This document shows positions 1 through 35,123 of a DNA stretch of 35,123 bases, piece after piece (positions within the stretch are counted from its first letter, which is position 1; the number at the start of each line of letters is the position of its first letter). The notes beneath the pieces were generated by a model that saw nothing but the letters and a program-made list of their open reading frames with translations, was not told where the DNA came from and did no database searches. The DNA is from a bacterium (GTDB lineage: Archaea; Thermoproteota; Nitrososphaeria; Nitrososphaerales; Gagatemarchaeaceae), in contig DAIDAO010000036.1 in NCBI GenBank assembly GCA_027310575.1, positions 1 to 35,123 of the forward strand. The letters run 5' to 3'. A program made the translations under genes and the position numbers.

Positions 1-818
1 CGTCGGCTCCCCCGCCCCGTCCTGCACCCGCGGTCCAGGCCCCTCCGCGCCCGGCAGCGGCCCCCCCGAAGCCTCCGGCGCCTCCGGCCGCGCCGCTCCC
101 CGCGCAGGCTCCCAAGAGCCAGGGGAGGAGGAACTTCATCAAGGCGCTCGCTGCGGTCAGCGCCATACTGGCGGTCTTGCCCTTCGTGCCTTGGAGCAAC
201 TATCTGCTCTCGTCCGTCTCGAGCTCTGGCGCCCTGCAGAGGCAGAAGGTCGTCCTCGACATGAACACCGCGACCAACAAGAACGCGAACGGCGCCGTGG
301 CAGGGCTGCCAGTCAAGGTGAGCGACCTGACGTCTTTTCCGGAGAACGGGACGTGGCTTTTCACCTATCCTTCGTCTGGGGACGTCAACGTCGACTCGCA
401 GAACCCGGACACTTTCCAGAAGTGGCAGCTCGTCAGGCTCCCGTCGCAGCTGGGCGGGTCCGACGCGGGCGCAGCCGCCTTCGTCGCGCTGAGCAAGGTC
501 TGCGTGCACCTCTGGTGCAGCCCTAACTACGACCCGCAGAAGTCCACGAACCCGCAGTACGAAACGTACCAGTGCCCGTGCCATGGAAGCATCTACGAGA
601 TGCCCGACGGCAAGGCGGTGGCTGGGCCGGCGTCCCTGCAGGCGTTCCCGACGAACTCGATTCCGATGCTCACGCTCACCGCCGACTCGGACGGGTACCT
701 CTGGGTCGAGAAGCCCGTCTTCGACGTGGAGCACAACGGCGTGATCGGCTACGGCCGCGACTACGCGAGCTATCAGAACTACATCCTCCCCGTCGCGGAG
801 GGAAAGGTGAAGCCATGA
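1..818 (+). CDS. Rieske [2Fe-2S] protein, 5' end outside window
   Basis: Rieske subunit of a cytochrome bc-type quinol-oxidising complex, the high-potential electron acceptor beside cytochrome b on the outer membrane face. The two cluster-binding loops are visible: CVHLWC (around nt 508) and CPCHGS (around nt 573), each giving one Cys and one His. The reading frame is open to the left edge, so the start lies outside the window. Upstream of the fold comes a stretch of about 40 residues made mostly of Pro and Ala, then GRRNFIK followed by a hydrophobic helix (nt 123-200). This resembles a Tat signal-anchor, as expected for a Rieske protein exported folded. The stop overlaps the ATG of cytochrome b (ATGA), so the two are translationally coupled. 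The Pro/Ala-rich segment ahead of the Tat motif is unusually long, and what lies N-terminal to it is unknown. Confidence 0.93.
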   Translation, partial: SAPPPRPAPAVQAPPRPAAAPPKPPAPPAAPLPAQAPKSQGRRNFIKALAAVSAILAVLPFVPWSNYLLSSVSSSGALQRQKVVLDMNTATNKNANGAVAGLPVKVSDLTSFPENGTWLFTYPSSGDVNVDSQNPDTFQKWQLVRLPSQLGGSDAGAAAFVALSKVCVHLWCSPNYDPQKSTNPQYETYQCPCHGSIYEMPDGKAVAGPASLQAFPTNSIPMLTLTADSDGYLWVEKPVFDVEHNGVIGYGRDYASYQNYILPVAEGKVKP

Positions 819-2167
819 GCCAGCAGCCCAAGGGGGACGTCGTCTCCAGGCTCTACAATTGGGTCAAGGCCGGCCTTGAGAGGACCGTGTACATGGGGGT
901 GCAGTACACCTATCCGAAGCGCTTCGTGAGCCCCCTCGGGTACCTGGGCGTCCTGACCGGGATCACCTTCCTCGTCCTCGGAGTGACCGGGGGCCTCCTG
1001 ATGATCTACTACCAGCCCACGCTTTCGGGGTGCGGGAGCGTGACCTGCGCCTTCGGGAGCATAGAGAGGATCAACAACTCCGTCCCGTTCGGCTGGCTGC
1101 TGAGGAACGTCCACTACACAGCGTCCAACGCGATGGTCCTGCTGGCCGTCCTCCACATGTACTACCAGTACTTCTCCGGCAGGTTCAAGATCAAGAACGA
1201 GATCCTGTGGGTGACCGGGGTCATCCTGGGAATAATCACAGGCCTGGAGGCCTTCAGCGGCTACGACCTCCTCTTCAACCAGAGGGCCGGGCTTGCGATC
1301 GAGATCGGCTCGTCCCTCGCGAACGCGTCGCCGCTGATAGGCGGGACCGTCCGCCTCGCCACCTTCGGCGCAGGGTTCACCGACTTCGTGCTGAGGCTCT
1401 ACGCCGCCCACGTGTTCATCCTCCCCATGGTGATGCTCATCCTCGTCTTCATCCACTTCCCCCGCTACCTGGTCTTCGACCTGCCCGTCATCTCGACCGT
1501 CGTGGGGGGCCTGTTCCTCATCGCGGCCATATTCCCAGTCGCCGTAGGGATAGGCTACAGCCCGAGCAACCCGCAGCTCACGATCCCGGAGTGGTACCTT
1601 ACGGGTATCTACGCGCTGCTCAGGACCGAGTTCGACAAGTTCGTGATGGGGGGCCTCATGCCCGCCCTGCTGTTCCTCATGGCGCTGGTCGTGCCCTTCG
1701 TGGACACGTCCAAGAAGCTGAACTGGAAGGACAGGCCGTTCTTCACAGCGCTCGGGATCACCACGATAGCGCAGGTACTCATAACGACGGCCTGGGGCTT
1801 CTACATCAACCCAGACACCAGCCTCCCGACGCTCGCGAGGCTCTTCGTCGACCCGGCGCTCTACTTCTCTTCCATGCTCGGCGTGACCGTCCTGTCTTTC
1901 GTATTCACGTACGCCTTCCTGAGGTACCTGAAGAACAAGGAGAGGGTGAGGCGGGCGGTCGCGCCTTCGGCCCCACTGCTCACGAAGAAGTGGGTCTTCA
2001 TCATCTTCCTGACGCTCGTCGGAGCCCAGCTCGCGCTGAACTTCTTCGCCTGGACTGCGGCCCTTTCAAGCCTCAACGCGCTCGCTCTGTTCGACTCAGG
2101 GGCCATCCTGGTCACCTTCGGGGTCATCGTCCACCTCTACAGATACAGCCAGAGCCTGCCCTTCTAA
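815..2167 (+). CDS. Cytochrome b of a bc-type complex
   Basis: Membrane cytochrome b subunit, 450 aa, which oxidises quinol and carries electrons across the membrane on two b hemes. Heme-ligand histidines are visible at about residues 100 and 114 in one helix and 199 and 214 in another. The second pair is 15 residues apart, the spacing associated with b6f-like and many prokaryotic proteins. The Qo-site PEWY motif lies at about residues 258-261, followed by further membrane helices, so the N-terminal b6-like and C-terminal subunit IV-like parts are fused. The ATG at 815 overlaps the Rieske stop and is chosen over longer frames because MSQQPKG leads directly into the cytochrome b fold. The 3' end overlaps the convergent methyltransferase gene by 4 bp. 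No cytochrome c1 or terminal oxidase gene lies in the window. Confidence 0.95.
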   Translation: MSQQPKGDVVSRLYNWVKAGLERTVYMGVQYTYPKRFVSPLGYLGVLTGITFLVLGVTGGLLMIYYQPTLSGCGSVTCAFGSIERINNSVPFGWLLRNVHYTASNAMVLLAVLHMYYQYFSGRFKIKNEILWVTGVILGIITGLEAFSGYDLLFNQRAGLAIEIGSSLANASPLIGGTVRLATFGAGFTDFVLRLYAAHVFILPMVMLILVFIHFPRYLVFDLPVISTVVGGLFLIAAIFPVAVGIGYSPSNPQLTIPEWYLTGIYALLRTEFDKFVMGGLMPALLFLMALVVPFVDTSKKLNWKDRPFFTALGITTIAQVLITTAWGFYINPDTSLPTLARLFVDPALYFSSMLGVTVLSFVFTYAFLRYLKNKERVRRAVAPSAPLLTKKWVFIIFLTLVGAQLALNFFAWTAALSSLNALALFDSGAILVTFGVIVHLYRYSQSLPF

Positions 2168-2988
2168 GCCCGGACCCGGATCTCGGCCGCCATCTCGAGC
2201 CACCTCGGCCCGACCTCCCTGACCTTCCTGACTGCGCACTTCGCATCTGGGACCAGCCCGGACAGCTCCTCTCGCAGGCCTTCGGCGGCCTCAGCCTCGT
2301 CCTCGCCTAGGACGTGCCTGTAGTAGTGGATCGTGGCCTTCGCCTTCGCCATCCTGAGTGCCGTCGGGAGGAACCTGTCGGCCTCGGACGGGTGCGGCAT
2401 CAGGATCCTGTCGAACTTCGACTTCGTCGCCCTCGGGAGCTCTGAAGCGTCCCCCTTGATCACGGTCACCAGGCGCTCGACCTTGTTGAGCCTGTCGTTC
2501 TCCTCGTGCAGCTCGGCCGCGTACGCGTTCAGCTCGCAGCTTGTCACGCTCGCGCCCGCGATCTTCGCTATGGGGATGGAGAACGGGCCCACCCCTGCGA
2601 ACATGTTGAGGACCCTCTCCGACCGCTTCACCTGCCGCGCGATCCTGAGCCGCTCGGTCGAGAGGCGGGGGGAGAAGTAGCACTTGGCGACGTCGACCCT
2701 GTACGAGCAGCCGTTCTCCCTGTGCAGGGTCAGGGTCCTCCGCTCCCCAGCCAGGTGCCTGAGCTTCCTCAGCCTGAACTCCCCCTCTATCCCCCCCTCC
2801 TGCTCCATCACGACCCTGACGTTCTTCAGCTCCGAAAGGAGCGCGGACGCCACCTTCTTCTTCTCAGGCGAGGAGAACTCGGCCAGCCTCACGATCGCTA
2901 TGTCCCCGACGACGTCCACACCGGACGAGGCCCTCGCCGGGTCCCCGACCCCTGACTTCGAGAGCGCGGCCCTAATCAGCCGCGGCAC
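2164..2988 (-). CDS. Trm5/Taw2-family tRNA-modifying SAM enzyme
   Basis: A 274-aa class I SAM-dependent enzyme of the Trm5/Taw2 family, acting at or near G37 of tRNA. The SAM-binding motif NMFAGVGPFSI is near residue 128, the acidic end of strand 2 follows (CELNAYA), and MPHPSEA stands where this family has its NPP/NLP-like motif. Trm5 makes m1G37; Taw2 transfers an aminocarboxypropyl group in wyosine synthesis. The length, shorter than a full Trm5 with its D1 domain, fits Taw2 or a short Trm5, and the two cannot be separated by reading alone. The GTG start overlaps the end of ABCE1 by about 17 bp, so this is the last gene of a five-gene operon. Both neighbours serve translation, which supports a tRNA role. 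Confidence 0.8.
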   Translation of the reverse strand: MPRLIRAALSKSGVGDPARASSGVDVVGDIAIVRLAEFSSPEKKKVASALLSELKNVRVVMEQEGGIEGEFRLRKLRHLAGERRTLTLHRENGCSYRVDVAKCYFSPRLSTERLRIARQVKRSERVLNMFAGVGPFSIPIAKIAGASVTSCELNAYAAELHEENDRLNKVERLVTVIKGDASELPRATKSKFDRILMPHPSEADRFLPTALRMAKAKATIHYYRHVLGEDEAEAAEGLREELSGLVPDAKCAVRKVREVGPRWLEMAAEIRVRA

Positions 2989-4783
2989 TCTCTTCCCTCT
3001 GGGTCGAGACGTAGTAGTACGCCCCTCTGTCCTTCTGCTCCCTGTCCAGCTTGCTCCCCGGCTTGTTCACCCTCGGCCTCCCGGTGTTGACGTCTCTCCT
3101 GTACGTGAGCCCGACCTTCTTCAGGAACTCGTTCATCCCTTCCTCCTTCGTCAGCGGCGAAGTCGCCTCCCCGGACACCCCCGGCTCCCCCGCGAAGACA
3201 AGCAGCCTGTCTGACACTATGTCGACCACCTGCAGGTCGTGGTCTATCACCACCGCCGCCTTCCCGCGCGCCTTCACCATCCTGTTGATCGCCCTCGCCA
3301 CGACGAACCTGTCCTCCACGTCGAGGAAGGCCGAGGGCTCGTCCAGGGCGTACACCTCCGTGTCCTGCGCCATAGTCGCCACTATCGCCACCTTCTGCAG
3401 CTCCCCGCCGCTCAGCTCCCCCATCCTGCGGGCTAGGAGCTTCTCGATCCTGAGCGGGACCGCGAGGTTGTCCTGGAGTATCGGCTCGCTGTACCTTGTG
3501 CCGAGTGTCGACATGAAGAACTCGTCGACTGTCCCGTCGAACTCTGAGCTGAGGTATTGGGGCTTGTAGGCCACCTTCGCGTCCACATGGACTGTCCCTC
3601 TGGAGGGCTTCTCCTCCCCTGCGAGCATCTTGAGGAAGGTCGTCTTTCCGAGCGCGTTGGCGCCGACCACGCCGAGTATGCTCCCGCCGTTGATCTGCCC
3701 CTCGCCGACCCCCAGCCTGAACGACCTGTACGACTTCGCCAGCTTGGTGTACTTCGCGACTACCTCCTCGCTCTCCACCGTCTCCCCAGCGGCCCTCTGG
3801 CCGAAGGTCACTGCGTGGTCGCGGAACCTGATGTTCTCCTGCGGGAGGTACCCGTCCAGGAGCGCGTTGATTCCTGTCCTCGACGCGTAGAGCCCGGAGA
3901 CGATGCCATACGCGCCGGGCTCGCCGTAGATTATCTGGACGTAGTTGGTGACGTAGTCGAGGAAGGCTATGTCGTGCTCCACTACGAGGACCGACTTGCC
4001 CGACTCGGCTATGCCTGTGATGAGCTTGGAGACGGCGAGCCTCTGGTAGACGTCGTTGTAGGACGAGGGCTCGTCGAAGAGGTAGAGGTCGGCGTCCTTC
4101 AGGGCCGCTGCCGCGACTGCCACCCGCTGCAGCTCCCCCCCGCTCAGGTCTGGCACCTTCTTGTTCAGCGTCTCCTTCAGGTTGAGGGTCTCCACGACCT
4201 CGTCCATCCTCTTCCTCTCGTCCATCTGCTCGAGCAGGAGGCGCGTCTCCTTCTTCCAGGCCTCGGGGAGCCTGTAGACCGCCTGCGGCTTCAGCGAGAC
4301 CCTCAGCTCGCCGGCCGCGACCCTTTCGAAGTGCTCCTTCATCTCCCGGCCGCTGAGGTACTTCAGGAACCTGTCCCAGGTCGCCTCCCCATCGTACTCC
4401 CCGAGGTTCGGGACGAGCTGCCCCGCGAGTATCTTGAGCGCAGTCGACTTGCCTATCCCGTTCCTCCCGACCAGCCCCACGACCTGCCCCTTCCGCACCG
4501 TGGGGATGCGGAACAGGCGGAACGAGTTGACCCCGTACTGGTGGATCTTGTCGCTCTTCAGCTCCTCGCTGAGGTTGAGGATGTCGATGGCGTCGAAGGG
4601 GCAGACCTTGATGCAGATGCCGCACCCGATGCAGAGCTCCTCCGATATCAGCGCGATCTTGTTCTCAGGGAGCGTGATGCACTCCTGCCCGTTGATGTTG
4701 ACCGGGCACTCCTTGATGCACTCGAGCCCGCACTTCTTGCTCTGGCAGAGGTCGTCGTCCACTACAGCGACGCGATGAACCAT
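2972..4783 (-). CDS. ABCE1 ribosome recycling ATPase
   Basis: ABCE1 (Rli1), 603 aa, the usual family length. It splits ribosomal subunits after termination. The N-terminus carries two ferredoxin-like [4Fe-4S] sites: Cys at about 13, 18, 22 and 26, and the CIGCGICIKVC cluster at 51-61. The first nucleotide-binding domain has Walker A GRNGIGKST (about 106-114) and signature LSGGELQRV. The second has a Walker A in GANALGKTT and signature LSGGELQKV. There is no membrane domain. ATG start at 4783, 11 bp after the upstream membrane-protein gene, so probably co-transcribed. Confidence 0.98.
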   Translation of the reverse strand: MVHRVAVVDDDLCQSKKCGLECIKECPVNINGQECITLPENKIALISEELCIGCGICIKVCPFDAIDILNLSEELKSDKIHQYGVNSFRLFRIPTVRKGQVVGLVGRNGIGKSTALKILAGQLVPNLGEYDGEATWDRFLKYLSGREMKEHFERVAAGELRVSLKPQAVYRLPEAWKKETRLLLEQMDERKRMDEVVETLNLKETLNKKVPDLSGGELQRVAVAAAALKDADLYLFDEPSSYNDVYQRLAVSKLITGIAESGKSVLVVEHDIAFLDYVTNYVQIIYGEPGAYGIVSGLYASRTGINALLDGYLPQENIRFRDHAVTFGQRAAGETVESEEVVAKYTKLAKSYRSFRLGVGEGQINGGSILGVVGANALGKTTFLKMLAGEEKPSRGTVHVDAKVAYKPQYLSSEFDGTVDEFFMSTLGTRYSEPILQDNLAVPLRIEKLLARRMGELSGGELQKVAIVATMAQDTEVYALDEPSAFLDVEDRFVVARAINRMVKARGKAAVVIDHDLQVVDIVSDRLLVFAGEPGVSGEATSPLTKEEGMNEFLKKVGLTYRRDVNTGRPRVNKPGSKLDREQKDRGAYYYVSTQREESAAAD

Positions 4784-4794
4784 CTCGATAGCAC

Positions 4795-5319
4795 CTAGCG
4801 TTCAGCCAGTCTCTTCGGTATCGGGCAGAACGTGCATATGGTAGGGTCTCCTGGGATGGAGAGGCTCTCCAGGGTGTGCCTGGTCCTCATGGATTCCCAC
4901 ACCGCCTTCTCCTTCGCCACCCCGGAGAGGTGGATGGCCTCGTGCTCCTTTATCACGGGAAGGAGCCTGCACGCGGTGCAGATCGGCTTGACGAAGGCTG
5001 TCGGCTTCAGGGCCCCAGCGAACATGGCAGCGCCTGCCGACCCGATGAGCCAGAGGGAAAGGACCGGCCCCAGGACCCCTGCGGGCGCGACGAGCAGGTA
5101 GCCTATGATGCCGCTTGAAAGCATGAGCAGAACGCCGAGGAGAAGCCCCGTGCGACCCGGGTATAACGTCAGCCCTCGGGTGCTCTTCGATAGCGAGGGG
5201 AGAGCCAGGGCTGGGACCAACACCTGTAGGGTGACAGTGAGCCTCACCACTCTCATGCCTCTTGCGATAGCTTCCCAGTCCCGTGCGGAGTTCACACTCG
5301 GGGCAGATGCCATTTTCAT
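4795..5319 (-). CDS. Small membrane protein with paired CxxC motifs
   Basis: Not recognised by name. The 174-aa protein has about three hydrophobic segments (roughly residues 24-45, 57-78 and 80-103), then a soluble C-terminal tail. The tail carries two Cys pairs, CTAC and CTFC, about 50 residues apart, with HEAIH between them. This could bind a metal such as Zn or an Fe-S cluster, or form disulfides. The first start codon gives MKMAS; a second ATG lies two codons later. It sits 3 bp after surE and 11 bp before ABCE1 on the same strand, so it is inside their operon. No transport or enzyme motif was seen. Confidence 0.75.
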   Translation of the reverse strand: MKMASAPSVNSARDWEAIARGMRVVRLTVTLQVLVPALALPSLSKSTRGLTLYPGRTGLLLGVLLMLSSGIIGYLLVAPAGVLGPVLSLWLIGSAGAAMFAGALKPTAFVKPICTACRLLPVIKEHEAIHLSGVAKEKAVWESMRTRHTLESLSIPGDPTICTFCPIPKRLAER

Positions 5320-5322
5320 CCC

Positions 5323-6156
5323 CTAGTGCTGGCCCCGTCTCTGCCGTTGCAGCCTCTGCTCGACCCTGTCCCTGAGGAGGGAGAGGTCCTTGCTCATCGG
5401 CCCTGACATCCTCAGGACGATCGGAGTTATCGAGACGTGCCTCTTCACCACGACCGCCTCCGCGTCCGTCCTCTCCGGGAAGCTCGAGAGCCTCTCCCCG
5501 AAGAGCCAGTAGTACGCCCTCCCCCGCGGGTCCCGCCTCACTATCACCTTGTCGGTGTACTTCCTCCTCCCCACCTCCGTGAGCTTGATCGGGGTCGTGG
5601 ACTGGACCTTCCTGGGGAAGTTCACGTTGAGGATCTCGGCCCCCTCGGGCATCCCGTTCTCCAGGACGTCCCGTATGATCTCCGCGGCTATGATCCCCGC
5701 GTTGGTGAAGTCCGGCTGGTCGTACTCCAGGGCGAAGAGCGACTCTCCGCTCACCTCCATCGAGAACGCTATCGCTGGTATTCCGCTTATCGCAGACTCC
5801 AACGCCGCTGCGACAGTCCCTGACGCGAGGATGTCCTGGAAGGTGTTGTTGTCCCCTATGTTGATGCCCGAGACTACCAGGTCCGGCCGCCTCGGGAGGA
5901 CCTTGTTCACCCCGACCATCACGCAGTCCCCAGGCGAGCCGGAGACCGCGTAGCACTCGAACTTGTCCCGCCGCACCCTCGTCACCCTCAGCGGCTTGTG
6001 GAAGGTCATGCTCAGCGCAGTCGCGCTCTGCGGCTGCTCCGGCGCCACGATTATCGCGTCTGCGCACTTGGCAGCCGCCCGCGCGAGCTCGATTATCCCG
6101 TTGCTCTGCACGCTGTCGTCGTTGGTGACCATCACCAGCTTCCTATTTTCCGCCAC
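5323..6156 (-). CDS. surE: SurE-family 5'-nucleotidase
   Basis: SurE, a metal-dependent nucleoside 5'-monophosphatase, 277 aa. The catalytic loop TNDDS is at residues 11-15 (Asp13-Asp14 bind the metal). The second metal-site motif SGINIGDN is present, with VSGSPGDC before it. GTG start at 6156, overlapping the end of the upstream winged-helix gene by 14 bp. SurE proteins have been linked to stress and stationary-phase survival in bacteria, which is compatible with its place behind a putative heat-shock regulator, but that link is inference. Confidence 0.95.
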   Translation of the reverse strand: MAENRKLVMVTNDDSVQSNGIIELARAAAKCADAIIVAPEQPQSATALSMTFHKPLRVTRVRRDKFECYAVSGSPGDCVMVGVNKVLPRRPDLVVSGINIGDNNTFQDILASGTVAAALESAISGIPAIAFSMEVSGESLFALEYDQPDFTNAGIIAAEIIRDVLENGMPEGAEILNVNFPRKVQSTTPIKLTEVGRRKYTDKVIVRRDPRGRAYYWLFGERLSSFPERTDAEAVVVKRHVSITPIVLRMSGPMSKDLSLLRDRVEQRLQRQRRGQH

Positions 6157-6748
6157 TACGCCTCGCCTTCGCCAGGGCTTTGTCTATAGACCTTCTGTCT
6201 TCGATTCCGTAGTACCTCGAAAGCACCCTGAGCCCGTCCTGCAGGGTCTCCTCTGTCAGGAGGACCTCCAGAGCTAGGCGCTCCTCCACGCTCAGCTGCA
6301 GGCCGTCCAGCCCCGACTTCAAGGCTTCGCGCTCGTCCACCAGCTCGTCGATCATCCTGCCCAACCGCTTCGCCTGGTTCCTGACCCGCCTCCTCATGAC
6401 GAGCACGTCGGCCGCGGTCCCTTCAAGGTCTGAGGGGGAACGCGTGCCCCTCGGGGGGAGCAGTTCGGTGGGCTTGATGACGACGAGGTCGGACGTCGAA
6501 TAGTCCCCGAGCAGCTGGCCCCTGGCCACATAGACCGCCCGCGCCTTGAGGGTCCTTATCGGGAGCCTTCTCTCCTCCACCAGTCCCAGTTCGAGGAGGC
6601 GCTTGAGATGCTTCAGCACCCCCTGCACGGAGATGCCAGTGATCGACGCCAGCTCTTTCAGGGTCCTTGGCCGTACAGAAAGCGCGTCTGCGATGCTGCG
6701 GCGGGCGTTCGACGAGAGGACGTCGTCGAGCGCGTCAGGGTTCAACAC
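6143..6748 (-). CDS. ArsR-like winged-helix regulator, Phr-like candidate
   Basis: A 201-aa DNA-binding protein. The N-terminal winged helix-turn-helix (about residues 10-75) has the ArsR-type pattern: a helix over ARRSIADAL, recognition region ISVQGVLKHLKRL, and a charged wing ending in YVARG. The C-terminal half contains a charged helix (about 110-150) likely to mediate dimerisation. It is divergent from hsp20-cdc48 and shares their short promoter region. Pyrococcus Phr, a regulator of about the same length, represses hsp20 and an AAA+ ATPase, so a Phr-like role is a natural inference; direct homology was not tested. GTG start at 6748, or TTG at 6745, which is 25 nt from the centre of the shared TATA box. 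Confidence 0.85.
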   Translation of the reverse strand: MLNPDALDDVLSSNARRSIADALSVRPRTLKELASITGISVQGVLKHLKRLLELGLVEERRLPIRTLKARAVYVARGQLLGDYSTSDLVVIKPTELLPPRGTRSPSDLEGTAADVLVMRRRVRNQAKRLGRMIDELVDEREALKSGLDGLQLSVEERLALEVLLTEETLQDGLRVLSRYYGIEDRRSIDKALAKARRSGGK

Positions 6749-6765
6749 CCGTCCGGGCAGAAGGA

Positions 6766-6774
6766 TTTATAAAA
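6766..6774. promoter_or_regulatory. Shared TATA box of regulator and hsp20-cdc48
   Basis: TTTATAAAA lies in a 52-bp gap between divergent genes. Its centre (6770) is about 26 nt from 6744 and 6796, close to the two start codons at 6745/6748 and 6801/6804. It can therefore serve both directions as a near-symmetric TATA element for leaderless transcripts. TTAA-containing blocks downstream (6778-6797) form an imperfect inverted repeat that could be an operator. Confidence 0.75.
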
Positions 6775-6800
6775 GGGTTTAACTACGAGCTAATTAACAA

Positions 6801-7319
6801 GTGGTGAATCAGGTGAGCGAAGACAGGCGAAAGGACCTCCGGGACATGCTGGACGAGCTGGACGAGTACATCGAGAACTTCCAGAAGGAGATGGAAGAGT
6901 CGGTCAAGAAGAGCATCCTGGGCGCGAAGCAGTCGGTGAAGCCCTTCGTGGCAGGGTTCTCCTTCAACCTCGGGCCAGAGGGCAAGCCCTCCGTCCAGAC
7001 GTTCGGGAACAGCCCGATCGGCGGGGACGGGTTCAGGTCCCCTATCAACGAGCAGGTGGTGGACGAGAAAAGCGGCACGCTCCGGCTGCTCCTGGAGATG
7101 CCTGGGGTGGAGAAGGAGGACATCAGGGTGGAGGCCACTGAGGACACGGCCGTAATCACTGCGGAAAACGAAGGGCGCAAGTACCGAGCAGAGCTGGGGC
7201 TCAAGAGCCCGGTCAGATCGGACAGCGGCCGGGCCGAATACAAGAACGGGATCCTGGAGATTTCGTTCTCATTGAAGGACAAGGCTAATAAGGGCTTCAG
7301 GAAGGTAAACGTTGTCTGA
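6801..7319 (+). CDS. hsp20: Hsp20 small heat-shock protein
   Basis: Small heat-shock chaperone of 172 aa that holds unfolding proteins in large oligomers. The alpha-crystallin domain runs from about residue 75 to the end, with LLLEMPGVEKEDIRVEA, an NGILEISFS block and a short C-terminal extension. The N-terminal third is helical and acidic (ELDEYIENF). GTG start at 6801, or GTG at 6804, only a few nt after the predicted transcription start. The 3' end overlaps the start of cdc48 by 8 bp, so the chaperone and the unfoldase are one transcript. Confidence 0.93.
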   Translation: MVNQVSEDRRKDLRDMLDELDEYIENFQKEMEESVKKSILGAKQSVKPFVAGFSFNLGPEGKPSVQTFGNSPIGGDGFRSPINEQVVDEKSGTLRLLLEMPGVEKEDIRVEATEDTAVITAENEGRKYRAELGLKSPVRSDSGRAEYKNGILEISFSLKDKANKGFRKVNVV

Positions 7320-9531
7320 GAGTGGCTCTGGAGTGAGTCAGCAGCAGGTCCAACTGAAGGTCCTCGAAGCTTACACGCGTGACGTCGGCAGAGGAGTGGC
7401 GAGGATAGACTACGACGCCATGGACGCGCTCGACGCGTCGACTGGCGACGTCATAGAGATCAAGGGGAAGCGGCGGACTGTCGCGAAGTGCCTCCCTCTG
7501 TATCCGTCCGACGAGGGTAGGGGCATAGTGAGGATCGACGGGCTGATCAGGAACAACGCCGGGGTGGCCATAGGCGACGTCGTGGTGGTGAAGAAGGTGA
7601 AGGCCCCGCCGGCCGAGAAGGTCGTCGTCGCGCCGCTCGAGGCGGTCCCGCCTATCGACGAGCGATACCTTGCCGACGCCTTGGAGAGCGTCCCGGTGAC
7701 GAAGGGGGACAACATCATGATCCCATACTTCGGCGGAAGGCTGACCTTCCAGGTCGTGGGCGTGAGCCCGGTCGCCGACGCGGCCCTCATAACTCAGCGG
7801 ACTGTGTTCGTCATCTCCGAGAAGGGCGAGGCCCTGCGCGGGGTCCCGCAGGTCACGTACGAGGACATCGGCGGGCTCAAGGACGAGATACAGAAGGTGA
7901 GGGAGATGATAGAGCTCCCGCTCAGGCACCCGGAGATTTTCGAGAAGCTCGGAGTGGAGGCGCCGAAGGGGATACTCCTCTACGGCCCGCCCGGCACCGG
8001 GAAGACCCTGCTGGCGAAGGCCGTGGCCACCGAGAGCAACGCGCACTTCATCCCGATAAGCGGCCCCGAGATCATGAGCAAGTTCTACGGCGAGTCGGAG
8101 GCCAGGCTCCGCGAGATCTTCAAGGAGGCCAAGGAGAAGGCGCCGACCATCATATTCATCGACGAGATCGACTCGATAGCGCCCAAGAGAGAGGAGGTGA
8201 CGGGCGAGGTCGAGAGGAGGGTCGTCAGCCAGCTGCTCTCGCTCATGGACGGGCTGGAGGCGCGCGGAAAGGTCATCGTGATAGCGGCGACCAACAGGCC
8301 GAACGCCATCGACCCCGCGCTCAGGAGGCCGGGGAGGTTCGACAGGGAGATCGAGATCAAGGTCCCGGACAAGAAGGGAAGGCTCGAGATCCTCCAGATA
8401 CACACCAGGCACATGCCGCTCGCGCAGAACGACGACAAGCACGGCGCCGTCGAGGGGATTGTTGACATCGAAAAGCTGGCCGCCGTAACTCACGGATTCG
8501 TGGGTGCGGACCTCGAGTACCTTTGCAAGGAAGCTGCGATGAAGACGCTTCGAAGGAACCTCCCGGACATCAAGCTAGAAGAGGACAGGCTAAGCCCGGA
8601 GACTCTGGACAAGCTCATAGTCACGATGGGGGACTTCGAGGGCGCGCTGAAGGACGTCATGCCGTCCGCGATGCGCGAGGTCTACCTGGAGACCCCAGAC
8701 GTCAAGTGGGCCGACATTGGCGGACTGGATGGAGTAAAGAAAGAGCTGCAGGAGGCGGTCGAGTGGCCGCTGAAGTACCCGGACCTCTACGACAAGATAG
8801 GATACATGATGCCCAAAGGGATCATGCTCTACGGCCCGTCAGGGACAGGGAAGACCCTCCTGGCGAAGGCCGTCGCCACAGAGAGCGAAGCGAATTTCAT
8901 CAGTGTAAGGGGTCCTGAGCTCCTCAGCAAATGGGTGGGAGAGTCCGAGCGCGGGATCAGGGAGGTCTTCAGGCGCGCCCGGCAGGCGTCCCCATGCGTG
9001 ATATTCTTCGACGAGGTGGACGCCCTCGCCCCGACGAGGGGGATGGGCGGAGACAGCATGGTGACAGAGCGTGTCGTCAGCCAGCTCCTCACCGAGCTGG
9101 ACGGCGTCCAGAGCCTCCAGGGGGTCGTGGTGCTCGCAGCAACCAACAGGATAGACATAGTCGACCCAGCCCTCCTCAGGGCAGGGAGGTTCGACAAGCT
9201 CGTGCAGATACCCCTCCCGGACAAGCCGGCAAGGAAGGAGATCCTGAAGATACACACGAAGGGGGTCCCGATCGCCAAGGACGTCGACCTGGACAGGATA
9301 GTGGACATGACGGAGGGGTTCAGCGGGGCCGACATGGCTTCGCTCACGAACACCGCAGTCTCCATCGTCCTTCAGGGGTTCATTTCCAGGTACCCGAAGC
9401 CAGACGACGCGAAGAAGCACGTCGACGAGGCCGTGGTCGGGATGGAGCACTTCGCGGACGCGATCAAGAAGGTCAGGTCCTCCAGGGAAGGGAAGCCCAT
9501 GGAGAAGGTCGCGGTCCCCTACTACCGATAG
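7312..9531 (+). CDS. cdc48: CDC48/VCP-type AAA+ ATPase
   Basis: Archaeal CDC48 (VAT, p97 homologue), 739 aa, a hexameric unfoldase that feeds substrates to the proteasome. The N-domain (about 1-185) precedes two AAA modules. D1 has Walker A GPPGTGKT near 225 and DEID. D2 has GPSGTGKT near 508, with Ser where Pro is common, and FFDEVDA. Arginine-finger regions follow. The last residues, VPYYR, have the penultimate Tyr expected of an HbYX-like proteasome-docking tail. TTG start at 7312 overlapping hsp20; a GTG at 7333 would remove seven residues and is a fair alternative. Confidence 0.97.
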
Positions 9532-9543
9532 GCTCAGCCCGCT

Positions 9544-10518
9544 TTACGGCTCGGTGCTCTCTGGGGTCGGTGACTGAACCCCCCGACCGCGATCCTGCGG
9601 CGCCCCGTCGAGGAACCTCTCCCAGTACTGCGCCTCTATCGTCAGCCGCCTGGCCACGTCGACCGGGTGCTTGACTATCCCGTCCAGGGCCCCTCCCAGC
9701 TCCTTCTCGTGGAGGTCGGCTATGTAGCTGAGGGAGATGCCTTCGGTGTTCATGAGCTTCTGGACGCGGCTGGTCGCGTAGGCCTGGCTCTGCTTCAGCG
9801 CCTCCATCGTCTCGGCGTCTGCGAACGCGCTCGCAAGGAAGATTAGGTCCCCGCTCCTGATCATGGCCTCGAGGTCGAACCCCCTCCTCTTGACGTACGA
9901 ATAGACGTAGCTGGCGGGGAGGAGGTCCTCCCGCCCCATGATGGAGAAGATCGTCCTTCCTTCGGGCTGCTTCACGACCCTGTGCTTCTCGGCTATCGCC
10001 TTCCTGAGGTCGACGAGGGCGACGAAGGGCATCACGTACTGGTAGTCCTTCCTCAGCGCCTTCGTCAGCCTGCTCCGAACCCAGACCTTCAGGTCCTCCT
10101 GCGTCTTAAGCTCGGCCGGGGTCCGGGACGGCGGGAGGACCCAGACGTTGCTCTGGAGCAGGACGAACCCGGCCCCGATCAGCCTGTCCCTGATCTCGAG
10201 GGAGGCCTTCTTCTTGTACTTCTCCATGAACCGCAGCAGCAATATGGCGTTGAGCGGCCTGTCGTAGTGCCTGAGCAGCTCGTCGGTGGTTACGCCTGTC
10301 GCGTCGAACTGGTGCTGGATCCTCCTCATCAGCCTTCGGAAGTCGTCCTCCCGCCTGGCTTCCCTGCTCCCGTCCTCGGGGGCTTCGGGCTCCCCCTCGA
10401 CGGGTATCCTGTCGATCAGGGCAGCGATGATCTCGTCTTCGCCCCTCTTCCTCATGAGGGGCTCGACGCTCTTCCTGAAAGGCTTCACGAACCTTCCGAA
10501 CAGGTCGAAACCTGGCAA
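9544..10518 (-). CDS. Unknown 324-aa protein of the tubulin/vWA module
   Basis: Family not recognised. The first 25 or so residues (MPGFDLFGRFVKPFRKS...) form a basic amphipathic helix of the type that can bind membrane surfaces, followed by an acidic linker (about 45-60) and a mostly helical body. No enzymatic motif is evident, though a mixed region near GRTIFSIMGREDLLP and GDLIFLASAFADAE suggests a folded domain. The C-terminus is polar and probably disordered. It is the third gene of a minus-strand set: tubulin-like GTPase, coiled-coil protein, then this gene 47 bp later. A role as membrane anchor or adaptor for the GTPase is inference. It converges on cdc48 with a 12-bp gap. Confidence 0.75.
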   Translation of the reverse strand: MPGFDLFGRFVKPFRKSVEPLMRKRGEDEIIAALIDRIPVEGEPEAPEDGSREARREDDFRRLMRRIQHQFDATGVTTDELLRHYDRPLNAILLLRFMEKYKKKASLEIRDRLIGAGFVLLQSNVWVLPPSRTPAELKTQEDLKVWVRSRLTKALRKDYQYVMPFVALVDLRKAIAEKHRVVKQPEGRTIFSIMGREDLLPASYVYSYVKRRGFDLEAMIRSGDLIFLASAFADAETMEALKQSQAYATSRVQKLMNTEGISLSYIADLHEKELGGALDGIVKHPVDVARRLTIEAQYWERFLDGAPQDRGRGVQSPTPESTEP

Positions 10519-10565
10519 GCTGGCCTCACCTCTCGCGCCCCTCGGTCACGGGCGAGCCCAGGCCT

Positions 10566-11126
10566 CTAGCGGGGTCTCCACTGTCTCGGTCCAAGCTTGA
10601 GCGCCACCGTCTTCCGGATCTTCGAGAAGGCTTCGACGATCTTCTGCTTCGCGAAGTATTCGTCCACCTCCTCCACCACCATCCTGTCGGGCCAGATGAC
10701 CACCCCGTCGATCGCAAGGGGGGAGGGGAGCCCCAGGATGTCGCTGAGAGCTTCGAGCGTCTTCGGATAGGTGGCGTTGAACCTGTACTGGAAGGTGAAC
10801 CTCTTCCCTTCGGCCGTCGGCTCCGGCTCGAGGGGGACGATCAGCTCCGATGACGAGAACCCCTGCAGGAGGATCTGACGGGCCTTGTTCGCCGCCTCGG
10901 CGGCCTCGGCCTTCTCCTTGACGAGCTGCACCTCCCTGTCCTTCGACCGCGAGGGCTCCTCGTAGTTGAGGCCTATCAGCGCGTAGAACTGCCTGTCCTT
11001 GTCGGACCGCCTCGGCTGCTCCTTGAGCTCGCGCTGCACCTGCGTGAGCTCGGCTTCGAGGTTCGAGAGCCTCTTCTTCTGCTCTATGAGCTCGCCTGCG
11101 ACTACCTCGACCTCTGACAGGTTCAC
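10566..11126 (-). CDS. Coiled-coil protein of the tubulin/vWA module
   Basis: A 186-aa protein of unknown family. Residues 1-95 are rich in heptad-like Leu/Glu/Lys patterns (LIEQKKRLSNLEAEL, then VKEKAEAAEAANKA), predicting a coiled coil with a central break around GLNYEE. The C-terminal 90 residues look globular, with a YRFNATYPKTLEALSD stretch and a second acidic helix near VEEVDEYF. The start lies 7 bp after the stop of the tubulin-like gene, implying co-translation and probably physical partnership. A structural or bridging role is inference. Confidence 0.78.
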   Translation of the reverse strand: MNLSEVEVVAGELIEQKKRLSNLEAELTQVQRELKEQPRRSDKDRQFYALIGLNYEEPSRSKDREVQLVKEKAEAAEAANKARQILLQGFSSSELIVPLEPEPTAEGKRFTFQYRFNATYPKTLEALSDILGLPSPLAIDGVVIWPDRMVVEEVDEYFAKQKIVEAFSKIRKTVALKLGPRQWRPR

Positions 11127-11133
11127 GGCAGGG

Positions 11134-12501
11134 TCACCCCAGATGGCCGGTGACGTCCAGCACGGCCTGCTTGAACTCTTCGTGCGACAGCCCGCGCTTC
11201 TGATACTCGTCCTTGTACGACTCCCACGCGTCCTCCGCCTCTGCCACGAGCGGGAGGATCTTCTTCCCCACCGCCTTCACGTTCAGCAGGATGCACGCGG
11301 ACGCAGGCTCACCCTCCATGGCAGGGACCTTGATGAACACCAGCCTCTTGTCCGGGATCTCGAACTTTTCCTCGAGGAGGCGTTTGAAGTACTCCCTCTG
11401 CTCCGCGGTTATCGAGCCCTTCGTCTTCAGGATGATGCACGCAGAGTCGCGCGGCCCGGCCTCCACCTTCTCCCCCTCGGGGGCCACGTCGAAGAGGATG
11501 CCCTGGTTCCCCTGGCTGATGTTCTGCTCTATCGAGTCCATGGTCGGCCCCCCTCTCGGCACGAGCGGTATGAGCCAGGGGATGACGAACTTCGGCTTCC
11601 CTGCGGCCAGCCATGTCCTGAAGTTGGACATGTCCCATTCCGTCTCCCTGATGAACGAGTTCATGAACTCCGCGATCGCGTGGGCGGCGAGGAGGTTCAT
11701 GTCCCGGTAGTCCCTCCACCCCACCTGGATCTGCCTGGGGAGCTCATCGACTATCGAGCTCCTCCCCCTCAGACGGTCTGCGAACAGCGACGCCTGCTTC
11801 CTCAGCTCCGAGTTCTCCATCAGGATCGGGGCGTCGGAGTATTTGATCTGGTGGGCCAGGCTCATCACTATGCTGATGTGCGAAGCCCCGTGTATCACCG
11901 GGTCCCACCCGAACTCTGGGATCGTGGCGAAGCTGGCGATCGTCGCCTGCCCGAGGTTCTCCTCTTCCTTCATGTAGCGCATGAACTCCGAAGAGAACGA
12001 GCCCCCCGTCCCTCCTCCCATGCTGAAAGGAAGGATGAACCCCCTGACCGGCTCAGGGGATATCCCCCTTATCCTCGAGGCCAGGTCCTGCTTCTGCTCT
12101 ATCTCCTTCTGGAACCTCGTCCGTCCCTCGGCCCAGTTGCGCGCAGCCCCCCCGAGGCCGTAGACCGCGTGCTTGTCCCTCATTGCGAAGAGCTTCGGGT
12201 AAGATTGGAGGATGAGATTCGCGGAGCGCGGGTCGAGGTCGACCAGGAGCGCCCTGGGGACAAGCGGAGTCTCCCCCCTCTTGAGGGAGGCACCGAACCT
12301 CAGGATCGTGCTCCCGTACCTCCTCAGGACCTCGAGCTGCTGCTTCTCGCCCTTCAGCGTGGGCGCCTTCGGGTCGGCCCCGACGTCGATCAGGACCCAC
12401 CTGTACGCTTCCGCGCCTATCCCGACCCCGGCGTGCCCCATCGACGCTATGATCACGGGGTTAGGCGCAAGCGGTGCCTGCTTCAGGACACCGTAAGACA
12501 A
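11134..12501 (-). CDS. Tubulin/FtsZ-superfamily GTPase, divergent
   Basis: A 455-aa tubulin-superfamily protein. In order, the sequence shows a Gly-rich first loop GHAGVGIGAEAY, a strand ending in LLVDLDP (compare tubulin VDLEP), YGLGGAARNWAEGR (compare the tubulin GNNWAKG region), and the GTP-phosphate signature loop SMGGGTGGSFSSE (compare GGGTGSG) near residues 165-177. The C-terminal half has a strand-rich domain, and the protein ends in an acidic helix. FtsZ is usually shorter, about 350-400 aa. The VDLDP and NWAEG features look more tubulin-like than FtsZ-like. TTG start at 12501, about 26 nt from a TATA-like element, so leaderless. It heads a three-gene operon and is divergent from a vWA gene. 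Candidate relatives are the divergent FtsZ-like families and artubulins; which one is unresolved. Confidence 0.85.
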   Translation of the reverse strand: MSYGVLKQAPLAPNPVIIASMGHAGVGIGAEAYRWVLIDVGADPKAPTLKGEKQQLEVLRRYGSTILRFGASLKRGETPLVPRALLVDLDPRSANLILQSYPKLFAMRDKHAVYGLGGAARNWAEGRTRFQKEIEQKQDLASRIRGISPEPVRGFILPFSMGGGTGGSFSSEFMRYMKEEENLGQATIASFATIPEFGWDPVIHGASHISIVMSLAHQIKYSDAPILMENSELRKQASLFADRLRGRSSIVDELPRQIQVGWRDYRDMNLLAAHAIAEFMNSFIRETEWDMSNFRTWLAAGKPKFVIPWLIPLVPRGGPTMDSIEQNISQGNQGILFDVAPEGEKVEAGPRDSACIILKTKGSITAEQREYFKRLLEEKFEIPDKRLVFIKVPAMEGEPASACILLNVKAVGKKILPLVAEAEDAWESYKDEYQKRGLSHEEFKQAVLDVTGHLG

Positions 12502-12520
12502 CGGCGCGGGAGACGAGAAC

Positions 12521-12540
12521 TTTCTTATTATGTATTTAGA
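12521..12540. promoter_or_regulatory. Divergent promoter of tubulin-like and vWA genes
   Basis: An A/T-rich block (CTTATTATGTATTTAG) stands in GC-rich surroundings between two divergent genes. On the minus strand, ATAATAAG is centred about 26 nt from the TTG start of the tubulin-like gene. On the plus strand, the TATA-like sequence would start a transcript at about 12554-12561. An AAGGAG at 12551-12556 may assist the vWA start at 12571, although the spacing is long. Confidence 0.6.
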
Positions 12541-12570
12541 TTGGCCACCGAAGGAGCGCAGACAGAGCAG

Positions 12571-13143
12571 ATGTCCCTAAAGTTGGCCGAGGCTGAAGAC
12601 AGGCTCTACATGATAGACGGCTCCCGAAGCATGAACGAGAGGCTGGGGAGGGAGAAGCTCAGCAAGGTCGGCGCAGTCAAGCAGACCCTGATGGACTTCT
12701 GCAGCGACAACTGGCAGGCGTCCTACTATACGTGGCCCCTGAGGATAGGGATCACCGGCTACAGGCTCCTCGGCACCCCGGGAAGGACCGCCTTCGAGGA
12801 GATAATCCCGCTCGACCCGGAGCCCGTCAGCCTCGAGCTCTGGCGGCTCAGGGAGTTCTCTGGGAGGGGGGGAGCGATAATCAGGGACGCCCTGGTCAGG
12901 GCCATGGAGATACTGAGAGAGTCTCCGAGAGGGAAGAGGAAGCTCGTGCTCATCGGGGACGGCGGGGACGCGGGGCCCGACCCGGGCGAGGAGGCGCGGG
13001 AGCTAGGGAAGCTCGGGGTCGAGGTCCTGATCGTGGAGCTCGGGGAGTATTCGAGCCACCCGATGCGGGTGGTTGCGAAGGAGTCCGGGGGCAAGTACCT
13101 GCTGGCGAAGACGCAGGATGAAGTCAGGAGGTTCATCCTCTGA
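12571..13143 (+). CDS. Von Willebrand factor A domain protein
   Basis: A single vWA domain of 190 aa. The metal-ion-dependent adhesion site is present: DGSRS matches DxSxS near residue 16, and LIGDGGDAG supplies the later MIDAS Asp. Conserved hydrophobic strands (RKLVLIGDGG, VEVLIVELG) support a Rossmann-like vWA fold. It has no signal peptide or membrane helix, so it is cytoplasmic. ATG at 12571 is preferred; TTG at 12541 would add ten residues. It is divergent from the tubulin-like gene across a shared promoter. Association of vWA proteins with FtsZ-like GTPases has been described for a predicted membrane-remodelling system, so functional linkage is plausible. Confidence 0.85.
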   Translation: MSLKLAEAEDRLYMIDGSRSMNERLGREKLSKVGAVKQTLMDFCSDNWQASYYTWPLRIGITGYRLLGTPGRTAFEEIIPLDPEPVSLELWRLREFSGRGGAIIRDALVRAMEILRESPRGKRKLVLIGDGGDAGPDPGEEARELGKLGVEVLIVELGEYSSHPMRVVAKESGGKYLLAKTQDEVRRFIL

Positions 13144-13201
13144 GCAGGAATCAGGCGCGCAGGGACAAGCTAAGTAGCCGGTGTGAGGAAGGCCGATAGA
13201 C

Positions 13202-14797
13202 TTGCAGCAGGCGGATATCATCGGCAGGGGCACCTGGCTCGACAAGGTGGCCCACGAGACGATCCAGCGCGAGAAGAAGCTGGGGAGGAAGGTGTCGCTT
13301 GTCAGGGTCGAGAGCGGCCTGGGGGCGTCAGGCCTCCCTCACATCGGCAGCGTGGGGGACGCGATAAGGAGCTACGGCGTGAAGCTGGCCCTTGAGACGC
13401 TCGGCTACAAGTCGGAGCTGATCGCCTATTCAGACGACTTCGACGGCCTGCGGAAGGTCCCGGCGGGGTTCCCTTCCTGGCTCAAGGACTACGTCTCCCA
13501 CCCCGTCTCGAGGATCCCCGACCCGTTCGACTGCCACCGCTCGTACGCTGAGCACGTCGGCTCGCTCCTGAGGGAGTCCCTCGACAGGCTCGGCATAGAA
13601 TACAGGTTCCAGAGCGGATCCGACGCCTACGCCTCGGGCCTCCTGAACGACCAGATACGGAAGATACTCTCCCATTCGAAGTCGATAGGGAAGAAGATCA
13701 ACGAGCTCGTGGGCCAGTCGAAGTACGAGGAGTCCCTCCCGTACACCCCTGTCTGCAAGAACTGCGACAGGATCTACGTCACACAGGCCAAGTCGTTCGA
13801 CCCGAAGAAGGACACGGTCCACTACGTCTGCGAGGGGACCAAGCTCGGGGAGAAGTTCGTCAAGGGGTGCGGCCACGAGGGGGACGCGAAGATATCGGAG
13901 GGGAACGGGAAGCTGATGTGGAAGGTCGAGTTCGCTGCGCGCTGGGCCGCGTTCGACATCAGGTTCGAGGCCTATGGCAAGGAGCTCACAGACTCAGTGA
14001 AGATCAACGACTGGGTGGCGGAGCACGTGCTCGGATACCCCCCTCCCTACCACGCGAGGTACGAGCTCTTCCAGGACAAGTCGGGGAGGAAGATATCGAA
14101 GTCGGTCGGGAACCTGGTCACGCCTGTCGAGTGGCTGGAGTTCGCGTCCCCTGAGAGCCTCAGGCTGCTGATGTACAAGCGGATAATCGGCGCGAGGAGC
14201 GTCTCCCTCGACGACATACCGGTCTACATGGACGACTTCGACGACCTCGAAGAGTACTACTTCTCCAACAGGCGGGACCCGAACCGGATGAAGGACGCCA
14301 GGCAGAGGGGGCTCTACGAGTACACGACGCTGCTTAACCCGCCGAAGGCGAAGCCGGCGCACGTCCCCTACAGGCTCCTCGCCCAGCTCGCGTCCGTGGC
14401 CCCCGAGGGGGCTGCGGAGGAGTTCGTGCTGAAGCGGCTCGCCACCTACGGAATGGCGACGGCACAGGCGGAGGGCCTGCCGAGGAGGATAGAATGGGCA
14501 GCCAGATGGTCGACGCGGGGAGGGAAGCAGGCCATCCCGGCCCCCCAGCTCGGCCCCTCGGCGAAGAAGGCGGTCGAAGAGTTCGCGAAGGCGATCCTGG
14601 CCGCGCAGGACGCGGATGGGATACAGAACGCAGCCTTCGACGCGGCGAAGAAGAACGGCCTGAAGCCTGGGGAGTTCTTCCCCTCGGTCTACGCCATCCT
14701 GCTCGGGTCCGACCGCGGTCCGCGGCTCGGTCCGTACGTCATAGACGCGGGGCAGAAGGCGGTCAGTAAGGCCCTCCTCGACGCAGTGGCGGGATGA
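13202..14797 (+). CDS. lysS: Lysyl-tRNA synthetase, class I
   Basis: Class I LysRS, 531 aa, charging tRNA-Lys; this class is typical of archaea and some bacteria. The HIGH-like motif PHIGS is at about residue 46, and the KMSKS equivalent KISKS at about 297. Between them are Cys pairs near CKNCDR and later CGH, a zinc-binding insertion. The TTG start at 13202 is the first possible start after an in-frame TGA at 13184, and a TATA-like AAGCTAAGTA lies about 28 nt upstream, so leaderless. The stop overlaps the UDG start (ATGA). Confidence 0.97.
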   Translation: MQQADIIGRGTWLDKVAHETIQREKKLGRKVSLVRVESGLGASGLPHIGSVGDAIRSYGVKLALETLGYKSELIAYSDDFDGLRKVPAGFPSWLKDYVSHPVSRIPDPFDCHRSYAEHVGSLLRESLDRLGIEYRFQSGSDAYASGLLNDQIRKILSHSKSIGKKINELVGQSKYEESLPYTPVCKNCDRIYVTQAKSFDPKKDTVHYVCEGTKLGEKFVKGCGHEGDAKISEGNGKLMWKVEFAARWAAFDIRFEAYGKELTDSVKINDWVAEHVLGYPPPYHARYELFQDKSGRKISKSVGNLVTPVEWLEFASPESLRLLMYKRIIGARSVSLDDIPVYMDDFDDLEEYYFSNRRDPNRMKDARQRGLYEYTTLLNPPKAKPAHVPYRLLAQLASVAPEGAAEEFVLKRLATYGMATAQAEGLPRRIEWAARWSTRGGKQAIPAPQLGPSAKKAVEEFAKAILAAQDADGIQNAAFDAAKKNGLKPGEFFPSVYAILLGSDRGPRLGPYVIDAGQKAVSKALLDAVAG

Positions 14798-15504
14798 CCC
14801 CCCGCCGATTCGCTTCGATCGGGGCGCTCAACAGCCGCGTAGTCGCATGCAGGCTCTGCCCGAGGCTCGTCAGGTACAGGGAGAGCGTCAAGCCGCGCGC
14901 CTCCTTCGCAGGCGAGGAGTACTGGCGCAGGCCAGTGCCCGGGTTCGGCGACCTGGGCGGCAGGCTGCTCGTGATAGGCCTGAGCCCGGCTGCCCATGGC
15001 GGCAACAGGACCGGCAGGGTCTTCACCGGAGACTCTTCTGGCAGGTTCCTGGTCAGGGCGCTCTACTCTGCCGGCTTCGCCAACCAGCCCGTCTCCGAGT
15101 CGAGAGGGGACGGACTGGTCTATTCCGACTGCTACGTGACGGCCGCGGTGAAGTGCGCGCCGCCCTCGGACAGGCCGACCCCCACGGAGTTCGCGAACTG
15201 CTCGCAGTACCTCGACGGCGAGATCGCCCTCATGCCCGACCTCGAAGCCGTCCTGGCGCTCGGCGCCCTGGCGTTCGGAGCCTACGTCGGCCACCTGCGC
15301 AGAAGGGGGATTGGCGTCAGAGGGCTGAAGTTCGCCCACGGGGCCGCATACCGGGTCAGCGGATTCCCGGCTCTCTACGCGTGCTACCACCCCAGCCCCC
15401 GAAACACCAACACCGGCGTCCTGACCCAGGGGATGCTCGTCGGGGTGCTCCGGAGAATCAGGTCAGACCTCGGAGCGGGCACCCGCCCCTCAAAGCATAA
15501 CTAG
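14794..15504 (+). CDS. Uracil-DNA glycosylase, family 5 (UDGb)
   Basis: Base-excision repair enzyme of 236 aa that removes uracil, and in this family often other deaminated bases. The active-site motif GLSPAAHGGNRTGRVFTGD (about 65-83) is the family 5 form, lacking the polar catalytic residue of other UDG families. The second motif HPSPRNTNTG is near residue 196. Cys19 and Cys22, plus later Cys residues, are the expected [4Fe-4S] ligands. ATG overlaps the lysS stop by 4 bp. The GC-rich C-terminus ends 20 bp before the tRNA-like locus. Confidence 0.94.
   Translation: MTPRRFASIGALNSRVVACRLCPRLVRYRESVKPRASFAGEEYWRRPVPGFGDLGGRLLVIGLSPAAHGGNRTGRVFTGDSSGRFLVRALYSAGFANQPVSESRGDGLVYSDCYVTAAVKCAPPSDRPTPTEFANCSQYLDGEIALMPDLEAVLALGALAFGAYVGHLRRRGIGVRGLKFAHGAAYRVSGFPALYACYHPSPRNTNTGVLTQGMLVGVLRRIRSDLGAGTRPSKHN
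15491..15504 (+). promoter_or_regulatory. TATA-like box before first tRNA 5' copy
   Basis: CAAAGCATAACTAG is centred about 27 nt before GGGCCCG at 15525, the spacing of an archaeal stable-RNA promoter. It overlaps the end of the UDG gene. Support is position and A/T content only. Confidence 0.4.
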
Positions 15505-15524
15505 ACTGACATTGGCGCAGGGCT

Positions 15525-15556
15525 GGGCCCGTAGCCTGGTCCTCCAAACAGTTTCG
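15525..15556 (+). other. Partial tRNA 5' copy with anticodon-like arm
   Basis: GGGCCCGTAGCCT at 15525 matches the acceptor and D-stem start of the downstream tRNA-like copy (GGGCCCGTTGCCT at 16537) in 12 of 13 positions. It lacks a D-stem 3' strand: it passes directly into TGGTC and CTCCAAA. CTGGTC (15536-15541) can pair with GACCAG (16607-16612), CTC with GAG (16598-16600), and CAGTTTCG (15549-15556) with CGGAGCTG (16590-16597). This leaves 4-nt and 6-nt bulges on opposite strands, a relaxed bulge-helix-bulge. Splicing there would give an anticodon loop CTCCAAC with anticodon CCA, but without a D-arm. Confidence 0.5.
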
Positions 15557-15626
15557 GAGACGTCTGGGCACAACTTTGTTCATGACTCACTGCAGCTTAT
15601 CTTGGAAGCGTTCTAATCCAGGTCGT

Positions 15627-16511
15627 ATGTCGAAGGCTGACTGGGCACCGCCTAGATTCCTTGATGGGTCAGATCCATCATGGCCGCTGGAGAGACTTAG
15701 AGCTCTCGCTTACATCGTGGGAGTAGTTCTGAAAGGAGACGGCTCCGTCTACAAAGTCAAGCGGGTTAACAGGAAAGGGGAACCGGCAGGCTACAACGGC
15801 GAGGTTGCGCTGCGCGTAAGTGCTCCCGAGTTCGCTCGCTATTTCTGTCGCCGCTGCGCTGTAATGCTAGGCCGTCGCCCCACGAAGGTCCAAGGCCCAT
15901 ACTCTGACCATTGCTACGTTGCCAAGTTTCGAGCCATCGTATTTTATCGGTGGTGGAGTTCAATCCGGGCTTCCCAAATCAAGAGAATCGCGCGAACCTT
16001 TCCGCACGAGTACCTAAAGGGAAGGTTCGATAGCGAGGCGGGAGTTGGGAGCTATTGTGTCTACATGTTCGGGGCCGCAGATCACAGATGGGTACTGGCT
16101 CTCGACAATCAGCTGTGCAGACTGATTGGCATGAGAACTGGTCCGATTCTGCCTTACGGGAAAGCAGGAGCTAAGAGCTACATCTACGGCCGGGAGGTAA
16201 TATCAAAGGTTCAGAAGCTTCGATTCACCGTGAACTCGACTGACTTCATTAAGAGGCTAGGTCGCCTCGCGGTGGACACCCGAAATCGCAAGTTACACGA
16301 CATGGTCAAAGGGAGGAGATGGACGCCTTGGAGCGCAGCCATTAGAAGAAAGGCGATGTCCCTTGTTCGAGATGGGTTGTCTCCGGCCGATGTTTCGACG
16401 GAGATTAAACGGCACCTCGGTGTGCATGTTCCGCCGATGACGATATACTACTGGGGGAAAGGGACGAGGTCCTGGGCGGGATATTCAGCAACGATTCGCC
16501 CCAATAGTTAA
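15627..16511 (+). CDS. LAGLIDADG homing endonuclease with C-terminal HTH
   Basis: A two-motif LAGLIDADG endonuclease of 294 aa, acting as a monomer. Motif 1 is LAYIVGVVLKGDGS and motif 2 is YLKGRFDSEAGV, about 100 residues later; both end in the expected acidic residue. After the catalytic core, residues from about 245 form a helix-turn-helix (SLVRDGLSPADVSTEIKRHL), probably extra DNA-binding specificity. ATG at 15627 follows AGGTCGT; ATG at 15582 would add 15 residues. Codon use and GC are clearly lower than in the neighbours, a sign of transfer. The gene lies between two copies of a tRNA 5' end, so it is likely borne by an archaeal intron or a tRNA-targeting mobile element. Confidence 0.88.
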   Translation: MSKADWAPPRFLDGSDPSWPLERLRALAYIVGVVLKGDGSVYKVKRVNRKGEPAGYNGEVALRVSAPEFARYFCRRCAVMLGRRPTKVQGPYSDHCYVAKFRAIVFYRWWSSIRASQIKRIARTFPHEYLKGRFDSEAGVGSYCVYMFGAADHRWVLALDNQLCRLIGMRTGPILPYGKAGAKSYIYGREVISKVQKLRFTVNSTDFIKRLGRLAVDTRNRKLHDMVKGRRWTPWSAAIRRKAMSLVRDGLSPADVSTEIKRHLGVHVPPMTIYYWGKGTRSWAGYSATIRPNS

Positions 16512-16513
16512 AA
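16503..16513 (+). promoter_or_regulatory. TATA-like box before second tRNA copy
   Basis: AATAGTTAAAA, overlapping the end of the endonuclease gene, is centred about 28 nt before GGGCCCG at 16537. It could drive the downstream tRNA-like copy independently. Position and base composition are the only support. Confidence 0.4.
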
Positions 16514-16536
16514 CGCATGACAGGCGGTGCCCGCTT

Positions 16537-16642
16537 GGGCCCGTTGCCTAGCACGGATCAGGGCGCCAAGCGAACCGCGCGTAGGCCTGCGGAGCTGGAG
16601 ATCAACGACCAGAGGTCGAGGGTTCAAATCCCTCCGGGCCCG
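16537..16642 (+). tRNA. tRNA-like gene, anticodon arm unresolved
   Basis: The acceptor stem GGGCCCG/CGGGCCC (16537-16543 with 16635-16641), the D-arm GCCT...GGGC (16546-16564), the variable AGGTC and a perfect T-arm GAGGG-TTCAAAT-CCCTC (16618-16634) are all clear, with G as discriminator. The 47 nt between D-arm and variable loop should be 17. Removing about 30 nt does not give a canonical 5-bp stem and 7-nt loop; the best local stem is only CTGG/CCAG with 10 nt between. The anticodon is therefore unassigned. D-arm style and G73 would suit Arg; the alternative pairing with the upstream copy would read CCA. It may be a split, intron-bearing or broken gene. Confidence 0.6.
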
Positions 16643-16658
16643 CTTGAAACTCCCGCCG

Positions 16659-18818
16659 CTACCTTGCCGCGACTTCAGACTCGCGCAGAGGGACGTGCGG
16701 GGCCCGCGAGCTCCTGGCCGGTATCGTGCTGCTCACCGGGAGCTCGAAGGCGAAGGTCGACCCGAGTCCGGGCTCGCTCTTCTCGACCCAGATCTTCCCG
16801 TCATGGGCTTCTATGATGCTCTTCGAGATGAAGAGCCCGAGGCCTGTCCCTGACTCTGACTTCGCCACGAACCTGGCGAAGAGGAGCGGGACCATCGACC
16901 TGTCGATGCCGATGCCTGTGTCCGTCACCCTGACGGTCACCTTCCCGGCCCTCTTGTCAAGCTGGGCCGCCACCCTGATCGACCCCTTGTCCGTGAACTT
17001 CACTGCGTTGATGAGGAGGTTCGCCAGCACCTGGCCGATCCTGGTCTTGTCCCCGAATATGTACACTGGTTCCGGCTGCTCGATGTGGAGCTTGAGCTCC
17101 TTCCTCGCCGCGGCCCTCCTCTGCTCGTCCACCGAGCTCCTCAGCACGTCGTTGAGGAGGAACACCTCCTTGTTGAGCCGCAGCGTCTTGCTCTCGATCC
17201 TCGCCGCGTCGAGTATGTCCTCTGTTAGCTTGTGCAGCCTCAGCACGCTCTTCAGCAGCTTGTCGTAGTACTCCTCCCTGTTGTCTTCGTAGGACTTCGC
17301 GAGCTCGGCGTAGTTGATGATCGCCTGGACAGGCGTGCGGAGCTCGTGGGCCGCGATGTTGACGAAGTCCCTCTGCATCTTGTCGTGTATCTCCAGCTGC
17401 TCGTAGAGCTCCGTCTGCTTCCAGATGCCGTCCAGGATGGTCGCGAACGACTCCCCGAGAGACCTGCTCTCTGTGAACGCCGTGATCCCCATCGACTCGT
17501 AGAGGTCCTCCCTCGTGTCGTCCTTCGTCTCGAAGACCATAGTCTTGCTCCTGTCGATGACGAGGATCGAGATCTTGGTCTTCAGGCTCTTGTTGATCAC
17601 TCTGACGTCGACGGTGGGGAGCGACTCTTTCACCCTGTCCACGATGGGCGCTATGCTCTCGTCCTCCGGGATCATGAGCCTCACCTTCGTCCCCGCCCTC
17701 CCCAGCGCCTCCCTCATCTGTTCCACGCCGTCCGCTGTGACCTGCCTGACGAACGCCTGCGGGGTGGAGAAGAGCATGAGGACCTCCTTTGCCGGCTCCG
17801 CAAGCTGCCATGCGGTCTTCATCGACTCGCGGGCGTTCTGTATGATCTCCACCTCCGACCTCTCCAGCCCCTTCTTCAGCTCGTCGAGCCTCTTCTCCGC
17901 GTCGATTCCGTTCTTCCAGATCTCCTCGAAGACCAGCCTGAAGTGGTTCACATAGGCGGGCTCGTTGCTCGTCAGCACGTCGCGCATGGACAGGCCCTGC
18001 CCCTCGGTCTGGATCGAAGCTACCAGGGAGTTCGCGCCGCAGCCGAAGCTCAGCGGGGGGAGCCTGCCGGTATGCCTGACGGATATCCCCATCTCGAGGC
18101 ACCTCTCGATGATCGCAGCGTCGGCCTCGTCGATGGACGTGACCCATCTGATGCCTCCGTTCTCCCCCCGCTTCCTCCTCACCACCCCGGCGAGAGCGTC
18201 AGGGAGGGAGTCGATCACAGTCTCGATGGCGCCGACTGTGAAACAGCCGACGAGCTCGTCCGATGCCTCCAGCACATTCTGCAGGCTGCGCAGGATGTCA
18301 GTCTCCCCCATCATCAGCCGCGTCACGACGGGCGGGGCGGCGCCTGAGAGCTCCCCGAGCCTGTCCTCGGCTGGGACCGCCCGCTCCCAGAGGGTGTCGA
18401 ACAGGTACCTGTGCTGCTCGAAGAGGGGCTTCGCGTTGCTGTAGATCACCTGCCCCAGCCTCCCGTCGTCCGTCACGAGCGGGCCGACGTACTCCCGCGC
18501 GTCGGATATCGCGAAGTTCCCCGTGACGCCGTCGAGGTGCCTCAGCTCGACCATCTTCGCGAGCTCCCTCGAGTAGCTCTCGTTCTCCTTGGTTATCTCC
18601 GTCAGGTACCTTACCCTGAAGCCCGCCGCCCTCCCCTTCTCGAGGGTCTTCCACAGCTCGCCAGACGCGACCATGGCCGCCAGGCTCTGTCTATCGGAGC
18701 AGACGTCGATCTCCTGCCTGACCCTCGAAGCGAACGCGCCGAGCGCGTCCTCGATCTCTGCCTCCTCCTTCGCCAGACTGATCACTTCGTCGGCCCGGCC
18801 TGGCTGAGGTGCCAACAC
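16659..18818 (-). CDS. Cytosolic sensor histidine kinase with repeated sensor domains
   Basis: A 719-aa hybrid-free histidine kinase with no membrane helix. The N-terminal 480 residues contain three related modules. Each seems to close with a helix of similar form: YLFDTLWERAVPAEDRL, FRLVFEEIWKNGIDAEKRL and FATILDGIWKQTELYEQL. Then come the H-box AAHELRTP, N-box NLLINAVKF, G1 DTGIGI and G2 GTGLGL of the HATPase domain. It has a GTG start at 18818 with a CTAAAAAC element about 24 nt upstream, so leaderless. It lies 60 bp after the CheY-like gene on the same strand, its probable partner. The signal sensed is unknown; the middle module (EVLMLFSTPQAF...IDRSKTMVFE) resembles the sensor fold of archaeal TrmB/FilR1-type regulators. 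Confidence 0.93.
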   Translation of the reverse strand: MLAPQPGRADEVISLAKEEAEIEDALGAFASRVRQEIDVCSDRQSLAAMVASGELWKTLEKGRAAGFRVRYLTEITKENESYSRELAKMVELRHLDGVTGNFAISDAREYVGPLVTDDGRLGQVIYSNAKPLFEQHRYLFDTLWERAVPAEDRLGELSGAAPPVVTRLMMGETDILRSLQNVLEASDELVGCFTVGAIETVIDSLPDALAGVVRRKRGENGGIRWVTSIDEADAAIIERCLEMGISVRHTGRLPPLSFGCGANSLVASIQTEGQGLSMRDVLTSNEPAYVNHFRLVFEEIWKNGIDAEKRLDELKKGLERSEVEIIQNARESMKTAWQLAEPAKEVLMLFSTPQAFVRQVTADGVEQMREALGRAGTKVRLMIPEDESIAPIVDRVKESLPTVDVRVINKSLKTKISILVIDRSKTMVFETKDDTREDLYESMGITAFTESRSLGESFATILDGIWKQTELYEQLEIHDKMQRDFVNIAAHELRTPVQAIINYAELAKSYEDNREEYYDKLLKSVLRLHKLTEDILDAARIESKTLRLNKEVFLLNDVLRSSVDEQRRAAARKELKLHIEQPEPVYIFGDKTRIGQVLANLLINAVKFTDKGSIRVAAQLDKRAGKVTVRVTDTGIGIDRSMVPLLFARFVAKSESGTGLGLFISKSIIEAHDGKIWVEKSEPGLGSTFAFELPVSSTIPARSSRAPHVPLRESEVAAR

Positions 18819-18838
18819 TCACCGTTCAGTCCGGTCCG

Positions 18839-18872
18839 TTTTTAGGCGGAAAGCTAGAATCTTCCAGAAGAT
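18839..18872 (-). promoter_or_regulatory. Histidine kinase promoter and palindrome
   Basis: On the minus strand, CCTAAAAACGG (around 18836-18846) is placed for a leaderless start at 18818. Just upstream is ATCTTC-CA-GAAGAT (18859-18872), a 6-bp inverted repeat with a 2-nt centre. Its position between receiver stop and kinase promoter fits an operator, or else a weak terminator of the receiver gene. Confidence 0.5.
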
Positions 18873-18878
18873 GTTCTC

Positions 18879-19247
18879 TTATTTTGGAAGAAGTGCATTC
18901 AGGTTGGAGACCAGACTGTCGATGGTGATGGGCTTCTTCAGGAACGCCTTCACCTTCACGTCAGGGAACATCTTCTCGAACTCGTCCTTGTGGACGTCGA
19001 AGGCTGTGAGGAAGCAGACGCTCGCCTTACCGTCCACCTTCCTCATCTCCCTGTAGAGCTCGAAGCCGTTCATCTTCGGCATCCTGATGTCCAGGATCGC
19101 TATGTCGTAGGCAGAAGGCCTGAACTTCGAAAGAGCCGTTTCCGGGTCGTTGAATGTCTCAACTGTGAAGCCGCGCCTCTCGAGGCCTGCTTTCAGTGCG
19201 TCGGTTATGTCGACCTCGTCGTCCACTATCATCACCCGACGCTGCAT
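18879..19247 (-). CDS. CheY-like single-domain response regulator
   Basis: A 122-aa stand-alone receiver domain. The acidic pair is in VDDE (residues 8-10), the phospho-acceptor Asp in AILDIRMPKMNGFE (about 53), and the Thr switch and Lys are in FLTAFD and FLKKPI. There is no output domain, so the signal must pass to another protein, possibly the KaiC-like ATPase or winged-helix proteins nearby. ATG start with CCTTATAG (19272-19279, minus) 26 nt upstream: leaderless and separately promoted from the ATPase gene 73 bp upstream. Confidence 0.95.
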   Translation of the reverse strand: MQRRVMIVDDEVDITDALKAGLERRGFTVETFNDPETALSKFRPSAYDIAILDIRMPKMNGFELYREMRKVDGKASVCFLTAFDVHKDEFEKMFPDVKVKAFLKKPITIDSLVSNLNALLPK

Positions 19248-19320
19248 TGAGAAGGCGATGTCACCTTTGTTCTATAAGGTTAGTGCCAATTCCACGATGG
19301 CGCGAGGTTCCCTGCCCGTC

Positions 19321-20643
19321 CTACACCACCGGCTCCAGGCGCATCATCGGATTCCCGGCGGTCATCCCGGGTATGACTGCGAAGAGCGAGGACGAGGGGA
19401 CGTCGCACTGGACGAAGAGCGTCCCTTCAATGTCTGTGAGCCTCATGTACACGGACGCGTCGTCCGCAGCGGCCGCGCCGAGCTGGTCCCGCCTGCCCAT
19501 CGTTATCGTGAGGTCCGGGCTCCCCGCGCCCATGCCCGGGGGGGTGGCGCCGCCCGGGACTATGGCAAGCGTCCTCCGCCCAAGCGCCTTCTTGGCTTCC
19601 CGCCCGGCGCGTGCCGCCGACCCGAGCGCGAGCTCCCCCTTCCCCGTCCCGAACGACCGACCGAACTGCCTGACGTACTTCCCGTCTACGTCCGAAGGGC
19701 AGTCCAGGACGACCCTCCCGCCGTCCGCGAGCCAGTCCTGGACGACTCTGCTGAGGAACACCAGCCCTGCCCGGGAATCGACCTTCCTGTCGAGCTCGAT
19801 CACCGCCCGTGAACCGGCTGGGAACCCCCCCTCGAGGTGCGTGTCCAGGAGCGCGTATCCGGTCGGGATCCTGGTCTTCGACCTCCTGAACGGCCTGTCG
19901 AACCTCACAGGCACCGGGCTGTGGAACTCGTAGTCCCGGGGGGTGTACCCTGGCAGGCTCGTGAACATCCCGCCCTGGAGCGTGAAGAAGTACGACGGCT
20001 TCGCGATCTGGACTCCGTGCAGCTTGGAAAGGACGATCTCGCGGAGCCTCTTCCCCTCGGCCACCCTGTCCTTCAGCACAACCACCCCCTCGACCATGAA
20101 GTCTATGGCGGAATTGGCAGGGTCCTCGCCCACGAATATGAACCTCGCCCCGGCCCTCTCCCTCCATGTCTGAAGCACCCTGATGTTCGTCCTCAGCGCG
20201 TCGCTCCCGAGCGTGTCGCTCAGGGACTCCCAGGAGTCTATCACGACGGTCGGCGCCTGCTTGTCCATCAGGACGTTGGTGATCCTTTCAAAGACGACGT
20301 TCGGCTCGTCGAGGCGGGCGTCGATCAGGGTCTCCCACCCTTCGGTCTCCCTCCCCCGGCCTTCGGAAGGCGCGTTGGCCGGGCCGAAGACCTCCTCCAC
20401 CCACGGGAAGTTCTCCACCAGCTGCAGAGGCGAGGTCCTCGTGGAGATGTAGAGGAGGTTCTCGATGGGGAGGAGGGACTTCAGTATCGTGAGCGCAAGT
20501 ATCGTCTTGCCCGTCCCTGACTCGCCCTTGATCAGCAGAGAGTAGGTGTCCTTCGATAGGAACTCGGAGAGCTCTTCAGGGAGGCCCTCGAACGCCGGAG
20601 AGGAGCTGGTCTGAGCCTGTCCTTTCCCGGGCATCTTTTCCAT
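19321..20643 (-). CDS. KaiC-like RecA-superfamily ATPase
   Basis: A 440-aa protein of the KaiC/GvpD-like ATPase group. The N-terminal RecA domain has Walker A GESGTGKT near residue 43 and a Walker B-like strand TVVIDSWESL. A second RecA-like half begins at IPTGYALLDTHLEGGFPAGS, but where its Walker A should be it reads ELDRKVDSR, so it is probably inactive as an ATPase. Archaeal KaiC-like proteins act in signalling rather than in a clock. It lies upstream of the receiver and kinase on the same strand and likely works with them. ATG at 20643 fits a TATA-like GTTTATCC about 28 nt upstream; an earlier GTG at 20652 is less likely. Confidence 0.88.
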   Translation of the reverse strand: MEKMPGKGQAQTSSSPAFEGLPEELSEFLSKDTYSLLIKGESGTGKTILALTILKSLLPIENLLYISTRTSPLQLVENFPWVEEVFGPANAPSEGRGRETEGWETLIDARLDEPNVVFERITNVLMDKQAPTVVIDSWESLSDTLGSDALRTNIRVLQTWRERAGARFIFVGEDPANSAIDFMVEGVVVLKDRVAEGKRLREIVLSKLHGVQIAKPSYFFTLQGGMFTSLPGYTPRDYEFHSPVPVRFDRPFRRSKTRIPTGYALLDTHLEGGFPAGSRAVIELDRKVDSRAGLVFLSRVVQDWLADGGRVVLDCPSDVDGKYVRQFGRSFGTGKGELALGSAARAGREAKKALGRRTLAIVPGGATPPGMGAGSPDLTITMGRRDQLGAAAADDASVYMRLTDIEGTLFVQCDVPSSSLFAVIPGMTAGNPMMRLEPVV

Positions 20644-20688
20644 GTAGGGCACGCCCGTGCATATATCTTGTTTATCCTGAAAGGTCAG

Positions 20689-20790
20689 CAGGGCCTGCCC
20701 GAAGCGGCTCGCGGACCCGAGGTCAAGCTGGTGAGGCCCATGAACGAGCGGGGGGGTTCAATCCCGTTGAACGCGAGTGAAACAGACCCG
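20689..20790 (+). other. Possible structured RNA in promoter-proximal intergenic region
   Basis: The 200-bp gap between the KaiC-like and winged-helix genes contains CATATATC (20660), which could also act rightward with a start near 20689. Downstream are a clean hairpin GTTCAA-TCCCG-TTGAAC (20756-20772) and GCTCG/CGAGC (20707-20711 with 20745-20749) enclosing a small GACC/GGTC hairpin. No C/D, H/ACA, SRP or RNase P hallmark was recognised. Confidence 0.25.
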
Positions 20791-20813
20791 GCATAGAACA
20801 TTGTTACATGTCG

Positions 20814-20822
20814 CTTATATAG
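20814..20822 (+). promoter_or_regulatory. TATA box of winged-helix gene
   Basis: CTTATATAG is centred about 27 nt before the ATG at 20845, indicating a leaderless transcript. Confidence 0.75.
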
Positions 20823-20844
20823 TAGAAGAACACTTTCTATCTCG

Positions 20845-21117
20845 ATGAAGTATCGAAGCAGGACCGACATCATCGCCATGATCTTGAGGGCAGCCGTAAA
20901 CGGCGCGACCAAGACGAGGATCATGTATGGCGCATATCTGTCCTACGCCCAAGTCAAGGAGTACCTCAGCTTCCTCATCGAGAAGAACCTGATCTCCTAC
21001 GAGGAAGGGACCGGCCTCTACAGGCTCACAGAGACAGGCATGAAGCTCCTTCGCACGTACGAAGGAATCAGCGACATGATCAGCGTGAACGGGACAAAGA
21101 ACCTGGAATCGTCGTAG
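20845..21117 (+). CDS. Small winged-helix protein
   Basis: A 90-aa archaeal winged-helix protein. The pattern RTDIIAMILRAAVNGATKTRIMYGAYLSY, followed by LSFLIEKNLISYEEGTGLYRLTETG, is that of the archaeal small HTH family common in Nitrososphaeria. LTETG marks the wing and the last helix. It likely binds DNA as a dimer; targets unknown. Monocistronic, with its own TATA box. A hairpin, CGCGC-TTA-GCGCG, follows at about 21174-21186 before the TFB promoter. Confidence 0.88.
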   Translation: MKYRSRTDIIAMILRAAVNGATKTRIMYGAYLSYAQVKEYLSFLIEKNLISYEEGTGLYRLTETGMKLLRTYEGISDMISVNGTKNLESS

Positions 21118-21173
21118 GGCTGCAGCGCTCGCTGAATTGCCGAACCCCCAGTGTGTACTCCAGACCCATTTCC

Positions 21174-21186
21174 GCGCTTAGCGCGA
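21174..21186. other. Hairpin between winged-helix gene and TFB
   Basis: CGCGC-TTA-GCGCG forms a 5-bp stem with a 3-nt loop, 57 bp after the winged-helix stop and about 37 bp before the TFB TATA box. It could be a palindromic operator or part of a terminator. No long T-run follows. Confidence 0.3.
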
Positions 21187-21222
21187 AGGGGAAGATTGTT
21201 AGCTAAGTTTCATCCCCATTCC

Positions 21223-21228
21223 TTTAAA
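21223..21228 (+). promoter_or_regulatory. TATA box of TFB paralogue
   Basis: CCTTTAAAG with TTTAAA centred about 27 nt before the ATG at 21253, indicating a leaderless transcript and supporting that start over an upstream in-frame one. Confidence 0.75.
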
Positions 21229-21252
21229 GCCGTTCTCTGCCCTTGCAGTCGC

Positions 21253-22161
21253 ATGGATATCTCCGGCCAGAGTAGCGTCGCCGACAGAGGGGTCTGTCCG
21301 CACTGCCTTGGAGAGCTTCTCTGGGATCAGGAGAACTCAGAGCGGGTCTGCACGAGCTGCGGGGCAGTCTCTCAGAGCGAAGCCGACCTCTTCGAGCAGA
21401 TCGCAGCGGTGAGGGGCCCGGAGGGAGTCAGGCGCTCCGCGGCCTCGAGCATGGCCGAAGACATCGGCGTGTCGACCACGATCGGGTTCAAGGACGTCGA
21501 CGCTGCGGGGAGGCAGCTGGGCCAGAGCAGGGACCTGAAGCAGCTGCGCAAGCTCAACACGATGGTCTCCTGGGACTCGAAGAAGAGACGCCTGGGCAAG
21601 GTGTCGATGGAGGTTCAGAGGGTCGTCCAGTCTCTGGGGCTGAACCAGGCTCTGGGAGAGAGGGCGTTCAAGATCTACCTGAAAGAGTTCGACGCGAAGT
21701 CGGTGAGGACCAGGTCGCTCGCCGCGGTGGCGACCGCGTGCGTGTGCATGGCGTGCAGGCAGATGGACGTCGCCCGCCCCCCCAACGAGATCGTGGCGAA
21801 GAAGGCCGACGTGGACGAGAAGAAGTTCCGGCACTACTACAGGATGCTGCTCAGCACCGAAGAGGCCCGAAGCGTGCCCTCCCCAGCGAACTACGTCTCC
21901 GCTGTGGCCGCGAAAGCGTCGCTTCAGGGGACGACCGAGAGGATGGCAATCGAGATACTGAACAGGGTGAAGGGAGATGCGCGGCTCGTGGGGAAGAGGC
22001 CCATCTCGCTGGCCGCAGCCGCCCTGTACCTCGCCTCCGTGAAGAGCGGGGACAGGACCACCCAGCTGAGGCTGGCCTACGCCGCAGGGGTTACACCGAT
22101 CACCATCAGGAAGAGGAGCCTAGAGATCTCGGATATGCTCTCCGCCGGGCAGACCGGGTAG
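21253..22161 (+). CDS. tfb: Transcription initiation factor TFB paralogue
   Basis: A 302-aa TFB, which bridges TBP, promoter BRE and RNA polymerase. The N-terminal zinc ribbon has CPHC and CTSC about 20 residues apart, followed by a B-reader-like linker and two cyclin folds. The first contains RSLAAVATACVCMACR, the second RPISLAAAALYLAS and ending in the HTH-like GVTPITIRKRSLEI. It is a second TFB: the other, at 32687, lies in the usual gar1-tfb context, so this one may serve a special promoter set. ATG start at 21253. Confidence 0.95.
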   Translation: MDISGQSSVADRGVCPHCLGELLWDQENSERVCTSCGAVSQSEADLFEQIAAVRGPEGVRRSAASSMAEDIGVSTTIGFKDVDAAGRQLGQSRDLKQLRKLNTMVSWDSKKRRLGKVSMEVQRVVQSLGLNQALGERAFKIYLKEFDAKSVRTRSLAAVATACVCMACRQMDVARPPNEIVAKKADVDEKKFRHYYRMLLSTEEARSVPSPANYVSAVAAKASLQGTTERMAIEILNRVKGDARLVGKRPISLAAAALYLASVKSGDRTTQLRLAYAAGVTPITIRKRSLEISDMLSAGQTG

Positions 22162-22189
22162 GTCTTCGACCAAGCCGCGAACCGGTGCG

Positions 22190-22206
22190 TCCCGCCGCAT
22201 GCGGGG
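22190..22206. other. Hairpin downstream of TFB
   Basis: CCCGC-CGCAT-GCGGG folds into a 5-bp GC stem about 30 bp after the TFB stop. It may end the TFB transcript or be an operator for the next promoter. Confidence 0.3.
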
Positions 22207-22259
22207 CCGCAGCACGCCTAACGCAATGGGTTCGCGTTATAGTAGATTTTTCGCTTATG

Positions 22260-22267
22260 GATATATG
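22260..22267 (+). promoter_or_regulatory. TATA box before small ORF
   Basis: GATATATG is centred about 25 nt before the GTG at 22288. It is the strongest TATA-like element in the 126-bp gap after TFB. Confidence 0.6.
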
Positions 22268-22287
22268 ACCCGCGGAGTCGTTTCACT

Positions 22288-22581
22288 GTGGAAATCCCTG
22301 CCATCGGTGCCCGTCCCGACGACTTCGAGCTTGAGTGCTGCAGCTTCCTCCCCAGCGCGGAGAGGACCTGCCTCGGCCCGTACGTCCGTGCAGCGACAGG
22401 CAGGTTCGCGGGGCCTGGGCCCCTCCGGAGCCGCTTCCGCGGTTCTGCCGCGCTCGTAGAGTCGTCCGACGCACTGACGCTCCGCCTCAGAAGCTTCGCC
22501 CCGAGGGAGGTGCCGCACCAGGAGCCTGGTGTGCGACCCTTACGCTTGGCGCAGAGGGTGGAGATACCGCAGCTGCGCTGA
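22288..22581 (+). CDS. Hypothetical 97-aa protein, coupled to winged-helix gene
   Basis: Not recognised. Support for coding is indirect. The GTG start lies at leaderless distance from a TATA box. The third codon positions are strongly GC-rich, as in the neighbours, which is not so for the overlapping frame. The TGA at the end overlaps the ATG of the next gene (TGATG). The product has three Cys (ECC near residue 18, TCLG near 28) and is Arg/Pro-rich towards the C-terminus; no domain was seen. It could instead be untranslated leader of the winged-helix gene. Confidence 0.45.
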   Translation: MEIPAIGARPDDFELECCSFLPSAERTCLGPYVRAATGRFAGPGPLRSRFRGSAALVESSDALTLRLRSFAPREVPHQEPGVRPLRLAQRVEIPQLR

Positions 22582-22916
22582 TGATTATGTCAGCCTACAG
22601 GTCGGAACCTACAGGTCACGGGCCGCGGGGCTACATGGAGATCGTCTACTCGATCCTCTCCGTCTGCCTCAACGGGGCGCTGAAGACCCACGTCATGTTC
22701 AGGTGCAACCTGAACTCGAAGCAGCTCCACTTCTACATCGAGTCGCTGCTCGCGAAGGGGCTGCTGGAGAAGGACAGGGAGCCGCCCAGCGCCAAGGTCG
22801 AGTACAGGACGACGACGAAGGGGCGCAAGTACCTCGAGACCTACAGCGCGCTGCTGCAGATGCTGAGCGAAGACCAGCGGCTGGAGAGCGCGACCTACGC
22901 CGCAAGCGCCGAGTAG
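22581..22916 (+). CDS. Small winged-helix protein
   Basis: A 111-aa protein. The core YMEIVYSILSVCLNGALKTHVMF and the following LLAKGLLEKDRE...TTTKGRKYLETY match the same archaeal winged-helix type as the 90-aa protein at 20845; TTTKG replaces the LTETG wing. It is probably a transcription regulator. ATG at 22581 overlaps the stop of the small ORF; a second ATG two codons later is possible. The frame stays open upstream to 22335, but codon pattern does not support extension. Confidence 0.83.
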   Translation: MIMSAYRSEPTGHGPRGYMEIVYSILSVCLNGALKTHVMFRCNLNSKQLHFYIESLLAKGLLEKDREPPSAKVEYRTTTKGRKYLETYSALLQMLSEDQRLESATYAASAE

Positions 22917-22932
22917 GCCCTGACCTCGGCGC

Positions 22933-23958
22933 TCAGCCCGGGGGTATTACGACCACAGTGCCTGTCATCCACGGGTGGTACTGGCAGTAGTAGCTGTAGA
23001 CCCCGGGCGCAGTGAACGTGTAGGTGAATGTCCCCCCGGGGGGTATCGCCCCCGAGCCGAAGGTCCCCCCGCTGCCTGTCACAGTGTCGTAGGAGATCGA
23101 TCGGCTCACCCAGGTCACTGTGGCGTTGACGCCCGCGACCACCCTGACGGTCTGGGGCGAGTACTGCCACGAAACCGGGGTCTCGGAGATGTACACAGTC
23201 GTCCCGCCCTGGACTGGCGGCGCGGTTCCGAGCGCATAGGCCGTGGCCGCGAAGTAGACGACCAGCGCTGCGACCAGCGCGAAGCTCAAGGCAGGGGGGA
23301 CCCATCTGGGGACCCGGACCCTGTTCAGGAACGTTTGCCTCTTCCTTCCTTCAAGCCGCACCGGCCCCGAGAACCCGCCGAGCCAGTCCGGGTTCCTTGC
23401 GATGACATATGCCACGCCCGCGATAAGGGTCGGCCCTGTCAGGAGGAGGGCCCACCCCAGCAGCTCCTGGTCGGGGAGCGCGTAGAGGGAATAGATCTGG
23501 ACCCCCCACGGCGAGATAAGGGCCACGGCATACGCCATGTGGCCGAAGAACGCGGCCATCAGCGCGCCGATCTTCCCCGAGTCCGAGAGCAGGAGGAGCC
23601 AGGAGCCGGCGAGGAGGCCGACTGCCAGGAAGGAGAGATGCTCCAGGACGTGGACTGCGGGGTCGAGTACAGCCGCGTCCCACGGGACGGGGAGGTGCCA
23701 GAAGACTATCAGCACCGCCGAGACCAGGAGGGCCAGGGCTGCAGGCAATCGCCCCCCCTCCTTCTTCATCAGCCCTCTCCCGAGGCGGGGGTAGGCGACG
23801 AGGACGCCGGCGAAGACGATCAGCACGTGCTGCAGCATGTGCATCGAAAGGTCCACCTCGGTCGCGTCGTCGAACGGGGGGAACCCGGTCGCAAAGACGA
23901 AGAGCATGACTCCGAGGAAATCGGTGGACAGGAGAAACCGGAATGGACGGGAGGTCAA
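22933..23958 (-). CDS. CtaG/DUF1404-like membrane protein fused to cupredoxin
   Basis: A 341-aa two-part protein. Residues 1-230 hold about seven to eight membrane helices with conserved His in the pattern HMLQH, FWHLP, HVLEHL and FGHMAY, as in the CtaG/DUF1404 proteins linked to oxidase copper-site assembly. The C-terminal 100 residues form an outer-facing cupredoxin. Its downstream ligands CQYHPWM (Cys, His, Met) are intact, but the first ligand position reads YDTVT where blue copper proteins have HTVT: Asp (GAC) for His. TTG start at 23958, with TTTATG (minus CATAAA) about 27 nt upstream. The fusion suggests copper delivery or electron transfer at the outer membrane face. Confidence 0.82.
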   Translation of the reverse strand: MTSRPFRFLLSTDFLGVMLFVFATGFPPFDDATEVDLSMHMLQHVLIVFAGVLVAYPRLGRGLMKKEGGRLPAALALLVSAVLIVFWHLPVPWDAAVLDPAVHVLEHLSFLAVGLLAGSWLLLLSDSGKIGALMAAFFGHMAYAVALISPWGVQIYSLYALPDQELLGWALLLTGPTLIAGVAYVIARNPDWLGGFSGPVRLEGRKRQTFLNRVRVPRWVPPALSFALVAALVVYFAATAYALGTAPPVQGGTTVYISETPVSWQYSPQTVRVVAGVNATVTWVSRSISYDTVTGSGGTFGSGAIPPGGTFTYTFTAPGVYSYYCQYHPWMTGTVVVIPPG

Positions 23959-24010
23959 GAAGTCAGGCGACCCGGGCTCTGCTTTATGAAAGGTATTCCG
24001 GGGCCTTTGA

Positions 24011-24045
24011 CGCGTCTATTTACGACTCTATAGTATTTAGACGCG
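24011..24045. promoter_or_regulatory. 8-bp inverted repeat flanking a TATA element
   Basis: CGCGTCTA (24011-24018) and TAGACGCG (24038-24045) are perfect inverted copies 19 nt apart. They enclose ACTCTATAGTATT, a TATA-like element, in the gap between the cupredoxin fusion and the transporter gene. This is the arrangement of a dimeric regulator site able to block a promoter. Confidence 0.6.
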
Positions 24046-24052
24046 ATGCTGA

Positions 24053-24058
24053 AATATC
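24053..24058 (+). promoter_or_regulatory. TATA-like box of transporter gene
   Basis: GAAATATCAAAA is centred about 25 nt before the ATG at 24080, fitting leaderless transcription. Confidence 0.55.
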
Positions 24059-24079
24059 AAAATCGCCTGCCGGCCTGCG

Positions 24080-24871
24080 ATGGGTGAAAGCGCCACCCCG
24101 GTCCGGACGAGCGTCGCGGTGCAGGTGAGCGTCATCGCCATCTCCGCGGCCCTCTTTGCGGTCACAAAAGGGCTGACGGCTTACATCAGGACGCCGTGGG
24201 GGGTGGGTCAGCTTTTCATTGCCGCGTTCATACCCGTCTTCTTCGCCCTCACTGCCGACACCTTGCCGGCTGCAATCGGAGCCGCAGCGGGCTCCTTCCT
24301 CGGCGACATCCTCTTCCTTGTTCCGCTTGGTGCGACCACCCCGTTCTTCGCACTGACGGTGGGGGCACCCGCCAACTTCATCGCCGTCCTGATGCTTTCG
24401 CTCTTCGTAAAGAGGTACGGTTCCTGGTCCGCCTTCGTCGCGGCAACGATATGCTTCCTCACGCTCGGGAACCTGATAGCAGGCGCGCTGCTCGTCTGGC
24501 TGTTCCCGTTCCCTGCCGAGTACATGCTCGGATTCACCGTCTACTGGGACATGACGTCGATCCCGGCAATCCTCATCGGTGTGCCTGTGCTCGTCCGTGC
24601 CTCGCTGCCGGTCATAGGGAGGTCCAAGGTCCTGAAGTACGCGCCCCAGTGGTCCAACGTAAGCAGGAAGCAGGTGCTGGTCTCCCTTGCCTTCTCGCTG
24701 CTCTTCGTCGCTCTCGGAGGGGCCATCTTCCTCCTGGCTCCAGGGCTCGTCGCTTTCTGGCCCGGGTTGGCCACGTACTTCGCGCTCGCCGCCGCCCTTG
24801 TGGTCATATTCGGCCCTGTCGCGAATGTCGTGGTCAGGCAGAAGCCCCAGGCGACCCAGGCTGCGTCCTAA
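24080..24871 (+). CDS. ECF-type S-component-like membrane protein
   Basis: A 263-aa integral membrane protein with about seven hydrophobic helices. The N-terminal arrangement, with ISAALFAVTKGLTAY, GQLFIAAFIPVFFAL, a Gly/Ala-rich GAAAGSFLGDIL and a helix hairpin, resembles substrate-binding S-components of ECF vitamin transporters (BioY/QueT/PanT type). It overlaps pantoate kinase, so a CoA-precursor substrate such as pantothenate or pantoate is plausible but unproven. No energising ATPase lies nearby. The length is greater than most S-components, with a C-terminal extra helix pair. Confidence 0.6.
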   Translation: MGESATPVRTSVAVQVSVIAISAALFAVTKGLTAYIRTPWGVGQLFIAAFIPVFFALTADTLPAAIGAAAGSFLGDILFLVPLGATTPFFALTVGAPANFIAVLMLSLFVKRYGSWSAFVAATICFLTLGNLIAGALLVWLFPFPAEYMLGFTVYWDMTSIPAILIGVPVLVRASLPVIGRSKVLKYAPQWSNVSRKQVLVSLAFSLLFVALGGAIFLLAPGLVAFWPGLATYFALAAALVVIFGPVANVVVRQKPQATQAAS

Positions 24872-25793
24872 GCAGCGGGCGGCGTTCGCGCCAGCCGCAA
24901 TAACCAACTTCTTCGAGATCAACTACAACTCGTCCCCCCACCCGACGGGGGCGACGGGTGGAGGATACATCCTCTCCAAAGGGACGATGTCGTCTGCGGC
25001 CTTCTCGCCCGCGGACGGGGTAGAGGTCGTCACGTCCGTCAACGGGGACAGGTCCTACAACGCGAGGACAACGAGGAGGGCGGTGGAGCTGCTCCTGGCC
25101 GGGAGCGGCGTCACCGGTGGACGGGTCAGGCTCGACCAGCGGGTGGAGACTCCGATCGGCTCGGGTTTCGGCGCCAGCGCGGCGTCGTCGACCTCCGCAG
25201 TCTACGCGGTCGCAGCTGCAGCAGGCATCCGCGCGCCGAAGCGGACCCTGGCGCTGTACGCCCACCGCGCGGAGATCCTCGAGCAGACCGGCCTGGGCAC
25301 TGTGTCCGTCGTGTTCGACTCTGTCGGGGCCGGCGCCATCACAGTCCCAGGCGTGCCAGGGGACGCGAAGTTCGTGACCGTGCCTGTCCCGAAGGGGACG
25401 AGGATCGTCACAGCCTTCGTCGCGCCGTACGACAAGAAGGACGCTCTGTCTTCGAGGGCGGTGAGCGAGAAGATCAACAGGCTGGGGCGCGAAGCGCTCA
25501 ATGGGTTCCTCGCTGACCCCACGCTCGAGAACCTCGCCGGCCAGGGGGAGAAGTTCTCCGCAGGGCTCGGCCTCGAATCGACCGAGGTGAAGAAGCTCGT
25601 CGCTCTGGCGAAGTCCGCAGGCGCGAAATACGCGAGCCAGAACATGATCGGCTACTCCGTGCACAGCATCGTCGGCTCGGACGAGAGCCGGAAGGTGGCG
25701 CGCGCGATGGCCAGCCTCGGACGAGGCGTACGCGTCGACGTGTTCGAGGTGGGCTCGAAGAGGGCGGGGGTTCTGAGCCCTAGCCGCAGGTGA
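24825..25793 (+). CDS. Pantoate kinase (archaeal CoA pathway)
   Basis: GHMP-superfamily kinase of archaeal CoA synthesis, phosphorylating pantoate before 4'-phosphopantothenate is made. The N-terminus shows AAFAPAAITNFFEI and the PTGATGGGYILSKG loop typical of this enzyme. The ATP-loop motif is PIGSGFGASAASS. The conserved FSAGLGL and VHSIVG regions follow. ATG at 24825, giving 322 aa, is the only usual start before the conserved core. It overlaps the transporter gene by 47 bp, so the first 17 or so Arg-rich residues may not be real; a non-standard start nearer 24870 is possible. Confidence 0.87.
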   Translation: MSWSGRSPRRPRLRPKQRAAFAPAAITNFFEINYNSSPHPTGATGGGYILSKGTMSSAAFSPADGVEVVTSVNGDRSYNARTTRRAVELLLAGSGVTGGRVRLDQRVETPIGSGFGASAASSTSAVYAVAAAAGIRAPKRTLALYAHRAEILEQTGLGTVSVVFDSVGAGAITVPGVPGDAKFVTVPVPKGTRIVTAFVAPYDKKDALSSRAVSEKINRLGREALNGFLADPTLENLAGQGEKFSAGLGLESTEVKKLVALAKSAGAKYASQNMIGYSVHSIVGSDESRKVARAMASLGRGVRVDVFEVGSKRAGVLSPSRR

Positions 25794-26823
25794 CCAGGTC
25801 CTTCGTGTACTTCGTGAGGAGGACGGGCTTCGCGTCGACCGCGACACTGTCCTCTATCCTGATCCCGTACTTCCCGACAAGGTAGACGCCTGGCTCGTCA
25901 GTTATCACGTCCCTCTTTGCGAGCTTCACGTCGTTCCCCTTCGTGATCTTCGGGAGCTCGTGTATGTCGATCCCGACGCCGTGGCCTATGCTGTGGTTCA
26001 GGTATCTGTCCACTCCGTGCTTGCGCAGCACCCCGACTGCCGCGTCGCTGACGCTCCCGCAGGTCGCCCCGTCCCTGATCGCGTCGAGCGCCTCCTCCTC
26101 TGCCTCCCTGACAATGGCGTAGTGCTTCTTCATCTCCGCGGTGACGGTCCCGATCGCGAAGGTCCTGGTCTCGTCGGAGTGGTACCCTTCGAACCTGAAG
26201 AAGAGGTCGGCCACGACGAAGTCGCCCGCCCTCAGCCTCCTGTCCGAGAGCTCGGAGTGCCCGTAGGCCCCGTGTGGTCCCGACGCGATGATCACCGGTC
26301 CGATAGACGAGTCGGAGCTCGAAGGCGTCATCTCCTGCTCGACCGCTGCCTTCATCACTACCGCCGCCAGCTCCCACTCCGTCTTCCCTGGCTTGAGCTC
26401 CTCCTCGAGCGCCTCGAACACCCGGTCGGTGCCGGCACAGGCCTTCCGCAGCCTGCGCATCTCGAGCTCATCCTTGGCCCTCCTGGCTTCGAGGAACAGG
26501 TTAGGGGAGGGGTCGAGCGCCCCCGGTTTCACCCCAGGCGCCGCTTCGTCAGCCACGACCCGCCCCCTCCCGAGGCGCTTCGCGACCTCTTTCATCAGTT
26601 CGTTCGGCTTCACCACGGCTATCTCAGCCTCCTTCGCGACCTCCCCCGCCCTGTCGGCCTCTAGGGGAGTCGTGATTACCACTGTTTTGTCCGGATGGAC
26701 AACGGCGGCACCCCCGCCGAAGAAGTCAGTCAGCCAGAACAGGTTCGGGGCGGTAAAGACCGCTACCTGATTGTCTTTCGCCAAGGAAAGCAGCCTTCTG
26801 CGCCTCTGGGCGTAAACCGTCAA
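25780..26823 (-). CDS. pepQ: M24 metallopeptidase (Xaa-Pro aminopeptidase type)
   Basis: A 347-aa M24-family peptidase cleaving N-terminal Xaa-Pro bonds. The creatinase-like N-domain precedes the pita-bread catalytic domain. Metal ligands are the Asp pair in ADLFFRFEGYHSD (D-x10-D), His in SIGHGVGIDIHE, Glu in TDEPGVY and Glu in IRIEDSV. No signal peptide, so cytosolic peptide turnover. It converges on pantoate kinase with a 14-bp overlap. Minus-strand ATTTAAG at 26850-26856 lies about 27 nt before the start: leaderless. Confidence 0.93.
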   Translation of the reverse strand: MTVYAQRRRRLLSLAKDNQVAVFTAPNLFWLTDFFGGGAAVVHPDKTVVITTPLEADRAGEVAKEAEIAVVKPNELMKEVAKRLGRGRVVADEAAPGVKPGALDPSPNLFLEARRAKDELEMRRLRKACAGTDRVFEALEEELKPGKTEWELAAVVMKAAVEQEMTPSSSDSSIGPVIIASGPHGAYGHSELSDRRLRAGDFVVADLFFRFEGYHSDETRTFAIGTVTAEMKKHYAIVREAEEEALDAIRDGATCGSVSDAAVGVLRKHGVDRYLNHSIGHGVGIDIHELPKITKGNDVKLAKRDVITDEPGVYLVGKYGIRIEDSVAVDAKPVLLTKYTKDLVTCG

Positions 26824-26849
26824 CTTTCGCGCTCTCCAAAAACCAAGCG

Positions 26850-26856
26850 CTTAAAT
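26850..26856. promoter_or_regulatory. Divergent TATA box between peptidase and smc
   Basis: CTTAAAT is centred 30 nt before the peptidase start at 26823 on the minus strand and 43 nt before the smc GTG at 26896 on the plus strand. It can serve both, giving a leaderless peptidase transcript and a short leader for smc. Confidence 0.55.
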
Positions 26857-26895
26857 CCATTCGCATACCCGTCCTCCTGTGGGGCAAATCGCGCT

Positions 26896-29800
26896 GTGAC
26901 GTACATTCGAAGGCTGGAGATGCGCGGATTCAAGTCCGCGGGCCCCCGGACTGTCGTCGTCAACTTCGAACAAGGCTTCACTGTGATAACCGGCCCCAAC
27001 GGAAGCGGGAAGTCGAACCTCGCCGACGCGGTAGCGTTCGCCATCGGGGAGAACTCGCCGAAGGCGCTCAGGGCAGCGAACGGCAGGCTCTCCGGGCTCA
27101 TCTACGACCCGAGGTCTGAAGAATCGCCTGCCTCGAAGCCGAGCGCCTGCAGGGTGACGCTGCAGTTCGACAACTCCGACAGGGCGATGCCCGTGGACTC
27201 GGACCTCGTGACGATAACGCGCGAGCTGAAGGAGGACGGGGACAACACCTACTACATCAACGGCCGTAAGACTTCGAGAGGCGCGCTCTCAGACATCATC
27301 GACCTGGCCGGGCTCGCACCCGGCGGGTTCAACATGGTCGCCCAGGGCGCAGCGACCAGGATGTCGGACCTTACGCCCGAGGAGAAGAGGAAGGTCATCG
27401 AAAGCGTCGTCGGCATCTCGAAGTTCGACGAGCGCAAGGCGGAGGCGCAGAGGCAGCTCAGCCAGGCCGACCAGAGGCTGGAGGTCGCGATGGCGCGCAT
27501 CGGGGAGATGCGGAGCACCCTCGAGTCCCTCGACTCGCAGCGCACAGACATGGTAAGGTTCGACCTGCTGGAGTCGCAGATCAACTGGCTCACCGCCGTC
27601 CTGACGTCGAAGAGGATCGGGGAGCTGAAGGACAGGCTGTCGTCGCTGCGCTCGCAGGAGCAGGAGCTCAACGGCAAGATCGGCGACCTGGGGGCGCGGC
27701 TCGTCGAGCTGGAGAACCGCATCGGGCAGGTCGAGAACGAGAAGACGCGGTTCATAGTCGACGTGATCCAGGGCGGCGGGGCGAGCCACGTGGAGCTGCA
27801 GTTCCAGCTCGCGGAGGTCAGGAACGAGCTCGAGACGCTCGAAGGGGACCTGAAGACTGCGGAGTCGAACGTCGCGGAGCTCGAAGGGGAGACCGTCCCA
27901 CAGCTGAAACAGGTCGTCTCAGAGAAGCAGAAGGAGGTGAACGCTGCCAACACCACCGTGAGGCAGCTGACCGGGGAGATCGACAAGCTGGACTCGAAGC
28001 ACGCAGAGCTGGCCCAGAGGCTGAAGGAGTTCTTCAGGGCCGGGGAGGAGCTCAGGGGGACGATAGACAGGAAGGGGAAGCAGACCGCCCGCGTGCAGGT
28101 CAGGCTCGCGGACCTGGGCCAGAAGCTGACGCAGGTCGACCTCACGATAAACGCGACGAACGCGAGCCTCACAGTGGAGAAGAAGAGGCTCGACGAGCTC
28201 AAGCTGCGGGTCGACGGCTACTCCGAGGTCCTTTCGAAGCTCGAGACGAGCACCAAGCAGCTCTTCGGGCTCTACGACTCGTCGACCAGGGAGCTGAACG
28301 TCCTGGACGACAGCCTGTCGGGCGTCGAGAAGACGAGGGAGAAGCTGGTCGCGTCCATACAGGGCGCGTCGAAGATCCTGGAGAAGGCTTCGGCAGAAGT
28401 GTCGAGGGAGGAGGCGTTCAAGCACATGTCGGAGAGCCTGGCCGGGGAGAGGAGCGGCCAGCTCAAGCTGCAGGAGTTCTGCGACGAGGGCGGGGTGCCC
28501 GGCTACGTCGGGAGGCTCGGCCAGCTGGTGAAGTACCCGCAGCAGTATTCGAAGGCGGTCAATGCGACAATGGGCAGGTGGATGGGGGCGTTCGTCGTGC
28601 AGGACCTGAAGTCCATGACCCAGCTCATCAAGGCCGCGAAGTCTCTGAAGGCGAAGAGCTTCTCTGTCATACCGCTGAGCGAGGTCGAATCGGTGAGGGC
28701 GATGGACGTCGACAAATCGGCCGGCGTCATAGGCCCCCTCTCAGACGTGATGAAGGCTCAGGACGAGTTCCAGGGCCTGGTGAACTTCCTGGCCGGGGAC
28801 ACCATCCTGGTCGAGACCGAAGCGATAGGGTACATCCTCGCCTCTGAAGGGGCGAGGGCGGTCACAGTGGCGGGGGAGACCTTCGAGCAGGGCGGCCGCG
28901 CCTTCAGCTACGGCTACCAGGAGCTCATGGTCAACCTGATGGAGGGGCTGGAGAACATAGAGGGGATCAGCGAGGTGGAGGACGCGGTTGGCGCCCTGAA
29001 GGGCGCGATAGACAGGAGGCGCTCCGAGCTGGAATCCCTGGAGAGCAATTCGCGTTCGATGATGAAGGAGCGGGTCAAGAAGATAGTCTCCACCACCAGC
29101 CTGAAGGCGGAGGCCACGACGATAACCAGGATGGCGAACAGGTACAAGAGCATCTTCAGGAACATGAGCTCCGAACACCAGAAGCAGGCCGCGACGGTGG
29201 CCAGGCTGGAGCAGAAGCTGAAGGTGAGCCTCGAGAAGAAGGACTCGATAGCGAAGGGCATCGCGTCGCTCCAGCAGGTCGTCGCGGACACCCAGGCGCT
29301 GGGGCTCGAGCCGATGCTGGCTGAGCTCGACGCCACGAAGCAGTCGCTTTCGTCCGAGATCGACGGCATAAGGAACAGGATTCAGGACCTGAACCTCAGC
29401 CTCACCCGCGAGAAGGCGAACCTGGAGAACGTGCTCCTCAGGGCGCTGGAGGAGAACCAGCTCGACCTCTCGAACGCCGTGGAGGACCTCCAGTCCAACA
29501 AGCAGTTCGTGAGGGAGACGCCGAGGAGGATCAGGGAGCTTGCAGAGCAGAAGTCGAAGTTCGAGGAGCAGATCTCGAAGCTCATGGATTCGTCCAAGCG
29601 GAGCCAGCCGGTGCTGGACGAGTTCGACGCGAAGTCGAGGAGGCTGAAGGAGGAGAGGGACGGCGTCTCCAGGTCGATCGCTGCCAACCAGAAGGACCTG
29701 TTCGCGCTCTCCGGCCAGGCGTCGACCACTCAGGAGAGGGTGGAGGAGGCGCTGGGGAGCCTGCGGATGCTCGGATACGCCGAGGAGCTGGTGTACTTCA

Positions 29801-30453
29801 CAGGGAGCGAGTCCCTGCTGGTCGAGCTGCAGCAGGAGTACCAGCAGGTCATAGGCTCGGTCAACCGCGGGGCGGACAAGCAGTACTCGGAGATGTACGT
29901 CAGCTACAAGAACCTCTCAGTGAGGCACAACGAGCTGGAGAACGAGCGCAACTCGATCATCGGCTTCATCGAGAGCGTGGAAGCCGAGAAGAGGAAGGTG
30001 TTCATGGCCGCGTTCGACAGGGTCGGCGCAGAGTTCAGCGCGATCTTCGAGAAGCTCGCAGGGGGGAGGGCGCTCCTGGAGCTTGAGAACCCAGAGGAGC
30101 TGTTCACAGGCGGGGTGATAATGCGCGCGGACTTCGGCAACGGTCTCCGCGAGTCGTCGCAGCACAGCGGAGGCCAGAGGGCTGTGACAGGGGTCTCGAT
30201 GATCCTTGCCATGCAGGCCGTGCAGACGCACCCGTTCTACATGTTCGACGAGATTGACGCAGCGCTGGACGCGATAAACTCCAGCAGCCTCGCGCGGTTC
30301 CTGAAGGAGAAGTCGGGGGAGGCGCAGATAATCGCGATCACGCTCAGGGACGTCTTCGTTGCCGAGAGCGACATGACCTACGGCGTCTATGCTGCGGGCG
30401 GGGTCTCACGGGTGGTGCACTACAAGCCAGCCGAGGTGCCCAGGCGCGCCTAG
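26896..30453 (+). CDS. smc: Chromosome segregation ATPase SMC
   Basis: SMC, 1185 aa, the family's usual size, forming the ring-shaped motor that organises the chromosome. Walker A GPNGSGKSN is near residue 33. Long coiled coils flank a hinge (about 530-670, with GGVPGYVGRLGQLV). The C-terminal head has signature SGGQRAVTG near 1091 and Walker B FDEID near 1117. The signature reads SGGQ where many SMCs have SGGE. GTG at 26896 is chosen because MTYIRRLEMRGFKS begins the head; a longer open frame reaches upstream but runs through the promoter. It is followed by scpA and scpB. Confidence 0.97.
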   Translation: MTYIRRLEMRGFKSAGPRTVVVNFEQGFTVITGPNGSGKSNLADAVAFAIGENSPKALRAANGRLSGLIYDPRSEESPASKPSACRVTLQFDNSDRAMPVDSDLVTITRELKEDGDNTYYINGRKTSRGALSDIIDLAGLAPGGFNMVAQGAATRMSDLTPEEKRKVIESVVGISKFDERKAEAQRQLSQADQRLEVAMARIGEMRSTLESLDSQRTDMVRFDLLESQINWLTAVLTSKRIGELKDRLSSLRSQEQELNGKIGDLGARLVELENRIGQVENEKTRFIVDVIQGGGASHVELQFQLAEVRNELETLEGDLKTAESNVAELEGETVPQLKQVVSEKQKEVNAANTTVRQLTGEIDKLDSKHAELAQRLKEFFRAGEELRGTIDRKGKQTARVQVRLADLGQKLTQVDLTINATNASLTVEKKRLDELKLRVDGYSEVLSKLETSTKQLFGLYDSSTRELNVLDDSLSGVEKTREKLVASIQGASKILEKASAEVSREEAFKHMSESLAGERSGQLKLQEFCDEGGVPGYVGRLGQLVKYPQQYSKAVNATMGRWMGAFVVQDLKSMTQLIKAAKSLKAKSFSVIPLSEVESVRAMDVDKSAGVIGPLSDVMKAQDEFQGLVNFLAGDTILVETEAIGYILASEGARAVTVAGETFEQGGRAFSYGYQELMVNLMEGLENIEGISEVEDAVGALKGAIDRRRSELESLESNSRSMMKERVKKIVSTTSLKAEATTITRMANRYKSIFRNMSSEHQKQAATVARLEQKLKVSLEKKDSIAKGIASLQQVVADTQALGLEPMLAELDATKQSLSSEIDGIRNRIQDLNLSLTREKANLENVLLRALEENQLDLSNAVEDLQSNKQFVRETPRRIRELAEQKSKFEEQISKLMDSSKRSQPVLDEFDAKSRRLKEERDGVSRSIAANQKDLFALSGQASTTQERVEEALGSLRMLGYAEELVYFTGSESLLVELQQEYQQVIGSVNRGADKQYSEMYVSYKNLSVRHNELENERNSIIGFIESVEAEKRKVFMAAFDRVGAEFSAIFEKLAGGRALLELENPEELFTGGVIMRADFGNGLRESSQHSGGQRAVTGVSMILAMQAVQTHPFYMFDEIDAALDAINSSSLARFLKEKSGEAQIIAITLRDVFVAESDMTYGVYAAGGVSRVVHYKPAEVPRRA

Positions 30454-31111
30454 CTCGTCCCTCCTCGCAAGGCCGCCGCTCAACGTCCTCATCGACCCGT
30501 CGCTCGCCAAGCGCAAGAGCCCGTGGGAGATCAACCTGACAGAGCTCCTCGACATGTTCCTGAGGGCGATATCACAGACCGAGCTCATCGACATGAGGGC
30601 GGCCGGGACCGCTGCGCTCTCGTCCGCGACCATCTACAGGCTGAAGGTCGAGACCCTGTTCCTGTTCGAGAGGCTGAGGATGCAGCACAGGCTGATCGAC
30701 ACGTCGGAGCCCCCCCAGATCATAGTGATGCCCTTCAGGTACGAGATTTACTCCACCAACATCGACGAGCTGTTCGACGAGCTCGGGCGAATCCTCCAGG
30801 ACATCGTGGTCGACCAGGAGGGGGGAGCCGACCAGAACCTGCTCGCGCTTTCGGAGCTCCCGCCCCCGAACTTCGACGACTATGTCGTGTCGCTTCAGGC
30901 TCTCCTCTCCGAGTTCAGGAAGATACTCGTCGAGAGGCTCAGGGCGACGGGGAAGACCCTGCTTTCGGAACTGCTCCGCGGTCTTTCGCCTCTCGACGCA
31001 GCCCGCGTCTTCATCCTCCTCCTGTTCGCAGCCAACAGCGGCGAAGTCGTGATCAACCAGGAGGAGTCCGACGAGGACGCGCTGGTAGTGTCGGTGGGGC
31101 AGCTTGAGTGA
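30389..31111 (+). CDS. scpA: Kleisin ScpA of the SMC complex
   Basis: ScpA kleisin, which closes the SMC ring by linking its heads. The N-terminal motif PWEINLTELLDMFLRAI and the C-terminal winged-helix (ELLRGLSPLDAARVFILLLF) are present. ATG at 30389 overlaps smc by 65 bp and gives 240 aa. No ATG, GTG or TTG occurs in frame between it and the conserved core near 30474, so either the overlap is real or an unusual start is used. It precedes scpB, with 8-bp overlap. Confidence 0.92.
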   Translation: MLRAGSHGWCTTSQPRCPGAPSSSLLARPPLNVLIDPSLAKRKSPWEINLTELLDMFLRAISQTELIDMRAAGTAALSSATIYRLKVETLFLFERLRMQHRLIDTSEPPQIIVMPFRYEIYSTNIDELFDELGRILQDIVVDQEGGADQNLLALSELPPPNFDDYVVSLQALLSEFRKILVERLRATGKTLLSELLRGLSPLDAARVFILLLFAANSGEVVINQEESDEDALVVSVGQLE

Positions 31112-31643
31112 AGCGGCGAAGGAAGTACTCCCGAAGGAGGTCCTGGCCAAGGTTGAGGCGGCCCTCTACGCCTCGGGGAGGCCGCTCACTGTGGAGGAGG
31201 TCGCGAAGGTGGCAGGGACAGCGTCCGAGCGCAAGGCAGCGGCCATAGCCAGGGAGATAGCCAAGGCTGTGAACGGCAGCATGCAGGCGGTCGAGGTGGT
31301 CGAGTATGCGGGGCCGAAGTTCGCGATGCAGCTGAAGGCGCAGTACACGCAGACCGCCCGCAGGTTCGCGACCAGGCCGCTCCTTTCTCGCGCGGCCCTG
31401 AGGACCCTCTCCTACATCGCCTTCTTCCAGCCGATCTCGTCGGCCGACCTGGTCCTCCGGAGGAGCTCGACGGTCTACCAGCACCTCAAGGAACTCGAGG
31501 ACGTCGGGTTCATCGCGAGCGAGAGGCAGGGGAGGAGCAGGGCCTACAAGACCACAGGGCGCTTCTCCGAGTACTTCGGGCTCAGCGCCGACCCTGCCAT
31601 GCTGAAGAGACAGCTGGAGAACAGGACCCTCACACTCCGATGA
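31104..31643 (+). CDS. scpB: ScpB winged-helix subunit of the SMC complex
   Basis: ScpB, 179 aa, with two winged helices that bind the ScpA middle region. The first has EAALYASGRPLTVEEVA, the second LSRAALRTLSYIAFFQPISSADL followed by YQHLKELEDVGFI. TTG start at 31104 overlaps the scpA stop. The arrangement smc-scpA-scpB completes a condensin operon. Confidence 0.95.
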   Translation: MSEAAKEVLPKEVLAKVEAALYASGRPLTVEEVAKVAGTASERKAAAIAREIAKAVNGSMQAVEVVEYAGPKFAMQLKAQYTQTARRFATRPLLSRAALRTLSYIAFFQPISSADLVLRRSSTVYQHLKELEDVGFIASERQGRSRAYKTTGRFSEYFGLSADPAMLKRQLENRTLTLR

Positions 31644-31716
31644 GCGGCCGCCGGCGGGCGGGGCGCCCAAAACGCTTAACATCGGGCCTCAGAGGGCGCT
31701 CCCGAAAGGGAACCAC

Positions 31717-32103
31717 TTGACTCGACCACTCGAGAACCTGACGAAGAGAAGGCCCACGGGCGGTAGGGCGAAGCCGCACAGAGGAAGGAGGGCGTACGAG
31801 AAGGACGGCTACGCGATCGAGCCCCTCGTCGGGCCAGCGTCGAGGAGGCCCATTCGCAGGCGCGGGGGTGGGACGACCGCAGGCCTGATCTTCGCGGACT
31901 TCGCGAACGTCTCCGATTCGGCAGGCAAGGCGACGAAGTCGAAGATCCTCAGGGTCAAGAAGAGCCCTGCGAACAGGGACTATGAGAGGAGAGGTGTGAT
32001 TACGAAGGGGGCGGTCCTTGAGACCGAGGCCGGTGAAGCAGTCGTGACATCGAGGCCGACCGCAGACGGCGTCGTCAACGCCGTGCTGACATCCAAGAAA
32101 TGA
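31717..32103 (+). CDS. rps8e: Ribosomal protein eS8
   Basis: Small-subunit ribosomal protein eS8, 128 aa. Family features are the basic KRRPTGGRAKPHRGRR N-terminus, the RRRGGGTTAG loop, NRDYERRGVITKGAV and the conserved TSRPTADGVVNAVL C-terminus. TTG start at 31717. An AAAACGCTTAAC element at about 31669-31680 is the likely promoter, in the 73-bp gap after scpB. It overlaps SRP19 by 4 bp (ATGA). Confidence 0.95.
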   Translation: MTRPLENLTKRRPTGGRAKPHRGRRAYEKDGYAIEPLVGPASRRPIRRRGGGTTAGLIFADFANVSDSAGKATKSKILRVKKSPANRDYERRGVITKGAVLETEAGEAVVTSRPTADGVVNAVLTSKK

Positions 32104-32420
32104 AAGACTACGGCAGGCACGTCTTCTGGCTGGAGTACTTCGACTCGGGGCTCAAGCGGAGCGAGGGGCGCCGAGTCCCTCTGAGCTCGGCCACAAGGGA
32201 GCCGACCCTCTCGGAGCTGAACGAGGCGTGCAGGAGGCTCAACCTGCAGCCGCAGCCTCAGATTGCACGGCATCCGTCGACCCCCTCGAAGGAGTCGGGG
32301 TACGTGTCAGTCGTCAAGTCGACCCCGAAGCAGGCGCTGCTGCTCAGGGTCGCGAGGGAGCTCTCCGTCGTCCGGGGCCTTGCCGCAAGACGTCAGAACC
32401 AGCCGGCCCGCAAAAAGTAG
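32100..32420 (+). CDS. srp19: Signal recognition particle protein SRP19
   Basis: SRP19, 106 aa, binds SRP RNA helices 6 and 8 and prepares the SRP54 site for protein targeting to the membrane. The family pattern is YFDSGLKRSEGRRVP, then PTLSELNEACRRL, and a basic C-terminus. ATG at 32100 overlaps the eS8 stop. Archaeal length is typical. Confidence 0.93.
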   Translation: MKDYGRHVFWLEYFDSGLKRSEGRRVPLSSATREPTLSELNEACRRLNLQPQPQIARHPSTPSKESGYVSVVKSTPKQALLLRVARELSVVRGLAARRQNQPARKK

Positions 32421-32436
32421 CGACGGACTGCGAAGG

Positions 32437-32442
32437 TTTAAA
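32437..32442 (+). promoter_or_regulatory. TATA box of gar1-tfb operon
   Basis: GGTTTAAAGG is centred about 30 nt before the TTG at 32469. It marks a new promoter after SRP19 with leaderless or near-leaderless start. Confidence 0.7.
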
Positions 32443-32468
32443 GGTGAGATGAGCGGCGTGCGGCTTTC

Positions 32469-32690
32469 TTGTTTCAGGTCGGCATCTTAACGCATCAGGC
32501 CAAGAGTGGCCGGCTAATCGTCAAGCTCACTCAGGAAGTAAGACCGGGCGCGTTCATCTTCGACGACGGAGGGCGCAAGCTGGGCAAAGTGATCGAACTC
32601 ATCGGTCCTGTGAAGTCGCCCTACGCGTCTGTCGCTATAGTCAGCGGGAGGCTCGGGAAGCCCGGGGACCCGGCATTCGTCGAGAGGTGA
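32469..32690 (+). CDS. gar1: H/ACA RNP protein Gar1
   Basis: Gar1, 73 aa, part of the H/ACA ribonucleoprotein that makes pseudouridine in rRNA with Cbf5, Nop10 and L7Ae. It is a six-strand beta-barrel; visible features are FDDGGRKLGKVIELIGPVKSPYASV, the Cbf5-contact loop. TTG start at 32469. Its stop overlaps the TFB start (GTGA), the classical archaeal gar1-tfb pair. Confidence 0.93.
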   Translation: MFQVGILTHQAKSGRLIVKLTQEVRPGAFIFDDGGRKLGKVIELIGPVKSPYASVAIVSGRLGKPGDPAFVER

Positions 32691-33643
32691 CAGATGTGAG
32701 CCTATGGAACGCGAGCAGGGACGACGGCTTCCGGACGTCGTGCCCGGTGTGTGGAAACAGGCTGATCGGGGACTCTGAGAAGGGGGAGCAGGTCTGTCCC
32801 ACCTGCGGCTACGTGACTGTCGCGCCTGCCGACTCCGGCCCTGAATGGAAGGCGATGGACCTTGAGGAGAAGAACAAGCGGGTCAGGGTGGGGTCGCCTA
32901 CTACGCTCGCGCTTCACGACTTCGGGCTGACCACTGAGATAAGCCGCACGATGCGGGACTCCCACGGCAAGTACCTCGACCCTGCGATGCGCGCCACTGT
33001 CGAGAAGATGAGGAAGTGGCAGAGCAGGACGAGGACGATCAACAGCGAGGAGAGGGGGCTCTCCAACGTCCTGTCCAAGATAAGCGAGCTCTGCGAGGCG
33101 CTCAACCTCCCAGACAACGTCGCAGAGACCGCGGCTCAGATCTACAGGACGTCGGCAAAGATGAAGGTCGCCAAGAGCAAGTCCATACTCGGCATGACCG
33201 CGGCCACGGTCTACCTCGCCTGCAGGAAGTGCGGCGTCTCCCGGACGCTCAAAGAGGTCGCGAGGGCCGCAGGGATGGAGAAGGGGAGCGTCGCCAGATA
33301 CTTCCGGCTCGTCCTGAAGGAGGTGGAGAAGGAGTACGTCCCCCCGCCGTCCGTGGAGAAGTACATCTCGAAACTGATCAACAAGTCTCAGATAGATCCG
33401 CGCGTGGAGAGGCTGGCCCTGACCCTCTCCCGCAAGACGAGCGACTCGAAGATCTCCAGCGGGAAAGCCCCGGCAGGCCTCGCAGCGGCCTACGTCTACC
33501 TCTCGTCAGTCATGGAGGGGGTGCATCTTCCGCAGAGGGAAGTCGCCGAGTCCGCAGAGGTGACGGAGGTCACGGTCCGGAACAGGTGCCGGGAGATCCT
33601 CGACAACTTCGTGATCAGGCAGGAGTTCGTGGCAGTGAAATGA
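32687..33643 (+). CDS. tfb: Transcription initiation factor TFB
   Basis: TFB, 318 aa, likely the housekeeping copy given its gar1 context. The zinc ribbon has CPVC and CPTC. The B-reader region carries EEKNKRVRVGSPTTL and LTTEIS. Cyclin fold 1 contains KSILGMTAATVYLACR, fold 2 APAGLAAAYVYLSS and the DNA-reading EVTEVTVRNRCREI. GTG start at 32687 (GTG at 32696 also possible). Its stop overlaps the next gene by 4 bp. Confidence 0.97.
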   Translation: MTDVSLWNASRDDGFRTSCPVCGNRLIGDSEKGEQVCPTCGYVTVAPADSGPEWKAMDLEEKNKRVRVGSPTTLALHDFGLTTEISRTMRDSHGKYLDPAMRATVEKMRKWQSRTRTINSEERGLSNVLSKISELCEALNLPDNVAETAAQIYRTSAKMKVAKSKSILGMTAATVYLACRKCGVSRTLKEVARAAGMEKGSVARYFRLVLKEVEKEYVPPPSVEKYISKLINKSQIDPRVERLALTLSRKTSDSKISSGKAPAGLAAAYVYLSSVMEGVHLPQREVAESAEVTEVTVRNRCREILDNFVIRQEFVAVK

Positions 33644-34125
33644 AATCAAAGAAGGCCAAGCCGAAGCCGACCAAGAAGCAGAGGCAGCCGAAGAAGCAGG
33701 CCGAGCCTCAGCAGCCGGTGGAGAGGACGGAGGAGGAGCTGGTCGATCTCACCTCGCGGGTGTACAAGCTCGTAGTGGAGCGCGGGCGGGACGGCGTACT
33801 GCAGAGCGAGATCTGGAAGGAGCTCGGGCTCACCAGCAGGGACGGGTCCAGGCTCGCGATCAGGCTCGAGAGGAGGGGGCTCATCGGCCGCGTCAAGGTC
33901 CTCGAAGAGGGGAGATGGACCTACAAGCTAACCCCGCTAAGGTTCCCCACCGACATGGCTTCGATAGAGAAGGCTCCGTGCATAATCTGTCAGTACGAAC
34001 CGAAGTGCTCAGTGGACGGCGAGGTGAGCCCGTACATCTGCCCCTGGATAGGCCCGTGGGTTATCGAGGAAGCGAAGGCGACGCGGGCGCGGGTCGCGGA
34101 GCCTCAAGCCGTCGCCGCCAGGTAG
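33640..34125 (+). CDS. TFE-beta (Rpc34-like) transcription factor
   Basis: A 161-aa protein: a basic Lys-rich N-terminus of about 28 residues, a winged helix (TEEELVDLTSRVYKLVVERG ... KELGLTSRDGSRLAIRLERRGLIG), and a C-terminal four-Cys site in CIICQYEPKC and YICPWI. This order, winged helix plus Fe-S domain, is that of archaeal TFE-beta, which with TFE-alpha helps RNA polymerase open promoters. ATG overlaps the TFB stop, so two initiation factors are made from one transcript. A generic regulator is the less likely alternative. Confidence 0.82.
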   Translation: MKSKKAKPKPTKKQRQPKKQAEPQQPVERTEEELVDLTSRVYKLVVERGRDGVLQSEIWKELGLTSRDGSRLAIRLERRGLIGRVKVLEEGRWTYKLTPLRFPTDMASIEKAPCIICQYEPKCSVDGEVSPYICPWIGPWVIEEAKATRARVAEPQAVAAR

Positions 34126-34136
34126 TGCCCCCGACG

Positions 34137-34541
34137 ATGAAGGGGAAGTTCGATTCGGTGGTAGTGGCCGCGAGGAAGGCGAGGGCGCACGCCTACTCCC
34201 CGTACTCCGGGGTCAAGATAGGTGCCGCTGTGCTCACGTCAGACGGCGCGGTATTCACGGGCGCCAACATCGAGAACTCCTCGTACGGCCTGTCCTGCTG
34301 CGCGGAGAGGACGGCGATATTCAAGGCAGTGTCCGAGGGCGCGGGGAAGATAGTCGCGATAGCGGTCGTGGGGAAGTCTGAGGAGTTCACGAGGCCCTGC
34401 GGCGCCTGCAGGCAGGTGATGGTGGAGTTCAACCCGAAGATGAAGGTCCTGAGGCGGGGGACCGACGGATTCTCTGAGGACGACACGGCCGAGTCTCTCC
34501 TTCCAGACCACTTCAACCCGCCAGAGCTCTCCGGCAGATGA
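34137..34541 (+). CDS. cdd: Cytidine deaminase
   Basis: Zinc-dependent cytidine deaminase of 134 aa, pyrimidine salvage. The catalytic CAE motif (CCAERTAI, with the Glu as proton shuttle) and PCGACRQ provide the three Cys Zn ligands of the small tetrameric type. ATG at 34137; a GTG at 34125 overlaps the preceding stop and would add four residues. It overlaps the RlmE-like start by 4 bp. Confidence 0.94.
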   Translation: MKGKFDSVVVAARKARAHAYSPYSGVKIGAAVLTSDGAVFTGANIENSSYGLSCCAERTAIFKAVSEGAGKIVAIAVVGKSEEFTRPCGACRQVMVEFNPKMKVLRRGTDGFSEDDTAESLLPDHFNPPELSGR

Positions 34542-35123
34542 GGCTGAACGAGGCCAGGCGGGACCTCTACAGGCGCCTGGCGAGGGAGCAGGGGTACAAG
34601 AGTAGGGCCGCCTTCAAGCTCATCGAGGCGAACGAGCGGTACGCGTTCCTCAGGCGCGGCGGCCGCGTCCTCGACTTCGGGTCGTCCCCGGGAGGCTGGC
34701 TGCAGGTCGCGTCCGAGCTGGTCGGGCCCGATGGACTTGTCGTGGGCGTAGACATCAGCCCTATCAGGGTGAAGGAGAAGAACGTGGTCACCATCAAGAT
34801 GGACGTCAACGACCCGGCGTTCCGGGAGAAGGCCGAGGAAGCCCTGGGGGGGAGGGCGGACGTGTTCCTTTCAGACCTGTCGCCCTCTGTCTCTGGGGTC
34901 TGGGAGCTCGACCAGACGAGGCAGGTGGACCTCACGATGAAGGTCCTGGAGCTGACCCGCTCCCTCCTGAAGGAGGGGGGGTGCCTGTTCTGCAAGCTCT
35001 TCGAAGGGGAGGGGTCACAGCAGGTCCGAGGCGAGCTGCGGAAGCGGTTCAGGAACGTGCGGGTGATCAAGCCTGCGGCCAGCCGCGGTGCGAGCTCGGA
35101 GCTCTACTACTTCTGCGACGGGC
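34538..35123 (+). CDS. rlmE: RlmE/FtsJ-family rRNA 2'-O-methyltransferase, truncated by window
   Basis: FtsJ-family methyltransferase, 195 codons present, cut at the right edge. It adds a 2'-O-methyl group to rRNA (A-loop uridine in bacteria). SAM motif I is LDFGSSPGGWLQ. The K-D-K-E catalytic set is visible as Lys in YKSRAAFKL, Asp in LSDLSPS, Lys in FCKLFEG and Glu in SSELYYF. The SSELYYFC block near the end shows almost the entire domain is present. ATG overlaps the cdd stop. Confidence 0.94.
   Translation, partial: MRLNEARRDLYRRLAREQGYKSRAAFKLIEANERYAFLRRGGRVLDFGSSPGGWLQVASELVGPDGLVVGVDISPIRVKEKNVVTIKMDVNDPAFREKAEEALGGRADVFLSDLSPSVSGVWELDQTRQVDLTMKVLELTRSLLKEGGCLFCKLFEGEGSQQVRGELRKRFRNVRVIKPAASRGASSELYYFCDG

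Follow-up and report, generated by a model that had tools for sequence, protein, structure and literature searches.

An artubulin with a constant coiled-coil partner and an altered T7 loop in a four-gene block of the Gagatemarchaeaceae

The sequence analysed here (GCA_027310575.1, contig DAIDAO010000036.1, positions 1-35,123; this whole stretch is referred to as the window) belongs to a member of the Nitrososphaeria, family Gagatemarchaeaceae, and thus to a relative of the ammonia-oxidising archaea. Three genes follow each other on the minus strand: a 455-aa GTPase that is almost certainly an artubulin (11134..12501, TTG start), directly downstream of it a coiled-coil protein of 186 aa (10566..11126, GTG start), and, as the third gene of the run, a 324-aa protein (9544..10518, TTG start). 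The gaps between them measure 7 bp and 47 bp, respectively. A gene for a 190-aa vWA-domain protein (12571..13143, plus strand, ATG start) diverges from the artubulin gene, and the 69 bp separating the two (12502..12570), with an A+T-rich centre (TTTCTTATTATGTATTTAGATT), are presumed from the sequence to be a promoter region shared by the three-gene run and the vWA gene. The longest plus-strand frame (10999-13143) overlaps the GTPase gene, and only its part from the ATG at 12571 represents the vWA gene. All four reading frames were thus located as described in the initial annotation, with a co-directional run of three and a divergent vWA gene. In none of the four protein families does hydrophobicity reach a transmembrane-like level (maximum mean over 19 residues, 1.7). 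The G+C content of the four genes equals that of their neighbours, and their GC3 (0.88-0.90) resembles that of the CDC48-like and LysS genes on either side (0.86 and 0.90). With this composition, and with neither a plasmid match for the coiled-coil protein nor a phage match for the artubulin, an origin from a mobile element or phage was rejected, as was a role in anti-phage defence, for which PADLOC gave no match.

The artubulins, archaeal relatives of the eukaryotic microtubule protein, are a tubulin-like family of Nitrososphaeria that received its name from Yutin and Koonin in 2012 (PMC3349469). The assignment of the GTPase to this family is based on both similarity and gene neighbourhood. 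In a Pfam search, Tubulin (PF00091, E = 8.3e-13) was the only significant match, with none to other FtsZ-type families such as FtsZl1/Tubulin_2. A profile built from 17 relatives was run against the PDB and against FtsZ proteins. The Asgard tubulin AtubB was the best among the PDB matches listed (8.6e-22, 80.8 bits), gamma-tubulin reached 2e-14 (56 bits), and the best 60 PDB matches listed were all tubulins. FtsZ proteins of other Thermoproteota scored at most 2.7 bits against the same profile, and the genome's own FtsZ scored -3 bits. Judged by profile similarity, this artubulin lies closer to the tubulins of eukaryotes and Asgard archaea than to FtsZ; according to PMC13394414, the placement of artubulins in the superfamily tree is not settled in published work. 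The protein consists of an N-terminal tubulin GTPase domain and a C-terminal half for which no sequence match to solved structures, including tubulin, was obtained. In total, 80 relatives with 47-76% identity were found, essentially all of them archaeal and from Nitrososphaeria/Thaumarchaeota where named. One locus labelled Gammaproteobacteria bacterium BBSC-SA02 (L060) has a Nitrosotenuis-like artubulin locus and probably stems from a mislabelled or contaminated assembly. In four Nitrosarchaeum loci (L066, L069, L070, L073), the homologous protein is 51-53% identical to that of the window over residues 7-450. In Nitrosarchaeum loci, the gene lies downstream of a Snf7 (ESCRT-III) gene (PF03357, 31.6 bits, cut-off 27.3) and a dCMP deaminase. 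Since this corresponds to the neighbourhood of artubulin described in PMC3349469, these loci identify the window GTPase as an artubulin.

The loops GHAGVGIG, VDLDPRSAN, ARNWAEG and GGGTGG, previously interpreted as those of the tubulin superfamily, are all present and conserved in relatives, and the tubulin match in the profile searches supports this interpretation. T1 (GHxGxGxG), T3 (DLDPR[A/S]AN) and T4 (GGGTG) are kept nearly throughout the artubulin relatives, and with loops T1-T4 intact, artubulin is predicted to bind GTP. The T7 loop is a different matter, as it reads EWDMSN (ExDxxN) in the window and in 80/80 relatives. This motif is paired by hhalign with NLDFAD of FtsZ (match probability 49%, E = 1.8e-4), and by this mapping the catalytic acid of the T7 loop (NxDxx[D/E]) is replaced by asparagine in the window protein, where it is Asn293, and in all 80 relatives. 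In tubulins, the second T7 acid activates hydrolysis across the subunit interface, with E254 in alpha-tubulin, while K254 of beta-tubulin blocks it (PMC13394414). Because the hydrolysis-promoting acid of FtsZ and alpha-tubulin aligns with an invariant asparagine, self-activated GTP hydrolysis by artubulin is doubtful and may have been lost.

The coiled-coil gene is the constant adjacent partner of artubulin. In all 76 intact loci out of 80 it is the next gene after artubulin; the remaining four were left out of the intact count because their contigs stop no more than about 160 bp past the artubulin gene. Among 398 genomes sampled evenly across the phylum, 23 encode an artubulin, and all of these likewise have the coiled-coil gene adjacent and on the same strand. 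The AlphaFold2 model (pLDDT 87) predicts a long helical hairpin (residues 3-51 and 60-91) followed by a C-terminal alpha/beta domain (104-178), for which no PDB fold match was found (best E 0.3). No Pfam family fitted the protein either, and weak matches of single family members to Mis12, Spc24 and HMMR were taken as chance. An identity with Snf7 was also rejected, because the Snf7 protein of Nitrosarchaeum is encoded by a separate upstream gene. Fragments of the coiled-coil gene with stop codons occur in two artubulin-free genomes of the Nitrosopumilus-type family (G303, G386). Homologues are moreover found without artubulin in seven genomes of two other families. They are of full length in one of these (f40; L113 5116-5766, L115 5073-5663, L116 2304-2894) and short in the other, where proteins of 123-138 aa correspond to the C-terminal part (L117 5016-5429, L118 5142-5558, L119 5180-5551). 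The full-length homologues are flanked by a radical-SAM-like gene on one side and a small conserved gene on the other, with archaellum-like genes close by, and the short homologue of L118 adjoins genes for an EMG1/NEP1 methyltransferase and RNase P Rpr2. With this occurrence in two artubulin-free families, the coiled-coil protein is not exclusively an artubulin cofactor, and we consider that it may be the missing working partner of artubulin where the two occur together.

The 324-aa gene was found in the window's family only, as the third gene of the run in 16 loci, and in 15 of 33 family genomes. Its product has a basic amphipathic N-terminus of about 20 residues, a central domain (approximately residues 92-170) and a helical C-terminus. 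The central domain probably is Cas2-like: PaaX_M was matched in 12/12 family members (best E 2.3e-4), with the window copy scoring below the curated cut-off, and a Foldseek search of the structural model (pLDDT 71) returned Cas2 folds with probabilities of up to 0.97 at E > 0.09. A helix-turn-helix was not recognised in the protein. The two downstream partners had both been described as not recognised, which still applies to the sequence and fold of the coiled-coil protein, but no longer to the 324-aa protein with its probable PaaX_M domain. The amphipathic N-terminal helix also proposed for the latter fares well in the window protein, whose N-terminus is its most amphipathic segment by hydrophobic moment (0/306 windows higher; shuffle p = 0.002), but the signal is weaker in relatives (p = 0.01-0.10). 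The first ~20 residues of the model have low confidence (pLDDT 40), which would fit a helix that forms on contact with a membrane; taken together, the amphipathic N-terminus is weakly supported.

The vWA gene is divergent to artubulin in 18 loci. Its family profile matches vWA structures, and the window protein, to which a MIDAS-type vWA domain had been assigned, contains the DxSxS motif and the Asp (DG) loop. Its third MIDAS ligand position is occupied by Ala102, where nearly all relatives have serine, and its Pfam VWA match (E = 0.0014, score 19.3) falls below the cut-off of 23.8. A lone relative of this vWA protein (34% identity; L161 4738-5310) is encoded in genome G480, which has none of the other three genes.

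Whether the four genes belong together was assessed in the 33 genomes of the window's family, grouped into 15 artubulin-positive and 18 artubulin-negative genomes. The 324-aa gene is present in 15/15 of the former vs. 0/18 of the latter, the coiled-coil gene in 15/15 vs. 1/18, and the vWA gene in 14/15 vs. 1/18. The pattern is broken by a vWA gene that stands alone, by a coiled-coil gene lying at the edge of a contig, and by a fragmentary genome in which no vWA gene is present. Co-occurrence is significant when relatedness is ignored (Fisher p = 1e-9 to 3e-7); only three phylogenetically independent contrasts are available for the 324-aa gene, all of them consistent (p = 0.25). On a LysS tree, the module must have been gained or lost four times. 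In the window, as in G472 from another genus, it is flanked by the CDC48-like and LysS genes. The corresponding site is empty in the complete genome G338 of the same genus as the window, where LysS follows the CDC48-like gene after ~60 bp and all four genes are missing from this interval. In other genomes, the block lies near the genes for glutamyl-tRNA synthetase and nucleoside diphosphate kinase with its internal order unchanged, so that an identical four-gene order is found at two different chromosomal sites. In G488, the 324-aa gene is kept on another contig away from the module, which indicates that the co-occurrence is not merely a by-product of linkage. Hence, in the window's family the vWA and 324-aa genes are present, absent and relocated together with the artubulin/coiled-coil pair as a block. 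The initial annotation had proposed a single module. The linkage of a tubulin-superfamily GTPase to three genes that are its neighbours in related genomes too agrees with this proposal, but all four genes together are a feature of the window's family alone, and across the order only artubulin and the coiled-coil gene are general. The CDC48-like gene was rejected as a module member because most relatives have it next to LysS while lacking the module. The CDC48-like protein of the window (7312-9531) is 93% identical to that of G472 from the other genus and ~81% identical to that of G338 from the same genus, hinting at a transfer or conversion of this region together with the module.

From these features we propose a working model, to which we assign a probability of roughly 45% as a whole, in which the coiled-coil protein organises a GTP-bound and slowly hydrolysing artubulin polymer and the 324-aa and vWA proteins anchor or regulate it. 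Artubulin would bind GTP and assemble into protofilaments, and since the residue inserted across the subunit interface in place of the acid is an invariant asparagine, these polymers would remain in the GTP-bound state, or turn GTP over slowly, as long as the missing group is not contributed by another protein. As a cofactor, the coiled-coil protein would nucleate the polymer, cross-link or bundle it, or complete its interface. The 324-aa protein could tether the assembly to the membrane via its amphipathic N-terminal segment, a tether to nucleic acid via the Cas2-like domain being the less likely option, and the vWA protein might serve as a cytosolic, metal-dependent adaptor modulating assembly. 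The outcome would be an accessory cytoskeletal scaffold. An essential function in division is unlikely because close relatives lack all four genes and because the genome encodes a separate FtsZ and has a weak Snf7 match elsewhere. More tentatively, artubulin could be an obligate two-component cytoskeleton that has lost self-activated hydrolysis and depends on the coiled-coil protein, a previously unnoticed protein of unrecognised fold, and to which a family-specific membrane or nucleic-acid adaptor and the vWA protein were added in a transferable four-gene cassette.

Other explanations have to be weighed against this model. The functional unit could comprise artubulin and the coiled-coil protein only, the sole genes conserved across the order, with the 324-aa and vWA genes being incidental or regulatory, for example through a PaaX-type transcription factor that controls the operon. 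That PaaX proteins are repressors fits this idea, but the four genes co-occur across the 33 genomes of the family, including where the 324-aa gene lies apart from the module, and we regard a pair-only unit as unlikely. The prediction by Yutin and Koonin that artubulin acts with ESCRT-III (CdvB) in division or scission, with the partners found here replacing or recruiting CdvB, derives its appeal from the Snf7 gene directly upstream in Nitrosarchaeum-type loci. Such a cluster is, however, present upstream in only ~7 of the 80 artubulin loci, the genome analysed here has no Snf7 gene beside the module and a single weak match on another contig, and close relatives without any artubulin presumably still divide, all of which makes this explanation rather improbable. 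DNA segregation by a TubZ/TubR-like system, with artubulin as the motor and the Cas2/PaaX-like protein as a nucleic acid-binding adaptor instead of a membrane tether, would account for the PaaX_M and Cas2 fold matches, and the gain and loss of the block resembles that of a mobile cassette. This scenario seems improbable indeed, as the module is chromosomal and located among core genes, the plasmid and phage comparisons mentioned above were negative, no helix-turn-helix was recognised, and most artubulin loci yielded no 324-aa gene.

Least credible, to the point of being nearly dismissed, is the membrane-remodelling system of FtsZl1 and vWA proteins described by Makarova and Koonin, to which the locus had originally been linked. 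A tubulin-superfamily GTPase adjoins a vWA gene with a DxSxS motif in the window, and vWA genes occur in most FtsZl1 operons (PMC2875224). Nevertheless, the comparison fails because FtsZl1 proteins differ in domain plan and partners. The window GTPase is an artubulin, hence from a different subfamily, that matches Pfam Tubulin and no other FtsZ-type family, its nearest solved structures are tubulins with FtsZ at background, and the 455-aa protein lacks the extended in-chain coiled coil and alpha-helical domain of FtsZl1. The kinase, P-loop GTPase and OmpA companions of FtsZl1 are absent as well, and the vWA family identified here was not found beside artubulin in most of the artubulin family.

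Artubulins as such are already known (PMC3349469, PMC3835317, PMC9871819 and PMC13394414). Compared with the published Nitrosarchaeum and Nitrosotenuis proteins (PMC3349469; PMC3835317), the window artubulin belongs to the same protein family and is homologous over residues 7-450 at ~52% identity. Both have intact GTP loops and come from the same archaeal order, and a downstream coiled-coil gene is common to both. The neighbourhoods differ in the upstream Snf7 gene of the Nitrosarchaeum type on the one hand, and the divergent vWA gene and the downstream gene with its probable Cas2-like domain on the other. The Asgard tubulins AtubA/AtubB (PMC13394414; PDB 24rt, 9f6t) provide the best structure match (8.6e-22), limited to the GTPase domain; unlike these, the window has no tandem tubulin paralogues, its T7 residue is asparagine instead of glutamate or lysine, and its C-terminal half is unmatched. 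FtsZ of the thaumarchaeal Nmar_1262 type (PMC3684127) belongs to the same superfamily, and FtsZ and artubulin are both encoded in this genome. Its FtsZ gene is located separately on contig 47 (L124 3907-4929) and has the loop GLGGATGSG instead of GGGTGTG; an altered loop is also found in the thaumarchaeal FtsZ that reportedly does not polymerise. According to the available text of PMC9871819, coiled-coil genes of unknown function surround archaeal tubulin-like genes in general, with Snf7 alone named for artubulin. In the accessible portion of the artubulin literature since 2013, we found no statement of the coiled-coil gene as a constant partner, nor any mention of the four-gene form or the invariant T7 change, and the module itself thus appears to be new.

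No function for artubulin was found in the accessible parts of the literature on this family, whose bearing on the origin of eukaryotic tubulin has been debated since 2012. A partner beside every intact artubulin, together with the invariant loss of the T7 acid, makes this a defined pair of proteins that can be expressed and tested, and close relatives with empty sites allow a natural presence/absence comparison for the four-gene cassette. Finally, in Nitrosotalea and other lineages the position just upstream of artubulin is often taken by a small gene with a common N-terminal motif (e.g. L029 7536-7835 and L077 6145-6837). Some of these genes encode zinc-ribbon and membrane segments, and they possibly represent another lineage-specific artubulin partner.

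Follow-up and report, generated by a model that had tools for sequence, protein, structure and literature searches.

The tRNA-Arg(GCG) locus in a 35,123-nucleotide stretch of archaeal DNA (the window, which here always means the whole stretch; contig C1 of a 1.58 Mb genome in 61 contigs) carries a free-standing LAGLIDADG gene between a displaced tRNA 5' end and an intact tRNA gene. The arrangement is real, and its simple annotation is an intact two-intron tRNA-Arg with a free-standing LAGLIDADG gene; as to how it arose, we consider it probable, at roughly two chances in three, that both the old tRNA end and its promoter were displaced by a free-standing homing element which provided replacements for them. 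The gene order is lysS (class I), uracil-DNA glycosylase (UDG), the displaced tRNA 5' end (copy A), the endonuclease gene, the intact tRNA (copy B) and, on the opposite strand, an ORF labelled histidine-kinase-like from reading the sequence by eye. The closest relatives of the lysS gene are in Thaumarchaeota/Nitrososphaerales metagenome genomes (best segment up to 81% identical). The features of the locus are as follows:

13202-14797: lysS (Pfam tRNA-synt_1f, E 2.1e-109), which together with the UDG gene anchors the synteny
14794-15504, plus strand: UDG gene, the upstream neighbour (Pfam UDG, E 8e-26)
15496-15503, plus strand: CATAACTA, an orphan TATA-like tRNA promoter box, the only copy in the window (0.04 expected)
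15525-15537, plus strand: copy A, what is left of the former tRNA-Arg 5' end, nt 1-13 (13/13 identical to the family consensus)
15538-15626, plus strand: perhaps the remainder of the old tRNA in eroded form, which cannot be recognised with certainty (weak alignment to the mature tRNA)
15627-16511, plus strand: LAGLIDADG homing endonuclease gene, 294 aa (profile, fold and motif aspartates)
16507-16513, plus strand: GTTAAAA, which overlaps the stop codon of the endonuclease gene and is probably the new promoter box of the intact tRNA (assigned by position only)
16537-16642, plus strand: copy B, the complete gene for tRNA-Arg(GCG), interrupted by two short introns (ARAGORN on the spliced form; syntenic homologs)
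16569-16584, plus strand: intron 1, 16 nt, at position 29/30 (strict bulge-helix-bulge)
16601-16614, plus strand: intron 2, 14 nt, 3' of the anticodon arm in the variable arm (placed by comparison with relatives)

Neither ARAGORN nor Rfam at gathering scores finds a tRNA in the raw window, and ARAGORN makes no call on unspliced copy B. After removal of 16569-16584 and 16601-16614 the remaining 76 nt are called tRNA-Arg(gcg) by ARAGORN, so that the gene is hidden from a search of the raw window because it carries introns, as its syntenic relatives show. The first-pass annotation saw no canonical tRNA in any single collinear copy, which is wrong once the introns are removed, and its idea of a split tRNA is ruled out, since copy B by itself gives the cloverleaf and the mature tRNA maps to 16537-16642 with short introns. 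Intron 1 has a bulge-helix-bulge motif with a 4-bp core, a 4-bp outer helix and a 3-bp inner helix, which is the top motif match in the gene, and its position is shared with four family genomes (G052, G085, G154 and G044). For intron 2 there is only a relaxed motif, absent from the listing of the strict bulge-helix-bulge scan; its place is the same at four other loci (L032, L044, L080 and L081), and the exact cut may lie up to 2 nt further left. Copy B thus shows what is expected of an archaeal intron-bearing tRNA gene, a cloverleaf after splicing (ARAGORN) and a strict motif for intron 1, and the best explanation is an intact tRNA-Arg(GCG) spliced twice by ordinary archaeal tRNA splicing. A comparison with relatives, which had been proposed from the sequence, bears this out: the same mature tRNA is present there, either intron-free (L034, L035, L036, L042, L048 and L059; among the genomes, G160 has this form) or with introns at the same places, and other relatives have various short introns. 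Such introns were considered as a signature of the endonuclease and rejected as such, because endonuclease-free relatives have introns at the same positions and the endonuclease-bearing genome G109 does not have the intron at 29/30. A check for another copy of the isoacceptor had also been proposed, and no second GCG-Arg was seen among the readable ones of the 30 Rfam tRNA places in the genome, the anticodons of which were read by eye (CCG, TCG, CCT and TCT are the other readable Arg anticodons); the tRNA-Arg(GCG) gene is therefore probably essential.

The displaced 5' end is recognised from both its sequence and its position. Copy A matches the family consensus in 13/13 bases and copy B in 12/13, and the two are alike in 12 of 13 bases, as had been noted before; equally in line with that earlier description, the gene between them has a lower GC content (55% and 54% in the 500-base blocks of 15501-16500 vs 68% and 64% in the flanking blocks) and there is a single tRNA 3' half. 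The ATAACTA of the orphan box starts 28 nt before copy A in the window and 29 nt before the corresponding remnant in G052, and it begins 29 nt before the intact tRNA-Arg(GCG) in the endonuclease-free Arg loci of G103, G094, G010 and G121. CATAACTA is also found once each in the G052 and G109 loci, 5' of the endonuclease gene, and thus in all three endonuclease-bearing Arg loci. At 30 nt upstream of the intact tRNA the sequence is GTTAAAA in the window, GTTAATA in G052 and TTTAATA in G109, the last of which is also present in G136, a genome without the endonuclease gene; judging by their position, these boxes would be promoters. It is very unlikely that copy A is a chance match in GC-rich DNA, with the endonuclease gene merely lying upstream of an ordinary tRNA. 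With two mismatches allowed, 1.84 matches to GGGCCCGTAGCCT are expected in the window, and shuffled versions of the upstream stretch score as high as copy A in 6 of 1000 cases, but GGGCCCGTAGCCT occurs exactly once and without mismatch (0 expected, 100 shuffles), begins at tRNA nt 1 and follows the single CATAACTA in 35 kb at the stated 28 nt, nearly the 29 nt seen in intact relatives, and G052 shows the same pattern.

Beyond its first 13 nt copy A has little to identify it. The alignment of 15538-15650 to nt 14-76 of the mature tRNA has a score reached by 7/500 shuffles and by 48/1000 pieces of the window, and so the likeness to a tRNA is too weak to uphold the anticodon-like arm described for copy A in the first-pass annotation. 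For the same reason we do not claim that copy A is a complete pseudogene interrupted by a D-loop intron, as reading by eye had seemed to suggest. The tails of the remnants in G052 and G044 do no better against the tRNA (147/500 and 183/500 shuffles as good).

Three options had been put forward from the sequence, of which a mobile element bringing a replacement tRNA 5' half fits best, because the old box and 5' end stand where the tRNA of the relatives starts, and the intact tRNA has another box. A decaying gene describes copy A only. The third option, in which the endonuclease gene lies inside one large intron, with copy A as the start of the tRNA, copy B as its continuation and a duplicate of the exon within the intron, can draw on the position of copy A at the old promoter and on its end near the D-loop site of short introns in some relatives, but we regard it as extremely improbable. 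A bulge-helix-bulge scan of 15520-15590 vs 16500-16580 gave 98 four-base cores, of which two are in register and have almost no flanking helix, and no good in-register motif joins copy A to copy B, the best motif being equalled or beaten by 224/300 shuffles; moreover copy B alone is a complete tRNA, and the endonuclease gene of G103 has the whole intact tRNA to one side of it. In the preferred reading, the homing element, a free-standing LAGLIDADG gene would have inserted at the 5' end of the probably essential tRNA-Arg(GCG) gene, pushing upstream the old promoter together with the beginning of the old tRNA, both of which would be eroding there (copy A). Besides the endonuclease gene, the incoming DNA would have brought a new promoter and a new 5' part of the tRNA, fused to the old 3' part, by which the host would have kept one working tRNA, and the enzyme would most likely cut endonuclease-free tRNA alleles and spread by intronless homing. 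Both homing as the cause of the insertion and the extent of copy B that is new are what we infer from the locus.

The insert has one large ORF on the same strand, the LAGLIDADG gene, and apart from this a 65-aa ORF is listed on its minus strand; an integrase gene adjoining the tRNA, as expected for an integrase-type element, is not among the listed ORFs of the insert. The window protein by itself has no match in Pfam, PHROGs or NCBIfam, but a profile of 29 relatives matches I-DmoI (E 4.9e-13), and 27/29 aligned members match LAGLIDADG_3 at E 0.01 or better. With the alignment of 29 relatives AlphaFold2 gave a model with pLDDT 87.9 (with three sequences the model was poor, pLDDT 50.9), and this predicted model matches I-DmoI in Foldseek (E 4.4e-8) and both PI-PfuI (Z 16.3, 188 residues, 3.1 A) and I-DmoI (Z 15.7, 174 residues, 3.2 A) in VIA-align. 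There are two LAGLIDADG motifs, each with an acidic residue, and both motif aspartates (D38 and D135) are kept; G37, D38, G132 and D135 are invariant in the 29 aligned sequences and L130 is nearly so. The reading frame is open, and the profile and the predicted model together identify the product as a LAGLIDADG protein with an I-DmoI-like fold, which presumably cleaves the tRNA gene at a specific site. The I-DmoI type of archaeal LAGLIDADG endonucleases are thus the nearest solved relatives by profile and among the nearest by fold; I-DmoI is titled intron-encoded, whereas the window gene lies outside any recognisable intron and its product has extra C-terminal helices, which look helix-turn-helix-like in the AlphaFold2 model.

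We searched 46 genomes of the family for the endonuclease. The profile matches in 18/46, and four of these have a close match (E < 1e-140): the genome of the window (G000), G052, G109 and G103. All four close members adjoin a tRNA, three of them 5' of tRNA-Arg(GCG), at a distance of 28 nt in the window, 55 nt in G052 and 70 nt in G109, and one 3' of tRNA-Val(GAC), and a recognisable tRNA piece is present on the far side of the endonuclease gene in 3/4. The endonucleases of the three Arg loci have diverged to ~37-43% identity. The G052 homolog (L089/L080), which has one in-frame TGA at the position of a tryptophan codon in the window, is probably decaying, and the G109 locus has the endonuclease, in an open frame, and the orphan box but no recognisable tRNA remnant (721/1000 shuffles as good). 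G103 is the mirror image of the window (L082 1430-2500, minus strand), with an intact tRNA-Val(GAC), the close endonuclease homolog and then a piece of a tRNA 3' end in which the T-stem is perfect and the terminus reads CCGGCCCA. This piece matches the tRNA-Val(GAC) 3' ends of G077 and G025/G044 in 27/31 bases vs 21/31 for the intact tRNA of G103 itself, as if the 3' part of the intact tRNA had been replaced; the G103 genus consists of one genome, and which of its two tRNA-Val 3' ends is the native one is unsure. At Val(GAC), none of the 46 family genomes besides G103 was found to have the close endonuclease; of the 34 genomes with a match, the loci beside the HMG-CoA reductase gene were read in 30, and a distant endonuclease stands at the Val(GAC) locus of G106. 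The tRNA-Val(GAC) genes beside HMG-CoA reductase (L159-L188) have up to three short introns, the positions of which vary across the family, and form a rich natural series for intron gain and loss.

More distant LAGLIDADG genes of the family also seem to be associated with tRNAs: a complete tRNA lies at most 200 nt from the ORF in 12/26 loci with a profile match (L088-L113), several of them tRNA-Cys-like and on the opposite strand. No general rule emerged that a tRNA-adjacent endonuclease has a tRNA piece beyond it, and outside the close subfamily the best remnant was at chance level (46-200/200 shuffles); this 26-locus scan missed the G103 piece, which was recognised by its T-arm (the scan gave 18/200 for another stretch), and left out the G052 remnant, as the in-frame stop shifted the ORF limits. 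Among viral contigs 43 pattern matches were obtained, none of which was confirmed, and a phylum-wide search of 398 genomes gave only distant relatives besides the genome of the window.

As an alternative to the homing element, the tRNA-Arg(GCG) locus may have been repeatedly duplicated or invaded by various elements, either of the integrase type or by plain duplication, with the endonuclease as a chance passenger, a reading to which we give a modest chance. We compared the locus in the 29 of 46 genomes in which tRNA-Arg(GCG) was readable (24 with a first pattern, the genome of the window, and G166, G081, G118 and G133 with a second pattern run over 21 genomes), and in 27 of these the upstream sequence, up to 1500 nt, was scored for another tRNA-Arg 5' piece; in the two unscored genomes (G072 and G066) a 3-mismatch scan showed no second copy. 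Four genomes had high scores (G091 23.0, G044 17.0, G052 13.5 and G000 13.0, vs 7.0-10.0 in the other 23), which were reached by 0, 0, 3 and 6 per 1000 shuffles, respectively, vs 721 for G109. A clear remnant was therefore present at 2/3 endonuclease-bearing Arg loci vs 2/24 without the endonuclease (hypergeometric probability calculated by hand ~0.05), a small contrast which is suggestive.

The two remnant-bearing loci without a close endonuclease have other cargo. In G091 (L044 6633-8050) a decayed, near full-length tRNA-Arg is followed by an RHH/PIN pair (VapBC-like, a label from reading the sequence by eye), a tRNA 3' scrap and the intact tRNA-Arg(GCG), while in G044 (L136 117-1560) a decayed tRNA-Arg 5' part after the UDG gene is followed by a ~1.2 kb insert with a gene on the other strand, secreted-protein-like by eye, and by an intact tRNA-Arg(GCG) with three introns, one of them long and located in the D-loop. 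Separately, G163 (L134/L140) has a second tRNA-Arg(GCG) 439 nt downstream of the first, beside a run of N, which may be a scaffolding artefact. Since the displaced copies in G091 and G044 accompany other cargo, the endonuclease may not be the cause of the displacement, and the locus may collect insertions of several kinds, with the endonuclease as one guest among others; a published case with the same layout and another ORF (PMC3293823) points the same way. Against a mere passenger stand the association of the close endonuclease subfamily with tRNAs in 4/4 cases, and never elsewhere, and its recurrence at tRNA-Arg(GCG) in three genomes with proteins that are only ~37-43% identical.

The published case is the tRNA-Thr(GGU) of Caldiarchaeum subterraneum, in which a 5' fragment identical to nt 1-27 and an intact two-intron tRNA are separated by an insertion of 1,868 bp, whose 813-bp ORF lies on the same strand; tRNA nt 1-27 and an intron come from the insertion, and the empty allele is present in the same population (PMC3293823). 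The layout with a 5' tRNA fragment at the old upstream flank, a same-strand ORF and an intact two-intron tRNA is thus common to both. The insert in the window is ~1.0 kb and has the LAGLIDADG gene, whereas the 1,868-bp Caldiarchaeum insertion has ORF 'b', which was called a putative recombinase, the authors suggesting one of the plasmid type (PMC3293823). We took G215 as the Caldiarchaeum genome, as its tRNA-Thr(CGU) is at the published place, and found nine matches to the ORF 'b' family, one of which, a 270-aa ORF, fits the 813 bp. A 288-aa paralog (L207) at the location given in that paper, taken from its coordinates to be b4, has no LAGLIDADG or recombinase match and does not resemble the window protein (BLASTP E 0.18). 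ORF 'b' as a LAGLIDADG gene was therefore rejected on the basis of this 288-aa member, and the window and Caldiarchaeum share the layout and differ in the enzyme.

Fungal mitochondrial mobile ORFs (mORFs, for example in Allomyces atp6 and in Glomus atp6 and cox2) replace gene ends and leave the native end displaced (PMC3630166), and may serve as a functional parallel, by analogy: in both, an endonuclease gene would enter a gene and bring a replacement end, leaving the native end on the far side. The mORFs concern the C-termini of protein genes in mitochondria, whereas the window has a tRNA gene in an archaeon and mostly a 5' end. The matches that would mark a foreign end of the mORF type (13/13 for copy A vs 12/13 for copy B, and 27/31 vs 21/31 in G103) come from pieces too short for a tree. 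Intronless homing is known from phage T4, where SegB lies between tRNA-Arg and tRNA-Ile (PMC2988022), and there too a free-standing homing endonuclease stands beside tRNA genes without an intron or intein. SegB is of the GIY-YIG type and targets the phage tRNA intergenic region, and a displaced tRNA end is not described for it in the accessible text (PMC2988022). No report of an archaeal LAGLIDADG gene with a displaced tRNA end was found in the literature on homing endonucleases and tRNA genes, a search with most subscription papers outside its coverage.

Why archaeal tRNA genes come to have introns at unusual positions is a question of long standing. For tRNA-Arg(GCG) a comparison is possible over 29 genomes that differ in the presence of the endonuclease, of introns and of displaced old copies, and the locus in the window offers a concrete enzyme and target for testing. 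For the tRNA-Thr case of Caldiarchaeum it suggests homing by an endonuclease as an alternative to the recombinase model, and it is a possible natural parallel to gene-drive designs which pair a cutter with a spare copy. A more speculative reading, which we think rather unlikely, is that of a natural 'cleave and rescue' element, the phrase being from the gene-drive literature: a selfish LAGLIDADG endonuclease would cut an essential single-copy tRNA gene and carry a cut-resistant replacement end, with short introns inside the recognition site presumably providing the resistance. If this is true, repeated attack by such elements would be the driving force behind the unusual acquisition of non-canonical introns by the tRNA genes of these archaea.
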